Shown one piece after another: positions 1-64,000 of a stretch of 64,000 nt of DNA. The notes beneath the pieces are model-generated. The model ran no database searches. It was not told the DNA's origin and was given only the letters and a program-made list of their open reading frames with translations. Within the stretch, counting starts at the first letter, position 1, and every line of letters starts with the position of its first letter. The translations under genes and the position numbers were made by a program. The DNA lies in NCBI GenBank assembly GCA_016938675.1, contig JAFGUF010000033.1, positions 1 to 64,000 on the forward strand, in the 5' to 3' direction. The stretch is from Clostridia bacterium. Lineage in GTDB: Bacteria > Bacillota > Clostridia > Christensenellales > UMGS416.

Positions 1-282
1 AGCTCTGCGAACCTTACCAAGCCTTACTATCTCTATGCTGTCAATTTTAGGGGAATGTACAGGAAATGTCCTCTCCACTCCTATGCCATAGGATACGCGG
101 CGTACGGTGAATGTCTCACGTACTGATCCGTTCTTCTTGGCTATTACTACGCCTTCGAATGCCTGTATTCTTTCCCTTGTGCCTTCTACGACCTTTACGT
201 TTACCTTCACTGTGTCGCCTATGCCGAATTCAGGGATGTCGTCGCGCAGCTGCTCCAGCTCTAATGTCTTAATGTCAATCAT
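1..282 (-). CDS. rplS: 50S ribosomal protein L19, 3' end cut by window edge
   Basis: Reverse-strand translation from ATG at 282: [94 protein letters not shown], typical L19. Confidence 0.93.
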
Positions 283-416
283 TTTCCTTTTACCTCGTTC
301 ATAGACGTTCATATCCCGCTTCTCGCGCCAGAGGACCGCCCGTTTTTATCTGTCAAGTGACAGCCAAAATATTATATCAAATATTATTTTCTTTTGCAAC
401 AATTTAATTCAGCCTG

Positions 417-863
417 CTAATTCCTAAATGCATTTTTCTTGATCTCTGCCACTGCCAGCTGGTCGCACCTATTGTTGTACGCGTTGTCCGAGTGTCCTTT
501 TACCTTTATCCACTTTATCTCGTGCTTTTTAGTATATGCTATCAGCTGCTGCCACAAGTCGCTGTTTAATACCGGCTGCTTCTTTGAATTTTTCCATCCT
601 GTCTTCTGCCAGTTTTCTATCCAGCCCTTTGTAAATCCGTTCACCAGGTAGGCAGAGTCTGAATAAACATTTACTCTGCACTCTCTCTTCAGCGCCGCTA
701 AGCCCTTTATTACTGCAAAGAGTTCCATCCTGTTGTTGGTTGTATGGTCCACAAAGCCGCTCAGTTCCTTTTCATTGCCCTGGTATATCAGTATGGCTGC
801 CCACCCGCCGGGGCCGGGGTTCCCGGAGCAGGCACCATCGGTATATATATTAATTTCTGTCAT
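417..863 (-). CDS. rnhA: Ribonuclease HI
   Basis: IYTDGACSGNPGPGGWAA, TNNRMELFAVIKGL, SDSAYLVNGF and GHSDNAYNNRCDQLA motifs. Confidence 0.95.
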   Translation of the reverse strand: MTEINIYTDGACSGNPGPGGWAAILIYQGNEKELSGFVDHTTNNRMELFAVIKGLAALKRECRVNVYSDSAYLVNGFTKGWIENWQKTGWKNSKKQPVLNSDLWQQLIAYTKKHEIKWIKVKGHSDNAYNNRCDQLAVAEIKKNAFRN

Positions 864-1665
864 CCTGCATCCTTTTCGCTTTTTTTACACACTGGTCAAC
901 AGCCTCAATAACAATACCTCGGAATCCGCTTTTTTCCAGTGACTTAACTGCCTCTATAGTCGTGCCGCCCGGTGAGCATACTCTGTCTTTTAGCTCCGCT
1001 GGGTGCAGCCCTGTTTCCTGCATGGATACCGCAGAGCCCTTTAAAAGCTGTGCCGATAGCTCGTATGCCAGCTCTCTCGGAAGCCCGTGCAGCACGCCAG
1101 CATCAGCTAAGGCCTCCATAAACATAAATACATATGCAGGGCCGCTTCCTGTTATGCCTATTACAGCATCAATTAAATGCTCATCAACATAGAATATTTT
1201 GCCCACTGACGAGAATATTTTCTCAGCTAGTTCAATTTCATCATTTTTTAGCTTATGTCTGCCGCAAAACGCCGTCATTCCCTCACCAACCATTGCAGGC
1301 ATATTCGGCATTGTTCTTAGTATCCTCGTAGAATCCGGAAGCGCTTCCTCCAATTCATCCAATGATACTCCCGCCATTATGGACACAACACACTTATCAT
1401 CCATGCTATCTGCGAAGGCCTGGTATTCCTTCCTGAATACCTGTGGCTTAACCGCCAGAATAATAATATCAGCTGATTCTATAGCGCTTGCATTGTCGCT
1501 GGTTGTTTTTACATCTAGGTCTTTGCTAAGGAATTTTAGCCGGCCTTTGTTGGGGTCTGATACAGTTATACTGCCGGGCTCAGATAGCTTTTCAGCAATC
1601 ATATTTTTCGCAATGGCATAGGCCATATTGCCACCGCCGATAAATGTAATATTTGATTTAATCAT
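850..1665 (-). CDS. proC: Pyrroline-5-carboxylate reductase
   Basis: FIGGGNMAYAI N-terminus and GSGPAYVFMFMEALADAGVLHGLPRELAYELSAQ signature. Confidence 0.93.
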   Translation of the reverse strand: MIKSNITFIGGGNMAYAIAKNMIAEKLSEPGSITVSDPNKGRLKFLSKDLDVKTTSDNASAIESADIIILAVKPQVFRKEYQAFADSMDDKCVVSIMAGVSLDELEEALPDSTRILRTMPNMPAMVGEGMTAFCGRHKLKNDEIELAEKIFSSVGKIFYVDEHLIDAVIGITGSGPAYVFMFMEALADAGVLHGLPRELAYELSAQLLKGSAVSMQETGLHPAELKDRVCSPGGTTIEAVKSLEKSGFRGIVIEAVDQCVKKAKRMQDDRN

Positions 1666-1714
1666 ACTTCCTCCAATAATGTTTCTATGTGTGCATTATT
1701 ATCCTAACTGATGG

Positions 1715-1743
1715 TTGACATATTCATTTGTATAATATATAAT
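1715..1743 (+). promoter_or_regulatory. Sigma70/SigA-type promoter for tRNA-Trp
   Basis: TTGACA (1715-1720), 17-nt spacer, TATAAT (1738-1743), just upstream of the tRNA. Confidence 0.8.
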
Positions 1744-1759
1744 TCAAAAGGTATTTCGT

Positions 1760-1835
1760 AGGGGAGTGGCTCAATTGGTAGAGCATCGGTCTCCAAAACC
1801 GACGGTTGCGTGTTCGAGTCGCGTCTCCCCTGCCA
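1760..1835 (+). tRNA. tRNA-Trp (anticodon CCA), encoded 3' CCA
   Basis: Acceptor AGGGGAG/CTCCCCT, anticodon stem-loop TCGGTCTCCAAAACCGA, T-loop GTTCGAGTC, G discriminator plus CCA. Confidence 0.95.
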
Positions 1836-1840
1836 AAAAA

Positions 1841-1882
1841 AGCAAGGTGTTTTATTTTTTATAAAGCACCTTTTGTTTTGCT
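1841..1882 (+). terminator. Rho-independent terminator after tRNA-Trp
   Basis: AAGGTG...CACCTT stem (1844-1849/1867-1872) followed by TTTTGTTTT. Confidence 0.65.
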
Positions 1883-1958
1883 CTTTTTACTATTACAAAT
1901 AATATCACGGTTAATATTATTAGTAAATAACTTTTGTGTTTAAATATTTATCAGTATA

Positions 1959-3122
1959 CTACAGCGCCAGATTATATATCTTCTCAATATCATTCTTATC
2001 AAGGCTGACAAAATTGCCAATATTGCCTAGCAGCGTGCATTTCTCCGCCATCTTCTCTATGCTCTCTGCGCCAACGCCCACTTCCCCAAGGCTGACAGGC
2101 AGGCCTAGTGATGCAAAGAATTTTTTGAGGTTCTCTATACCCTGCAGTGCGATTTCTTCATCGGTATACCCTTCTTCATTTGCGCCCATAACGCGCACTG
2201 CGAACTTTTTAAATCTAGCAATATCGTGCTTATATACGTATTTCATCCATGCAGGGCACATAATGGATAGTGTCGCGCCGTGAGCTACGTCGAACATTGC
2301 GCCAATTTCATGTCCCATGCCATGCGATGACCAGTCGCCGATTCTTCCTGTTGAAAGCAGGTTATTGTGTGCTATTGTCCCAGCCCACATTATGTTTGCG
2401 CGCAGCTCGTAGTCGCCTGGGGCTTCTATTGCTTTCGGTGCGTTTTCCATCACGCTCAACAGCACAGCCTCGCACAGCCTGTCAGTTATGTCCACGTCCT
2501 GCACATTGGTAAAATACCGTTCAATATCGTGCATCATTATGTCAGCCGCTCCGCATACCGTCTGATACTTTGGTACGCTGCATGTAAGCTCCGGATTCAA
2601 TATGGAAAACACGGGTATCACGCACTCGGAATTGTACGCCCTTTTATATCCGGTTTCATCATTTGTTATTACTGAGCCTGTGCTTGCCTCGGAGCCCGCC
2701 GCAGCAATAGTAAGAATAGTGGCCACAGGCAATGCCTGCTCGAAGCTGTCCTTCTCCAAATATAAGTCCCACACATCACCAGAATATTTCGCTCCCACTG
2801 CTATTGCCTTTGCCGAATCTATCGGGCTGCCTCCGCCCACTGCCAGCACCAGCTCAATATTCTTCTCCCTGCAGATATCAATCCCCTTATATACAAGCGA
2901 AAGCCTCGGATTGGGCTTTACTCCGCCGAGCAGAGTGTATTCAACGCCAGCATCTTTAAGCGATTGCTCAATTTCTCCAAGCAGTCCGTCCTTTTTTATT
3001 CTTTCACTGCCGTATACTATTAATATATTCTTTGCGTATTCCGCAACTTTCATACCTATTTGTTTATGTGTACCTTTGCCGAATATTATGTTGGTCGGCT
3101 GGCTATATTCAAAATTTATCAT
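1959..3122 (-). CDS. Iron-containing alcohol dehydrogenase (butanol dehydrogenase-like)
   Basis: ELVLAVGGGSPIDSAKAIAVGA and HGMGHEIGAMFDVAHGATLSIMCPAWM family-III ADH signatures. Confidence 0.9.
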   Translation of the reverse strand: MINFEYSQPTNIIFGKGTHKQIGMKVAEYAKNILIVYGSERIKKDGLLGEIEQSLKDAGVEYTLLGGVKPNPRLSLVYKGIDICREKNIELVLAVGGGSPIDSAKAIAVGAKYSGDVWDLYLEKDSFEQALPVATILTIAAAGSEASTGSVITNDETGYKRAYNSECVIPVFSILNPELTCSVPKYQTVCGAADIMMHDIERYFTNVQDVDITDRLCEAVLLSVMENAPKAIEAPGDYELRANIMWAGTIAHNNLLSTGRIGDWSSHGMGHEIGAMFDVAHGATLSIMCPAWMKYVYKHDIARFKKFAVRVMGANEEGYTDEEIALQGIENLKKFFASLGLPVSLGEVGVGAESIEKMAEKCTLLGNIGNFVSLDKNDIEKIYNLAL

Positions 3123-3308
3123 ACATTTTCTCCTTTTGCATTTTCTTTATTATAACATATCACAAAAATTTGTAATCCCCTATTTAACGGACTCCGTTCT
3201 CCTAGAATCCTACAGTATGCTCCAAACAAATTATTTGACTTTATTTTAGCCCCGCAATAGTATAGAATGGGTATAGGAAAAAATATACCGCGGAGAGCAA
3301 AGTGAAAT

Positions 3309-3728
3309 ATGGAAAATAATTTTAAGAAAATATATGGCGTTATGGGCATAATCGGCGAAGCAATAGGCATCGGTGCGTTCATTTTGGCCATAAGCAAAAA
3401 TGTATTTGCAAACACAAGCTATGTAGTATTAATATCTGCACTTTTTGTGCTGCTAATCATTGCACGCGTGATTTCGCTGTTTAAAAACTCAAAAATCTTT
3501 TCAGGAATAGGCGAATTCTATATGTCCATAGTCAAGGGGCATATTTCTCTGATGCTCGGAGCATGCATAATGATATCCGTACTGATGTTCATCAATGGCA
3601 AGGCCTTTTCTGATACAATAGTTATCCTTGTAATAACTGCGGTATTCATGTCAACAATGCTGATGTTCATGATCGGCACCTTTGAAAAAATAAGAAAACT
3701 CTCCGAAGAAAGCGAGAAGGAAGAATAA
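3309..3728 (+). CDS. Small multi-pass membrane protein of unknown function
   Basis: About four hydrophobic segments; stop codon directly abuts the hflX start (TAA|ATG). Confidence 0.65.
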   Translation: MENNFKKIYGVMGIIGEAIGIGAFILAISKNVFANTSYVVLISALFVLLIIARVISLFKNSKIFSGIGEFYMSIVKGHISLMLGACIMISVLMFINGKAFSDTIVILVITAVFMSTMLMFMIGTFEKIRKLSEESEKEE

Positions 3729-5543
3729 ATGGAAGACCAGGAATACGGAAAAGTCCACGGAAATATAGAGGGCATAAAAAAATCAATACTTAGTGAACTG
3801 GAGGAACTTTACTCTGCGGACATGGAGCTGCTTCGGCACAAATTCATATCCGACGATGTAACATATAAGCTCTGCCAGATAACTGAAAAAATCAACAAGG
3901 AAATATCCATATATATTGCCCGTGACGGAATGGTTATGGATGTATCTATCGGTTCTCACGACAGGGTAGGCCTGCCGGACATAAGGGTGCGCAGAGGCAA
4001 GCGCCGACTGACAGGCGTGCGCTGCATACATACCCACCCGGGGCAAAGCGGCACATTGTCAGACGTTGATATTAAAACCCTTCACAGAATGCGCTTTGAC
4101 TCAATGGCAGCAATAGGTGTAAGAGACGGCCTGGCTACGTCCATGCAGGCAGCCATATTAACCGAGCTTAAGGAAAACGGTGAATACGAATCCACTCTTT
4201 ACGGGCCATACCAATACAACAGTATACCCCACCAGAAGCTGCTGGATGAAATAGAGTATGCAGCTGAGCATATAGGCAAAACGGCCAATATACTAGATAG
4301 CCTGGAAAAAGAGGAAGAGAAAGCTATCCTTGTAGGTGTAGTACCTTCAAGCGACGACACCTCATCAATTGAGGAGCTTGCACGCCTTGCTGACACTGCA
4401 GGCGCCCAGGTTATACTAAGGGAGCTGCAGGTGCGGCATAAAATTGACTCCGCAACATATATCGGAAAAGGCAAGGTTTCGGAACTTTCGCTGGTTAGAC
4501 AATCAACCGATGCCAATCTATTTATATTTGACGACGAATTATCCGGAGCGCAGATCAGAAATCTGGAAAGAGAACTAGGCTGCAAGGTAATAGACCGCAC
4601 AGCATTGATACTGGATATTTTCGCTGCCCGTGCTACGACCCACGAAGGCAAGCTGCAGGTGGAGCTTGCGCAGTATAAATACCGCCTGCCACGCCTTGCA
4701 GGAACAGGAGTTCAACTTTCCCGCCTAGGCGGCGGCATAGGCACCAGAGGCCCGGGTGAATCTAAACTCGAGACTGACAGAAGGGCGATACACAGCAGAA
4801 TACACGACCTTGAATCCCAGGTTAGCCGGCTAAAAAAACGTCGCGACATCAACAGAATGCAGCGGGTTAAAAACGCTGTGCCAATAATTGCCTTGGTTGG
4901 CTATACAAACGCCGGCAAAAGCACATTGCTAAATGCTATAACCAAAAGCAATGTCAACGCAGAAGATAAACTCTTCGCTACACTTGACCCGGTAACAAGA
5001 AGCATGAGTCTTCCTAACGGAACAGAAATCCTCGTGACCGACACCGTAGGTTTCATTAATAAATTGCCCCATGATCTAGTCGACGCCTTCCGCTCCACAC
5101 TGGAGGAAGCTGTGCATGCGGATATACTTATCCATGTTGTGGACAGCTCTTCGCCCGAAATGATGATGCAGTTCAATGTGGCAAAGCAGGTGCTGGATTC
5201 CTTAGGGGCTGGCGACAAGAAAAGAATAGTCGCATTAAACAAAATTGACATTGCAGATCAAGACAATCTGCCGCTTTTTGATCATGGTGAGACAGTCGTG
5301 CGCATCAGCGCCTTCAACGGAACAGGTCTTGATAAGCTCTTTTCCGAAATAGAAACTATACTCAATGAAAACACAAAAGTGATTGAAATAACCATACCTT
5401 ACTCAAAAGGAACCCTTTCAAACTATGTCTTTGACAACGCGGAAATCATAGAAAAGGAATACAAGGATGAGGGCGTTTACCTGAAAGCGCGGGTATCAAA
5501 CGAAATGGATATGAAAATAGCCTCCGCCCTAAAGGAGCAATAG
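3729..5543 (+). CDS. hflX: GTPase HflX with N-terminal JAMM/MPN-like domain
   Basis: HflX core: GGGIGTRGPGESKLETDRR, GYTNAGKSTLLNAIT, DTVGFINKLPHDLVDAFRSTLEE, NKID. N-terminal approx. 190 aa contains IHTHPGQSGTLSDVD. Confidence 0.93.
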   Translation: MEDQEYGKVHGNIEGIKKSILSELEELYSADMELLRHKFISDDVTYKLCQITEKINKEISIYIARDGMVMDVSIGSHDRVGLPDIRVRRGKRRLTGVRCIHTHPGQSGTLSDVDIKTLHRMRFDSMAAIGVRDGLATSMQAAILTELKENGEYESTLYGPYQYNSIPHQKLLDEIEYAAEHIGKTANILDSLEKEEEKAILVGVVPSSDDTSSIEELARLADTAGAQVILRELQVRHKIDSATYIGKGKVSELSLVRQSTDANLFIFDDELSGAQIRNLERELGCKVIDRTALILDIFAARATTHEGKLQVELAQYKYRLPRLAGTGVQLSRLGGGIGTRGPGESKLETDRRAIHSRIHDLESQVSRLKKRRDINRMQRVKNAVPIIALVGYTNAGKSTLLNAITKSNVNAEDKLFATLDPVTRSMSLPNGTEILVTDTVGFINKLPHDLVDAFRSTLEEAVHADILIHVVDSSSPEMMMQFNVAKQVLDSLGAGDKKRIVALNKIDIADQDNLPLFDHGETVVRISAFNGTGLDKLFSEIETILNENTKVIEITIPYSKGTLSNYVFDNAEIIEKEYKDEGVYLKARVSNEMDMKIASALKEQ

Positions 5544-5545
5544 CG

Positions 5546-7258
5546 TTGGATACTTTCTGCCTTGTAGCTCTGAACTCACAGTATGTGCACACGAACCTTG
5601 CAGTAAGGCTTATTAAAAACACTGATCAATACAATAATACCTGTATTATAGAGCATACTATAAACAATCAAATGGACCTAGTGCTCGAAGATATCGTACT
5701 TAAAAGTCCAACATGCGTGATATTTTCATGCTATATCTGGAACATTGAATATGTTATGCTGCTGTCATCAAGCATAAAGAAAATCCTTCCTGATTCATCC
5801 ATTGTTTTGGCAGGGCCGGAGGTTAACTACAACGGAAAAGAAATACTCCGTCAGCATTCATATATTGACATAGTATGTGCAGGCCCCGGAGAAATAATAT
5901 TCCCGCAGCTGCAGGATGGCATTATGCTTAGGGATTTAGTTCCAGTAGAAGGCATATGCTATCGGCAGGAAAATGAAATACGCGAAAACCCCATCGTAAG
6001 CAAATATGATATAAACACACAGAAATTCCCCTACTATGATATTGAGGATGTAAAGGACAGAATACTGTATTTTGAAACAAGCAGAGGCTGCCCATATAAC
6101 TGCTCCTACTGCATATCATCCATAACAAAGGGTGTTGATTTTATGTCGATTGAAAAGGTGGAGGAAAGTTTCGAAATATTCTTCAGGCACAATGTAAACC
6201 AGGTCAAGCTCGTGGACAGAACGTTTAATTATCCTTTGAAGAGAGCGGTACAAATAATTGAAATAATGCTCAAACTCAAAGATAAATATCCAGATTCAAC
6301 TACATCATTCCACTGCGAACTCAATCCTCTCCTTATAAATGATGAGTTTGTTAAGCTTTTGAAAAAAGCCCCTGATAATTTTCTACAGTTTGAAATAGGT
6401 GTGCAGTCAACAAATCCTCATACATTGAAAGAAATTAACAGGGATTTCAACCTCGAAAAACAATATGAAAATATATCAAAACTTACCGAGCTTAAAAACA
6501 TAAAAGTATTCGTGGACTTAATAGCAGGACTGCCCCACGAAACATTTGATATATTTAAAAAATCTTTCAACGATACATATCTTCTGGGTGCTGGCGGGCT
6601 GCATCTCGGCTTCCTTAAGGTGCTCAAGGGATCAGAAATGGAGAAAAACGCAGAAAACCACGGAATAGAGTACAGCAGCTATGCCCCATACAAAATACTT
6701 AGATCGACATATATCTCCTTTGAGGAATTATGCAGGCTTGAAAAAATCGAGAGCCTGGTAGATACCTACTACAATTCAGGGAGATTTGTAAATAGCCTGA
6801 GATATGCATTGGCATTTTTTGATTCACCATTCAGTTTCTATGACCATTTCAGAATGTATCTAGAAAAAAGGTACTACTTTATAAAGCCGCATAAGTTTAT
6901 CACATACTATGATTTTCTTAATGATTTTCTTTCGGAAATTGGGGCTGTTAACACGGAATATCTGGAAAATTTACTTCTTCATGACTATGCATGCCACTCA
7001 AAGCCCAGAAGCTACCCAAAATGCATCAAAAGCGCATACAGCGAAAAAAAGAAAAAAGCTGTAAGAGAATTCTTCAGCAATAATGAATATATAGAAAAAT
7101 ACCTGCCTCACTTAGCCGGAATGCCTTCTGGCAGCATAAGCAGGATATGCAATATCGAAATCTTTAATTTTGATATTCTTGAAAAAGAAATATCTGAAAA
7201 AGATATAGTTGTTTTATACGATTACAAGGACAAAACCAAAGTGTACAAAGTCCTTTGA
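5546..7258 (+). CDS. B12-binding-domain radical SAM protein (DUF4080-type)
   Basis: TTG start with GGAGCAA upstream; N-terminal cobalamin-binding-like domain; ETSRGCPYNCSYC radical SAM CxxxCxxC; DLIAGLPHE. Confidence 0.85.
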   Translation: MDTFCLVALNSQYVHTNLAVRLIKNTDQYNNTCIIEHTINNQMDLVLEDIVLKSPTCVIFSCYIWNIEYVMLLSSSIKKILPDSSIVLAGPEVNYNGKEILRQHSYIDIVCAGPGEIIFPQLQDGIMLRDLVPVEGICYRQENEIRENPIVSKYDINTQKFPYYDIEDVKDRILYFETSRGCPYNCSYCISSITKGVDFMSIEKVEESFEIFFRHNVNQVKLVDRTFNYPLKRAVQIIEIMLKLKDKYPDSTTSFHCELNPLLINDEFVKLLKKAPDNFLQFEIGVQSTNPHTLKEINRDFNLEKQYENISKLTELKNIKVFVDLIAGLPHETFDIFKKSFNDTYLLGAGGLHLGFLKVLKGSEMEKNAENHGIEYSSYAPYKILRSTYISFEELCRLEKIESLVDTYYNSGRFVNSLRYALAFFDSPFSFYDHFRMYLEKRYYFIKPHKFITYYDFLNDFLSEIGAVNTEYLENLLLHDYACHSKPRSYPKCIKSAYSEKKKKAVREFFSNNEYIEKYLPHLAGMPSGSISRICNIEIFNFDILEKEISEKDIVVLYDYKDKTKVYKVL

Positions 7259-7259
7259 T

Positions 7260-8603
7260 TTACCCTTTCTTTATTATATTAAGCAGCGCGTCTGATATCT
7301 TCGGGTCAAACTGCGAACCAGTGCAGCGCTTCACCTCGTCAATAGCATCCTGCTGGGTCATCTTCCTTTTCACGTATGGGCTGTTCAGCATATTGTCATA
7401 TGAATCAACCAGTGTGAGAATTCTAGCTATTAGTGGAATTTCCTCGCCTTTAAGCCCTGAAGGATACCCTGTTCCGTCATATCTTTCGTGGTGGCACTTC
7501 ACTATTTCTGCAATGTGATACATATCTCCAAGGCCGTAAATTATCCTGTACGATGTGACAGGATGCTGCCTTACTATATCCCATTCTTCGTCTGTTAGCG
7601 GCCCCTGCTTCCCAAGGATTTCATCCGGGATTGCAACCTTGCCAATATCGTGCATTTCAGCCGCTACTGAAAGTGTATTCTTCTGTTCCTGATTAAGACC
7701 CAGTTCTTCGCCAAGAGAGAGCGCCAGCCCTTTTACTCTGGATATATGAGCAGATGTTTCAAAGTTTTTCTTTGATAATAGATTCTTTAGGTTTTGTATA
7801 ATAGAGGCGTTAAATTTCGTACTCTCCACTATTCTGTTGGCATACAGGTTTTGCTCCGCTTGCTTAATCAAAAGTGTTGCACGCTCATTCTCGCTCTCTT
7901 TATATGCTATTCCAATCGAGAAACTTGGCGGAATCATCGATTCAGTTTCTTCGCTGCACATTGCTTCAATCTTGCCCAATATCTCCTGCCTGCAGTTTTC
8001 GCCGCAGAGAGGGCAAAGCAGAAGGAATTCATCTCCGTTCATCCTAAAAAGCTTGCTGTCTACAGGGGATGCGCTGTTGATTATTATTGTGCACTTTTTC
8101 AGCAGTGCATCGCCTTCAGCATAGCCGAAGGCCTCATTTGTGAGCTTCATTCCGTTTACATCAAACATTATTATGGATATTGGCAGGTTTTCCGGTCTGT
8201 CTATCTCCTTAAGCGCTGTCTCCAAATTGTGCCTGTAATGTGTATTCGTCAGCATATCATACTGTGAAGTATGCTGCTCTTTCCTTCTGCTCTGCTGCTT
8301 TTCGGTGTAGTCATTTATACCTATAAATATATTGCCGGCCTTCTTAAGGCAGGCTATCTTAGCCCATTTCATTTTAAGGTTAGGACTGAAAACCGCAAAC
8401 ACTCCGTCTACCTTTTCTTCATCGCATTTCAGGAAATATTCCATCTTTGCAATGTCAGGCTGCGATACTATGGAAAGAACATTACTGCTGCCCTCCGGCA
8501 ATATATTGCTGGGCATTAGTGTATTTCCGTCCTTATCGACTGATAGGACGTGCTCATATACCATAGAAAGTACATTTAATACGCTGCTTACATCATTACT
8601 CAT
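7260..8603 (-). CDS. GGDEF/HD-GYP domain signalling protein
   Basis: FRMNGDEFLLLCP (degenerate GGDEF); HDIGKVAIPDEIL...HHERYDGTGYPSGLKGEEIPL (intact HD-GYP). Confidence 0.9.
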   Translation of the reverse strand: MSNDVSSVLNVLSMVYEHVLSVDKDGNTLMPSNILPEGSSNVLSIVSQPDIAKMEYFLKCDEEKVDGVFAVFSPNLKMKWAKIACLKKAGNIFIGINDYTEKQQSRRKEQHTSQYDMLTNTHYRHNLETALKEIDRPENLPISIIMFDVNGMKLTNEAFGYAEGDALLKKCTIIINSASPVDSKLFRMNGDEFLLLCPLCGENCRQEILGKIEAMCSEETESMIPPSFSIGIAYKESENERATLLIKQAEQNLYANRIVESTKFNASIIQNLKNLLSKKNFETSAHISRVKGLALSLGEELGLNQEQKNTLSVAAEMHDIGKVAIPDEILGKQGPLTDEEWDIVRQHPVTSYRIIYGLGDMYHIAEIVKCHHERYDGTGYPSGLKGEEIPLIARILTLVDSYDNMLNSPYVKRKMTQQDAIDEVKRCTGSQFDPKISDALLNIIKKG

Positions 8604-9975
8604 AATCTTTTAATATCCTGTTCACTTTTTGTATGTCACCTGCGCCTAATGTAATTATTATATCATCTTTGTCCGATAATTCCAAAGCCTTTGCCGCTGC
8701 TTCCTCAAACGAATCCGCGTAAAAGCATCTTTCCCCCGGATTCTCTTGGATAACTTTTTTAACCAAGTCTTTTGAGTGCACGCTTCCATCGTCCAATTCT
8801 CTTGCAGCATAAATGTCTGTTATTATCAGTTCATCCGCATTGCCGAATGCCGCAGCAAAGTCATCTAGCAGCGCTCTGGTGCGAGTGTATGTATGCGGCT
8901 GGAATACCGCTATCACTTTCCCCGTTGTCCTGTCTTTAGCAGCTGATAAAGTCGCCTTCACCTCTCTAGGGTGATGGGCATAATCGTGGAATACTTCTGC
9001 TCCATTTTTTAGCTGGCCGCTCTTTTCAAACCGCCTCTTTGCTCCTTTATATTCTCCTACAGCTTTGCAGGCACACTGAATGTCGCATTCGCATACGAAC
9101 GCGCTTGCAATTGCCGCACAAGCGTTGTATACATTGTGTCGACCGGGTGCGCTTAAGCTGACATGGTGTTCCACCCCGTTACGCAGCAAATCGAAATCCC
9201 AGCATCCGCTGCTGCCCTTTTTTAGGTTAACAGCTTTGAAATCCGCATCGTTTTCTATTCCGAAAGTTATTGCTTTGCAGCTCCTACTCTTCGCGGCAAT
9301 TAATGTGTTTTCATCATCAGCATTGAGTACAACAACCCCGTCAGCAGGCAGCTTATTTATATATGTCCTGTATGAATCTATAATGTCATCTAAATCCTCG
9401 AAGAAATCCAGATGGTCCTCGTCTATGTTAAGTATGGCTGCGCCCGTCAGGGACAACCGGTGATAGTTGTTCTTGTATTCACAGGCTTCGGTAATGAATA
9501 TATCTCCGCCGTGCTTTGTCGCTCCGCCAATCAAATCCAGCTCTCCGCCCAAATGAGCAGTCGGGTCTTTGCCGCAAAGTTCAAGTATAGTTACAAGCAT
9601 GGATGAGCATGTCGTCTTTCCGTGCATTCCCGATACGCCAAAGGCAATCCGCGCGTTTTCCATCAGCTGGGATAATAGCTCAGTACGCTCCATTACGGGC
9701 ACGCCCTTTTCCCTTGCTGCCTGAAGTTCCGGGTTGTCTTTTGATATAGCTGAGTTTATAACGATCAGCCCGGCGCCCTCTTCCTGCCCCGCCTTATGAG
9801 GAGTGTAGCACTTTGCGCCCATTTTCTCCAGGTCATCGAAGCACTCTGAGTAGCTCATGTCTGAACCTGTCACTTCATAACCATCCATCAGCAAAAGCTG
9901 CGCTAAGCCTCTCATGGATATCCCGCCTATACCTATAAAATGAATTTTCTTATCCTTAAAATCCGCTATTCTCAT
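8596..9975 (-). CDS. murC: UDP-N-acetylmuramate--L-alanine ligase
   Basis: IHFIGIGGISMRGLAQLL, GVSGMHGKTTCSSM, HDYAHHPREVKATL, FQPHTYTRTRALLDDFA. Confidence 0.95.
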   Translation of the reverse strand: MRIADFKDKKIHFIGIGGISMRGLAQLLLMDGYEVTGSDMSYSECFDDLEKMGAKCYTPHKAGQEEGAGLIVINSAISKDNPELQAAREKGVPVMERTELLSQLMENARIAFGVSGMHGKTTCSSMLVTILELCGKDPTAHLGGELDLIGGATKHGGDIFITEACEYKNNYHRLSLTGAAILNIDEDHLDFFEDLDDIIDSYRTYINKLPADGVVVLNADDENTLIAAKSRSCKAITFGIENDADFKAVNLKKGSSGCWDFDLLRNGVEHHVSLSAPGRHNVYNACAAIASAFVCECDIQCACKAVGEYKGAKRRFEKSGQLKNGAEVFHDYAHHPREVKATLSAAKDRTTGKVIAVFQPHTYTRTRALLDDFAAAFGNADELIITDIYAARELDDGSVHSKDLVKKVIQENPGERCFYADSFEEAAAKALELSDKDDIIITLGAGDIQKVNRILKDYE

Positions 9976-10118
9976 TCATGTATCCTTTTTGTATTTTTGC
10001 TGTCTCTGCCTTTTTTAATATTAATACTCGCATAATGATTTGTCAAAAGATTTGTTCCCGGCAATCACGCTATATGTGAACCACTGATATAATTATTTCT
10101 GTCACTCGCAATTAACAA

Positions 10119-10150
10119 ACAAAAAGAAAAACGGCGGTAGCCCCGCCGCT
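10119..10150 (-). terminator. Rho-independent terminator for the alpha/beta hydrolase gene
   Basis: CGGCGG/CCGCCG stem (10132-10137/10143-10148) with T-rich tract on the minus strand. Confidence 0.8.
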
Positions 10151-10164
10151 ATTTACTTGTCTTC

Positions 10165-10962
10165 CTATATGTTCTTTATAAATTCGTCAATTTCCTTGTT
10201 TACATCCTGATAATTATCGCCGTTGGAAAAATGAGACGCATTTTTAATTATATGCAGCGGATAGCCTTCGTTTTCAGACCACTTCTCGCAGTACTGCCTT
10301 ACCTTCCCGGTCTTGTCATGCTCACCTAATAGTATTAAAACTGGAAAATCAAACTTAACATCTTTGTTCTCTTTTAAAAATCCTGTATAGGCTATACCCA
10401 TTTGTTTTACTATTTCTTTTTTATCAGAGTCTTTTAGCATTTCCTTCATCTTGTTATATGAATACTCTGTCTTGGATACCGATTTTGCCATACTTTCTCT
10501 TAGCATCTTTTCAGGAAACCACGCTGCCATAGTCTCCACCTGCCTGAGCCACCATTTATCTGATGCTGAATAGTAGCCAAGCCCAAAAGGCGTAGTATCC
10601 AGGGCAATAAATCCTGAAACCTTTTCAGGAAAAATGGATGCGTATTCCTGGCTCGGATATCCCCCCATAGACATGCCTACCAGCACGGCCTTTTCAATAT
10701 TCTCTCTTTGTAAAATTCCATTTAAGTCATATGCTGTGTTTCTATATGAAAATTCAGAATACGGCCTAGATAATCCATGCATAGGAACATCCCATAATAC
10801 AATCCTATACTTCTTTTCGAAGAATTCTACCTGCTTTTCAAACATTCTGTGGTCTGCTGTCAATCCATGCGTAAATACTATGCAATCTTCACTTTCTGAG
10901 CTGTTAACCCAATAGTGTACATCACCACGTTCTGTCTCTAAAACCTTATGTTCCATACTCAC
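10165..10962 (-). CDS. Alpha/beta hydrolase
   Basis: FTHGLTADHRMFEKQ, nucleophile elbow VGMSMGGYPSQ, late D/H (GEHDKTG, NASHFSN). Confidence 0.87.
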   Translation of the reverse strand: MSMEHKVLETERGDVHYWVNSSESEDCIVFTHGLTADHRMFEKQVEFFEKKYRIVLWDVPMHGLSRPYSEFSYRNTAYDLNGILQRENIEKAVLVGMSMGGYPSQEYASIFPEKVSGFIALDTTPFGLGYYSASDKWWLRQVETMAAWFPEKMLRESMAKSVSKTEYSYNKMKEMLKDSDKKEIVKQMGIAYTGFLKENKDVKFDFPVLILLGEHDKTGKVRQYCEKWSENEGYPLHIIKNASHFSNGDNYQDVNKEIDEFIKNI

Positions 10963-11020
10963 TCTCCTTCTACATATGAATTATATCATAACCACATTAT
11001 TAAACAATATCAACTAAATA

Positions 11021-11058
11021 AGAAAACAGCCATAATACTTATTTGATTACGGCTGTTA
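11021..11058 (-). terminator. Rho-independent terminator after ABC permease
   Basis: AACAGCC/GGCTGTT stem (11025-11031/11051-11057) with T-rich tract on minus strand. Confidence 0.7.
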
Positions 11059-11064
11059 TTGAAA

Positions 11065-12309
11065 TTAAGACTTTCTGCTGTCTTTTAGCAGTTTGAATAC
11101 TTCCTTCATTTTCGGAGGCTTACCATACATCAATACGCCAAGCCTGTACACCATAGCCGCAAGATATCCAATTACAATGCATGTCACAAGCAGCAGCGCC
11201 ACCGCTCCTATGCTCTGCCACAATCCTACATCCGTCATTGCCATCCTCGCAACCAGTGCATAGGGCGAAGTAAGCGGGAAGAATGTGCATATCTTCATCA
11301 GAAGGCTGTCCACGTTTCCGCTGGGCATGGATATCATTACTATCATATATGATGCTATTGATATAAATGTTATTGGCAGCACTCCCTGGCTTACGTCCTC
11401 TATCCTGCTCACTAATGAGCCGACAGCAGCATATAAGAATGCGTATACAAAGAAGCCGAGTATAACCAGCAGTATGGAAAGGATTATTGTCTCTGCAGGC
11501 ATATTAAACAGTGTACTTATAAACCCTGTGGCCAGATAGTCACTGTTCAGATTGTAAAATAGTATCGTCGAGCCGGCTATTACAGCCACCTGCGTAAGCG
11601 CAGCTGTGCCTATTCCGAGCACCTTGCCGAACATCATACGTACAGGATCGACTGTTGTAACTAGCACTTCCATAGCACGGGAGCTTTTCTCCGTCGCTAC
11701 GCTGGTCGCCACCATCTGCCCGTAAATGATTATTATCATGTACATCGCGATAACTATCATATTTGTATAAAGCAGTGAATTTGTCTGGCTTTTGCCCGTC
11801 TCAACAAGATTATACTCCATCTGTGCCTGCAGCACAGCATTGCTCTGCTCTGCGTCGAGGCCTGCATTATCTAATAGGTAAGAGCGATAGTTATAAAGCA
11901 GTATACCGTCTAGCCTGTATGATAGGCTGTTGTCTATGCCGAGGCTTTTTGTTACCAGTGTATACTCATTTTCGCCTTTAAGCATTATGATATATCCGTA
12001 TTCGTCAGTCTTTACCATCTCCCTGGCATCGTCTTGTGTACCTTCAATCAGGCTTATCTTATATTCTGGCATGGATGATTGAAGCGTGCTATTTATTAAT
12101 TCATCATCATACACAGAGTCGTTGATAACAGCGATAGTCATTCCCTCTTCTACCGGTGTTTCCTTATCGCCGGATACGAGCTCCGATATCCTAGGCCAAG
12201 AAAGGCCAATTCCTGCTCCGATTACTACAAGCAGAGTCAAAACTATAAACGTCCTGCTCTTTACAAGATTTGAATATTCAAACTTGAATACTGTAAAGAA
12301 TTTTTTCAT
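11065..12309 (-). CDS. ABC-2 type transporter permease (NatB-like)
   Basis: FFTVFKFEYSNLVKSRTFIV N-terminal TM, large extracytoplasmic loop, EKSSRAMEVLVTTVDP motif. Confidence 0.88.
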   Translation of the reverse strand: MKKFFTVFKFEYSNLVKSRTFIVLTLLVVIGAGIGLSWPRISELVSGDKETPVEEGMTIAVINDSVYDDELINSTLQSSMPEYKISLIEGTQDDAREMVKTDEYGYIIMLKGENEYTLVTKSLGIDNSLSYRLDGILLYNYRSYLLDNAGLDAEQSNAVLQAQMEYNLVETGKSQTNSLLYTNMIVIAMYMIIIIYGQMVATSVATEKSSRAMEVLVTTVDPVRMMFGKVLGIGTAALTQVAVIAGSTILFYNLNSDYLATGFISTLFNMPAETIILSILLVILGFFVYAFLYAAVGSLVSRIEDVSQGVLPITFISIASYMIVMISMPSGNVDSLLMKICTFFPLTSPYALVARMAMTDVGLWQSIGAVALLLVTCIVIGYLAAMVYRLGVLMYGKPPKMKEVFKLLKDSRKS

Positions 12310-13220
12310 TGTTCAGCTCCTTTCGTAGTCTGTATAAATATCTCATTCAATGAGGGCTTCACTACTCTGAAGCTGTCAATATCGTAGCTTCCCTTTGAGA
12401 TAATGTCAAGAATCTCATCTCTGCCCTTTTCGGTATACAGATAAATGTCCAGCTCAAGCTCCGATATCTTGGTGCTCTTTACAAAAGCTGAAAGGTGCTT
12501 TTCGACATCCTTCTTTATATTCTCTGTCCCATTGCCCGTTATCTTGATATGTGTTTTAGGATATGAATCCTTAATCTGATTAAGGTTTCCTGCGAGAGCC
12601 GCTTTCCCTTCATCAAGTATTATGATGTCATCGCATACTTCCTCAATATTGTTCATCTGGTGGCTTGAAAATATAACAATCTTTCCTTCCTCAATCTGCT
12701 CGAAAACTATCTGCTGCAGCACTGAGGCGTTAACGGGGTCAAGCCCTGAAAAAGGTTCGTCCAAAATGATTATGTCCGGGTTTATCATGAGTACTGATGC
12801 CAGTTGTATTTTCTGCTGATTTCCCTTAGAGAGCGTATCCAGCTTCTTCTCCAGGTGCTGCTTCATGTCCAGCTTGTCAAGCCAGTGATTGATGGACTCT
12901 AAAGCTTCACTTTTTGACATATCATTTAGCTCAGCAAGATAAATAAGCTGGTCTTTTATCTTCTTTTTGGGGTAGAGCCCTCTTTCCTCCGGCAGATAGC
13001 CAAATCGTATTTTTTTTCTGTCGATTTTTTGGTTGTCTATGGTGATAGTTCCTTCATCCGCCTTGAAAACATCCATTATCATCCGCATCGTGGTTGTTTT
13101 GCCTGCGCCGTTCCTGCCCAGCAGTCCGAACGCCTTGCCTCCCCTCGCCGTGAACGATACATTATCTACGGCTGTTTTCTCGCCGAAGCGCTTTACTATA
13201 CCGTTTATTTGTATCTCCAT
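12306..13220 (-). CDS. ABC transporter ATP-binding protein (NatA-like)
   Basis: LGRNGAGKTTTMRM Walker A, LSKGNQQKIQLASVL signature, IIILDEPFSGLDP Walker B. Confidence 0.93.
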   Translation of the reverse strand: MEIQINGIVKRFGEKTAVDNVSFTARGGKAFGLLGRNGAGKTTTMRMIMDVFKADEGTITIDNQKIDRKKIRFGYLPEERGLYPKKKIKDQLIYLAELNDMSKSEALESINHWLDKLDMKQHLEKKLDTLSKGNQQKIQLASVLMINPDIIILDEPFSGLDPVNASVLQQIVFEQIEEGKIVIFSSHQMNNIEEVCDDIIILDEGKAALAGNLNQIKDSYPKTHIKITGNGTENIKKDVEKHLSAFVKSTKISELELDIYLYTEKGRDEILDIISKGSYDIDSFRVVKPSLNEIFIQTTKGAEQ

Positions 13221-13340
13221 TTTCTGCTCCTTTATGTTTTTATATATTTAATATTATAGTATTCTTAACGCTTTTGTACAGCGCACCATGCCGTAATATA
13301 CAAATGACTGGACAATATGTCGAATAAATCCTGCAAAATT

Positions 13341-13372
13341 ACCAAAGCTGGCAATAAATATCGCCAGCTCAA
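13341..13372 (-). terminator. Rho-independent terminator or strong hairpin downstream of gltX
   Basis: AGCTGGC/GCCAGCT stem (13346-13352/13363-13369). Confidence 0.55.
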
Positions 13373-13379
13373 AATACTT

Positions 13380-15023
13380 TTATAGTTTGTTTAATGCGTC
13401 CTGCATCCGCTTCATTGTGTCTTCCTTGCCCAGTATCTGCTGTATCTCCCAGATGTCCGGCGCATTTGCCTTGCCCGTTAGTGCTATACGTATAATCGTT
13501 GTAACCTCAATGATGCTGCCGCCAAACTTTTCGGGATCTTCCTTGTATTCTTTTGTGTTGGTGGTGTAGCCTGCGCTCTCTGTTATTACTTTCACTTTTT
13601 CAAACCAGTCATTTTTCTCATCTGCATGGTTATAGGTGTCAATATATTCAGTAAGTATCTTCTTAATTTTATCCTGTGGAATGCCTGGGTATTCATCCAG
13701 CACTTCGAAGTATTCATTATAGAAATACTTAATAAATTCCTTGCACTGGCTCCATGTTACAATATCTTTTCTGGGCTTTTTCGCGTTTCTTCCCATGTTA
13801 AGAATTTTTATAGTCTTGTCTTCAGCCCTAGATATCACATCGTGAAAGCCTTCGTCATATTCCTTCGCCCAGCCGGAGAGCCCTTCATATACCTGCTCTG
13901 CAGTCATTTTGGCAATTACATCCTTTGATATATTATTAAGCTTCATTATGTCAAAAAGCGTACCAGACTTTGTCATTTTATCCGTAGTGAATTTAAATTC
14001 CCTGCGGTCGGCATCGGGGTTTTTATCCCGCCATGCTTCATAGTTGGAGTTGAGGATTGTCAGCAGGTATTCCCATACGGCGTCCACCGTGTATCCTTCC
14101 TGCCTGTAATAATCTAAGCCCAATTCCGGGTCTTTTCTCTTGGATAGCTTGCGCTTGTTTCCGTTGTCCACCTTCATCAGCTGCGCTGTGTGGCAGTACA
14201 GAGGCTTATCAAATCCCAAAGCGTCAAATAGCTGCACATGTATTGGCAATGTGGAAAGCCATTCCTCCGCTCGCACCACATGGGTAACTCGCATCAGATG
14301 GTCGTCAATTGCGTGAGCAAAGTGATATGTAGGTATTCCGTCGGATTTCAAAATTACTACATCCTGAATGTTTTCAGGCACTTCTATTTCGCCTCTGATT
14401 CCATCTAGCACCTTTACATAATTATCTTTTTTGCCTTCTGAGCGGAATCTTAATACATATTCCTTGCCTTCCGCAAGATTTTTTTCGATTTCTTCGAGCG
14501 GCATATCCCTGTGTTTTGCCCACTCGCCGTAGTATCCAAAGTCTATTTTCGCTTCTTTCTGCTGCTCTCTTATATCCTCTAGATCCTGCTCCGTGCAGAA
14601 GCACGGGTATGCCTTGCCCTGCTCGACCAAATATTTGGCGAATGCCTGATAGATGTCCTTTCTCTGGCGCTGTCTGTAGGGGCCGTATTCCCCTGTTTCG
14701 CCCTCACTTGTTGCGCCCTCAGTGAACTCTATGCCGAAGTGCTTCATCGTGCTTATAGTCAGCTCAACCGCGCCTTCCACTTCTCTTTTGGCGTCGGTAT
14801 CCTCAATCCTTAGTATAAATACACCGCCGCTCTGTGAAGCCAGTCTTTCATCCACAACCGCGCCGAACAGATTGCCCAGGTGTATAAACCCTGTCGGGCT
14901 CGGCGCCAGCCTCGTAACCATAGCTCCCTTTTCAAGTCCTCTTTCAGGGTATTTTTCTTCGTAATACTCCGGTGTTTTATCGATATTGGGAAATAATAAT
15001 CCCGCTAATTTTTTATTATCCAT
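13380..15023 (-). CDS. gltX: Glutamate--tRNA ligase
   Basis: TRLAPSPTGFIHLGNLFGAVVDERLA (HIGH region), RIEDTDAKRE, KLSKRKDPE (KMSKS region). Confidence 0.93.
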   Translation of the reverse strand: MDNKKLAGLLFPNIDKTPEYYEEKYPERGLEKGAMVTRLAPSPTGFIHLGNLFGAVVDERLASQSGGVFILRIEDTDAKREVEGAVELTISTMKHFGIEFTEGATSEGETGEYGPYRQRQRKDIYQAFAKYLVEQGKAYPCFCTEQDLEDIREQQKEAKIDFGYYGEWAKHRDMPLEEIEKNLAEGKEYVLRFRSEGKKDNYVKVLDGIRGEIEVPENIQDVVILKSDGIPTYHFAHAIDDHLMRVTHVVRAEEWLSTLPIHVQLFDALGFDKPLYCHTAQLMKVDNGNKRKLSKRKDPELGLDYYRQEGYTVDAVWEYLLTILNSNYEAWRDKNPDADRREFKFTTDKMTKSGTLFDIMKLNNISKDVIAKMTAEQVYEGLSGWAKEYDEGFHDVISRAEDKTIKILNMGRNAKKPRKDIVTWSQCKEFIKYFYNEYFEVLDEYPGIPQDKIKKILTEYIDTYNHADEKNDWFEKVKVITESAGYTTNTKEYKEDPEKFGGSIIEVTTIIRIALTGKANAPDIWEIQQILGKEDTMKRMQDALNKL

Positions 15024-15123
15024 TCATTCTTCCTTTCGTCCCTAAAGCTCACTCATATATTATAGACCAACAGGAATATATTTCAACTGATTTATATAAA
15101 ATCATATCTTCTTTTGGCAAAAG

Positions 15124-15145
15124 AAAAAGGCTGCCATTGGCAGCC
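15124..15145 (-). terminator. Rho-independent terminator after yajC
   Basis: GGCTGCC/GGCAGCC stem (15129-15135/15139-15145) followed on minus strand by TTTTTCTTTT. Confidence 0.8.
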
Positions 15146-15164
15146 CTACATTTCTTTGCTGTTA

Positions 15165-15464
15165 TTAAACCATACTTTCAGCGTCAAATTCCTCATTAAC
15201 TGAGTCTATTCCGCGTCTGTCAATCATAAGCTCTGTATCATTTGGGCCAACTTTTATTGTCAGAACATCGTCTTTAATCTTTGTTACTGTGCCATAAAAG
15301 CGTCCGATTGTTGTTACTCTGTCGCCTACTTTTAAATTCTCAAGCATAGCTTGTCTTGTCTTCTGCTGTTTCCTTTGAGGCCTTATAAGCAATAGCCAGA
15401 ATACCCCAAAAATTACTGCCATCATTATTAGCGTGGTCCATTGTCCGCCTGCAGCTGTATCCAT
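15165..15464 (-). CDS. yajC: Preprotein translocase subunit YajC
   Basis: MDTAAGGQWTTLIMMAVIFGVFWLLLIRPQRKQQKTRQAMLENLKVGDRVTTIGRFYGTV; start moved to 15464 because AGGTGA precedes it (ORF track starts at 15524). Confidence 0.92.
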   Translation of the reverse strand: MDTAAGGQWTTLIMMAVIFGVFWLLLIRPQRKQQKTRQAMLENLKVGDRVTTIGRFYGTVTKIKDDVLTIKVGPNDTELMIDRRGIDSVNEEFDAESMV

Positions 15465-15560
15465 AGTCTGTTCACCTTTCTTTATGTAAATCAATTTATT
15501 TGCTATTAAAATATCATACAACAATATAGGCTAATTTTCAAGTCAAAAAGCCCAATTATA

Positions 15561-16691
<1,131 letters not shown>

Positions 16692-16736
16692 TTAATTGCT
16701 CCTTGAAAATGGTCAGCTTTATTCTGACTACTTATA

Positions 16737-17768
16737 TTATTTAATAAGCATCGCGTCGCCGAAGCTGAAGAAACGGTATTCTCTTTCAACTGCCTGCCTG
16801 TATGCTTCCATCACATTGCCTCTGCCCGCAAGAGCCGAGACCAGCATAATAAGCGTGCTCTCCGGCAAATGAAAGTTAGTAATCAGCATATCCGCAATTT
16901 TGAAATTATAGCCGGGATAGATGAATATATCCGTATGCCCGCTGCCAGGATGCACCACACCCTTTTCATCTGTCACAGTCTCCAGTGTTCTTACGGAGGT
17001 CGTACCGGTACAGATTACTTTTCCCCCAGAGCTTTTCACTTCATTTATCGCGTCCGCCGCGTCTTTTGATACATGATAGTACTCTGAATGCATAACATGC
17101 TCTTTTACATTCTCCACCTTTACAGGGCGGAATGTGCCAAGGCCTACATGTAAAGTGATTTTTATTATCTTTACGCCTTTATCTATGATTTTGCTAAGCA
17201 GCTCTTCAGTAAAGTGAAGCCCCGCAGTGGGCGCAGCAGCTGAGCCGGAATTTTTTGCATATACCGTCTGGTATCTGTCCTGTTCTTCCAGCGCTTCACT
17301 TATATACGGCGGCAGAGGCATTGTGCCTATTTCATCCAGCACCTCTTCAAGCACTCCATCGTATGCTAGCTTTATATGCCGTATGCCTTCATCGTGCTCT
17401 GCTATTATCTCGCCCTGCAAAAGGCCGTCACCGAAAATATAGGTTCTGCCTTTTTTTGCCCTCTTCGCAGGCTTTGCAAGCACTTCCCAAACGTCTTCTT
17501 CGCCTTCAATCCGTTCCAGAAGCAATAGCTCCATGCTGCCGTCGGTATCCTTGCTCTTCCCGAATATTCTTGCAGGCAGAACCTTGGTTTCATTTAAAAC
17601 CAGTGCATCGCCTTCATTTAGGTATTCCAATATATCATTAAAAACCTTATGCTCTATTTCGCCGTTTTTTTTGTCAAGCACAAGCAGCCTGCTTGTGTCT
17701 CTATTTTTAAGCGGCGTCTGGGCAATGAGGCCCTCAGGCAAATCGTATTTAAAATCTTCTGTCTTCAT
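16737..17768 (-). CDS. queA: S-adenosylmethionine:tRNA ribosyltransferase-isomerase
   Basis: [46 protein letters not shown]-like [26 protein letters not shown]. Confidence 0.96.
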
Positions 17769-18796
17769 TTCAAAAAACTCAACTGTCCGTCCTTTTTGTC
17801 TTTGTGTTCTATTCCCATGTGCTCGTAGGCGGCCGGCATGGCAACCCTGCCTCTTGGCGTCCTGCTTATAAAGCCTAGCTGAAGTAGATATGGCTCATAC
17901 ACGTCTTCTATCGTTATGTTCTCTTCGCCTGTAGCTGCGGCCAATGTATCCAGCCCCACAGGGCCTCCCCCGAATTTTTTAATTATGGCATGCAGTATAT
18001 TTCTGTCCACGCTGTCAAGTCCCAATTTATCCACCTCCAGCATGTCAAGCCCTGCAGATGCTACATCTTTTGTTATCCTGCCGTCGGCCTTCACCTGGGC
18101 ATAGTCTCTCACCCTCTTTAGCAGCCTGTTGGCTATACGCGGAGTACCGCGGGAACGCATTGCTATCTCGCGAGCTCCTTCTTCCTCTATGGGCGTGTTC
18201 AGTATCCTTGCAGACCTGTTTATTATGGTCGCCAGTTCCCCAGGCGAATACATCTCCAGCCTGCATATTACGCCGAATCTGTCATAAAGAGGAGATGTCA
18301 GCATTCCAGCACGGGTCGTCGCGCCCACTAGGGTAAACCTGTTTAAATCCAGTCGGATGCTTCGTGCGCTTGGGCCTTTGCCGATTATGATGTCAAGCTT
18401 GTAGTCTTCCATCGCAGGGTAGAGTATCTCAGCTATGGAATTATTAAGCCTGTGTATTTCGTCAATAAATAGTACGTCACCCTCACCTAAATTTGTGAGA
18501 ATGGCTGCTAGGTCTCCTGTGCGCTCTATAGCAGGGCCGGATGTTGTGCGTATCTGCACGCCCATTTCATTGGCTATGATATTAGAAAGGGTAGTCTTTC
18601 CAAGCCCCGGAGGGCCGTATAGAAGCACATGATCCAGTGATTCCCTTCGCTCTTTAGCTGCACCTATAAATATCTCAAGCTGGTTTTTAGCCTTAGCCTG
18701 CCCTATGTATTCCCTCATAACAGAAGGCCTAAGGCTAAGCTCTATATCCATGTCTTCTTCGCTTCTCTCAGGCGTCATATATCTGTTTTCTATCAT
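17765..18796 (-). CDS. ruvB: Holliday junction branch migration ATPase RuvB
   Basis: [75 protein letters not shown]. Confidence 0.96.
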
Positions 18797-18799
18797 ATA

Positions 18800-19399
18800 T
18801 TATGCACCTCGTGTCCTCAATGCAGCAGTTATCAGCTGCTCCACGCTATCGTAGCTGCCCTCAGCAGATTTCACTGCCCTGCTTGCCTCAATTGAGGAAA
18901 AGCCCAGCGCCATCAGCGCAGATACTGCCTCGCCTTCAATTGATGCCGGAGCTCCTGCCGCATCCTTTATTCCTGCAAAAGATGTTGTCAGCTCATCATT
19001 GTCCACCTTTTCCTTAAGCTCTAGTATCATTCTCTTGGCAGTCTTTGGTCCTATCCCCTTTACCTTGGTAATAGATGAAATATCCTCCGTAACAAGGGCT
19101 ATTGCAAGCTCCGCAGTGGTCATAGACGAAAGTACATTGATAGCTATCTTCGCACCGATTCCGGATACACCTGTGATCTTGTTGAACATTTCCCTTTCCT
19201 GACGGGTAGTGAATCCATACAGTGTCATTGAATCTTCCCTTACTATCATCTGAACAAATACCTTTGCGCTCTCTCCGGTCTTTCCTGCGTTCTGCAGTGC
19301 CGTAGTTGTGCAGTGCAGCTGAAAGCCAATGCCTCCGCTTTCAATAACGAGCATTTCCGTATCTTTATATGCTATTTCACCCTTAATGTAATCTATCAT
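18800..19399 (-). CDS. ruvA: Holliday junction branch migration protein RuvA
   Basis: MIDYIKGEIAYK, LYGFTTRQEREMFNKITGVSGIGAKIA, KVKGIGPKTAKRMILELK. Confidence 0.95.
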   Translation of the reverse strand: MIDYIKGEIAYKDTEMLVIESGGIGFQLHCTTTALQNAGKTGESAKVFVQMIVREDSMTLYGFTTRQEREMFNKITGVSGIGAKIAINVLSSMTTAELAIALVTEDISSITKVKGIGPKTAKRMILELKEKVDNDELTTSFAGIKDAAGAPASIEGEAVSALMALGFSSIEASRAVKSAEGSYDSVEQLITAALRTRGA

Positions 19400-19416
19400 A
19401 CCTTATCCTGAAAATA

Positions 19417-19917
19417 TTATTTTATTTTAAATTCTTCTCCCAGCCTTATACTCTGAGCGTGGCATATTGCTATTGCCAATGCGTCCGCTGCGTCATCAGG
19501 CTTCGGAATATTTTTTAAGTTAAGCAGTATTTTCACCATCTGCTGTACTTGAACTTTATCAGCATGGCCATATCCGCAAACCGCCTGCTTCACCTGCATA
19601 GGGGTATATTCATACAGGTTTTCTGAGCCTACGTAATTATCCCCTGCTATTACGCAAACGCCCCTTGCATGCCCCACGTCAATCGCCGTCGTTACATTTC
19701 TGTAGAAAAAGAGCTCTTCATACGCAATGCTTTGCGGCTTATGGGTATTTATAATTTCCTGCATATCCCTGTATATAACGGACAGTCTTTTAGGTAAAGG
19801 CATTCCGGCGGCAGTTGATATGATGCCGTAGTCGACAAGCGAAATATTCTGGTTTTCTTTGTTTATTACTCCGTAGCCTATGGTCGCAAGCCCCGGGTCA
19901 ATGCCTAAAATTATCAT
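19417..19917 (-). CDS. ruvC: Holliday junction resolvase RuvC
   Basis: MIILGIDPGLATIGYGVI, AYEELFFYRNVTTAIDVGHARGV, PDDAADALAIAICH. Confidence 0.95.
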   Translation of the reverse strand: MIILGIDPGLATIGYGVINKENQNISLVDYGIISTAAGMPLPKRLSVIYRDMQEIINTHKPQSIAYEELFFYRNVTTAIDVGHARGVCVIAGDNYVGSENLYEYTPMQVKQAVCGYGHADKVQVQQMVKILLNLKNIPKPDDAADALAIAICHAQSIRLGEEFKIK

Positions 19918-19935
19918 ATATTTATTGTAACATAT

Positions 19936-19977
19936 AAAAAAGAGACTGTCCTCATTTTTTTGAAGGCAGCCTCTTTA
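19936..19977 (-). terminator. Rho-independent terminator after the 19999-20337 gene
   Basis: AGAGGCTG...CAGTCTCT stem with T run on minus strand. Confidence 0.65.
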
Positions 19978-19998
19978 CATACTGTATCATTTAAAGAA

Positions 19999-20337
19999 TT
20001 AAACGGTTATAAGTTTTTGATTTTTATCCTTCATAATCTCGGTTAATTCCTTGCCCATATATTTTACTTCTACTTCAAGGCTTTCCAAGAGTTCAGTTGC
20101 GCCGACAGTGTCCGCGCAGTTCTTGCTAGCCACTACTTCTACTCCCTTGTGGACAAGACGCATAATGTTAACCTGCACAAAGCTATTATTCTGTATAAGC
20201 CTTATTGAGCCGCCCCATAGAATGACACGCACTTTATCCCACCATTCGTATGATACTGCACCTTCGGCATACTCATTGATAAAAAGTAGTGCCGTGTCTG
20301 CTGACTCAGTTGTCCAAAGAATATTTATTGTACTCAT
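19999..20337 (-). CDS. Small DsrE-like protein of unknown function
   Basis: MSTINILWTTESADTALLFINEYAEGA...VILWGGSIRLI; Rossmann-like pattern similar to DsrE/F proteins; start 20337 or 20346. Confidence 0.6.
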   Translation of the reverse strand: MSTINILWTTESADTALLFINEYAEGAVSYEWWDKVRVILWGGSIRLIQNNSFVQVNIMRLVHKGVEVVASKNCADTVGATELLESLEVEVKYMGKELTEIMKDKNQKLITV

Positions 20338-20494
20338 ATGCATCACCCTTATGTTTAAATATCTTCCTCAAAATCTCTATTACTGATAAAAATTTATAGT
20401 ATGATTATATAAAAATATAGTCATTTAATCAAGGTAATTATAATGTTGCTCTGCAACGCTAGCATTTCTTTCTAATGGTGCAGTAAATTTAGCC

Positions 20495-21946
20495 TTATCT
20501 AAGCTGATCTTCAGAATAGAAGCCTGATTCAATCATCATATCCCAATAGTTATCCGCGTCTACTACTGTCGCTTTGCACAGATACGATGGGATATCTGCC
20601 GCATAATTATCGTAGTAATTGTTTGTCTCGACTTCTTCTCCGGAGCAAATCTGATCAACCATTATTAAAGTGCGTTCATAGATTGTCATTGGATTTTTAA
20701 ACACAGACATTGATTGTTTGCCGGCTACAATATTTTTTATTGAGTTTATATCGCAGTCCTGACCAGTAATAATAGGATACGGCTTCTGGCGCGTTCCGTA
20801 GCCTGCTGCGTCCAGTGCAGCAGCAATGCCTTGCGCCAAGCTGTCATTGGGCGACAATATAACGTCTACGTTTGCGTTTGCGTAGTATACCCTAAGCAGG
20901 TTTTCCATTCTTGTCTCGGCTCCTTCGGTAGACCATGCCTGTATACCAACGTTTGACCATTCTTCACTTGTTGTGCCCTCACCGGATACTACATTCAAGA
21001 CACCGCTTTCAATATATGGCTCAAGCACGTCCATTGCCCCTTTATTGTAATATTTTGCATTGTAATCATCAGGAGAACCTGCAAATATTTCCATGTTGAA
21101 CGGGCCTTTTTTCCCTTTATCCAGCCCGAGAGAATCAACTATATATTCGCCCTGCAATGTACCGACATATTCATTGTCAAATGTAACATAATAGTCAACA
21201 TATTCAGTTTCAGTAATCAGTCTGTCGTAGGAAATAATCACAATACCATCATAAACAGCCTCGCCTAGAACATCGTTTAGTTCGAACCCGTATACTGGCG
21301 CTATAATCAGCACATCATATTGTGCTGATATTAGTTGTTCTATCTGAGAAATTTGAGTGTCTGAATTATTATCTGCAAATTGCAGACTGACAATGTATCC
21401 CTGTGCTTCAAGCTCCTGCGCCAGATAGTTTCCAGCATCCGCCCATCTATAGTATCCCATAGTAGGCATTAATACCCCGATTTTATAATCGCCTTTATCT
21501 TTATTTGTTATTTTGGTAAATATAATTTTAATTTCTACAACTGTGGTAAACGTGCGCTCTTCATATTTGCCTTTTGCTTCTTTGATTTCCAGTTCGAAGG
21601 TATATCCACTGCCCACTCCGCTGGCTTCATAGCTTTTTCTTCCATCATCAATTTCGTTGATTAGGAGGCCGCTTTCATCGAATACTTCCTCATAGAAATC
21701 AATAACATCATCCATATCATCTTCTGTTCCAAATGATAGTGTAATTTCATCATCGTCTTCGTCACTTTCATATACAATCGCATCATCATAGATAGGCAGT
21801 TCATCATCAGGATAGTCTCTGCTATACTTGATTCCGTCTATATATTCTTCCGGCAAAGGGTCCAATATATTGGTCAGCATATCACACCCGCACAAAAAAA
21901 TTACAGCTGTAATTATAAATACTAAAAGCGCAGTATTCTTTTTCAT
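20495..21946 (-). CDS. Sugar-type ABC substrate-binding lipoprotein with extra acidic N-terminal domain
   Basis: Lipobox FLCGC; periplasmic-binding core KIGVLMPTMGYYRWADAGNYLAQELEAQGYIVSLQFADNN...VDVILSPNDSLAQGIAAALDAAGY; start at 21946 with AGGAG upstream. Confidence 0.85.
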   Translation of the reverse strand: MKKNTALLVFIITAVIFLCGCDMLTNILDPLPEEYIDGIKYSRDYPDDELPIYDDAIVYESDEDDDEITLSFGTEDDMDDVIDFYEEVFDESGLLINEIDDGRKSYEASGVGSGYTFELEIKEAKGKYEERTFTTVVEIKIIFTKITNKDKGDYKIGVLMPTMGYYRWADAGNYLAQELEAQGYIVSLQFADNNSDTQISQIEQLISAQYDVLIIAPVYGFELNDVLGEAVYDGIVIISYDRLITETEYVDYYVTFDNEYVGTLQGEYIVDSLGLDKGKKGPFNMEIFAGSPDDYNAKYYNKGAMDVLEPYIESGVLNVVSGEGTTSEEWSNVGIQAWSTEGAETRMENLLRVYYANANVDVILSPNDSLAQGIAAALDAAGYGTRQKPYPIITGQDCDINSIKNIVAGKQSMSVFKNPMTIYERTLIMVDQICSGEEVETNNYYDNYAADIPSYLCKATVVDADNYWDMMIESGFYSEDQLR

Positions 21947-22239
21947 CTCTTTGCTCTCCTCAATCACTTTGAAAATAATTGCTACTGTATATAAAATCCC
22001 TAAACCTATATTTTAATTAATTATACCATAAATAGAATATATTTCAGCCATCCTTTTTCATTTTCAAAATAAAGAGCAGAACATTTATTATCTTGCCTAA
22101 TCTTATTTTTTTATATCGCCTGAAATTCAGCCTTTCTAAGATGTATTTATCGCGGAATATAGCTATGGAATATATGTAAACATATTCAGAAGGTGCGTAT
22201 CGCCGTTTTGTAACACATGTAGAGAATAAAACTCCTCAC

Positions 22240-22268
22240 TTGATATATGTATATTATTGCTGTATACT
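22240..22268 (+). promoter_or_regulatory. Candidate SigA promoter for icd
   Basis: TTGATA (22240-22245), 17-nt spacer, TATACT (22263-22268). Confidence 0.6.
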
Positions 22269-22340
22269 ATGCTGGTGTATATTATTAATATACCTGCATA
22301 TTGTTAACAATTTTAATTTTTATATACGGGGGACATCTAG

Positions 22341-23534
22341 ATGACAAAAATCCAAATGAAAACTCCTGTCGTGGAAATCGACGGGGACGAAATGACCCGA
22401 ATCCTATGGGCGCAGATAAAGGAAAAGCTGATTGAGCCCTTTGTAGAGCTCAAAAGCGAATACTACGATCTTGGCCTAGTGAACAGGGACAAAACAAACG
22501 ACCAGGTTACTATCGACTGCGCAAATGCCATCAAAAAATATGGTGTAGGAGTAAAGTGCGCTACCATCACGCCGAATGCACAAAGAGTCGAAGAATACAG
22601 CCTAAAAGAAATGTGGAAAAGCCCAAATGGAACAATAAGGGCAATACTCGGCGGCACTGTTTTTCGTGAACCCATACTTGCAAAGAACATAAAATCCTAT
22701 GTTCCCGGCTGGACTTCACCTATCGTTATGGCACGCCATGCCTACGGAGACATCTATAACTGCGAAGAAAAAGAAGTGGAAAAAGGCACAGTGGCAGAGC
22801 TCGTATACACAAAGGACGGAAAAGAGACACGCCAGCTTATTCATGATTTTTCAGAGGCAGGAGGGGTTGTCCGCGGAATGCACAACGACACATCCTCCAT
22901 AGATCATTTCGCACATGCATGCTTTATGTATGCTTTGGAGCACAAGATGGATCTTTGGTTTGGCTCAAAAGACACAATATCCAAAATATATCACCATAAG
23001 TTCAAGGATGTATTTCAGGAAATATACGACAAGCACTATAAAATGAAATTCGAGGCCCTTGGAATCGAATATTTCTATACATTGATAGATGACATAGTGG
23101 CGAGAATAATAAAGAGCAATGGTGGAATGCTCTGGGCATGTATGAACTATGACGGCGACGTAATGAGCGATCTCGTTGCAACAGCTTTTGGCTCTCTAGC
23201 AATGATGTCCTCAGTCCTAGTATCTCCTGACGGATACTATGAATACGAGGCTGCACACGGCACAGTAACAAGACACTATTACAGGCATCTGGAGGGCTAC
23301 GAAACGAGTACAAACCCCGTAGCTACAATCTATGCCTGGACAGGCGCTCTTAAAAAGCGCGGCGAGCTGGATGATATACCTGAGCTGTGTGAATTCGCAA
23401 AGAAGCTTGAATGTGCAACTGTTGAAACCATAGAAAGCGGGATAATGACAGGAGACCTAGCATCATTGGCAACGGGCGAAGTAACGAAGGTAAACTCCAA
23501 GGAATTTATGGACGCAATCGCTTCACGTATATAA
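22341..23534 (+). CDS. icd: NADP-dependent isocitrate dehydrogenase (eukaryote-like type II)
   Basis: PVVEIDGDEMTRILWAQIKEKLI, ATITPNAQRVEEYSLKEMWKSPNGTIRAILGGTVFREPI, NYDGDVMSDLVATAFGSLAMMSSVLVSPDG. Confidence 0.95.
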   Translation: MTKIQMKTPVVEIDGDEMTRILWAQIKEKLIEPFVELKSEYYDLGLVNRDKTNDQVTIDCANAIKKYGVGVKCATITPNAQRVEEYSLKEMWKSPNGTIRAILGGTVFREPILAKNIKSYVPGWTSPIVMARHAYGDIYNCEEKEVEKGTVAELVYTKDGKETRQLIHDFSEAGGVVRGMHNDTSSIDHFAHACFMYALEHKMDLWFGSKDTISKIYHHKFKDVFQEIYDKHYKMKFEALGIEYFYTLIDDIVARIIKSNGGMLWACMNYDGDVMSDLVATAFGSLAMMSSVLVSPDGYYEYEAAHGTVTRHYYRHLEGYETSTNPVATIYAWTGALKKRGELDDIPELCEFAKKLECATVETIESGIMTGDLASLATGEVTKVNSKEFMDAIASRI

Positions 23535-23631
23535 ATGACATCAGTATAATGATAAATGTAACTAAATCACTATACATATTTGAATAATATGGTATAATTA
23601 TTTTAATATTACTTTAGGAGGTAGAAACCAC

Positions 23632-23817
23632 ATGAGTGCAAAGTTCATAATTAAAAAAGATAAGAGCGGTCAGTACCGTTTTAACCTGAAAGCAGGCAAC
23701 GGCGAAATCATCGCCACAAGCGAATCCTACACATCAAAAGCAGGCTGCAAAAACGGCATTGAATCTGTTAAAAAGAATGCCCCTGTTGCAGAAATCGTGG
23801 ATGAATCTGACGACTAA
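23632..23817 (+). CDS. YegP/DUF1508 family protein
   Basis: FIIKKDKSGQYRFNLKAGNGEIIATSESYTSKAGCKNGIESVKKNAP; AGGAGG Shine-Dalgarno. Confidence 0.9.
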   Translation: MSAKFIIKKDKSGQYRFNLKAGNGEIIATSESYTSKAGCKNGIESVKKNAPVAEIVDESDD

Positions 23818-23838
23818 TAAAAGAATATAATCAAAACA

Positions 23839-23870
23839 AAAGCCCCTGTTCATAAGAATGGGGCTTTTTA
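23839..23870 (+). terminator. Rho-independent terminator
   Basis: AAAGCCCC/GGGGCTTT stem (23839-23846/23860-23867) plus T run. Confidence 0.85.
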
Positions 23871-23875
23871 ATATC

Positions 23876-24511
23876 CTATAAAAAATTGTATATATCTTCC
23901 GGCGTCAGTGCCACTTTATTATTGCAGGAATTCAGCCTCTCTTCACTCTGATGCCCTCCCGCCAGCAGAACGCAGTCGCACCCTATAGCATCTGCCACCT
24001 CGTTATCGTGTGTTGTGTCTCCAATAAAAAGGATATACTTGGGATCAACTTTGATTTTATTCAGATGCTTTTCTGCTAGGAATACCTTGCTTTCTGCTTT
24101 GTTGTTGTGAAGCCCAGTTACTTCCTTTATATACTCACCCAGCCCAAAAAAACCAATCTCTTTTTTAATGTGCTTTTCTCTTCCTGCAGTCAGTATGCTC
24201 TGCTGGTATCCTTGCGCATCCAGCCTGGCAATCACTTCTGCAGCACCATTTCTAAGGCCGCAGGATGCAAAATTCTCTTCATATATATGCGTGAATTCAT
24301 CTGCTAACTCAGCGAAGGGGTATTTATCAAAATCGAATCCTACCTCCGAATAGCACTTAATAACCGGAAAATCGAATATCTCGCGATATTTTTCCATACT
24401 GCAAGTGGGCAGATCTCTCTTCTGCAGCATATGGTTTAATGTGTCCAGCACGAGTTGCGCATCATCGAGTATTGTTCCATTGTAGTCCCATATTATGTGT
24501 TTATATTTCAT
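23876..24511 (-). CDS. HAD family hydrolase (phosphoglycolate phosphatase-like)
   Basis: HIIWDYNGTILDD, LTAGREKHIKKE, LFIGDTTHDNEVADAIG. Confidence 0.87.
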   Translation of the reverse strand: MKYKHIIWDYNGTILDDAQLVLDTLNHMLQKRDLPTCSMEKYREIFDFPVIKCYSEVGFDFDKYPFAELADEFTHIYEENFASCGLRNGAAEVIARLDAQGYQQSILTAGREKHIKKEIGFFGLGEYIKEVTGLHNNKAESKVFLAEKHLNKIKVDPKYILFIGDTTHDNEVADAIGCDCVLLAGGHQSEERLNSCNNKVALTPEDIYNFL

Positions 24512-24518
24512 TTATATT

Positions 24519-24971
24519 CTATTCTTCCTTGTATTGAACGAGCTCTACATTTGCCTCATTCAGTATTCTCACTGCGAATTCATCAGGGTACGCGTTTTTA
24601 TACCATACTTTCTTTATACCAGCGTTTACAATCATTTTGGAGCATATTACGCAGGGCTGGTGTGTGCAGTAGAGCGTAGCATCCTTTATTGATAAGCCCA
24701 GCCTTGCCGCCTGTAGTATTGCGTTCTGTTCCGCATGTATAGCATAGCATAGCTCCGCCCTTGTGCCGGAGGGAACATTCTGCACCCTTCTTAAGCATTC
24801 TCCTCTTTCCATGCAGCTTTCTATCCCGGAGGGCGCACCGTTGTAGCCCGTTGTCATTATTCTTTTGTCTTTTACTATTACAGCGCCGATTTTTCTATTC
24901 TCCTGGAAGCAGCTTGACCATGTCGCAATAAGTTCTGCCATCTCCATAAATCTCTGATCCCACTTATTCAT
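24519..24971 (-). CDS. Deoxycytidylate (dCMP) deaminase family (ComEB-like)
   Basis: YAIHAEQNAILQAARLG and TLYCTHQPCVICSKMIVNAGIKKVWY zinc-site motifs. Confidence 0.9.
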   Translation of the reverse strand: MNKWDQRFMEMAELIATWSSCFQENRKIGAVIVKDKRIMTTGYNGAPSGIESCMERGECLRRVQNVPSGTRAELCYAIHAEQNAILQAARLGLSIKDATLYCTHQPCVICSKMIVNAGIKKVWYKNAYPDEFAVRILNEANVELVQYKEE

Positions 24972-25070
24972 TGATTTCCCTCCGCATGTTTATTGGTTAA
25001 TTATACACATATTGCTGATATATTGTAAACCTTAATCGCGCATTTTATTCAGTAAGCTCACTTGGATACA

Positions 25071-25104
25071 AAAAAGCGCATCACATAAGGTATATGATAC
25101 GCAA
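25071..25104 (-). terminator. Rho-independent terminator downstream of 25126-26943
   Basis: GCGCATCA/TGATACGC stem (25076-25083/25095-25102) followed by TTTTTT on minus strand. Confidence 0.75.
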
Positions 25105-25125
25105 TAATTATTCTTTATGTTATTT

Positions 25126-26943
25126 TTATTCTACTTGGTAAGTTACCGTTATCTGGCTGTCCTGCATCTGGAAAATGCTCATTACAAGTATACGGTTCTC
25201 TTGATCCGCAGGATAGAGCGCGCCCGTTATCATGTCCATCATATAAATAGATTCGTGTTTTTTTATATCGTAATAATAGAGCTCAAGCGGATACTTTTCA
25301 TCCCATCCGGCGCTTTTGTATACTGTATAATATACCCTGCTGCTATCAGGTGACCAGGTGTAGTCCATTATCATATTGCCGCTTTCAATTAGCTGCTTTT
25401 CTTTGGTCTCAGTATCGTAGATGTAGAATGCATATTCCGCTCCATCACTTTGCTGCATATCATTAATCAGAAGGTATTTTCCGTCTCCCGAAAGCATAAA
25501 TGAATTACCCGAAAGTATCTTGCTGCTATGCCCCGTTTCTGTGTCCGCTTTATATATGTCGGTTGTCAGGTTTCCTTCTCCTGCCTGCAGATAATAGATG
25601 CTCGTATCATGTAGATTCAGGCTGCTTTCCATGTACTCCTCCTCGGTCATTGCATACACGGAGATGTTTGAAAGCATTCTCATATCGTAGCATAATAGCT
25701 GTTTGCTGTCCCGCTCGCCTGTTATTGCGTAAAGCCTGTTATCATTTGCAGACCATACGAATGATGAGGTGTCTATTCCGAATCCATCATCAGAAGGCAG
25801 GTATATGCCGCCTGTTTCCGTGTTTACAATCTGCAGCATTCTTGTTTCGTCGTTCTGGTCAATAAAGGCTATAAACTTATTGTCATATGAATAGTCCGCG
25901 CTCAATATTGATGTATATTTCTGGCTTGATAAATTGAAATCGCCGTCCTTATTTCGTATCCATAGTTCTTCATATGAGTACACATCACCAACCTGTGAAC
26001 CCAAAATATTATATGGCTTTGCGTAAACAAAGCTTTTTCTATCGTTGCTCCAAGAAAGGAATCTGCCTCCTGTAATCAGAGGCGTTCCGATGATTTCCTC
26101 GCCGCCCTTGCTGCCTATCGGGCTGCTTATTATCTGCTGTATCTGATCTTCATAGTCATATTCCGGCAGTTGATTGCTGCCAAGCAATTCTATTGATATC
26201 TCACTTCCGTCAATTATGCTTTCAATTTCAGTCCTTCTGCTATCAAGGTAAGCATCCACTTCTTCCTTTGTGTCAAATGGCTTGGAAAGAAGTACTCCGT
26301 TTTTTCCGTCTGAACTTAGGCACGGGTAGAAATCATTGCTAACAAAATATCCGTTTTTGTATTCTTCAAATGCATTTATTTTAATATAATATTTATATTC
26401 TTCAGTCTCGTTTATATGATTTAGGGTTATTACTATTTTATTGGCACTGCTTTCTGCTCTATATGAGTATTCATCTATAGTTGAAATATATAGATACAAG
26501 CTGCTGCTTCCTATTGGTTCTCTCCTTAGTATACCCTGAACAATATTGCTACTCTCTAGCTCTTCTTCATATATTTTATATGACCAGTTTGAAATGCCAT
26601 CCAGTCGTATTACCATTCTGTCAACGCCCTCTATGTGGCTGATGTTGTAGTTTGGCACACCGCTGCTAATGTGCTGATCCGCCAGTGACACGCCCCCGCC
26701 CGACATAAAAGACAGGGTTATTCTGCTTTGCTCATCCGATAAGCTCTCTATTTTAATGTCGGCAAGATTCAGCTGGGTCAGGCCGTCTCCTCCTGAAAAG
26801 GCCTCAGAACTCGCAAAAAATGGCTCCATAGTTATCTGCGGGCTCTCCGTGATATCTACAGCGGGGCCTGCATTTAAACAGCCTGAAAGCAAAAATATAA
26901 TTGCGGCTGTAACCGCAATGTATTTAGCGTAAAATCCCTTCAT
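25126..26943 (-). CDS. Lipoprotein: AMIN-like N-terminal region plus TolB-like beta-propeller
   Basis: Lipobox LLSGC; SYRAESSANKIVITL (AMIN-like); repeated FSWSNDRKSFVYA / FVWSANDNRLYAITG / YTWSPDSSRVYYT propeller blades. Confidence 0.65.
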   Translation of the reverse strand: MKGFYAKYIAVTAAIIFLLSGCLNAGPAVDITESPQITMEPFFASSEAFSGGDGLTQLNLADIKIESLSDEQSRITLSFMSGGGVSLADQHISSGVPNYNISHIEGVDRMVIRLDGISNWSYKIYEEELESSNIVQGILRREPIGSSSLYLYISTIDEYSYRAESSANKIVITLNHINETEEYKYYIKINAFEEYKNGYFVSNDFYPCLSSDGKNGVLLSKPFDTKEEVDAYLDSRRTEIESIIDGSEISIELLGSNQLPEYDYEDQIQQIISSPIGSKGGEEIIGTPLITGGRFLSWSNDRKSFVYAKPYNILGSQVGDVYSYEELWIRNKDGDFNLSSQKYTSILSADYSYDNKFIAFIDQNDETRMLQIVNTETGGIYLPSDDGFGIDTSSFVWSANDNRLYAITGERDSKQLLCYDMRMLSNISVYAMTEEEYMESSLNLHDTSIYYLQAGEGNLTTDIYKADTETGHSSKILSGNSFMLSGDGKYLLINDMQQSDGAEYAFYIYDTETKEKQLIESGNMIMDYTWSPDSSRVYYTVYKSAGWDEKYPLELYYYDIKKHESIYMMDMITGALYPADQENRILVMSIFQMQDSQITVTYQVE

Positions 26944-26962
26944 CTCCCTGAATATCTATTAA

Positions 26963-27073
26963 TCATGTAGCCTGCTTTGCCGCATCCTCATTAAATTCTC
27001 CGGCCGGCTCTCCATAATTAAACTTAAGTAGTTCTCCCCTTTCCATCAACATACTTCCGTCTGTCATTTTCAT
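26963..27073 (-). CDS. Putative small ORF, 36 aa (MKMTDGSMLMERGELLKFNYGEPAGEFNEDAAKQAT)
   Basis: Below the ORF-track length cutoff; start overlaps upstream mini-ORF stop (TGATG); AGGAAA upstream. Confidence 0.3.
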   Translation of the reverse strand: MKMTDGSMLMERGELLKFNYGEPAGEFNEDAAKQAT

Positions 27074-27147
27074 CACATGTTATTTCCTGATAGCAGCTTC
27101 TCCGCTTCCGCTATCTTCCCGCCTATTTTAGCATAGCTTTGTGTCAT
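27073..27147 (-). CDS. Putative small ORF, 24 aa (MTQSYAKIGGKIAEAEKLLSGNNM)
   Basis: 38 nt downstream of the ahcY-like stop; TGATG coupling to next mini-ORF; weak Shine-Dalgarno. Confidence 0.25.
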   Translation of the reverse strand: MTQSYAKIGGKIAEAEKLLSGNNM

Positions 27148-27184
27148 TTTTATTTCAGCTCTCTTAAGAAGCCTACTAAAATTA

Positions 27185-28429
27185 TTACTCCTCCCAGCTT
27201 TTCAGGTAGGCAGCCTGCGAGTCTGTCAGTTCATCAATTTTAATATTTCTTGAGTTCAGCTTGATTCTTGCAACATCATAGTCAATCTCTTTGGGTATGG
27301 TATACACTTCTTTTTTGAGCTTTTCATAGTTCTGCGCTATATATACTGCGCATTTAGCCTGAATTGCAAAGCCCAAATCCAGAGCTTCTGCGGCTCCGCC
27401 TTCGCCAACTACCAGATTGACCAGCCTGCCCTCGCCCACCAAATTAAGCTTCTTTCCATCCTTCATCACATATGTTTCCAGCTTATCGCCAATAACGCTC
27501 TTATCCACGCTTAATTTGTCCAGCTCGCACACGTTTATTTCCACATCAAAATGGCCTGCATTTGTTAGAAGAGCACCATCTTTCATCATCTCGAAATGCT
27601 CCTCTTTTATTACATCCTTGCATCCTGTAACTGTAACAAAAACATCGCCTAGTCTAGCCGCTCTGTCCATCACCATCACAGTACATCCATCCATCGAGGC
27701 TTCCAAAGCCTTTACTGGATCCACTTCGCATACTATTACATTAGCGCCCAGGCCCATGGCACGCAAGGCTACTCCCCTGCCGCACCAGCCATAGCCTGCA
27801 ACCACAACATTTTTGCCCGCCAGCATCAGGTTTGATACGCTCATGATTGAGCTCCATACAGACTGTCCTGTGCCGTACCTGTCGTCAAATAAAGCCTGGC
27901 ACTTCGCATTGCTCGATGCTATTATGGGGTAATCTAGTTTCCCTGCCCTTGCCCTAGCCTGTGCCCGCCTTATGCCGGTTGTTGTTTCTTCGCATCCGCC
28001 GATTATTTCCTTCGAGTTCGCCTTGCACTCATTATGAAGCAGAGTCATCAGGTCTCCGTTTGTGTCAACTATTACATTTGGATTGCACTCCACGGCCTTC
28101 ATCAATTGCTTTTTATACATTTCCTGTGTCGCATTGCTCTGGGCAAATACATTTATACCCTCATTATATAGCCCTGCCGCGATGTCATCCTCTACTGCCT
28201 GAGGCGAAGAGCTAGCCACATAGACCAATGCCCCTGCAGCCTTCAAGGCTCTCGCAAAGTTGCCCATTTTGGCATCAACGCGCATAGCAGTAACAACTCT
28301 CATCCCTGCCAGAGGTTTGCTTTTCTTATAATCATCCAGGATTCTTTTAACGACCGGCATATAGTTCAATGCCCAGTCCATTTTTTTGATGCCTTCCTTA
28401 TAAAGGCCCGGATCTTTAAGCAGGCTCAA
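27185..28429 (-). CDS. Adenosylhomocysteinase homologue (active-site residues substituted; see findings)
   Basis: CEETTTGIRRAQ, DDRYGTGQSVWSSIM, VVVAGYGWCGRGVALRAMGLGANVIVCEVDP, NAGHFDVEI, EGRLVNL: SahH fold. Confidence 0.88.
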   Translation of the reverse strand: MSLLKDPGLYKEGIKKMDWALNYMPVVKRILDDYKKSKPLAGMRVVTAMRVDAKMGNFARALKAAGALVYVASSSPQAVEDDIAAGLYNEGINVFAQSNATQEMYKKQLMKAVECNPNVIVDTNGDLMTLLHNECKANSKEIIGGCEETTTGIRRAQARARAGKLDYPIIASSNAKCQALFDDRYGTGQSVWSSIMSVSNLMLAGKNVVVAGYGWCGRGVALRAMGLGANVIVCEVDPVKALEASMDGCTVMVMDRAARLGDVFVTVTGCKDVIKEEHFEMMKDGALLTNAGHFDVEINVCELDKLSVDKSVIGDKLETYVMKDGKKLNLVGEGRLVNLVVGEGGAAEALDLGFAIQAKCAVYIAQNYEKLKKEVYTIPKEIDYDVARIKLNSRNIKIDELTDSQAAYLKSWEE

Positions 28430-28574
28430 GTCTCATCCCTCTTTTCATATTAAAATTGCTGCTCCGCGCAAATGCGACCACTTATTATATACTATTATTG
28501 TTACAGAATTCTTAAATAGAGCCTAAAGTATTATAACTAACTAATACAGATTTAGTCTTTTTTTATCAATATTA

Positions 28575-29819
28575 TTACGTTTCGAGCCTGTTTTCTGTAT
28601 TTTTTCTCAAAATTGCAAGCTTGCTGACTGGTTTGTTAAATTCTACATGCAGTTTTTGTTTCGGATGATTGGCGATTTCCATTTCTGACCCATCTTCATC
28701 CTTTATAGATAATATTCTTACCAAGAAGCTTTTACCTTCTGTGTCCAGTATCTCCACCTCATCACCAACTGAAAATGGATTGAACTCCCTGATCCAAGCT
28801 GTACTTTCATTTTCTGCAGCTTCCAAAACCTTGCCTATATAGTCCCACTTTGAAACATACTCCGATTTTTTTGCGCTCTGCCCTTCCATATGCGGATTGC
28901 CGTAATTAAACCCTGTTGTATATGGCCGGTAGGTCACCTTATCCAGCTGCTGCATGGATTCATCCAGCGGGCCATTATATTCCTTTTCAGAGTAGTACCT
29001 GTCAATTTCCGTCCTATAGGCTGTGCCCACAGCTGCAACATAGTGCTCTGACTTCATTCTTCCTTCAATCTTAAGGCTGTCTATGCCTGTATCTAATAAA
29101 TCTTTCAAATATGCCAGCATATTAAGATCCTTGGAATTGAAAAAGAACATCCCGCTGCCTTCCTCTTCCTCCACGTGGAATACTTCACCGTCTCTTTTGC
29201 TCTCTGTTAATGAAAATTCCCACCTGCAAGGCTGTGTGCAAAATCCCTGGTTCGCTTCCCTTCCCGTTAAATAGGCACTGATTGCGCATCTTCCCGAATA
29301 TGCCATGCACATTGAACCATGGGCAAACATCTCAAGCTCTAATGATGCAGGTACAGCTTTCCTGATATTTTCAATCTGCTTTAGTGATAACTCTCTGGCT
29401 AGAACTATGCGCTTAACGCCCATGTCATGCCAGTAATTAGCGGCGTAGGAATTTAGCGTATTGGATTGGGTGCTTAAGTGAATTGCCATAGAGGAAGCAG
29501 CTTTCTTTGCGAACGCTATTATGCCCGGGTCTGCAACTATCAGCGCGTCTACATCAATATCCTGAAGAAACTGCAAATATTCCTCCAGCCCTTCAAAATC
29601 CTCATCCCGCGCAAAAAGGTTTACCGTTACATAAACTTTTTTTCCGGCAGAGTGAGCTATAGCGACAGCTTTCCTAATTTCGTCGTCGTCAAGATTTCCC
29701 GCCATTACCCTCATGCCGTATTTTTTGCCGCCAAGGTAAACAGAATCCGCTCCGTAATTTATTGCTATTTCAAATTTATCAAAATTGCCAGCCGGCAATA
29801 ATAATTCAGCTTTTTTCAT
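28575..29819 (-). CDS. Peptidase U32 family protein
   Basis: ELLLPAGNFDKFEIAINYGADSVYLGGKKYGMR; EMFAHGSMCMAYSGRCAISAYLTGREANQGFCTQPCRW; DSLKIEGRMKS. Confidence 0.94.
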   Translation of the reverse strand: MKKAELLLPAGNFDKFEIAINYGADSVYLGGKKYGMRVMAGNLDDDEIRKAVAIAHSAGKKVYVTVNLFARDEDFEGLEEYLQFLQDIDVDALIVADPGIIAFAKKAASSMAIHLSTQSNTLNSYAANYWHDMGVKRIVLARELSLKQIENIRKAVPASLELEMFAHGSMCMAYSGRCAISAYLTGREANQGFCTQPCRWEFSLTESKRDGEVFHVEEEEGSGMFFFNSKDLNMLAYLKDLLDTGIDSLKIEGRMKSEHYVAAVGTAYRTEIDRYYSEKEYNGPLDESMQQLDKVTYRPYTTGFNYGNPHMEGQSAKKSEYVSKWDYIGKVLEAAENESTAWIREFNPFSVGDEVEILDTEGKSFLVRILSIKDEDGSEMEIANHPKQKLHVEFNKPVSKLAILRKNTENRLET

Positions 29820-29861
29820 TTTTTTGATTGTCTTTCTTTAATCGTATCATTTTTTCTTTTA

Positions 29862-29890
29862 ATTATAATCTATAGGGTATGCAAATTCAA
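29862..29890 (-). promoter_or_regulatory. SigA-type promoter for the U32 peptidase gene
   Basis: Minus strand TTGAAT, 17-nt spacer, TATAAT. Confidence 0.7.
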
Positions 29891-30122
29891 CCAAATGAGC
29901 TCTTATAAAGTCAATAATATTTTATTATATTTAGTAAACAGAATAATTTATTATTTAAATTGTGTATTTATTAATATTATCTGCAAAGATTTCTTAAGTG
30001 TACAACAATAGAATCCTCAGCCGGAGGATTTCCGAAGTTTGTTATTTAAAATATCCGTTTGTAATGTAAAACAGCCTGTAGATTGTTTTCTTTGTCAGAA
30101 AGCGATGGAAGGCAATTCTAGC

Positions 30123-32072
30123 TTAGTTCTCTTTCAGCCTGCCAACAGAATAGAGCCTGCATAGTTCTTCCAAAGCCTTTATTTCAATGTTTATTCTTTC
30201 GCCGATATCTGTGTCGCCCACCCTAAGCCTCTCTCTTTTGGTGTCGAAATCCGCATAATATGACATTATATCCACACCGGATTCAATGATCTTTTCTCTT
30301 GATTCGAATTTCTCATGAGCAGCCAAAGTAAGCCCGTACGAATTAAATATCAGGGTATACCCCGCTGTTCCAGTGATAGGATTGTAAATAGGGTTAAGCC
30401 CGCCGTCAATAACTATAAGCCTGCCTTTCGCCTTTATCGGGCTTTCCCCCTCTTTTGCCCTTACAGGCATGTGTCCGTTTATTATGTGTGAAAACTCTGT
30501 GTTGATTTGAAAATCATCCAGTATCTTGTTAATCGTCTCTTCATTCATCCAATGCCTGTAGTATGGATTAATCTTCTCTGAATGCGCAGCCTTATCCGCA
30601 ACGAAATACCTTTCAAAGGTTTTCATTTCTATCTTTCCGAAAAGCGGCGAATTCTTTCCTGACCAAAGATACCAAAAAACATCTGTATTGTTATTCTCAG
30701 CAAACCTGCAGGCGAAAGATTCCCTTACCCAGTTGTCATATGCGTCCATCGCTGCCATTCCTGTTAGCTCATCGCCAAAGAATTTAATTTCTGAGAAGCT
30801 TCCATCTTCATTCATCGGAATACAACCGTGCATCAGCAGATTGGAGTTATACTTAAGGTACATGCTTCCCTTCCTAAGCATAAATTCCATATGCCCGCTA
30901 AGCTTTTCGTTGCAGAGGAATATTTTTTTAAGCCCCTGCACGACCGCCTCCTCCTCCTTCGTTAAAGCATATGGGTCGTCTTTGTCGACGGTCGGAAAAT
31001 TTGTATCCCTCATATCGTATTTAACTCCACCGACTGTGACACCTGTGCCATCCTCGCTTATTTTATCTAAAAGCAGCCTGTTGTCCATTTCAAATAGCGG
31101 ATTTCTCTTTATTAGCTGTCCTTCCAATTTAAATTGTATAATTGTTATCGCCTTATGCATTCTCCTTAAGAGCATTCGCTCTTCATCATGCATATCGTTT
31201 TTTATAACGGTTTTGAAGCATTCGCACTCATCATCCTTATATGCATTGCTTGCAAAGGTAGCAAGATGTCTCAGGTTTATTCCGTAGCCCTCCTCCAGTA
31301 TATTAAGGTGGCCATATCTTGCACATACACGAATAACATTGGCAATGCAAACTTCGCTTCCGCAGCCTGCCCCCATCCATACAATGTCGTGGTTGCCCCA
31401 TTGGATGTCTACAGCGTGATATTCCATTAGCTCATCTATTATCCTGTGCGGCCCCGGCCCTCTGTCATATATATCTCCAACCACATGCAGCCTGTCAATA
31501 GAAAGCCGCTGAATAACTCCGCATATCGCGATAATGAAATCATCTGCCGCACCCACACTGAGTATGCTGTCTATTATGGACTCATAGTATTCATTTTTGC
31601 TGCCGCCGTGGTCTGTTTCGTGCAATAATTCCTCAATAATGTATTTGTGCTCTTCCGGCAGCGCTTTTCGTACTTTACTCCTGGTATATTTCCTGGAAAC
31701 AACCCTGCAGATTACTACTAATTTTCTTATCGTATCCATATACCATTTCCATATATCTTTTTCCTGCTCTTTCATAAGGCTAATTGTTTCCTCCGGGTAC
31801 GCTACGCATATTGCGAGCCTGTCCACTTCGCTTGGAGATAACGCATTGCCAAATTCCTGGCTTATTTTGTTTTTAATTACGCCGGAGCCGTTTTTCAGCA
31901 TGTGCATAAAGGCTTCATGCTCGCCGTGTATATCCGATATAAAATGCTCTGTGGGTTTAGGAAGATTCAAAATTGCTTTTAAATTGATAATTTCGCTGCA
32001 TGCGGAGCTTAAAGTTGGAAACTGTTTCTGCAGCATTACATTAAATATGCTTCTGTTATCATTTTTGTCCAT
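30123..32072 (-). CDS. fbp: Class III (Firmicutes-type) fructose-1,6-bisphosphatase
   Basis: ISDIHGEHEAFMHMLKNGSG, VGDIYDRGPGPHRIID, WGNHDIVWMGA, INGHMPVRAKEGESP; start placed at 32072 (CAGGAG upstream). Confidence 0.94.
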   Translation of the reverse strand: MDKNDNRSIFNVMLQKQFPTLSSACSEIINLKAILNLPKPTEHFISDIHGEHEAFMHMLKNGSGVIKNKISQEFGNALSPSEVDRLAICVAYPEETISLMKEQEKDIWKWYMDTIRKLVVICRVVSRKYTRSKVRKALPEEHKYIIEELLHETDHGGSKNEYYESIIDSILSVGAADDFIIAICGVIQRLSIDRLHVVGDIYDRGPGPHRIIDELMEYHAVDIQWGNHDIVWMGAGCGSEVCIANVIRVCARYGHLNILEEGYGINLRHLATFASNAYKDDECECFKTVIKNDMHDEERMLLRRMHKAITIIQFKLEGQLIKRNPLFEMDNRLLLDKISEDGTGVTVGGVKYDMRDTNFPTVDKDDPYALTKEEEAVVQGLKKIFLCNEKLSGHMEFMLRKGSMYLKYNSNLLMHGCIPMNEDGSFSEIKFFGDELTGMAAMDAYDNWVRESFACRFAENNNTDVFWYLWSGKNSPLFGKIEMKTFERYFVADKAAHSEKINPYYRHWMNEETINKILDDFQINTEFSHIINGHMPVRAKEGESPIKAKGRLIVIDGGLNPIYNPITGTAGYTLIFNSYGLTLAAHEKFESREKIIESGVDIMSYYADFDTKRERLRVGDTDIGERINIEIKALEELCRLYSVGRLKEN

Positions 32073-32247
32073 TTTTGTCTCCTGAAAATAAAATAAGCAA
32101 GCTGTATGCCAGTGCCTTTTGCCAGTATAGATTATCATACAGCTTTATTATTTACAAGTTTATCTATTGTTAAACAACAAAATTAAATCAATCATGCAAT
32201 AGAGTTGCAGTATGTATAGTAGGGGCAGTTCTTTTTTTAATTTAATA

Positions 32248-32276
32248 TTGACACATGTTATATTTTACATTATTAT
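32248..32276 (+). promoter_or_regulatory. SigA-type promoter for ydcF-like gene
   Basis: TTGACA (32248-32253), 17-nt spacer, TATTAT (32271-32276). Confidence 0.7.
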
Positions 32277-32282
32277 TACAAT

Positions 32283-33053
32283 ATGTTTAAGAAAATGTTT
32301 TATATTGCGCTGATTATAATTGGAGTTCTTGGAATCATAGACACCATTTTCGTAATGAGAATAGCTGTCGGTGTAACAGCCGGAACACTAGCTCCCGGAG
32401 TAATCGGCACCGCTTTCATTATATTCGCAATTCTCAAGCTTAAGCTTAATGGCAGAAAAATAATAAATAACAAAGTATTGCGCCGAATTGTAATATCCGG
32501 CTTCTGCCTTTTCATTGCCCTATTCATCGTTGTTGAAAGTTTTATTCTTGTAAATGCTTACTCAAAACAATACGAAAAAACCGAGACCAATTTTGTCGTT
32601 GTATTAGGATGCGGCGTTTTCCCGGATGGCAGGCTTACACTCTCGCTTATGAAAAGGCTTAATGTAGCCTATGATTATCTTTTAGCACATCCTGATACAT
32701 TGTGCATCGTTTCCGGCGGACAGGGCCCCAATGAACCCACTACCGAAGCGTGGGCTATGGAGCAGTACCTTCTTGAAAAAGGATTCCCGGCAGAAAGAAT
32801 CATTAAGGAAGAAAATTCAACAAGCACCAATGAAAACCTGCAGTATTCAAAGGAAATAATGATGCAATATAATAAAGACCTGACAGTCGCTATTGCCACA
32901 AGCGATTTCCACATATTCCGAACAAAGATGCTTGCAAAAAACCAGGGGCTTGACGCAATCGGCCTGCCCTCCACTACCGCATGGTATATCTGGATTAATT
33001 CTTACTTAAGAGAATTCCTCGCAGTAATAAAATCAATACTATTTGATATGTAA
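32283..33053 (+). CDS. YdcF/ElyC family (DUF218) membrane protein
   Basis: VVVLGCGVFPDGRLTLSLMKRLNVAYDYLLAHPDTLCIVSGGQGPNEPTTEAWAMEQYLLEKGFPAERIIKEENSTSTNENLQYS. Confidence 0.9.
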   Translation: MFKKMFYIALIIIGVLGIIDTIFVMRIAVGVTAGTLAPGVIGTAFIIFAILKLKLNGRKIINNKVLRRIVISGFCLFIALFIVVESFILVNAYSKQYEKTETNFVVVLGCGVFPDGRLTLSLMKRLNVAYDYLLAHPDTLCIVSGGQGPNEPTTEAWAMEQYLLEKGFPAERIIKEENSTSTNENLQYSKEIMMQYNKDLTVAIATSDFHIFRTKMLAKNQGLDAIGLPSTTAWYIWINSYLREFLAVIKSILFDM

Positions 33054-33181
33054 AACAGATTAAACAATTCTACTGTTTTAATTGCTGTATTCATATATAT
33101 TGCTATCTGCTTGCTTTTTAATAATGCGGCGATATAATTATATAGTATAAAATACAGTTTTTTTATTTGGAGCACTGCATC

Positions 33182-34876
33182 ATGAAAAGCGAAGTGAAAA
33201 AATATTCTCGCAGAATTATATTTATTGCAATTGCCGCAATTGCTCTTAGCTTTTTTTCCTTTGCCTCTATTTCCGCATACAGAACTCATATTAGAATGCA
33301 GGATGAAATTTCATCGCTTAATCAAAGCAGCTCTGAATCTTCAACTGTAACATCACAAAGCAAAACTCCCAATCCATCTCCTTCTCCTCGCGCAGCATTC
33401 ATACCTGACCCAAACGAGCTGCAGCCCATTCCAAACCTTGAGGAAATTGACTATATATCAAACTCAATCAATATTGAACAAACAGAAAGCGGAGCAGAAG
33501 CATCCTGGGAAGTTCAAAAAAACGCGGACTATTATGTGCTCTGCGCTGCTAACTCCGCTAATCAGATATACCGGAAGGAAATCCTTTGGCCAAATATATC
33601 TCAATGGCTTATCCCTGATACAGTAAGCGGACGTTTGTTTCTTTTATGCTATCAGGATATGGGCGAAGACAGCACTGATGACGACACGCTGATCACAGTG
33701 CTTTCCGCAGATATAAATGTTGCAGATGAACTCACAGAGCAAACACCTGCTCCTATTGACGAAAATTCCACTGAAATAAAGAATACTTACATGATAATAG
33801 TTGATAAGGCTGATTTTACATTTGGCATTTTCACATATGATAACAAAGGTGAGTACACTGTTCTGGTGACAGCATTCCCCACTGCAATAGGCTATAGTGA
33901 CCGTATGACCCCAAACGGCACATTCGAAATAAGCTCAAAAGGTGAATGGAAAAGCTGGAGTACCGGGTCATTCTCCCCTTATTATACCCGATTCACTAGC
34001 GGGCTATACTTCCACGGTGCTGTATACAGCTCAAAGCGCAATGACACAATGTATAAGAGTTTCTATAATGAAATCGGTACAGCTTCGTCCTCAGGATGTC
34101 TTCGCACTACTATTGAAGGCGCTAAATGGGTATACTATAACTGTCCTGCAGGTACAGTAGTTAAAATTGTAAGCAGCTCTGATGAAGTTGAAAAGGTAAT
34201 TAAAACACCTTTGGATCCATACTATCCCAGATGGGACCCGACAGATTCTGAGAAGCCCAGTCTCAGCCCACCGGAAGTAACCACAAATGCATTACTCATG
34301 ATAGATGAAGGCGGTTCAGCAAGCCTGACGGATTTATTGAATGCAGTTGACCAAAAGGCTGACAGCAAAGGGCTCATATACGAAATTATTACTCCGCCTG
34401 AATTCGGAACATTAAGCAAAGATACATTCACTCAAGCAGAAATCAATGCAGGAGAAATTATATATACTCATGATGGGTCTGATACCCTCACTGACGAGTT
34501 CAAGTTTGTAGTAAGCAATCTATCCTCTCAAACTAATATCTTATCCTTCAGTATTAAGATCAATCCTGTTGATGATAATGCTCCGGAAATAATCCAAAAT
34601 GAATGGCTCAATGTATCAAGAGGGTCTTCAGCGTCATTGAGCGGCCACCTTATAGCTCAGGACAACTATATAGATTCATCTAATCTGATATTTAAAGTAG
34701 AAATTATGCCTGAGCATGGCAGCATACCAGCTGAGTTCACTCAGGCTGAAATTACTGCAGGAAAAGTAATATACACGCATGATAATTCTTATTCGGAAAC
34801 AGATAGTTTTATATTCAGTGTATCAGATGGCGAGAATGTGCTGTCCGGACAGATGTTTTCCATAAGCATAAATTAG
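33182..34876 (+). CDS. L,D-transpeptidase (YkuD) with two C-terminal CSPG/cadherin-like repeats
   Basis: N-terminal TM; YFHGAVYSSK...ASSSGCLRTTIEGAKWVYYNCPAGTVVKI catalytic motif; two copies of FTQAEI(N/T)AG(E/K)(I/V)IYTHD; start 33182 after GGAG. Confidence 0.88.
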   Translation: MKSEVKKYSRRIIFIAIAAIALSFFSFASISAYRTHIRMQDEISSLNQSSSESSTVTSQSKTPNPSPSPRAAFIPDPNELQPIPNLEEIDYISNSINIEQTESGAEASWEVQKNADYYVLCAANSANQIYRKEILWPNISQWLIPDTVSGRLFLLCYQDMGEDSTDDDTLITVLSADINVADELTEQTPAPIDENSTEIKNTYMIIVDKADFTFGIFTYDNKGEYTVLVTAFPTAIGYSDRMTPNGTFEISSKGEWKSWSTGSFSPYYTRFTSGLYFHGAVYSSKRNDTMYKSFYNEIGTASSSGCLRTTIEGAKWVYYNCPAGTVVKIVSSSDEVEKVIKTPLDPYYPRWDPTDSEKPSLSPPEVTTNALLMIDEGGSASLTDLLNAVDQKADSKGLIYEIITPPEFGTLSKDTFTQAEINAGEIIYTHDGSDTLTDEFKFVVSNLSSQTNILSFSIKINPVDDNAPEIIQNEWLNVSRGSSASLSGHLIAQDNYIDSSNLIFKVEIMPEHGSIPAEFTQAEITAGKVIYTHDNSYSETDSFIFSVSDGENVLSGQMFSISIN

Positions 34877-34888
34877 ACTAAATTTAGC

Positions 34889-34922
34889 AAAAGAGCACAC
34901 AAATATCTGTGTGCTCCTTTAA
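34889..34922. terminator. Convergent, probably bidirectional terminator
   Basis: AAAAGAGCACAC...GTGTGCTCCTTTT stem (34893-34900/34909-34916). Confidence 0.8.
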
Positions 34923-34940
34923 AAGTAGAGTAGAATAGAA

Positions 34941-35573
34941 TTATTCCTGATTATCTTCGTCTTCGTTAACTTCTGTGGTCTTCTCCTTGTTTCCTATGGT
35001 ACCCAGTGTAACTCCCTTTATTACTCCGTTTACTTTGCCCTCTACGAAGCCTATAAGAGCACCGTGGATATCCCCTTCAATGTTTTTTCGTACTATTCCT
35101 GTTAGGTTGCCGTAGACATCACCAAATACGCTGCCGCCTACTACTCCGCTCAGGCTGCCTTTTATGTCGCCTTTTATGTCGCCCTTTACAACACCTGTAA
35201 GGTTACCGTGGACAGTGCCCAGAATATCGCCCTCTACGCTTCCTAATATGTTGCCCTTTACGTCACCCTTGATAGAACCTTTTACTGTGCCGCGAATGTC
35301 CCCTATGAAGTCACCTTCAATGTCATTTTCAAATACATGCTTTTTGTTGTAGTTTTCTTTAGCATTTGTAATCGTATCTGAAATACCGCTTATCATATCA
35401 TCAACCACACTTCCAAATGTCGCCTTCTGACCGTCTCCGCCGGACTTCGTTCCATCTGCTTCTGATTTTGTCTCTGTTGAATACCCCAGCTCCTCCAGCC
35501 TCTGCTGTGCCTCTTCATGTGATATTTTTCCGTCTTTAAAATCCTGCAGTACTTGATTTATAGTATCGTTCAT
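34941..35573 (-). CDS. Tetrapeptide (G-x-[IV]-x) repeat protein, possible beta-helix
   Basis: GDFIGDIRGTVKGSIKGDVKGNILGSVEGDILGTVHGNLTGVVKGDIKGDIKGSLSG...; start at 35573 after AAGGAG. Confidence 0.75.
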   Translation of the reverse strand: MNDTINQVLQDFKDGKISHEEAQQRLEELGYSTETKSEADGTKSGGDGQKATFGSVVDDMISGISDTITNAKENYNKKHVFENDIEGDFIGDIRGTVKGSIKGDVKGNILGSVEGDILGTVHGNLTGVVKGDIKGDIKGSLSGVVGGSVFGDVYGNLTGIVRKNIEGDIHGALIGFVEGKVNGVIKGVTLGTIGNKEKTTEVNEDEDNQE

Positions 35574-35595
35574 TTTTAGCTTCTCCTTGTAAATT

Positions 35596-35949
35596 TTATT
35601 TGCCGCTAACAATTGCATCCACTGCTTCATCAATTGTTATTTCATCGTTTTTAAGCATAGTCAGTATGTCTTCGTTGGGGGTATCCTGCCCCAGCGCCTT
35701 AAGCACTTTGTTTATCCTGCTTTTCACCGTAGGGTATGATATTCCAAGGTCTTTGCCCACTTTCTGTATGTTTCCGTGATTTTTTAAAAATAGTAATACA
35801 AATTCCGTCTGCTCAGCGTCAAGATTTGAAAAGACGCCGGGTGCAAACTTGCCTTCAAGTTTTGTGTGGCATCCATTGCATTCCAACGTTTTTATATAAT
35901 ACTCTTTGCCGCAGATGGGGCACGTCTTAGGTATAGAAAATTGTTTCAT
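35596..35949 (-). CDS. DUF2089-type zinc-ribbon/HTH protein
   Basis: TCPICGKEYYIKTLECNGCHTKLEG zinc ribbon plus LKNHGNIQKVGKDLGISYPTVKSRINKVLKALG HTH. Confidence 0.88.
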   Translation of the reverse strand: MKQFSIPKTCPICGKEYYIKTLECNGCHTKLEGKFAPGVFSNLDAEQTEFVLLFLKNHGNIQKVGKDLGISYPTVKSRINKVLKALGQDTPNEDILTMLKNDEITIDEAVDAIVSGK

Positions 35950-36106
35950 CGGTTGCCTCCATTTACAATTATTGAATAAATATTATCATATAATTTAATT
36001 AATTGCAAGTATATATTCAATATTTTTAATATTTTTTCGTTATTTTATTAAATATATTCATTTGCAGTAATTTAGCTTTTCAAATGTTAAATTTCTGTTA
36101 TATATC

Positions 36107-36135
36107 TTGACAGCACGCAACCTATACTATATATT
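36107..36135 (+). promoter_or_regulatory. SigA-type promoter for tetR/ABC operon
   Basis: TTGACA (36107-36112), 17-nt spacer, TATATT (36130-36135). Confidence 0.75.
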
Positions 36136-36140
36136 GTGTA

Positions 36141-36154
36141 AGTAAGCACTTACT
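36141..36154. promoter_or_regulatory. Palindromic operator, candidate TetR autoregulatory site
   Basis: AGTAAG-CA-CTTACT inverted repeat positioned at the predicted transcription start. Confidence 0.65.
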
Positions 36155-36170
36155 TTCATTCGGAGGAATA

Positions 36171-36746
36171 ATGAGTACAACAAATGAAAAAATAATCACA
36201 GCTGCAAAGGAGCTTTTTTCTACCAAAGGCTATGCGGCAACCACGACGAAGGATATTGCCGCTCTAGCCGGGATAAGTGAAGTTACACTTTTTCGGCATT
36301 TTGAAAGCAAAAGAAAACTTTTTCAGGTTGCCCTTCACGGAACTCTGGGGTCTGAAAAGCTATTGGGGTTTTTCGAAAATGAAATAGAATTCAACTTAGA
36401 TAAAGATCTTAAAAAGCTTGCCTCATATTTGTATGACCTTTACGAAAGCAACGGCCCAATGATAAAAATGCTGTTAAAAGATACTGAACACAGCAATTTC
36501 AGCGAAGTTATCAAGCCACATCTGGAACGTCAATTATTGGACAGCAGAAATAAGTATTTCAATAAAATGCATGAACTTGGCAAAATTCCTGATGACCCAT
36601 TGATGTGCGGCAAATTCTTCTTTTCCAATACTATGGGCTTCCTGATGCGCAAATTCGTGCTGGAAAAGAATGAAGAAGGCAAAGAATACTATAACTGGAT
36701 GATAGAAAAGACCATAAGTGCGATAAAAACAAAAAATAACACGTAA
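36171..36746 (+). CDS. TetR/AcrR family transcriptional regulator
   Basis: KIITAAKELFSTKGYAATTTKDIAALAGISEVTLFRHFESKRKLF. Confidence 0.93.
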   Translation: MSTTNEKIITAAKELFSTKGYAATTTKDIAALAGISEVTLFRHFESKRKLFQVALHGTLGSEKLLGFFENEIEFNLDKDLKKLASYLYDLYESNGPMIKMLLKDTEHSNFSEVIKPHLERQLLDSRNKYFNKMHELGKIPDDPLMCGKFFFSNTMGFLMRKFVLEKNEEGKEYYNWMIEKTISAIKTKNNT

Positions 36747-36762
36747 AAGAAAGGAAAAATAA

Positions 36763-38493
36763 ATGGGAAAATTATTTCGATTTATGAAAATATACAAGTG
36801 GCCGGCACTGCTTGTTGTAGTCTTCACTTTTGTGCAGGCTATCAGCCAACTGTATCTTCCCAATCTAATGTCGGATATAGTAAATGAAGGCGTTATGAAC
36901 CAGGACATCGCCTTTATCCTTAAAACAGGCGGAATCATGCTGATATTCACTCTTATAGTCAGCGCGTGCACAGTAATAGCACGATACTTTGCATCCAGAG
37001 TATCTGTAGGTATGGCGAAAGATATACGAGGAGCAATATTCAGCAAGGTGACAAACTATTCACTTCATGAATTTGACAAAATAGGCACTGCATCGCTTAT
37101 TACCCGCAGCACAAACGACGTAACACAGCTGCTCAATGTATATATAATGATGCTAACAATGCTTCTGGCGGCGCCTATTACGGCCATAGGGGGCGTTATA
37201 CTGGCTCTTGGCAAGGATGTACAGCTGTCTTGGATAATCGTTGTTGTTGTTGCCATCATGGCAATACTGATAGGTGCTGTGGCATCAAAGGCCATCCATC
37301 TGTTCAAATCGCTTCAGCTGAAAATCGACAAAGTCAATCTGGTGCTGCGAGAGAGCCTTACCGGCATAAGGGTAGTAAGAGCCTTCAACAAAAAAGAATA
37401 TGAAATTAACCGCTTTGATGGCGCAAATAAAGACCTGACTGATACATCCATAAAAGTATACAAACTAATGGGGCTTTTAATACCCTCAATTATGCTTATT
37501 ATGAATCTGACAACGGTAGCCATTATTTGGTTTGGTTCGATGCGCATCAATTCAGGCGATCTGCTCATCGGGGACATGATGGCATTCCAGCAGTATGCTA
37601 TGCAGATAATGATGTCGCTTATTATGGCAACAATGATGTTTGTAATGCTGCCCCGTGCCAGTGCATCCGCTAAAAGGATAAATGAAATACTGGACATGGA
37701 AGCCGAAATCAAAGACCCCGTTAATCCTGAAAACGCAGGCACACAGAAAGGCTACGTGGAATTCAAAAATGTTTGCTTCCGTTTCCATGGCGCATCTGAA
37801 TGTGCGGTAAAAGACATTTCATTCTCCGCCAAGCCCGGCGAAACTACCGCCATAATAGGCGGAACAGGATCAGGAAAGACCACATTAATCAATCTCATTA
37901 CAAGGTTCTACGACGCTCAGGAAGGCGAAGTGCTGGTTGATGGTGTTAATGTAAGAAATATGACACAGGAAGAACTCCGATCAAAAATCGGCTTCGTCCC
38001 CCAGAAGATCAATCTTTTCCATGGAACAATAGCTGAAAATATCCGCTACGGCAAAGATGACGCCACAGAGGATGAAATAGTCTCTGCGCTTGAGACAGCG
38101 CAGGCAATGGAATTCGTTTCTGAACTTGAAGACGGCATAAACTCAAAAGTAGCACAGGGCGGAACCAATTACTCCGGCGGACAAAAGCAAAGGCTTTCAA
38201 TAGCACGTGCTTTAGTAAGAAAACCAGAGATATACATCTTTGATGACAGCTTCTCAGCTCTTGACTTCAAGACAGATGCCCGTCTGAGAAAGGCCTTGGA
38301 AAAGGATACAAAGAACGCAACAGTTTTCATAATAGCACAGAGGGTAAGCACAGTAATGAATGCAAACCGTATAATAGTTATGGACAACGGCAGAGTAGCC
38401 GGTCAGGGAACCCATAAAGAGCTGCTTGAAAACAATGAAATATATAAAGAAATAGTATCTTCACAATTGTCTGTTGAAGAACTGCAGGCATAG
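36763..38493 (+). CDS. ABC transporter, fused permease/ATPase (exporter half)
   Basis: TM domain; GGTGSGKTTLINLITRFYDAQEG; NYSGGQKQRLSIARALVRKPEIYIFDDSFSALD. Confidence 0.94.
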   Translation: MGKLFRFMKIYKWPALLVVVFTFVQAISQLYLPNLMSDIVNEGVMNQDIAFILKTGGIMLIFTLIVSACTVIARYFASRVSVGMAKDIRGAIFSKVTNYSLHEFDKIGTASLITRSTNDVTQLLNVYIMMLTMLLAAPITAIGGVILALGKDVQLSWIIVVVVAIMAILIGAVASKAIHLFKSLQLKIDKVNLVLRESLTGIRVVRAFNKKEYEINRFDGANKDLTDTSIKVYKLMGLLIPSIMLIMNLTTVAIIWFGSMRINSGDLLIGDMMAFQQYAMQIMMSLIMATMMFVMLPRASASAKRINEILDMEAEIKDPVNPENAGTQKGYVEFKNVCFRFHGASECAVKDISFSAKPGETTAIIGGTGSGKTTLINLITRFYDAQEGEVLVDGVNVRNMTQEELRSKIGFVPQKINLFHGTIAENIRYGKDDATEDEIVSALETAQAMEFVSELEDGINSKVAQGGTNYSGGQKQRLSIARALVRKPEIYIFDDSFSALDFKTDARLRKALEKDTKNATVFIIAQRVSTVMNANRIIVMDNGRVAGQGTHKELLENNEIYKEIVSSQLSVEELQA

Positions 38494-38506
38494 GAGGAAC
38501 ATAGAT

Positions 38507-40564
38507 ATGAGCAACCAAAATCAATCAAAAAATACTATGCCGAAGAGAGGCCCGGGCATGGGTCCACGTGGCGGAATGCACGGAGGTGCGCCGGTTGAAA
38601 AGGCAAAAAACTTCAAAAAATCCTTCGGACGGCTTATAAAATACCTTTCCGCTAAAAAAACTGCACTGATCATGGTTCTTCTGCTTGCCGCAATTTCATC
38701 TGTGTTTGGCATATTCGGTCCCAAAATTCTAGGTAAAGCTACTGATGTAATAGTAAGCGGATTTCAGGTAGATATCGAAGCAGTGAAATCAAAGCTGTCT
38801 GAGCCGGAAACAATGCAGGCACTTGCGGAACACCCTGAGGTAGTAGAAGCGCTTAAAATGGCGCAAAGCAATCCTGGAGAGGCACAAAGCCTTTTTATGG
38901 ACAAGGACATGCGCGAATCATTGAAAGAAGTTTTCGGCGACCTGACATCATTAATGAAAGTGGATATTGACTTTTCAGAGCTTGGCAGGCTCGCTCTGTG
39001 GATTGTTTTACTATACGCAATAAGCAGCGTGTTTGCCTATATTCAGCAAATAATAATGGCTTACACTTCACAGCGGATAGTATACGGCATGCGCAATGAA
39101 GTAAAAATTAAACTTACAAAACTGCCACTTAAATATTTTGACGGCAGAACGCACGGCGAAGTATTGAGCCGAGTAACAAATGACATAGACACCATATCCA
39201 ATACTCTGCAGCAAAGCGTAACACAGGTAATAACGGCCGTGACTACGATTATCGGTATACTTGTAATGATGCTTACGATATCGGGCTGGCTTACATTAAT
39301 CAGCTTGGTTGTTTTGCCTCTTACAGTAATAATCAGCCAGAAGATTATAAAGCGCAGCCAGAAATTCTTCATCGACCAGCAGAAGGAAATAGGAAACATC
39401 AACGGACATGTTGAGGAAATGTATACAGGTCACCAGATAGTAAAGGCATTCGGCCAGGAGAAAAAATCTCTTGAGCAATTCAACGAAATAAACGAACGCC
39501 TCTACAATGTCGGATGGAAAGCTCAGTTTATGTCCGGAATAATGATGCCTATAATGAACATGGTTAATAACCTAAGCTATGTCCTTGTGTGCGTAGTAGG
39601 CGGAGTGCTGGCCGTTAACGGAAAGATAACACTAGGCGACGTACAGGCGTTTATTCAATACTCAAGGCGCTTTACCCAGCCTATAGCCCAGACTGCGCAG
39701 ATAGCCAACGTCATGCAGTCTGCAGTGGCGGCAGCAGAGAGAGTATTCGAGGTGCTTGATGAAGAAGAACAGATAGCAGACCCCGTAAATTCATTGAAGC
39801 TGACAGATGCCAAAGGAGCAGTTACATTTGAGCATGTTAAGTTCGGCTATGACAAAGATAAGACCATAATAAAGGATATGAACCTAAATGTAGCTCCCGG
39901 AGATACAATAGCAATCGTTGGGCCAACCGGGGCCGGCAAGACCACCCTTATTAATCTGTTGATGAGATTCTATGAAATCGACAACGGAAAAATAACAGTA
40001 GACGGCATTGACATTACTCAGCTATCCAGAAATGAACTGCGCAAAGAATTCGGAATGGTACTGCAGGATACATGGCTCTTTAACGGAACTATTAGGGATA
40101 ACATAGCCTACGGGAACCCGAAAGCAACAGATGAGGATATTATAAAGTGTGCAAAGATGGCCCATGCTGACCACTTCATCAGGACACTTCCCAATGGCTA
40201 CGAAACAGTTCTGAATGAAGATGCTACGAATATTTCGCAGGGACAAAGGCAGCTGCTTACAATAGCAAGGGCGCTCTTAGCTGACCCGAAGATACTGATA
40301 CTCGACGAAGCTACCAGCAGCGTTGACACAAGAACTGAAGCATACATACAAAATGCGATGATCGCCCTTATGGAGGGCAGAACCAATTTTGTAATAGCTC
40401 ACAGGCTTTCAACAATAAGGGACGCCAGCACTATCCTAGTAATGAACGAAGGCGAAGTAATAGAGCAAGGCAACCACGAGAAGCTGATGGCTCAAAATGG
40501 ATTCTACGCCGACCTATACAATTCGCAGTTTACAGGCGCGGATTTGAGGGATAAGGCAATATAA
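38507..40564 (+). CDS. ABC transporter, fused permease/ATPase (second exporter half)
   Basis: VGPTGAGKTTLINLLMRFYEIDNG; ISQGQRQLLTIARALLADPKILILDEATSSVD; start 38507 after AGGAGG. Confidence 0.94.
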   Translation: MSNQNQSKNTMPKRGPGMGPRGGMHGGAPVEKAKNFKKSFGRLIKYLSAKKTALIMVLLLAAISSVFGIFGPKILGKATDVIVSGFQVDIEAVKSKLSEPETMQALAEHPEVVEALKMAQSNPGEAQSLFMDKDMRESLKEVFGDLTSLMKVDIDFSELGRLALWIVLLYAISSVFAYIQQIIMAYTSQRIVYGMRNEVKIKLTKLPLKYFDGRTHGEVLSRVTNDIDTISNTLQQSVTQVITAVTTIIGILVMMLTISGWLTLISLVVLPLTVIISQKIIKRSQKFFIDQQKEIGNINGHVEEMYTGHQIVKAFGQEKKSLEQFNEINERLYNVGWKAQFMSGIMMPIMNMVNNLSYVLVCVVGGVLAVNGKITLGDVQAFIQYSRRFTQPIAQTAQIANVMQSAVAAAERVFEVLDEEEQIADPVNSLKLTDAKGAVTFEHVKFGYDKDKTIIKDMNLNVAPGDTIAIVGPTGAGKTTLINLLMRFYEIDNGKITVDGIDITQLSRNELRKEFGMVLQDTWLFNGTIRDNIAYGNPKATDEDIIKCAKMAHADHFIRTLPNGYETVLNEDATNISQGQRQLLTIARALLADPKILILDEATSSVDTRTEAYIQNAMIALMEGRTNFVIAHRLSTIRDASTILVMNEGEVIEQGNHEKLMAQNGFYADLYNSQFTGADLRDKAI

Positions 40565-40574
40565 AACAAACATA

Positions 40575-40606
40575 AAAGGAACTGCTAAAAACAGTTCCTT
40601 TTTTAT
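40575..40606 (+). terminator. Rho-independent terminator of ABC exporter operon
   Basis: AAAGGAACTG/CAGTTCCTTT stem (40575-40584/40592-40601) plus T run. Confidence 0.9.
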
Positions 40607-40634
40607 TCCTGATAAAGCTATTATTATAATCTTA

Positions 40635-41798
40635 CTACACTTCAGCTACATTCACCCATGCTCTGTTTGCAATAGATAAATCAACAGCGTCTATTACCTG
40701 CGCTGCCTTCACGCCCGCTTCGAAGCCCGGAGCTGCCTGATCATTCTCCTTAATAGCTTTTATAAATTCATACATTTCGCATGTGAATGTGTCCGCATAA
40801 CCAATAACGTGCCCTGCAGGATAGTAGTACTTCGCATAGCTGTGCATATAGTCAGTCGTCTGTATCCTTGTAAAGCCCTGCGTCAGCCCGTCCTGAGTGT
40901 AGTCGCAGTACATTAATTCATTCATTCGTTCAAAGAAGAATTTAACCGAGCCTTTATCACCATTGATTTCAAATCCCATTCCGTTCTTGTTGCCCGCCGC
41001 GTACCTGGTCATTTCGAATGACGCTAAGGCTCCGCACTCAAACTGGCCGCAGAATATCGTTGCGTCATCTATTAATACTTCTCCTAGAGGTGCGCCTTTT
41101 TCAGCCTTGGCTGACAGTCCGCCTTCGCCTTCAATGATCGGCCTTTGCTTAATAAACGTCTCATTGATTCCGGTAACCACCTTCAAGTCCCCTACCAGAA
41201 AATGAGCAAGGTCTATAACATGCGCGCCTAAGTCCCCTGATGAACCGCTGCCGCATACCTTTTTGTCAAACCGCCATGTCAGTGGAAAATCTGGGCTGGT
41301 AGCCCAATCCTGCAGATACCTTGCACGGAAATGATAAACCTTTCCCAGTCTGCCTTCATCAATAAGCTGCTTTGCAAGTCGAATAGCAGGCACAAATCTA
41401 TAGTTGAATCCTATCTGGTGCTTGATGCCTTTTTTTGCCGCAGCCTCGTGCATCTCCCTTGCATCCTGCACATTGAGAGCCAAAGGCTTTTCGCAGAAAA
41501 CATTCTTGCCTGCGTCAATTGCCTCCATAACTATCTGCTTATGATAGTTGCTAGGAGTTGTTACATCAATAACATTTATGTCGTCTCTTTTTATCAGTTC
41601 TCTGTAGTCCGTTGCATACTCTTCCCATCCGAATTGGCTGGCTGCGCGCTTAACCTTATCTTCATTTCTTCCGCAAATTATCTTCTTATTTACTTTCATA
41701 TCCTCGCCGAAATATATCGGCAGCTGTGTAAACGCACTGGAGTGTGCTTTTCCCATAAATTTATATCCTATGATTCCAATATTAATTTCTTTACTCAT
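40635..41798 (-). CDS. Gfo/Idh/MocA family oxidoreductase
   Basis: INIGIIGYKFMGKAHSSAF; VFCEKPLALNVQDAREMHEAA; GDLGAHVIDLAHFLVGD; start 41798 after AAAGGAG. Confidence 0.92.
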   Translation of the reverse strand: MSKEINIGIIGYKFMGKAHSSAFTQLPIYFGEDMKVNKKIICGRNEDKVKRAASQFGWEEYATDYRELIKRDDINVIDVTTPSNYHKQIVMEAIDAGKNVFCEKPLALNVQDAREMHEAAAKKGIKHQIGFNYRFVPAIRLAKQLIDEGRLGKVYHFRARYLQDWATSPDFPLTWRFDKKVCGSGSSGDLGAHVIDLAHFLVGDLKVVTGINETFIKQRPIIEGEGGLSAKAEKGAPLGEVLIDDATIFCGQFECGALASFEMTRYAAGNKNGMGFEINGDKGSVKFFFERMNELMYCDYTQDGLTQGFTRIQTTDYMHSYAKYYYPAGHVIGYADTFTCEMYEFIKAIKENDQAAPGFEAGVKAAQVIDAVDLSIANRAWVNVAEV

Positions 41799-41808
41799 AA
41801 CTTCTCCT

Positions 41809-42834
41809 TTAATTCGCAATAAGGTTGATAACCAGCTTTTCAAGCGCCGCAGCGTCGTTTATCCTGCCACGTTTCGCAAGATAATCGGCATCACCACACA
41901 TTTTCAGAATTTCTTGTCTTTTACCCTTTTCTATTTTAAGTCCTTGAGAATACATTTTTTTTATTACAAATGATTTTACTCCCAGTCGCATTTCAAGAAT
42001 ATCATAATCAACTCTGTTGCCAAACTCTCCTTCTATGTCCTCAATAAATGCGTATACCCTGTATTGCCTTTCAATTAAGGATATAATTCCTCCGATGTTT
42101 TCCCCCGCCATAAGCATTTCCTCAAGTATTTGCAGTGCTTCGCCTTTCTTTCTGTTGTCTATTGCCTTTATCATATTAAAGACGTTATAATCAGTGCTCG
42201 CATGGCACACCTTCTCAACATCACTTGTCTTTATCTCACCCTGGGCATAATTCTGCAGTTTATCCAACTCATTCTCCAGCGACAGCAAATCTGCTCCTGT
42301 GTAGTTAATCAAAAAATTAATAACTGATAATGAGATTTCTGCTCCTTTGCTTTCAGCTATCTCCTTAATCAGGTTCGCCTTATCCTGTTCTGTTATTTTG
42401 TCATATGATACTGCAAGATTCTTTTTTTTGAATACCTTTAGTAATGGATTATCTGCAGCCACTGCGCCCCTGCATAGAAAAAAGATGCAGCAATCCTCAT
42501 ATTCTTTTTCGGCCATTGCTTTGAAGTATTCTTCTGCCTTTATCATATCTGCACTCTTATACTGTGCCTTTGTAGCATAGAATTTTTTGTAGCTGTCTAT
42601 TATAACTATCCTCTTTTCAGCCATAAATGGCAGCATATTAATTGCTTCGTTTATTTTCTCAATATCTTCATCAACTATTTTTGCTACATTTATATCTTCA
42701 AGGCCGGAAGGAACATATAAAGATACTGCTTTCTTTATAGCAACGTCTTTCAAATATTCCCCGCTTCCATAAAGAAGGCATATGCCGGAAAATTCTTTTT
42801 TGTCTATTGATTCTTTTAGCTGCTGCCAGTTCAT
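41809..42834 (-). CDS. holA: DNA polymerase III subunit delta
   Basis: CLLYGSGEYLKDVAIKKAV; TGADLLSLENELDKLQNYA; NVFNMIKAIDNRKKGEALQILEEML; upstream neighbour is comEC, as in many Firmicutes. Confidence 0.88.
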   Translation of the reverse strand: MNWQQLKESIDKKEFSGICLLYGSGEYLKDVAIKKAVSLYVPSGLEDINVAKIVDEDIEKINEAINMLPFMAEKRIVIIDSYKKFYATKAQYKSADMIKAEEYFKAMAEKEYEDCCIFFLCRGAVAADNPLLKVFKKKNLAVSYDKITEQDKANLIKEIAESKGAEISLSVINFLINYTGADLLSLENELDKLQNYAQGEIKTSDVEKVCHASTDYNVFNMIKAIDNRKKGEALQILEEMLMAGENIGGIISLIERQYRVYAFIEDIEGEFGNRVDYDILEMRLGVKSFVIKKMYSQGLKIEKGKRQEILKMCGDADYLAKRGRINDAAALEKLVINLIAN

Positions 42835-45045
42835 TTATTTTTCTCCCTCAGGATAGTATGTGAATGCTCCGCTGTTGTTTATATTAAAGGTAAGCATATA
42901 ACTGCCGTCTGATTTTTCAGGCATATATGCCATAAGGTAGTCCCTTGAATTCATTATAACATATTTGCAATCAGCATAGGCAGCATTTTCTATTCTCTGC
43001 TTTGTCCATCGGCTGCTTATCATTATCGCGCATTCCGACTTCGGTATCGCTCCTTCTCTCAGCCTCAAAGGATCAATGTATACAAATTCTGTTCCATGAT
43101 AATTTATATACACATAGTAGTGAACAATAGCGTTTTCATTGGCTTGGAAGGGAGAAATATATAGTGATGTGTCCCCGATTTTAATCATTTCACCGCTTTC
43201 TGCGGGAATATAATTATTTTCTCCTGAATAATTTTCAAGCAAATCCTTGCTAGCAATTATTTCCCCAAACTCTATTCCCTCTAAGCCTTCTATCAGTTCA
43301 TCCAAATCATCTGCCTTATTTCCTGAATATATAAGCATGTCAACTTCATTTTCTCCAATATCTTTAAGCACTCGCTCTATACCGCCGTCATCTTCGTTTA
43401 TTATCAGTATTGTTTCACCGTCTTCATATATATATACAAAAGCAGCATCATAGCCAGCATATATCTCTATTTTTTCCTGCTGCGGCCACAATGCTCCTGC
43501 GGCAAGCACCAAAGCTATAGCCGCAGCTCCGGATGCAATCCTGATTCTTTTGTATCCTTTTATAGCGGCATCTGTCATAAGCAAGCTGACAGCAATTATC
43601 AACAGCGCTGCATATACACTTATGCTTCTGAAACTGATATCAATATTGATTGCAGAGAATGCTTTTATCAGATAGGCCATGAGGTTTACTACTCCATCTA
43701 CTGTCCAAATAATTACCGTTCCTAAAATGGGAATAAATGAAAAAGCATAGTATGCAAGGAGAATTGAAATAAGCAAAACCGTCATCGGCACGAAAACAAT
43801 ATTCCATATGGGTGAAAAAAGAGCTACCTGTCCAAATACCCTGGCTGTAATAACCCATGAAAATACAAGCACAGACATAGATACGATAAACATGGAAACC
43901 GGATAAAAGCTAATGAATTTTTTCATTTTTGCAGTTTTCGCCCTCTTCACCGCAGGCACATAAACTAGGCCTATTGCCGCAACGCAGGCGACAGAAAGCA
44001 AAAATCCTATATCCACTATGTAAAACGGCTCCATTACAAGAAGTCCGATGACAGCTATAGAAAGAAAGTCTGTCAAGTTTCCCTTTAACCCGGTATACTG
44101 ATACATTACAATCAGCAGCCACATGAAAATTGCCCTAAGTAAAGAAGCCCTGCTCCCTACCACAAAGTATAGAAGCACAACAAGAACAGTGCTCCCTGCC
44201 ACTTTAACCAAGAATCGCTTCTTAGTTCTTTGGCAGTACAGCTCCCACAATAACAAAAGCGCTCCTATATGAAGTCCGGATATTGCAAATATATGGGCTA
44301 TCCCAAGCTCGGAGCAAGCCGCATATATATCCTTATCCATATAGCTTTTATCGCCTGTTGTCAGAGAATATAGTATGCCGGATACAGGCTGTATAAAGTC
44401 CTTATTGAGCTTAGTATATATCTTGCCTTGAAGAATACTGCTTATGGATGATGTTTCCGCCTTTTCAGTCACTGCAATATAAGAATCAAAAACGGTGCAT
44501 ACATACTGAATGCCTTTTGTCATTAAGTATCGTTTTTCTGAGTACATGCCTGACTGCTGCGCTGCTGCAGGTTTTTCAAGAACTGCTTTTAATGCTATTA
44601 TGTCGCCTTCTTTTATATAATCTCTATCTGTAATATTGGATATTTTAATTTTTGATTCTATATGATTGTTATCTGTAATTACATCTGAAATAATATATTC
44701 ATAGGAATATCCTGTTACCTTTACGCTCTCCACACGTCCAGTAATCCGGCATTCATCCGGCGGAATATAGTCGGTATTGTACCATTCTGGTATGCTTTTG
44801 AAGCACAATATGTAGCCTAGCGCTAAAAATAACAGAAGGAAAACATACTTAGATTTCTTTTTGTTCAGAACTAGATATACTATGGTAAAAAACGATGCAG
44901 CGGCTAGTATAATAACATATAGCACAGGAATTGCAATGCTTATTGCTAAATAAGCGCCCATCATAAAAGAAAGAGCATATCCCATCAAAGGGTGCTCTTT
45001 CATCAGTACAAATCGTATTTTTTTCGCACCGTTTACATCAGCCAC
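42835..45045 (-). CDS. comEC: ComEC/Rec2 family DNA internalisation protein (degenerate MBL domain)
   Basis: DUF4131-like N-terminus; ELGIAHIFAISGLHIGALLLLWEL; VVGSRASLLRAIFMWLLI competence-domain motifs. Confidence 0.88.
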   Translation of the reverse strand: MADVNGAKKIRFVLMKEHPLMGYALSFMMGAYLAISIAIPVLYVIILAAASFFTIVYLVLNKKKSKYVFLLLFLALGYILCFKSIPEWYNTDYIPPDECRITGRVESVKVTGYSYEYIISDVITDNNHIESKIKISNITDRDYIKEGDIIALKAVLEKPAAAQQSGMYSEKRYLMTKGIQYVCTVFDSYIAVTEKAETSSISSILQGKIYTKLNKDFIQPVSGILYSLTTGDKSYMDKDIYAACSELGIAHIFAISGLHIGALLLLWELYCQRTKKRFLVKVAGSTVLVVLLYFVVGSRASLLRAIFMWLLIVMYQYTGLKGNLTDFLSIAVIGLLVMEPFYIVDIGFLLSVACVAAIGLVYVPAVKRAKTAKMKKFISFYPVSMFIVSMSVLVFSWVITARVFGQVALFSPIWNIVFVPMTVLLISILLAYYAFSFIPILGTVIIWTVDGVVNLMAYLIKAFSAINIDISFRSISVYAALLIIAVSLLMTDAAIKGYKRIRIASGAAAIALVLAAGALWPQQEKIEIYAGYDAAFVYIYEDGETILIINEDDGGIERVLKDIGENEVDMLIYSGNKADDLDELIEGLEGIEFGEIIASKDLLENYSGENNYIPAESGEMIKIGDTSLYISPFQANENAIVHYYVYINYHGTEFVYIDPLRLREGAIPKSECAIMISSRWTKQRIENAAYADCKYVIMNSRDYLMAYMPEKSDGSYMLTFNINNSGAFTYYPEGEK

Positions 45046-45056
45046 ATTGTGCCTCT

Positions 45057-45782
45057 TTAGATTTTTATTGTTAGGTCGGGTTTTGCAAGAGTCGTATATT
45101 TGAATTCGCTTTTTGCTTCCACCAAATGATTCTCTGTGCTGATATGAGGCAGGAAATGTGTAAGCATTAGCTTTGCAGCACCTGCTTCCTTCGCCATCTC
45201 CGCTGCCTGTTTCGCGCTGGCATGCGGAAGCCCTTTCTGATATGTCTCATTGTTAAATGCAGCGTCGCATACTAATAGATCGCACCACTTTGCAAACTTG
45301 CCCAAAACTGGCGTGTATTCAGTATCACCTGAATATACAATTACGCTTTCTGATGTCTTCATTTTAACGGCATATGTCATCACCTTATGCTTCATCTGAG
45401 CAAATTCAAGGGTAATATCGCCAGCCTGATATCTTTCGCCCTCTCTTATAGCCACCACATCAAATGATTTTGCACTTTTTAATATAAAGCTTTCAGCCTC
45501 AGGCTTATCAGGAATATATAGCTTCACCTTGGGCAGGCCCAGCATCTGCAGCGCATATCCAAGCACGATCATATCCGCCATATGGTCGCCGTGCAAATGA
45601 CTTAAAACAATCGCATCTATAAAACCTATATCAACTTTTTTTATCAGCTTTTGGAATATGCCGCTTCCGCAGTCTACGAGTATTTTAGCCTTATTACTCT
45701 CTGCTAGGTATCCGGAACACGCATTGTCGGGTGTAGGGTATGCTCCGCTGCAGCCTAAAACAGTAAATTTAATCTTGCTCAT
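45057..45782 (-). CDS. MBL fold hydrolase (RNase Z-like)
   Basis: TVLGCSGAYPTPDNACSGYLAE; VLSHLHGDHMADMIVLGYAL; LMLTHFLPH. Confidence 0.9.
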   Translation of the reverse strand: MSKIKFTVLGCSGAYPTPDNACSGYLAESNKAKILVDCGSGIFQKLIKKVDIGFIDAIVLSHLHGDHMADMIVLGYALQMLGLPKVKLYIPDKPEAESFILKSAKSFDVVAIREGERYQAGDITLEFAQMKHKVMTYAVKMKTSESVIVYSGDTEYTPVLGKFAKWCDLLVCDAAFNNETYQKGLPHASAKQAAEMAKEAGAAKLMLTHFLPHISTENHLVEAKSEFKYTTLAKPDLTIKI

Positions 45783-46320
45783 TTTTCTTTGCCGCTTTCC
45801 ATCTTACAAATGGGTCAAATGCTTTAACGTTATCCATAACCGTAATTATAGCGGTGCCTAATACTACGCCGGCTGCCGCTTGAATCAGGTTGCTGCCCAA
45901 TGCGCCTACTGCTCCACCTATTCCATAGAGCAGGTTGTCATATGCAAAGTAGCCACCCACCATTATAGCGGCTCCTATGGCCATAGCAAAAATATTCGTT
46001 AAAGGCTTGTATGAAAACGTTTTCATCAGTGCGTAGCTTACAAATGCCATAAGAAACTTGATTACCGCCGTTGCAGGTGCATACTGAGCCCATCCAAGCA
46101 ATATATCAGCCAAGGCTGAGCCTATCGCTGCCGCAAACCCGGCAACAGGCCCTCCTAGCGCCCATGCGCAGGCATAAATCATGCTATCACCTGCATGTAT
46201 ATATCCATAACCGCCCGGAATGGGAAAAGACAAAGTAGTGAGAACTGTAATTAGAGCGGCAAAAATTGCCGCCATTGTCAATGTCCTTACGGGCATTTGT
46301 TTATTGTTGTGTTTATTCAT
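45769..46320 (-). CDS. ECF transporter S component (substrate uncertain)
   Basis: RTLTMAAIFAALITVLTTLSFPIPGGYGYIHAGDSMIYACAWALGGPVAGFAAAIGSALADILLGWAQYAPATAVIKFLMAF. Confidence 0.8.
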   Translation of the reverse strand: MNKHNNKQMPVRTLTMAAIFAALITVLTTLSFPIPGGYGYIHAGDSMIYACAWALGGPVAGFAAAIGSALADILLGWAQYAPATAVIKFLMAFVSYALMKTFSYKPLTNIFAMAIGAAIMVGGYFAYDNLLYGIGGAVGALGSNLIQAAAGVVLGTAIITVMDNVKAFDPFVRWKAAKKNEQD

Positions 46321-46371
46321 AAAGCCATTATAGTTTATATGATTTTATTTTGCAATAAAATTGAAACAAAA

Positions 46372-46779
46372 TTAAGACGGCGGTGCTAGAAAAGCCAGTG
46401 ATTCATACGGCAGATTTCTAAGCACAGAATACACAATTGCAAATGCCAGAAAAGCCCATGCAAACCATGCAGGTATTCTAGGAAACTCCTTGTCAAAAAA
46501 AGACCACCTGATGAAGTAAAAATATATAACAAGAAGTACCAGAAGCAAAAAGGGACCTAGAATATTGTATCTAAATGCAGTGCCGAAATCTCCGTGCATT
46601 GCAAAATAGACAAATCGCGTCAGCCCGCAGCTCATGCAATTCAAGTTCAATACTGTCTTTGTAACACATCTGATATGCACGCCTCCTTCTGTAGGAGGTG
46701 CAAAGTATATATATACTAAATAAGAAATTATGGCAACAGTCAAAACTATTGCCATAATCTTTTTACTGTTATTCTTCAT
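46372..46779 (-). CDS. DUF2752-type membrane protein
   Basis: IRCVTKTVLNLNCMSCGLTRFVYFAMHGDFGTAFRYNILGPFLLL. Confidence 0.8.
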   Translation of the reverse strand: MKNNSKKIMAIVLTVAIISYLVYIYFAPPTEGGVHIRCVTKTVLNLNCMSCGLTRFVYFAMHGDFGTAFRYNILGPFLLLVLLVIYFYFIRWSFFDKEFPRIPAWFAWAFLAFAIVYSVLRNLPYESLAFLAPPS

Positions 46780-46780
46780 T

Positions 46781-47296
46781 TTAATAGTAGGTATATGTGC
46801 CTTCCGAGACAAGCCATACAATCCCTATAACATTAACGATAACTCCCAATACAATTCCCCCTATTACCAGCCACTTTGCTGTGTTGGCTCTGCTCATTGA
46901 TTCATCTATGTTGCCTGCATTAAAGCTGGAAACAGACATAATTGACAGTACTAGACCAGGAATTGTAAATAAATTACTGCAACAGAAAAGAGTAACAAGA
47001 GCTGTTATAAGCCACGGCATTCCCGGATTCTTTCTGTTAGGCGGTGCGCCGTTATACTGCTGCTGTTGAGGCTGCGAATAATTTGTACCTGAGTAGTTAT
47101 TTCCGCTTGAATACTGCTGATTCTCTTGTGTATAGTTGCTGCTAGAAGGCGTTGGAATGCTTCCTTGAAAACCATCATATCCGCTTTGTCTGCTAGCACT
47201 TGAGTCAAAGTTGTCATCTGCTAGACTAGCTCCGCATTCCGTGCAGAATACTGCATCATCATCTAAAGAAGCTGAGCAATTCTTACAATACTTCAT
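46781..47296 (-). CDS. Zinc-ribbon membrane protein with DUF4190-like C-terminus
   Basis: MKYCKNCSASLDDDAVFCTECGASL zinc ribbon; low-complexity Ser/Asn/Gln linker; two TM segments. Confidence 0.75.
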   Translation of the reverse strand: MKYCKNCSASLDDDAVFCTECGASLADDNFDSSASRQSGYDGFQGSIPTPSSSNYTQENQQYSSGNNYSGTNYSQPQQQQYNGAPPNRKNPGMPWLITALVTLFCCSNLFTIPGLVLSIMSVSSFNAGNIDESMSRANTAKWLVIGGIVLGVIVNVIGIVWLVSEGTYTYY

Positions 47297-47409
47297 ACTT
47301 ATCTCTCCTTAATAATTTATATTATAATATCATCATTCAATTTGCTTTTTGTATTTTTCTGCCTAAATTATACACTTTTGCCGATTATACGGCACAAACT
47401 GCTATTTTA

Positions 47410-47952
47410 CTACTCCATTTCCTGAAAAGCTACTGCAACGGCATCGAAGGCCGCTATCATTGCAATGGTCGAGGCCGTAGCCAAAGAATTCTTCTCGTCA
47501 ACTTCTCTCTCAACAGATACTTTAAGCAGCAGGTCACTTTTTAGCCCAAGCTGGGAAGCAGGATTTGAAGTAACTCCGATTATTTTTACGCCTTTGTTGG
47601 CGCAGGGCTTAAGCATTTTTACAATTTCGTCGGTGTTTCCGCCCTTTGAAATCATTATCAGCACATCGCCCTTCTGCAGCAGCCCCATTGTTGCGCTTAA
47701 GCCTATTCCAAGGGGCACAAAGCTTGCGGGTATGTCGACGCAGCATAGAGTATGGGCAATCTTCTCCCCGGTAGCTCCAGATGTTCCTTTGCCTGTAATG
47801 TAAACCCTACACCTGCGCTTAAGGCACTCCTTTATTTCCGTAATTACGCTGTTGAATGAAACTGGGTCAACGGAGTCTGAAAGTTTCTGTATGGACCTTG
47901 ATTCCATCTGCCACACTATTTTAGCTCTGTCAAAGTAAGTTTTATTATCCAT
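47410..47952 (-). CDS. SIS domain sugar-phosphate isomerase-like protein
   Basis: VYITGKGTSGATGEKIAHTLCCVDIPASFVPLGIGLSATMGLLQKGDVLIMISKGGNTDEIVKML. Confidence 0.85.
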   Translation of the reverse strand: MDNKTYFDRAKIVWQMESRSIQKLSDSVDPVSFNSVITEIKECLKRRCRVYITGKGTSGATGEKIAHTLCCVDIPASFVPLGIGLSATMGLLQKGDVLIMISKGGNTDEIVKMLKPCANKGVKIIGVTSNPASQLGLKSDLLLKVSVEREVDEKNSLATASTIAMIAAFDAVAVAFQEME

Positions 47953-48113
47953 GCCATCTGCTCCTTCTTGCATATATTAGTTATTTTAACATAAAAATTT
48001 AATATCTAATAGAAGTGATTTAATTATTTTGCCAGCAGTCTTTTACAGTATCTGTTATTATCATAATGTAATTTGTTGTGATATAATAGGTGGAAAAGCT
48101 AGGAAGGATTATT

Positions 48114-49232
48114 ATGAAAATAGAAAAAGCATCAAGCAAAAAGCAAATAAGAGATTTTGTGTATTTCCCTCAATCACTTTATGAAAATAATCCCTGTTAT
48201 GTGCCTCCCATATGGCTGGATGAGAAAAGCGCATACAACAAGAAAAACAATCCCATACTGGCTAATTCTGATTTTGAGCTTTTTCTGCTTTATGATAACT
48301 GCGGAAACCCTATAGGGCGCAATTTGGTTTATATAGACCACGCTCATAATGAATTCTACAAAGTGAATATGGGGTTTTTCGGCGCATTTGAATGCATAGA
48401 GGATGATAACGCCGCTGGTATGCTTATAAAGCCCGCAGAGGACTGGCTGATTGAACGAAACGTCGATACCATCAGGGGGCCTATACACCCTGTCGCCGAA
48501 AACTGGGGATTCGTATATGACGGATACCAATACCCGCCTGTATATATGTCGCCTTGGAATCCCGAATACTATCACAGCTTCTTTGTGTCGAGAGGATATG
48601 AAAAATCAAAGGATTTATTAGTATATGAGATAGATATAGAAAAGGGATATGACCTGCCTGAGCGCTACACTAGGTTTTACAATAAGTTTATGGAGCACTA
48701 TCCTGAAATAACGATCAGAAGAATTGACATGAATCACATAAAAAAGGATGCAAAGGCTATATGGGAAGTAACAAATATATCCCTAAAAGACAACTGGGGC
48801 TTTGTTCCTGTCGACATTGACGTGATGGAAGATATACTTAAGAAACTTAAGCTCATCGTTGACCCTGACGCCGTTTGGATAGTTGAAGACAGCGGCAAAC
48901 CAATAGGCTATTGCCTGGGGTTCCCTGATATAAATATTATACTTAAAAAAATAAGCGGAAAGCTATTGCCCTTTGGATGGATAAATCTTCTTTCTGGCGT
49001 TAAGCACCTTCGGGATTACAGGCTTTTCGGGCTAGCTGTGCATCCTGAATATCATAGGATGGGTCTTGACGCACTGATGTATATCAATCTTTATAATCAC
49101 CTAAAGGCCAAAAATGTGCGTATGGAGGCAAATTATATTCTGGAAGATAACCTGCATATCAAAAATTCGCTGGAAAAGCTGGGAATGGAATACCTGAAGA
49201 CCTACAGAATATATGATAAGAAACTTACATAA
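48114..49232 (+). CDS. GNAT-like N-acetyltransferase
   Basis: IRDFVYFPQSLYENNPCYVPPIWLDE; YRLFGLAVHPEYHRMGLDALMYINLY; start 48114 after AAGGA. Confidence 0.75.
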   Translation: MKIEKASSKKQIRDFVYFPQSLYENNPCYVPPIWLDEKSAYNKKNNPILANSDFELFLLYDNCGNPIGRNLVYIDHAHNEFYKVNMGFFGAFECIEDDNAAGMLIKPAEDWLIERNVDTIRGPIHPVAENWGFVYDGYQYPPVYMSPWNPEYYHSFFVSRGYEKSKDLLVYEIDIEKGYDLPERYTRFYNKFMEHYPEITIRRIDMNHIKKDAKAIWEVTNISLKDNWGFVPVDIDVMEDILKKLKLIVDPDAVWIVEDSGKPIGYCLGFPDINIILKKISGKLLPFGWINLLSGVKHLRDYRLFGLAVHPEYHRMGLDALMYINLYNHLKAKNVRMEANYILEDNLHIKNSLEKLGMEYLKTYRIYDKKLT

Positions 49233-49345
49233 AAATAAATCCACCAATATATAACTATTGCAAACCGCCATTAAAGCATTGTTTCGCACAGATAAATGTG
49301 ATAGAATACTTTAATTAGAAATTCAAATATATGAGAGGCACCTAT

Positions 49346-51016
49346 ATGTCATACGAACCAAAAAAAGCCCAGACAATTGAATCAACCAATTTTATAGAAA
49401 AATTCATCAATGAAGATATTGAAGAAGGTAAAGTAAAAAACTATATACACACTCGGTTTCCACCGGAACCTAACGGATACCTTCACATTGGCCATCTGAA
49501 AGCTATTTATATTGATTTTTCTATAGCAGAGAAATATCAAGGCCTTTGCAACCTGCGCTATGATGATACAAACCCCGAAAAGGAAGAAGTGGAGTTTGCA
49601 ATATCTCAGCAGGAAGATATAAAGTGGCTTGGTTTCGACTGGACCGGAGGCATATTCTACGGCTCAGACTATTTTGCAAAAACATATGAATTCGCAGTCG
49701 AGCTTATTAAGAAGGGTAAGGCCTATGTAGACGAGCTCTCACCTGAAGAGACAAGGGAATACCGCGGTACATTGACATCCCCTGGCAAAAATTCACCTTA
49801 CAGAGACAGGCCTGTTGAGGAGAATCTAAAGCTTTTTGATGAAATGAAGGAAGGCAAATATGAGGACGGTACGCTAACTCTACGTGCCAAAATCGATATG
49901 TCCAGCCCTAATATAAATATGCGGGACCCTGTAATATACCGTATAAAGCATGCTGAGCACTGGCGCGCAGGCGACAAATGGTGCATATACCCAATGTATG
50001 ACTTTGCTCATCCCATTCAGGATGCGCTCGAAAATATTACACATTCTCTTTGCTCGCTTGAATACGAGGCGCATCGCCCGCTGTATGACTGGGTAGTGGA
50101 TGAATTAGGCTTTGAACACAAGCCAAGGCAGATTGAATTTGCACGGCTGAATATTACAGGTACTGTAATGTCTAAGCGGCTGCTCAGAAGGCTGGTAGAG
50201 GAAGGCTATGTCGACGGCTGGGATGACCCAAGAATGCCCACAATCAGAGGCCTTCGCCGCAGAGGATTTACATCTGCAGCTATTAAGGACTTTGTAAAAA
50301 GAGCGGGAATTGCAAAAGCCGACTCCATAGTCGACTACAAGCTGCTCGAACACTGCGTAAGGGAAGACCTTAATGAAAATGCTCCAAGAGCTATGGTTGT
50401 AACAGAGCCTTTGAAAGTCGTTATAACAAGCTATGAAGGCAGCGAAGTATTGACAGGCAGCAATCATCCCAATCACCCTGAGTTCGGCGAGAGAGAAATG
50501 ACCTTCTCAAGAGAAATATACATAGAAAAAGGCGACTTCTGGGAAGACGCTCCTAGCAAATACCACAGACTGAAAAAGGATGGCGAAGTCAGGCTTATCA
50601 ATGCATATATTATTAAATTTGAAAAAGCCATTAAGGATGAAAACGGCAATGTAATTGAATTGCACTGCACACACGACGCCACCAGCAAATCAGGCGGAGA
50701 AACCTCAGGGAGAAAAGTAAAGGGTACTATTCACTGGGTTGATGCAAATAATTATGTACCAGTAGAAATAAAAAATTACGATGACTTAATAGATGAGAGT
50801 ATTGAAAGCGAAGACTTTATAGACAGGCTTAACAAAAACTCATTAACTATTATAAATGATGCTGTAGCTGAAAAATCACTGGAAAGTGCAAAGCAAGGAG
50901 ATAAGTTCCAGTTTATGCGCCAAGGCTACTATTGCCTAGACAGCAAGGAAAACGGGCTGGTATTTAACAGGACAGTAAGCCTTAAGGATGCGTTCTCCAG
51001 AACCATAGTAAGCTAA
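49346..51016 (+). CDS. glnS: Glutamine--tRNA ligase
   Basis: TRFPPEPNGYLHIGHLKAIYIDFSIAEKYQGLCNLRYDDTNPEKE; NITGTVMSKRLLRRLVEEGYVDGWDDPRMPTIRGLRRRGFT. Confidence 0.96.
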   Translation: MSYEPKKAQTIESTNFIEKFINEDIEEGKVKNYIHTRFPPEPNGYLHIGHLKAIYIDFSIAEKYQGLCNLRYDDTNPEKEEVEFAISQQEDIKWLGFDWTGGIFYGSDYFAKTYEFAVELIKKGKAYVDELSPEETREYRGTLTSPGKNSPYRDRPVEENLKLFDEMKEGKYEDGTLTLRAKIDMSSPNINMRDPVIYRIKHAEHWRAGDKWCIYPMYDFAHPIQDALENITHSLCSLEYEAHRPLYDWVVDELGFEHKPRQIEFARLNITGTVMSKRLLRRLVEEGYVDGWDDPRMPTIRGLRRRGFTSAAIKDFVKRAGIAKADSIVDYKLLEHCVREDLNENAPRAMVVTEPLKVVITSYEGSEVLTGSNHPNHPEFGEREMTFSREIYIEKGDFWEDAPSKYHRLKKDGEVRLINAYIIKFEKAIKDENGNVIELHCTHDATSKSGGETSGRKVKGTIHWVDANNYVPVEIKNYDDLIDESIESEDFIDRLNKNSLTIINDAVAEKSLESAKQGDKFQFMRQGYYCLDSKENGLVFNRTVSLKDAFSRTIVS

Positions 51017-51042
51017 AGCACAGAGGCGGATAAAAGGAAATT

Positions 51043-51798
51043 ATGATGCACAGTGCAGACAATCCGGAAAAGAAAATATCTGCTGGTTCAAAGTACGCAT
51101 ATGCCAATAAGCCTATTAAGGTAGCCAACCCCTATGATTATTCCGTGCTTATGATAGGCGGCAGCAGCGACAACCTTTCAGTTTCAAGAAACGCTTTCCT
51201 TTCAGCTGGCTGCTCATGCGAATTTGCGACAAACACTGCAGATGCCATAAAAATACTGCTTAAAAAGCCGGTAGACTTAGTTATCCTGAGCTCCGGCTTT
51301 ACTTTAGCTTTGCGCAAAATAAGAGAATTTTCATCCGTTACTATCCTTAGCATTTTAAGCAGAAACGCTCTTGAGATAGGAGGATGCGAGCTAACGCTGC
51401 GCTCTGATAATGACAACTACGATAAAAATGCATGTGAAAAAATCCTCTTTATACTGCAGGAATACAGAAACGCCTTCCGATTCTCCGGGGCTACGCGTTG
51501 CAGCAATGTGTATGTAAATATGGATACATTCGAAGCATATATAAATGATAAAAAAGTGCCTCTTAAGCCCATGGAAATGCGCATACTGTTTTATCTTATA
51601 AAGCATAAAAATCAGGTAATAAAAAGAAATGTGTTTGTTAAAGCTGTGTGGAACCAGAACGAGGATTTGAATTCACGCACTGTTGACGTCCATCTGATGG
51701 ACCTTAGAAAGACCCTTGCAAAGCATGAAGCCCGCCTATCCATAGGCACGTTGCGCAATGTCGGCATACGGCTGCTTGAAGATGGCATAAGCCTATAG
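51043..51798 (+). CDS. OmpR-type winged-helix protein with degenerate receiver-like domain
   Basis: C-terminal LKPMEMRILFYLIKHKNQVIKRNVFVKAVWNQNEDLNSRTVDVHLMDLRKTL; receiver-like N-terminus without phosphoacceptor Asp. Confidence 0.8.
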   Translation: MMHSADNPEKKISAGSKYAYANKPIKVANPYDYSVLMIGGSSDNLSVSRNAFLSAGCSCEFATNTADAIKILLKKPVDLVILSSGFTLALRKIREFSSVTILSILSRNALEIGGCELTLRSDNDNYDKNACEKILFILQEYRNAFRFSGATRCSNVYVNMDTFEAYINDKKVPLKPMEMRILFYLIKHKNQVIKRNVFVKAVWNQNEDLNSRTVDVHLMDLRKTLAKHEARLSIGTLRNVGIRLLEDGISL

Positions 51799-52251
51799 CT
51801 GCTTTTTGAGTTCTGCTTCAACTCGCCCCTTATCAACTGTAATTATTGCATATCTGCCGCTTCCCCCATACCCTGGATTAATGAATAGTATTCCGTTATT
51901 TTCAAGCAGTGAATAATGCGTATGCCCGAATAGAGCCACATCTGCCTGCATCTCCTGAGCTAAAAGCGACAGCCTCATAAGAGAAAGCTTGACAGCCTGA
52001 TGATGCCCATGCACTGCAAGAATATTAACACCCTCAATAGAAATCATTCTCTTCTCCGGCATTGTACTGCCTGCATCTCCGTTTGCCTTGACGCAGAGCA
52101 CTTCCATACCCAGCCTTTGGGATACCTTTTGAGCATCCTGAACATAATCACCTAAATGAATAAATATATCTGCATCACTATGCAATTTATAGATACTATA
52201 TAGTGCTTCAATGTGTCCATGCGTATCGGAAGTAACGATTATCTTTTTCAT
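51793..52251 (-). CDS. YfcE/MJ0936 family phosphodiesterase
   Basis: IIVTSDTHGHIEALYSI; FIHLGDYVQD; NILAVHGHHQA; VALFGHTHYSLLE. Confidence 0.9.
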   Translation of the reverse strand: MKKIIVTSDTHGHIEALYSIYKLHSDADIFIHLGDYVQDAQKVSQRLGMEVLCVKANGDAGSTMPEKRMISIEGVNILAVHGHHQAVKLSLMRLSLLAQEMQADVALFGHTHYSLLENNGILFINPGYGGSGRYAIITVDKGRVEAELKKQL

Positions 52252-52838
52252 CTTTCTCTGTCCAACTGCTCCTTAATTCCTTCGAGGGCTCTTTTCCTAT
52301 GGCTGATGCTGTTTTTCTCTTCACTTGTCAGTTCAGCCATGGTTTTTTCGATATCTTCCATATAAAACAGCGGATCGTAGCCAAAGCCTCCTGTTCCACG
52401 CCTTTCATATAATATTCTCCCTTGGCATGTACCTTTTGATGAAATCGGCTCCATACCCGGCCTGCACAAGACTATAGAGCTCACAAACTGTGCACCTCTA
52501 TGTTTCTCCGAAATATCCTGCATTTCCAAAAGCAGTTTATCGTTATTTGCATTGTCGTCGCCGTGAACTCCAGCATACCTTGCTGAATACACGCCCGGTT
52601 CGTTGTCCAGCGCAAATACCTCAAGCCCCGAATCGTCCGCTAAAGCTGCGCAGCCAAGCTTGGAGCATATATATTCAGCCTTAATGTGGGCATTCTCTTC
52701 AAATGTATCCCCTGTCTCTTCAATATCATCATTGCAGCCCGCTTCTTCCATTGATACAATTTCACCAAAATAACCGGACAAAATAAATTTGATTTCATCA
52801 ATCTTGTGCTTATTATTACTGGCAATCACAAGTTTCAT
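52248..52838 (-). CDS. rdgB: XTP/dITP diphosphatase (RdgB/HAM1)
   Basis: KLVIASNNKHKIDEIKFIL; AALADDSGLEVFALDNEPGVYSARYAG; GTGGFGYDPLFY; SHRKRAL. Confidence 0.94.
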   Translation of the reverse strand: MKLVIASNNKHKIDEIKFILSGYFGEIVSMEEAGCNDDIEETGDTFEENAHIKAEYICSKLGCAALADDSGLEVFALDNEPGVYSARYAGVHGDDNANNDKLLLEMQDISEKHRGAQFVSSIVLCRPGMEPISSKGTCQGRILYERRGTGGFGYDPLFYMEDIEKTMAELTSEEKNSISHRKRALEGIKEQLDRER

Positions 52839-54243
52839 TTACTATCTCCTTTTTGCCTTCATTTTTATTCTTTTTAGGCTTTACCGACAAAAGGTTCAGC
52901 CTTCTGTAAAGATAGAGCCCCGTAAGGCATGATAATGCATTACTTATAATTACAGGATACCACACTGCAAACTGATTTACATCGAAAATATACTTCAAGA
53001 CCAAAATACTTGGTATTCTGTATATCCAAAGTCTGCTCATCATCACTATCATTGAGTATATGCCCTTTCCAAGGCCAATAAACAGCCCTGTCCATATGCT
53101 GAATATACCCATCAGCGGAAGGGCAAGCGTAATAATCAATGCGTACTCTTGAGCATATGTTATGACGTTTATGTCGTCTGTAAATAGCACTATAAAATCC
53201 ATGCCGAATATTAGCAAAAGAGCAATTCCAAACACAACAAATGCCATGCTAACCTGAAAAGCTTTGCTCAGCGCCTCCTTTGTCCTGTGCATAAGCTCTG
53301 CTCCGGAATTCTGCCCAACTATTGCAGACAGCGCATTCCCAATTCCCATGCTAGGCATCGTGATAAGTGATACTATCCTATTGCCAATTATAAAAGCAGT
53401 GAGTACATTATCACCATAAGACAGCACAAGCCCATTAATTACCATGAACCCTATTGATGTGGTCGTCTGCCCCAGTGATGCAGGTATACCTGTGCGGCTT
53501 ATCTGTCCAATCACATTCCAGTCCGGCTTAAGCTGCGCAAAGTTCGGCTTATATTTTGTTTTTTTGGATAAAAAGTAATATGCAATGCTGAAAACACCCA
53601 GCGCTATTCTGGAGATAATGGTTGCCAGCGCTGCACCTTTCACTCCCATATCCAGTACAAAGATAAAAACCGGGTCAAGAACTATATTCATCACCACCGA
53701 CACGCCGCTGAATATCATTGGAAGAGCCATATTCCCCTGCGACTGCTGAATGGATTGAAACGCAAAGAAAAGATACATAAATGGTGTGCCTATAAAAATG
53801 ATATTAAGATATTCCATAGCATACTCATATGTCACGCCTGATACCTGCATCAGCCTAAGTATTAGCGGGGATGCCAGATATCCGATTGTACCCATCGCTA
53901 TGCCCAAAGCTAAAAGAAACGTTATTATCTGCGCCGAGGCGAGCCTCGCGCTTTCCGGCTTCCCTGCGCCTATATCATTGGATATTACGGCTACTGCACC
54001 CAATGAGAGCCCTGTGCCAAGCCCTATTATAGTGAATACAATCGGCCATACAACGCCTACTGCATTCAGCTGGTATTCGCCCATTCTCGATACAAAGTAG
54101 CTGTCTGCCAGATTATAAAATGTCTGAATAAGATTGGAGAGCATTATAGGCATGGAAAGAGAAATAATTACTTTATATAGGTTGCCGGTCAGTATAAAAT
54201 TACGCTTCTTGTCCTTTTTGATTATAGCACCTTCGCTCATCAT
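52816..54243 (-). CDS. MATE family efflux transporter
   Basis: ISLSMPIMLSNLIQTFYNLADSYFVSRMGEYQLNAVGVVWP; 12-TM pattern. Confidence 0.92.
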   Translation of the reverse strand: MMSEGAIIKKDKKRNFILTGNLYKVIISLSMPIMLSNLIQTFYNLADSYFVSRMGEYQLNAVGVVWPIVFTIIGLGTGLSLGAVAVISNDIGAGKPESARLASAQIITFLLALGIAMGTIGYLASPLILRLMQVSGVTYEYAMEYLNIIFIGTPFMYLFFAFQSIQQSQGNMALPMIFSGVSVVMNIVLDPVFIFVLDMGVKGAALATIISRIALGVFSIAYYFLSKKTKYKPNFAQLKPDWNVIGQISRTGIPASLGQTTTSIGFMVINGLVLSYGDNVLTAFIIGNRIVSLITMPSMGIGNALSAIVGQNSGAELMHRTKEALSKAFQVSMAFVVFGIALLLIFGMDFIVLFTDDINVITYAQEYALIITLALPLMGIFSIWTGLFIGLGKGIYSMIVMMSRLWIYRIPSILVLKYIFDVNQFAVWYPVIISNALSCLTGLYLYRRLNLLSVKPKKNKNEGKKEIVNETCDCQ

Positions 54244-54384
54244 TACTCCTTGTTTAATGTACCTTTATCATACATTTGTGTCGACATTTAGCCTGCTTCA
54301 TCCCCTTAACCCTAAAACAAGCCTTGCCTGTCTGCAATCATTCATTGCCTGAGATTTCATTTCACTAAATCTATCTTTCTCTTT

Positions 54385-54421
54385 AAAAAATTAAAAGGGC
54401 TGCCAAAACGACAACCCTTTG
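54385..54421 (-). terminator. Rho-independent terminator after rplA
   Basis: AAAGGG.TG/CA.CCCTTT stem (approx. 54393-54402/54412-54420), U-rich on minus strand. Confidence 0.75.
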
Positions 54422-54445
54422 ATTTTAATGATACGTTTTCTCTTT

Positions 54446-55135
54446 TTACATGAACTTCTGAGCATTCAGCTTGATTCCTGGGCCCATAGTAGATGAAATA
54501 ACAAGAGACTTGATGTATGTACCTTTGGCAGCTGCTGGCTTGGCCTTTACGATAGCTTCCATAAGTGTATTCAGGTTCTCCATGATTTTTTCTTTGCCGA
54601 ATGAAGCTTTGCCAATTATAACGTGACAAATAGCTGTCTTGTCGACACGGTACTCAACCTTACCTGATTTTACTTCTTCTACAGCCTTGGCAACATCTGT
54701 TGTAACTGTTCCGGATTTCGGGTTTGGCATTAATCCTTTTGGTCCCAGGACACGTCCGAGGCGGCCAACCTGGCCCATCATATCAGGAGTAGTTATCATA
54801 ACGTCAAAATCAAACCAGTTTTCTTTCTGTATTTTATCCAAAAAGTCAACGCCAACATAATCAGCTCCTGCATCCTGTGCCGCTTTTTCAGCATCACCTT
54901 TTGCAACAACTAAAACACGTACGTTTTTACCTGTTCCGTTAGGCAGCACTACAGTGCCTCTTACCTGCTGGTCAGCATGCCTTGGGTCTACTCCCAATCT
55001 TGCTGATATTTCAATAGTCTCATCAAATTTTGCCTTAGAAGTCTGAAGGGTTAATTCAACAGCTTCTTCTGCGTCATATAGTTTTTGCTTCTCAACCAGC
55101 TTTACGCTGTCTTGATATCTTTTTCCTCTTTTCAT
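54446..55135 (-). CDS. rplA: 50S ribosomal protein L1
   Basis: [69 protein letters not shown]; start 55135. Confidence 0.96.
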
Positions 55136-55196
55136 TAGAACATAACCTCCATGTGGTAATATCGGCTTTCGGCCTTCCACAAGTTCAAATTTGTAA

Positions 55197-55622
55197 TTAT
55201 CCTTCTACCACTACGCCCATGCTTCTGGCTGTTCCTGCTATCATTGATATAGCTGCATCCAGGCTGGCTGCGTTAAGGTCGGGCATTTTAAGTTCTGCAA
55301 TTTCCTGCAGCTGCGCGCGAGTTATCTTGGCCACTTTATTTGTATGCGGCACAGCAGAGCCACTCTGAATATTGCAGGCTCTCTTTATAAGAACCGCTGC
55401 AGGCGGAGTCTTCGTGATGAATGAGAATGAGCGATCCGCGTAAACAGAGATAACAACAGGGATAATCAAACCTGCTTGTTGTGATGTTCTTGCATTGAAG
55501 TCTTTGCAAAAGCCCATGATGTTTACGCCATGCTGACCCAAAGCCGGGCCTATTGGCGGAGCCGGTGTTGCTTTGCCGGCAGGCACTTGCAGTTTGATCA
55601 TGCCAATGATTTTCTTTGCCAT
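55197..55622 (-). CDS. rplK: 50S ribosomal protein L11
   Basis: [46 protein letters not shown]. Confidence 0.97.
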
Positions 55623-55725
55623 TTTTTTATCCTCCTTTAGATTGTGGTTAATCGGGTGTCCGCTTTATGCGGACATTATACGCCTGAATGACAACTCAGG
55701 CACATAACCTGCCCTCCCACTATAA
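55623..55725 (-). promoter_or_regulatory. Structured rplK 5' leader, candidate autoregulatory element
   Basis: Minus strand GTGGGAGGG...(GCCTGA-TCAGGC hairpin)(GTCCGC-GCGGAC hairpin)...AACCAC closing pairing before AAGGAGG. Confidence 0.5.
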
Positions 55726-55748
55726 AAACATCTGTATAGATGCAATTA

Positions 55749-56279
55749 TCAGTCCTTTATTTTCTTCACCTGGAAGAATTCCAGCTCAACCGGCGTCTCA
55801 CGCCCGAACATTGAAACAGTAATCCTCACCTTCTGTCTGTCTTCAAATACTTCTTCCACTATGCCGTTGAAATTTTCAAGAGCGCCCTTAATTACTCTTA
55901 CAGTATCTCCAACCTCAAATGTACGCTTGATTGGAATACGCTCCATTCCCATTGTGACGACTTCTTCATCACTTAATGGTACGGGCTTGGAGCCTGGGCC
56001 GACAAATCCTGTAACGCCTCTTGTGTTTCTTACTACATACCATGAATCGTCATTCATCATCATCTTTACCATTACGTAGCCCGGGAATACCTTTTTCATA
56101 ACCAGCTTTTTCTTGCCGTTTTTTACTTCAAGCACTTCCTCCATGGGCACCTTAATTTCAAAAATCTGATCCTGAAGGTTCTGGTTTTCGATAGCTTTTT
56201 CAAGATTTGATTTTACTTTATTTTCATAACCTGAATACGTATGAACTACATACCAAGCGCTTTTATCTTTTTCTGCCAT
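55749..56279 (-). CDS. nusG: Transcription termination/antitermination factor NusG
   Basis: WYVVHTYSGYENKVKSNLEKAIENQNLQDQIFEIKVPMEE; VFPGYVMVKMMMNDDSWYVVRNTRGVTGFVGPGSKPVPL. Confidence 0.96.
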   Translation of the reverse strand: MAEKDKSAWYVVHTYSGYENKVKSNLEKAIENQNLQDQIFEIKVPMEEVLEVKNGKKKLVMKKVFPGYVMVKMMMNDDSWYVVRNTRGVTGFVGPGSKPVPLSDEEVVTMGMERIPIKRTFEVGDTVRVIKGALENFNGIVEEVFEDRQKVRITVSMFGRETPVELEFFQVKKIKD

Positions 56280-56395
56280 AAAATAGGGGTGAAAACCCTT
56301 GCCTCCTTTGCTAAGTAGCTGAACAGTGCGCGCAGCCCGGCCTCGTCAATAAGTCAAGGCGGTCTGGCTAAAGCGTGTTACAACTTCCAAAAAGA

Positions 56396-56635
56396 TTAAT
56401 TAAGCAGTTCAAAGAGCTGTGTAGCACCATAGTCAAGGAAATAGACAATAATCATCATTATGCTTACGAACACAACAACAGCAATTGTATAAGCTACAAC
56501 GACCTTTTTTGTAGGCCAGGTTACTTTTTTGAGTTCGCTTACAACTTCCTTAAAAAAGTGACCGATCCTTTTTAAAAATCCGCCCTTCCTCTTGCCTTTA
56601 GCATTTTCACTTTTTTTAACTTTTGTATTTGCCAT
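56396..56635 (-). CDS. secE: Preprotein translocase subunit SecE
   Basis: RIGHFFKEVVSELKKVTWPTKKVVVAYTIAVVVFVSIMMIIVYFLDYG. Confidence 0.94.
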   Translation of the reverse strand: MANTKVKKSENAKGKRKGGFLKRIGHFFKEVVSELKKVTWPTKKVVVAYTIAVVVFVSIMMIIVYFLDYGATQLFELLN

Positions 56636-56660
56636 GATTAAATCCTAACGTAATATTATA

Positions 56661-56810
56661 TTATTTTGTTTCTCTGTGTAATGTTTGCTTTTTGCAAAAG
56701 CGACAGTACTTCTTTAATTCTATTCTGTCTGGATTGTTCTTTTTGTTTTTCTTTGTTTCGTAATTTCTCTGTTTGCACTCTGTGCATGCTAATGTTATTC
56801 CTACACGCAT
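56661..56810 (-). CDS. rpmG: 50S ribosomal protein L33 (49 aa, missing from ORF track)
   Basis: Minus-strand translation [55 protein letters not shown] Shine-Dalgarno. Confidence 0.94.
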
Positions 56811-56901
56811 TATATTCAAGTCCTTTCTACGCTTACAAGTATGTCAACACATAGAATGTGAAAACTTCCTGATAAAAAATAAAAGAAATAATTCTTTCAT
56901 C

Positions 56902-56936
56902 AAAAAACGGTCTCTTCCTCCCGGAAAGACACCGTT
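56902..56936 (-). terminator. Terminator-like hairpin at the predicted 5' end of the rpmG-secE-nusG transcript
   Basis: Minus strand AACGGTGTCTTTCCGGGAGGAAGAGACCGTTTTTTG. Confidence 0.6.
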
Positions 56937-56939
56937 GCT

Positions 56940-56968
56940 ATTATAACACCATATAATTATCAAGTCAA
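56940..56968 (-). promoter_or_regulatory. Strong SigA-type promoter for rpmG-secE-nusG
   Basis: Minus strand TTGACT, 17-nt spacer, TATAAT. Confidence 0.8.
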
Positions 56969-57032
56969 CAAATTTTTGTGCCGCTCCGAGATGCTATATT
57001 GATGCCTCTCGAGACTAAAAAATTATACCGCA

Positions 57033-57467
57033 CTATTCCTTGAATGTCCAGAATTTGTTCAGCACAAAGTTCAAAACCATAGTGAAGCATATAGTAAGTG
57101 CCTGGGCAGGCAATACCCCCAACTTGGAGACAGTATCAGCTCCGTCCTTGCTGCCAATGCCCAAAACCGTAACGAATAAATACATAAGAAGAGTATTTAC
57201 GCCAAGGACTATAAGGTTTACTATTATAAATTTTAGCGCGTTATGAGTCGTCCTTTTCTTTTTGAACACCAAAAACGTTGACCACAAATATCCGTTCACT
57301 ACTCCGCATATATAGCCGATGGCTGATGACAGCAGATAATTTAATCCCAGCACACTGTTTAATATATATAAAACCAGCATAGTAATCAGTGTGTTCATTG
57401 CACCTACCATGCAGAAAAGTATAAACTGCTTATATTTAATAAACATCTTTTTAATAAATTCAATCAT
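57033..57467 (-). CDS. GtrA family membrane protein
   Basis: FILFCMVGAMNTLITMLVLYILNSVLGLNYLLSSAIGYICGVVNGYLWSTFLVF; NFVLNKFWTFKE. Confidence 0.9.
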   Translation of the reverse strand: MIEFIKKMFIKYKQFILFCMVGAMNTLITMLVLYILNSVLGLNYLLSSAIGYICGVVNGYLWSTFLVFKKKRTTHNALKFIIVNLIVLGVNTLLMYLFVTVLGIGSKDGADTVSKLGVLPAQALTICFTMVLNFVLNKFWTFKE

Positions 57468-57470
57468 ATG

Positions 57471-58007
57471 TTAATCGCCGCTTTTCCTTGCTTCAATGTG
57501 GTATACCACAATATCCAGAGGCTCACCCACCGGCCTTTCGTGTGTTTCATAGCAGGCTTCATATCCACCGAGAGATTCCGGTATTTTTCTGCTGGGTATG
57601 TTCCTTCTGTCTACAGGGTATTTATAAAATTTGTGCCCGAAGTTTTCACAGGCAAAATCAAAGAGCATTTTTATGCTTTTTCTTCCGATTCCTTTGCCGT
57701 GCGCTCCTTTTTTCAGCCATATACCAAACTCCGGTATTTCTAAATCAATTCTGTGGAGGCCTGCGCAGCCCAAAAACTCGCCCGTCCCGCTGTCTTCAAT
57801 AGTCATCTGTACATTAAACCCTGCCTCCATTGCAGCAATTGACGACTCAATAAAATCAATAGTTTCATCAATGTCTTTTGGAACAGGAGGATACATATAT
57901 TTTACTATTTCGTCGGTAAACTCCCTGAAAATATCATCCTTGTCGTCAATATTTATCGGCCTCAGCCTTATATTGCCTTGCGTTATTTCTATTTTTGATA
58001 AATCCAT
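57471..58007 (-). CDS. GNAT family N-acetyltransferase (RimJ/RimL-like)
   Basis: IRLRPINIDDKDDIFREF; FLGCAGLHRIDLEIPEFGIWLKKGAHGKGIGRKSIKMLFDFA. Confidence 0.87.
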   Translation of the reverse strand: MDLSKIEITQGNIRLRPINIDDKDDIFREFTDEIVKYMYPPVPKDIDETIDFIESSIAAMEAGFNVQMTIEDSGTGEFLGCAGLHRIDLEIPEFGIWLKKGAHGKGIGRKSIKMLFDFACENFGHKFYKYPVDRRNIPSRKIPESLGGYEACYETHERPVGEPLDIVVYHIEARKSGD

Positions 58008-58153
58008 CTTCTTTTCACCGCTTTCTTGTGCGTATTATACACTTATGAATATTAAATATCAACTGTTGATAAATTTGTCCCTTTATGATATTCTTAATGA
58101 ACGATTTTAAAGCATAAATTTATTCCAATACTCGACAATGCACGGAGAAAAAA

Positions 58154-58663
58154 ATGAAAAAAAAGACTCCTAAATATATAACACAAGCAGCACTTATCGC
58201 AGCCGTTTACAGCACGGTTAGCCTCGTTCCGGGAATAAGCGCCATTTCCTTCGGCCCTGTTCAATTGCGCATTGCCGAAGCGCTCACAGTGCTTCCAGCA
58301 TTGTTCCCAGCTGCAATCCCCGGCCTTTTTGTAGGATGCATTATAACCAATACCATAGGCGTAACTATGGGTCTTGGTGCAGGCGTTTTGGATATTATAT
58401 TCGGTTCTCTTGCCACTTTGCTTGCCGCATGGCTTTCCTATCTGCTTAGAAAAAGGTCTTTCCTTGTGCCTTTGCCTCCAGTTATCATAAATGCAGTGGT
58501 AGTAGGGCTGCTCCTTCATTATGTCAATGGATTTCCACTAATTGAGACTATGCTGTATGTTGCTGCCGGCCAGGCGGCCGCATGCTACCTTCTTGGTTCT
58601 CTGGTTCTATATTTTTTCAAAAAACGAAAAGACATAGTCCCAGATGCCGACAACAAGCAATAA
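58154..58663 (+). CDS. queT: QueT family transporter (predicted queuosine-precursor uptake)
   Basis: QAALIAAVYSTVSLVPGISAISFGPVQLRIAEALTVLPALFPAAIPGLFVGCIITN. Confidence 0.85.
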   Translation: MKKKTPKYITQAALIAAVYSTVSLVPGISAISFGPVQLRIAEALTVLPALFPAAIPGLFVGCIITNTIGVTMGLGAGVLDIIFGSLATLLAAWLSYLLRKRSFLVPLPPVIINAVVVGLLLHYVNGFPLIETMLYVAAGQAAACYLLGSLVLYFFKKRKDIVPDADNKQ

Positions 58664-58732
58664 TCTTATTCCAAAATATCACAATCAATATGAAAATGAT
58701 TAAGGGTATCCCACTCCCTTTGGAGGAACAAA

Positions 58733-60046
58733 ATGAGGCGCAGATATCAAGACCCTATAAAATCGCTATATGATAATTTCAATCTTCCGAAGCGGCGCCG
58801 GCGGGACATCAGCCTCACCATTTTTTCCTTTGCCGCTTTTTATGTTTATCTTCCCATAATAACCGGAGCCCCTATATCAAAGTTTTCTGAGAAATTAGGT
58901 GCCGGGGATTTTTTCTATAGCCTTTTAATTGCCCTGCCAATCCTGGGCAATGCGCTGCAGATATTTGCCTCAATAATTCTTGAAAAAACAAAAAAAAGGA
59001 AGCCCCTCTTCATTATATGCGGAATTATATCGAGAGCTTCCTGGATTATGATAGGCCTTATCCCTTTACTGCTGGCAGCGGAAAGCCAGCCCTCCGCTAT
59101 ATACTGGATACTCCTTTTTATGGTTATCTCTTCTGTTACAAATAGTATGCTGGGAGTGGGTTTTTTCTCCTGGCTTGGCGACTTGATGCCTAAAGGCATG
59201 ATGGGCAGGTATTTCGGGCTAAGAGAGTCTATAGGCACAATAGTATCAATGGCTACCATACTTTTTGTATCTCTGTATCTTGATAAGCATTCTTCCTTCG
59301 AGTCCTTCGCCGTAGTTTTCGCTGTGGCGGGCGCAGCAGGGATAATAGACATACTGGGCTTTATTTTTGTAACAGACGTCCCGATGAGCACGAATCCTCA
59401 TCCGCCAGTAAGGCAATTTATTAAAAAGGCTTTTTCGTCAAAGGCTTTCTTCATGTATATTGTCTTCTGGTCGCTATGGGCACTTACTTTCAATATGTCC
59501 GTTGGTTTCTATAATCTATATGGGCTGACTTATCTTAAGCTTTCCTTTATGCAGGTTGCAGTCGCAGGACAGATAGCTTTCAGTAGTATTGCCTTCTTTG
59601 CGGCTCCCAGATGGGGGAACGCGCTCGATAAATCAGGCGTTCACCATGTTATGCTGCGGGCAGGCGTAATATCATCAGTTATACCGCTGGTTATGATTTT
59701 TTCAGTTCCTGGGAATATGTGGACTTATGTTATTTTTTCACTCTTAAACGGGCTTTCACTTACGGCTGTAAATACCACCGCTCAGAAAATGCTGACAACT
59801 GCAACACCCGAAACCAACCGCACAATGTACATAGCGCTTTACTCTGTGATAACCTCTGTTTTTGCGGTTGTGGGCTACCTGCTTGGCGGTGTATTGCTGG
59901 AGGTTCTCGGAGATACGGAGTTTACATTTGCTCTTATTCGCTGGGACAGATACAAGGTGCTTTTTTCCGCGGCAGGCCTGCTGAGGCTTGCAGTTATTCT
60001 TTTGATTATGCCCTTAATGTCCAAAGTGCTTGAGGATGAAAATTAA
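58733..60046 (+). CDS. MFS transporter
   Basis: 12-TM hydrophobicity; GDLMPKGMMGRYFGLRESIGTIVSM motif. Confidence 0.82.
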   Translation: MRRRYQDPIKSLYDNFNLPKRRRRDISLTIFSFAAFYVYLPIITGAPISKFSEKLGAGDFFYSLLIALPILGNALQIFASIILEKTKKRKPLFIICGIISRASWIMIGLIPLLLAAESQPSAIYWILLFMVISSVTNSMLGVGFFSWLGDLMPKGMMGRYFGLRESIGTIVSMATILFVSLYLDKHSSFESFAVVFAVAGAAGIIDILGFIFVTDVPMSTNPHPPVRQFIKKAFSSKAFFMYIVFWSLWALTFNMSVGFYNLYGLTYLKLSFMQVAVAGQIAFSSIAFFAAPRWGNALDKSGVHHVMLRAGVISSVIPLVMIFSVPGNMWTYVIFSLLNGLSLTAVNTTAQKMLTTATPETNRTMYIALYSVITSVFAVVGYLLGGVLLEVLGDTEFTFALIRWDRYKVLFSAAGLLRLAVILLIMPLMSKVLEDEN

Positions 60047-60127
60047 TCAGATAAATAAAAATGCACCTGAAGTGAGATGCTATCCCAAATCAAAGTGCAT
60101 TAAATTCCCATTTTTCTTTTACTTATA

Positions 60128-60622
60128 CTAGAATGAATTTCTATTGTCTCCGTCATGGAGAATCTGGTCTATCACTATTGTAAGCGTTATAAGAAACGGA
60201 ATATTCTCTTCTTCGTCAAATATATCCAGCGTATAGCTGTCTGAAAAAGCTACAAACTTCTTGCTGACAGTACCCACTACTTTTCCGTTTTTACTGATAC
60301 TGAAATTGTAGCCTATCATGTTCCCATCAATAGTGAAGTTTCCATAAGTGCTGGTAATATTTATTTTAGGCTTAAGGAATGTAAACTCCTTCTTTATGAA
60401 CGCGATTTCCTGTCCTCCGGAAAATATCCGGTACTCTGGAAGAAGCTTGAAAACCTTCTGCTCAATATAGAAAAGCTCGCTTCCGTCAGATCCAAGTACC
60501 TTTAATTTGTTTCCTACAGAGAAAACCTTGCCTTCTACATAAATAATAGGTGTGCCGTCCTCTGCGTTTACTGAGAACTTATCGCCGAAAGAAAAAACCT
60601 TCTGTTTGATGCTGACTCTCAT
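60128..60622 (-). CDS. LURP-one-related (LOR) family protein
   Basis: IKQKVFSFGDKFSVNAEDGTPIIYVEGKVFSVGNKLKVLGSDGSELFYIEQKVFKLLPEYRIF. Confidence 0.88.
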   Translation of the reverse strand: MRVSIKQKVFSFGDKFSVNAEDGTPIIYVEGKVFSVGNKLKVLGSDGSELFYIEQKVFKLLPEYRIFSGGQEIAFIKKEFTFLKPKINITSTYGNFTIDGNMIGYNFSISKNGKVVGTVSKKFVAFSDSYTLDIFDEEENIPFLITLTIVIDQILHDGDNRNSF

Positions 60623-60634
60623 ATAAATTCCTCC

Positions 60635-61639
60635 TTATGCTAAAATAAGTTCAAGGCTGAGATAGCCTATATAAACAACGTAACTGGAAAGCAGAACAAT
60701 GCCTTGCCATCTTTTAAACCTGCCCGTAATCATAGCGGGGACTATCACAATCAACGAGACGGCAAAAGCAACAGGAAGGTCTAGATATAACACCTGAGGA
60801 ACCGCATTCTTGATAAGCGGTATGTTCTGCATCGCTATGTGAAGGCCGTCCTTGGCCATCATTGAACACGTGGACAATATAAGCAGTATATTCAGTATAT
60901 TCGCTCCCAGTATATTGCCTATAGATAAAGTGAACTCACGCTTAATAACTGCTGAAATTGTGGTAATAAGCTCGGGCAATGATGTTCCTAAAGCAACTAC
61001 CGTAAGCCCTATTATCTGATCAGATACGCCGAGTGCTTTTGCAATTATTACACCATTGTCTACAAGAAGCCTTGCACCAACTATTATGAACGCTATTCCG
61101 AACATAAATTTCAGGAGGTTCCTGGTTACTGTTTTTTTAGTGGTATCGACAGATTCATGTATTTCCTTGCCCTGCCTTGCGTTCATAGCCGTTCTAACAT
61201 TTACATAGAAATAAAGAATAAGCAGTACAATTAGCACAGAGCCTTCTATCCATGTAACCACGCCATTGAGGGCGAAAACCGCCAGCAGAATAATCGAACC
61301 AAGCAAGAAAGCACTCTTGATCCAGAAAGTTCTTCTGCTAACTCTGCTCGGAAGAAAAGTGATTGAAATGCCGAGTATCAGGCTGGTATTGCATATTATC
61401 GATCCCACTGCGTTGCCCACACCCATGTCAGGCGTGCCGGAGGCAACGGCAAAGGTAGAAACCATCAGTTCAGGTAAAGTGGTGCACAGCGCAACTATTG
61501 TAGCTCCAACCAGAATTTTCGGTATATTTGTCACTTCCGCCACCCATATCGCAGCATCAACAAACCAGTCTCCACCCTTGATTGTGAGAACAAAACCCAC
61601 CGCCATCAGAATGACTGCAGTTAAAATATATTGTTCCAT
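60635..61639 (-). CDS. Calcium/sodium antiporter (CaCA family, YrbG-like)
   Basis: Two inverted alpha repeats: ATIVALCTTLPELMVSTFAVASGTPDMGVGNAVGSIICNTSLILG and LTVVALGTSLPELITTISAVIKREFTLSIGNILGANILNILLIL. Confidence 0.93.
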   Translation of the reverse strand: MEQYILTAVILMAVGFVLTIKGGDWFVDAAIWVAEVTNIPKILVGATIVALCTTLPELMVSTFAVASGTPDMGVGNAVGSIICNTSLILGISITFLPSRVSRRTFWIKSAFLLGSIILLAVFALNGVVTWIEGSVLIVLLILYFYVNVRTAMNARQGKEIHESVDTTKKTVTRNLLKFMFGIAFIIVGARLLVDNGVIIAKALGVSDQIIGLTVVALGTSLPELITTISAVIKREFTLSIGNILGANILNILLILSTCSMMAKDGLHIAMQNIPLIKNAVPQVLYLDLPVAFAVSLIVIVPAMITGRFKRWQGIVLLSSYVVYIGYLSLELILA

Positions 61640-61680
61640 TTAGAATTCCTTTAAATTAGTCGGTTTAATTATGTCTTTTT

Positions 61681-62673
61681 TTAATGCATCTCTATAGATG
61701 GGTCAATAACATCTACAACTTTATTATTATTTTCTGCATCCAAAAATACTATCCACCTGTCGAGGGGAAGCTCATCTTTTAAAATAGTGATAGCGCTGCT
61801 AGGAGACAAACCAAAGCTTTCAAGAATATCATAATCCGGGCGAGACACAAGAACCAGAGTATAGAAATCATTGTATCTTACCTCGGAAATGGACCATTCT
61901 TCCGAAATACCCATATCGTTTGTTACCTTAACTGTAAGGAGATATCTGTCGCTTGGCAGGCCAGCCACTGTCCTAGTCGAGTATATCTGGGAGTTAGTCG
62001 CTTTATCGTCTGGCAGCTCACCCTCGTAGAACTCAAAAGGAATATCGCTGTTGTCGCGATCATTGTTCTCCATCTCTATCTCAGGTACAAAATAATCCAG
62101 TTCACTCTCTAATATAGTTGACATCATCTCAACTCTAGATACAAATGTTATGGCCAGCTCATCCTCAGGCACGTATGCTTCTGCCCTGTGACCCGCAAGC
62201 AAAGAGTACATATCGCCATAGGGCGTAAAGAAGTCATAATCAATATAAGTCTCTTCATCCTCTGTATGCTTTGTTACATAGGTCAGCAGATTGTTTCCGT
62301 TATACGCAAGGTAATAGAATGTGAGTTCCGGTTCGTCCTTACTTAAGTGATAGAAATCAATTTTATATTCGCACATTGCCTCAGCGGAAAATATATAGCT
62401 GGGCTTGTCCGCATTCTCGGCGGCATAAATCGAGTTGAGTATTGTGATGAAATCGCCGCTGTCGCCTCCCAATGTAGTATATATCTTGTCGCCGGTTCCT
62501 CGAGTCTCACTGATATAGACTATTTCCATTGACCACTCGGAAAGGTTCTCCTGTGTCATTCCGCACTCTGCTATAATGTCCCCGGCCGTTTCCTTGCCGC
62601 AGCCTGAGAAAAGCGAAACTATTAAAATGATAAGTATAAAAAACAATAAATTTGTCTTTAGTTTAAATTTCAT
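61681..62673 (-). CDS. Lipoprotein of unknown function
   Basis: Signal peptide with lipobox LFSGC; no recognised domain. Confidence 0.75.
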   Translation of the reverse strand: MKFKLKTNLLFFILIILIVSLFSGCGKETAGDIIAECGMTQENLSEWSMEIVYISETRGTGDKIYTTLGGDSGDFITILNSIYAAENADKPSYIFSAEAMCEYKIDFYHLSKDEPELTFYYLAYNGNNLLTYVTKHTEDEETYIDYDFFTPYGDMYSLLAGHRAEAYVPEDELAITFVSRVEMMSTILESELDYFVPEIEMENNDRDNSDIPFEFYEGELPDDKATNSQIYSTRTVAGLPSDRYLLTVKVTNDMGISEEWSISEVRYNDFYTLVLVSRPDYDILESFGLSPSSAITILKDELPLDRWIVFLDAENNNKVVDVIDPSIEMH

Positions 62674-62830
62674 GTTTTACCTGCTCTTTGTTATTAGCCA
62701 TCATGATTGACGGCGTAGATGTTTAACACCGCATTAATTATACACGATTTAACAGAAAAAATAAAATGTTTATTAAGTCAAGAGAATTAATTAACAATGC
62801 TGCCACAAAAAACGGCGGATAAATTCTGCG

Positions 62831-64000
62831 CTACAGCTTCTTGAGCTCTTCTACGGTCTCTTCGAATGCGCAGCCGCGGGATGCCTTTACATACACTGTG
62901 TCGTCCTGCTCAATGATTCCGTTAAGCTCCCTGTGCATAGCGGGCTTATCCTCGAAATAATATACCTGCATTCTGCCCGAGTCCAAAAGCCCCTGATAGG
63001 TGTGCCTTGAAAGCTCTCCGCAGCATATGAACAAGTCAACCTTTTTTTGCGCTGCCTTCTGCCCCACATTGTAGTGCACTCTCTGCCCGTGCTCGCCGAC
63101 CTCGCGTATATCCCCCAGTATGGCCACCTTTCTTTCCTCTGCCAGCTCCAGTATATCAAGCCCTGCCATTATGGAATCCTCGCATGAATTGTAGCAGTCG
63201 TTTATTATGGTTATATAATCAGTCTTTATTATTTCATTGCGCATTTTGGAAGGCTCATAATTCAGCACTCCCGCTGCAATCTGCTCCTTGCTCAATCCCA
63301 TGCTTTGGGCTATAGCCGCAGCGCACAGCACAGGCTGCAGCATATGCCTGCCGGGTACGTCTATCTTTATATCCATCTCTTCGCCATTCGCATTGACTAC
63401 TATTTCAGAGCCCTCAATGTCCATACGCTTGATCTGCTTAACGCTTACATGATTATAACTGCTTTCGCCGAAAAAAACGGGGTTTAAATCGCTTTCATTC
63501 AACGAGACCAGCATGTCATCGTCGCCATAGAGAAAAACACCGCCGCCTTCTTTCATGTAGTCAAATATCTCGGTTTTAGCCTTGAATATCCCTTCGCGGC
63601 TTCCCAGCCTGCCGATGTGAGCATCGCCGATATTCATAATAACGCACATATCTGGCCTTGCAGTTTTGCTCAATCTGCTTAATTCGCCGAAGCTGTTCAT
63701 GCCCATCTCAATAACTGCAATTTCATGCATTTTTGTAAGGTTCAATAATGTCTTCGGCACGCCGACTTCATTGTTGAAGTTGCCTATATTTTTAAGCACA
63801 TTATATTTTTGAGAAAGCACGGAAGCTATCATTTCCTTGGCTGTTGTCTTGCCTACGCTTCCTGTAACCGCTATAACCTTTACATCGAAAAGCCCTCTGT
63901 AGTATTCGGCGATATTTTCATATGCCCTGCCTGTGTCCTCAACCAGAATATAATTGCCCTTGTCCTGCTTTACATGCGATAAAAAGCACATGCAGCCATT
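62831..64000 (-). CDS. murF: UDP-N-acetylmuramoyl-tripeptide--D-alanyl-D-alanine ligase, 5' end cut by window edge
   Basis: VIAVTGSVGKTTAKEMIASVLSQKYNVLKNIGNFNNEVGVPKTLL; IGDAHIGRLGSREGIFKAKTEIF; INDCYNSCEDSI; frame stays open to base 64000. Confidence 0.93.
   Translation of the reverse strand, partial: NGCMCFLSHVKQDKGNYILVEDTGRAYENIAEYYRGLFDVKVIAVTGSVGKTTAKEMIASVLSQKYNVLKNIGNFNNEVGVPKTLLNLTKMHEIAVIEMGMNSFGELSRLSKTARPDMCVIMNIGDAHIGRLGSREGIFKAKTEIFDYMKEGGGVFLYGDDDMLVSLNESDLNPVFFGESSYNHVSVKQIKRMDIEGSEIVVNANGEEMDIKIDVPGRHMLQPVLCAAAIAQSMGLSKEQIAAGVLNYEPSKMRNEIIKTDYITIINDCYNSCEDSIMAGLDILELAEERKVAILGDIREVGEHGQRVHYNVGQKAAQKKVDLFICCGELSRHTYQGLLDSGRMQVYYFEDKPAMHRELNGIIEQDDTVYVKASRGCAFEETVEELKKL

Follow-up and report, generated by a model that had tools for sequence, protein, structure and literature searches.

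The sole HflX of this Clostridia bacterium (assembly GCA_016938675.1) almost certainly begins with a domain of the JAMM superfamily, which occupies residues 1–~195 ahead of a complete HflX core. We conclude that this N-domain represents a new JAMM subfamily, outside Prok-JAB and RadC. HflX is a bacterial GTPase that splits stalled ribosomes, and the explanation that we favor, giving it as a whole an even chance, is that the N-domain is a zinc JAMM hydrolase that HflX delivers to a ribosomal substrate.

The hflX gene and its JAMM signature

The gene lies in a stretch of 64,000 nucleotides of contig JAFGUF010000033.1 (hereafter referred to as the window), and its features are listed in Table 1. 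Its product matches the HflX equivalog TIGR03156 of NCBIfam over residues 198–544 (460.6 bits; cut-off, 216.75), the one above-cut-off match to this model in the genome, and every core Pfam domain of HflX is present. For residues 1–~195, Pfam and NCBIfam searches gave no accepted match. The TAA stop codon of the upstream 139-residue open reading frame abuts the ATG of hflX, and a purine-rich, ribosome-binding-like stretch is present for the hflX start. This start is therefore credible, and the two frames are likely to be co-translated. A Pfam search with the 139-residue product returned nothing above a cut-off. The radical SAM gene downstream likely belongs to the hflX operon; no such neighbor was found beside hflX in the other carriers examined. 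Adjoining the operon is a gene on the minus strand (7260–8603) for a 447-residue protein, in which GGDEF-like and HD-GYP-like stretches were recognized by eye.

Table 1. Features of the hflX locus, in coordinates of the window
Feature	Position	Strand	Evidence or remark
Hydrophobic ORF upstream of hflX, 139 aa, GAAGGAAGAATAAATGG	3309..3728	+	ORF list
hflX with N-terminal JAMM domain, 604 aa	3729..5543	+	TIGR03156
JAMM/MPN-type N-domain, residues 1–~194	3729..4310	+	AlphaFold2 model; profile matches to JAMM structures; sub-threshold Prok-JAB/RadC
E58, putative catalytic Glu	3900..3902	+	Strand start behind helix
R65, conserved Arg	3921..3923	+	116/128 rows; 7/7 degenerate rows
Arg-rich stretch R88–R98	3990..4022	+	R98 124/128, R89 98/128; R98 in 7/7 degenerate rows
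HTHPGQSGTLSDVD, putative zinc ligands H101, H103 and D114, with S111	4029..4070	+	Residues 101–114
Variable linker from JAMM domain to HflX domain 1, residues 195–211	4311..4361	+	Low pLDDT; variable columns
GTP-bdg_N (PF13167), HflX N-terminal domain	4362..4625	+	111.3 bits
GTP-bdg_M (PF16360), helical middle domain of HflX	4629..4865	+	102.9 bits
GTPase domain (PF01926)	4887..5243	+	77.9 bits
HflX C-terminal domain (PF19275)	5286..5504	+	32.5 bits
B12-binding radical SAM protein with DUF4080	5546–7258	+	Starts 3 bases behind hflX stop

The segment HTHPGQSGTLSDVD is an exact H-x-H-x7-S-x2-D, which reads H101-T-H103-P-x6-S111-x2-D114. A six-frame set of 117 ORFs from the window contains the pattern once, where 0.036 occurrences are expected after shuffling; in the shuffled HflX protein it is expected 0.002 times. 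An initial annotation had pointed to this JAMM signature before the HflX core and to an upstream Glu placed like the catalytic Glu of JAMM enzymes, and both readings hold: E58, the Glu of KEISIYIARDG, stands 43 residues ahead of H101, a spacing found equally in 104 of 128 homologues.

Relation to JAMM families and predicted fold

To place the N-domain among known families, we used an alignment of 78 site-bearing copies (A1). When its profile was compared with all PDB sequences, the best match was to AMSH-like/Sst2 (E 1.4e-4), and the top 14 sequences were all JAMM proteases of the AMSH-like, Sst2 or STAM-binding protein type, aligned over up to 58 positions that include HTHP and S-x-x-D. Lower matches, at weak E-values, were to Prp8, the MPN-family protein 2kcq and Rpn11. 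In Pfam, the members of A1 that matched at E <1 hit Prok-JAB (46/78) and RadC (29/78), with other families hardly recurring; the best RadC match among the 78 had an E-value of 5.6e-4. The window domain itself belongs to neither family, scoring 12 bits against a cut-off of 25 for Prok-JAB (PF14464) and giving no match to the RadC-like JAB family (PF04002). A true RadC is encoded separately in this genome. In hhalign comparisons, the N-domain gave 54–90% with the RadC alignment, depending on the direction, and 7–32% with Prok-JAB; the accepted families Prok-JAB and RadC gave 33–35% with each other, and HflX control domains gave <1%. Masking of the motif abolished the signal for the N-domain and between accepted JAMM families alike, and the sequence relation is thus motif-led.

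A structural model of residues 1–204, built by AlphaFold2 from an alignment of four sequences, had a pLDDT of 81.9 and a pTM of 0.80. Its order is a helix, a strand headed by E58, more strands, an H-x-H that closes a strand and a helix that begins with D114; the elements around E58 are helix H42–55 and then strand E59–64. In a Foldseek search of the PDB with this model, ranks 2–19 were JAMM/MPN proteins or complexes, with PfJAMM1 (probability 0.98), CSN5 and Rpn11 among the first, at modest scores (E 0.0015 or weaker; TM-score ≤0.48). GAF domains appeared further down the list. JAB/MPN proteins also ranked high in a Foldseek search of viral models. The initial annotation had proposed structure prediction as a check and would have given up its reading for a structure without an MPN fold; JAMM/MPN matches lead instead, and the model lends moderate support to a predicted MPN fold. 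Another fold with a look-alike motif, arisen by chance or convergence, is hardly credible: modest fold scores, GAF domains in the list and a model from four sequences only leave it some room, but the five residues are conserved, the order and spacing of strands and helices fit, and JAMM proteins lead each independent search. The full-length model was poor (pTM 0.42; low pLDDT at residues 187–239), and the placement of the domain relative to the HflX core is therefore not obtainable from it.

Conservation and distribution of the fused domain

We fetched 130 N-domain loci for comparison, and in 130/130 the HflX core follows the N-domain in one frame. The counts given here were made on 128 aligned rows, or 127 homologues, unselected for the site; the 'invariant' list of A1 is not independent evidence, because A1 holds only copies with the site. 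The E58 position is E in 122/128 rows, H103 is kept in 122/128, and H101, S111 and D114 are each kept in 121/128. All five residues are present in 120 of the 127 homologues in which the five positions are aligned, so that the conservation of E/H/H/S/D across long HflX proteins, which the initial annotation had named as a check, proved to be high rather than poor. Pairwise identity among the site-intact N-domains is 33% in the median and reaches down to 16%, and the top-conserved positions, G75 and R98 aside, are E/H/H/S/D and the T between the His residues.

In the remaining seven of the 127 homologues, the H/H/S/D set is lost together, and E is gone too in five. Six of them form one supported clade, a pseudo-enzyme lineage (L091–L093 and L096–L098) with a JAMM-type domain lacking H/H/S/D and mostly E, whereas L110 stands separate. 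Loss of H/H/S/D as a set is what one functional unit would be expected to show, and as judged from the alignment, the five JAMM residues behave as a unit that is either kept or lost. Two genomes of the site-less clade (G745 and G687) carry a separate Prok-JAB gene. R65, G75 and R98 are present in 7/7 site-less copies. Because these homologues otherwise retain the domain despite the loss of its metal site, a non-catalytic role would also exist; the rest of the N-domain may thus have a further role, possibly docking, for which the Arg-rich stretch R88–R98 is a possible surface.

The site-less copies, with their retained R65, G75 and R98, could also mean that the domain is altogether a docking or regulatory module, which would tune splitting while bound to rRNA, a partner or a ribosomal protein, with zinc in a structural or regulatory part. 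The N-terminal extension of mycobacterial HflX, which contacts the ribosome and aids splitting (PMC12493154), is in line with such a module, but it has 39–58 residues as compared with ~195 here. Moreover, S111 and E58 are kept in the great majority of copies though needless for structural zinc; a merely structural metal is disfavored for this reason, and we regard the module as a rather unlikely account of the domain.

Matches to the N-domain were found in 90/200 genomes of the order, 117/391 of the class and 66/399 of the phylum. The initial annotation's belief that similar N-extensions occur in other Firmicute HflX proteins is thus borne out, the extension being widespread in Bacillota. Its carriers include many gut and anaerobic relatives of this organism. 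HflX is present in 279/382 genomes of the class draw; since the draws of 391 and 382 contain nearly, not exactly, the same genomes, about four in ten HflX of the class carry the N-domain. HflX lengths in the class draw fall into two main groups, of ~360–510 and 580–660 residues. In a phylogeny of the core region, HflX proteins of both kinds are interspersed, with seven parsimony changes, at least two of which are forced by well-supported branches. This sequence-based history fits an ancient fusion with repeated loss; repeated gain of the N-domain is the alternative. Fusobacterium animalis and F. vincentii also carry the fusion, the F. animalis copy being annotated 'GTPase HflX'. Among the matches listed for the order, class and phylum draws, the N-domain occurred only twice in frames <300 aa, once at a contig end; with no separate gene for it found in these matches, the N-domain apparently needs HflX with it. 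Searches of virus and phage collections gave a single IMG/VR contig (L148) with a full JAMM-HflX, and a search of annotated phages found no fused HflX; the 'viral' contig is probably host DNA or misassigned.

The gene order U32 peptidase, dUTPase, JAMM-HflX, NUDIX, YigZ family and YebC is shared by five loci (L170, L172, L174, L177 and L178), and translation-related neighbors in some lineages include the EF-G family, YebC and the YigZ family. These neighbors provide a translation setting without pointing to a substrate. No conserved neighbor that could be considered as a substrate is common to the window and other carriers. At one locus (L169:11414–14038), a gene adjoining that of JAMM-HflX encodes an EF-G-like protein with a fused NYN domain of the YacP type.

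Proposed function and comparison with known systems

In the mechanism that we propose, the most likely zinc ligands are H101, H103 and D114; E58 would activate water and S111 would steady the intermediate. The conservation of this set suggests that the N-domain is probably an active hydrolase. The HflX part would bind the 50S subunit in a GTP-dependent manner. On the 50S subunit, domain 1 of HflX lies near H69 and the helical domain reaches the peptidyl transferase centre (PMC12493154). Because the JAMM domain is joined to domain 1, it would be located on the 50S subunit's interface side, where the flexible linker would let its active site reach the subunit interface. The most likely reaction of the site would be the cleavage of a peptide or isopeptide bond in something carried by stalled or split ribosomes, with the nascent chain or a ribosome-bound protein as candidate substrates. 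That the substrate is ribosome-associated we consider slightly short of an even chance. Somewhat more tentatively, HflX of Bacillota and Fusobacterium may deliver a JAMM protease to stalled ribosomes, such that rescue would consist of subunit splitting plus proteolysis. Several observations speak against our preferred explanation: one clade keeps the domain without a metal site, many related HflX proteins lack the domain, no conserved neighbor points to a substrate, the sequence relation is motif-led, the fold scores are modest and no Pfam or NCBIfam cut-off is reached.

Bacterial JAMM proteins act on varied amide bonds, and an active hydrolase might instead have a non-ribosomal substrate, such as a free peptide, a small molecule or its own linker, whose cleavage would free the GTPase core. 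In favor of this, the linker is variable and predicted to be flexible; however, its alignment contains no conserved cleavage-like site, and the matches listed gave no separate gene for the N-domain. We consider a non-ribosomal substrate unlikely, to the same degree as the docking module. JAMM zinc proteases remove ubiquitin in human cells, and the nearest solved structures are deubiquitinases, which might suggest a deconjugase for ubiquitin-like proteins of the ThiS/MoaD type or of a defence E1/E2/JAB set. This is very improbable, since the 96%-complete genome has no above-cut-off match for a ThiS/MoaD-type partner and this HflX matches no PADLOC JAB model (CBASS-type), whereas the control JAB protein L153 matches many. 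Processing of a bL27 leader was also considered and rejected for this genome: its bL27 starts MAHKKG, without a leader to cut. The Prp protease was searched for in this genome and not found.

If our preferred explanation, a ribosome-directed JAMM hydrolase, is true, ribosome splitting and proteolysis would be physically coupled in about four in ten HflX of the class. The putative site is defined to the residue (E58, H101, H103 and D114), which makes the question directly testable, and the clade without the metal site offers a natural control.

In the literature searched, which comprised papers open without subscription, we found no description of HflX joined to a JAMM, JAB, Mov34 or metallopeptidase domain. 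Some HflX homologues confer resistance to macrolides and lincosamides (PMC6310831), and extended HflX is known in 'several Clostridium spp.', with the domain unnamed (PMC12493154). The mycobacterial extension, which likewise lies ahead of HflX domain 1 and is active in ribosome splitting, reaches uL16 and helices H38 and H69–71; no zinc motif is described in its 39–58 residues (PMC12493154). With HflX as defined by TIGR03156, the present protein shares the complete core of GTP-bdg_N, GTP-bdg_M, G domain and HflX_C, from which it differs in ~195 additional N-terminal residues that contain a JAMM site. With the RadC-like JAB and Prok-JAB families, its best though weak Pfam matches, the N-domain shares H-x-H-P-x6-S-x2-D; it differs in falling below their curated cut-offs, in being fused to a GTPase and in lacking the E-x-x-G-x-L-x-G found around the Glu of Prok-JAB rows. 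The AMSH/Sst2 JAMM deubiquitinases, the nearest solved structures by sequence profile, are eukaryotic and ubiquitin-specific and, unlike JAMM-HflX, have no GTPase part. Finally, Rpn8 and eIF3 subunits are MPN-type domains whose metal sites are lost; the seven site-less homologues resemble these non-catalytic proteins, whereas most copies of the HflX N-domain keep the site.
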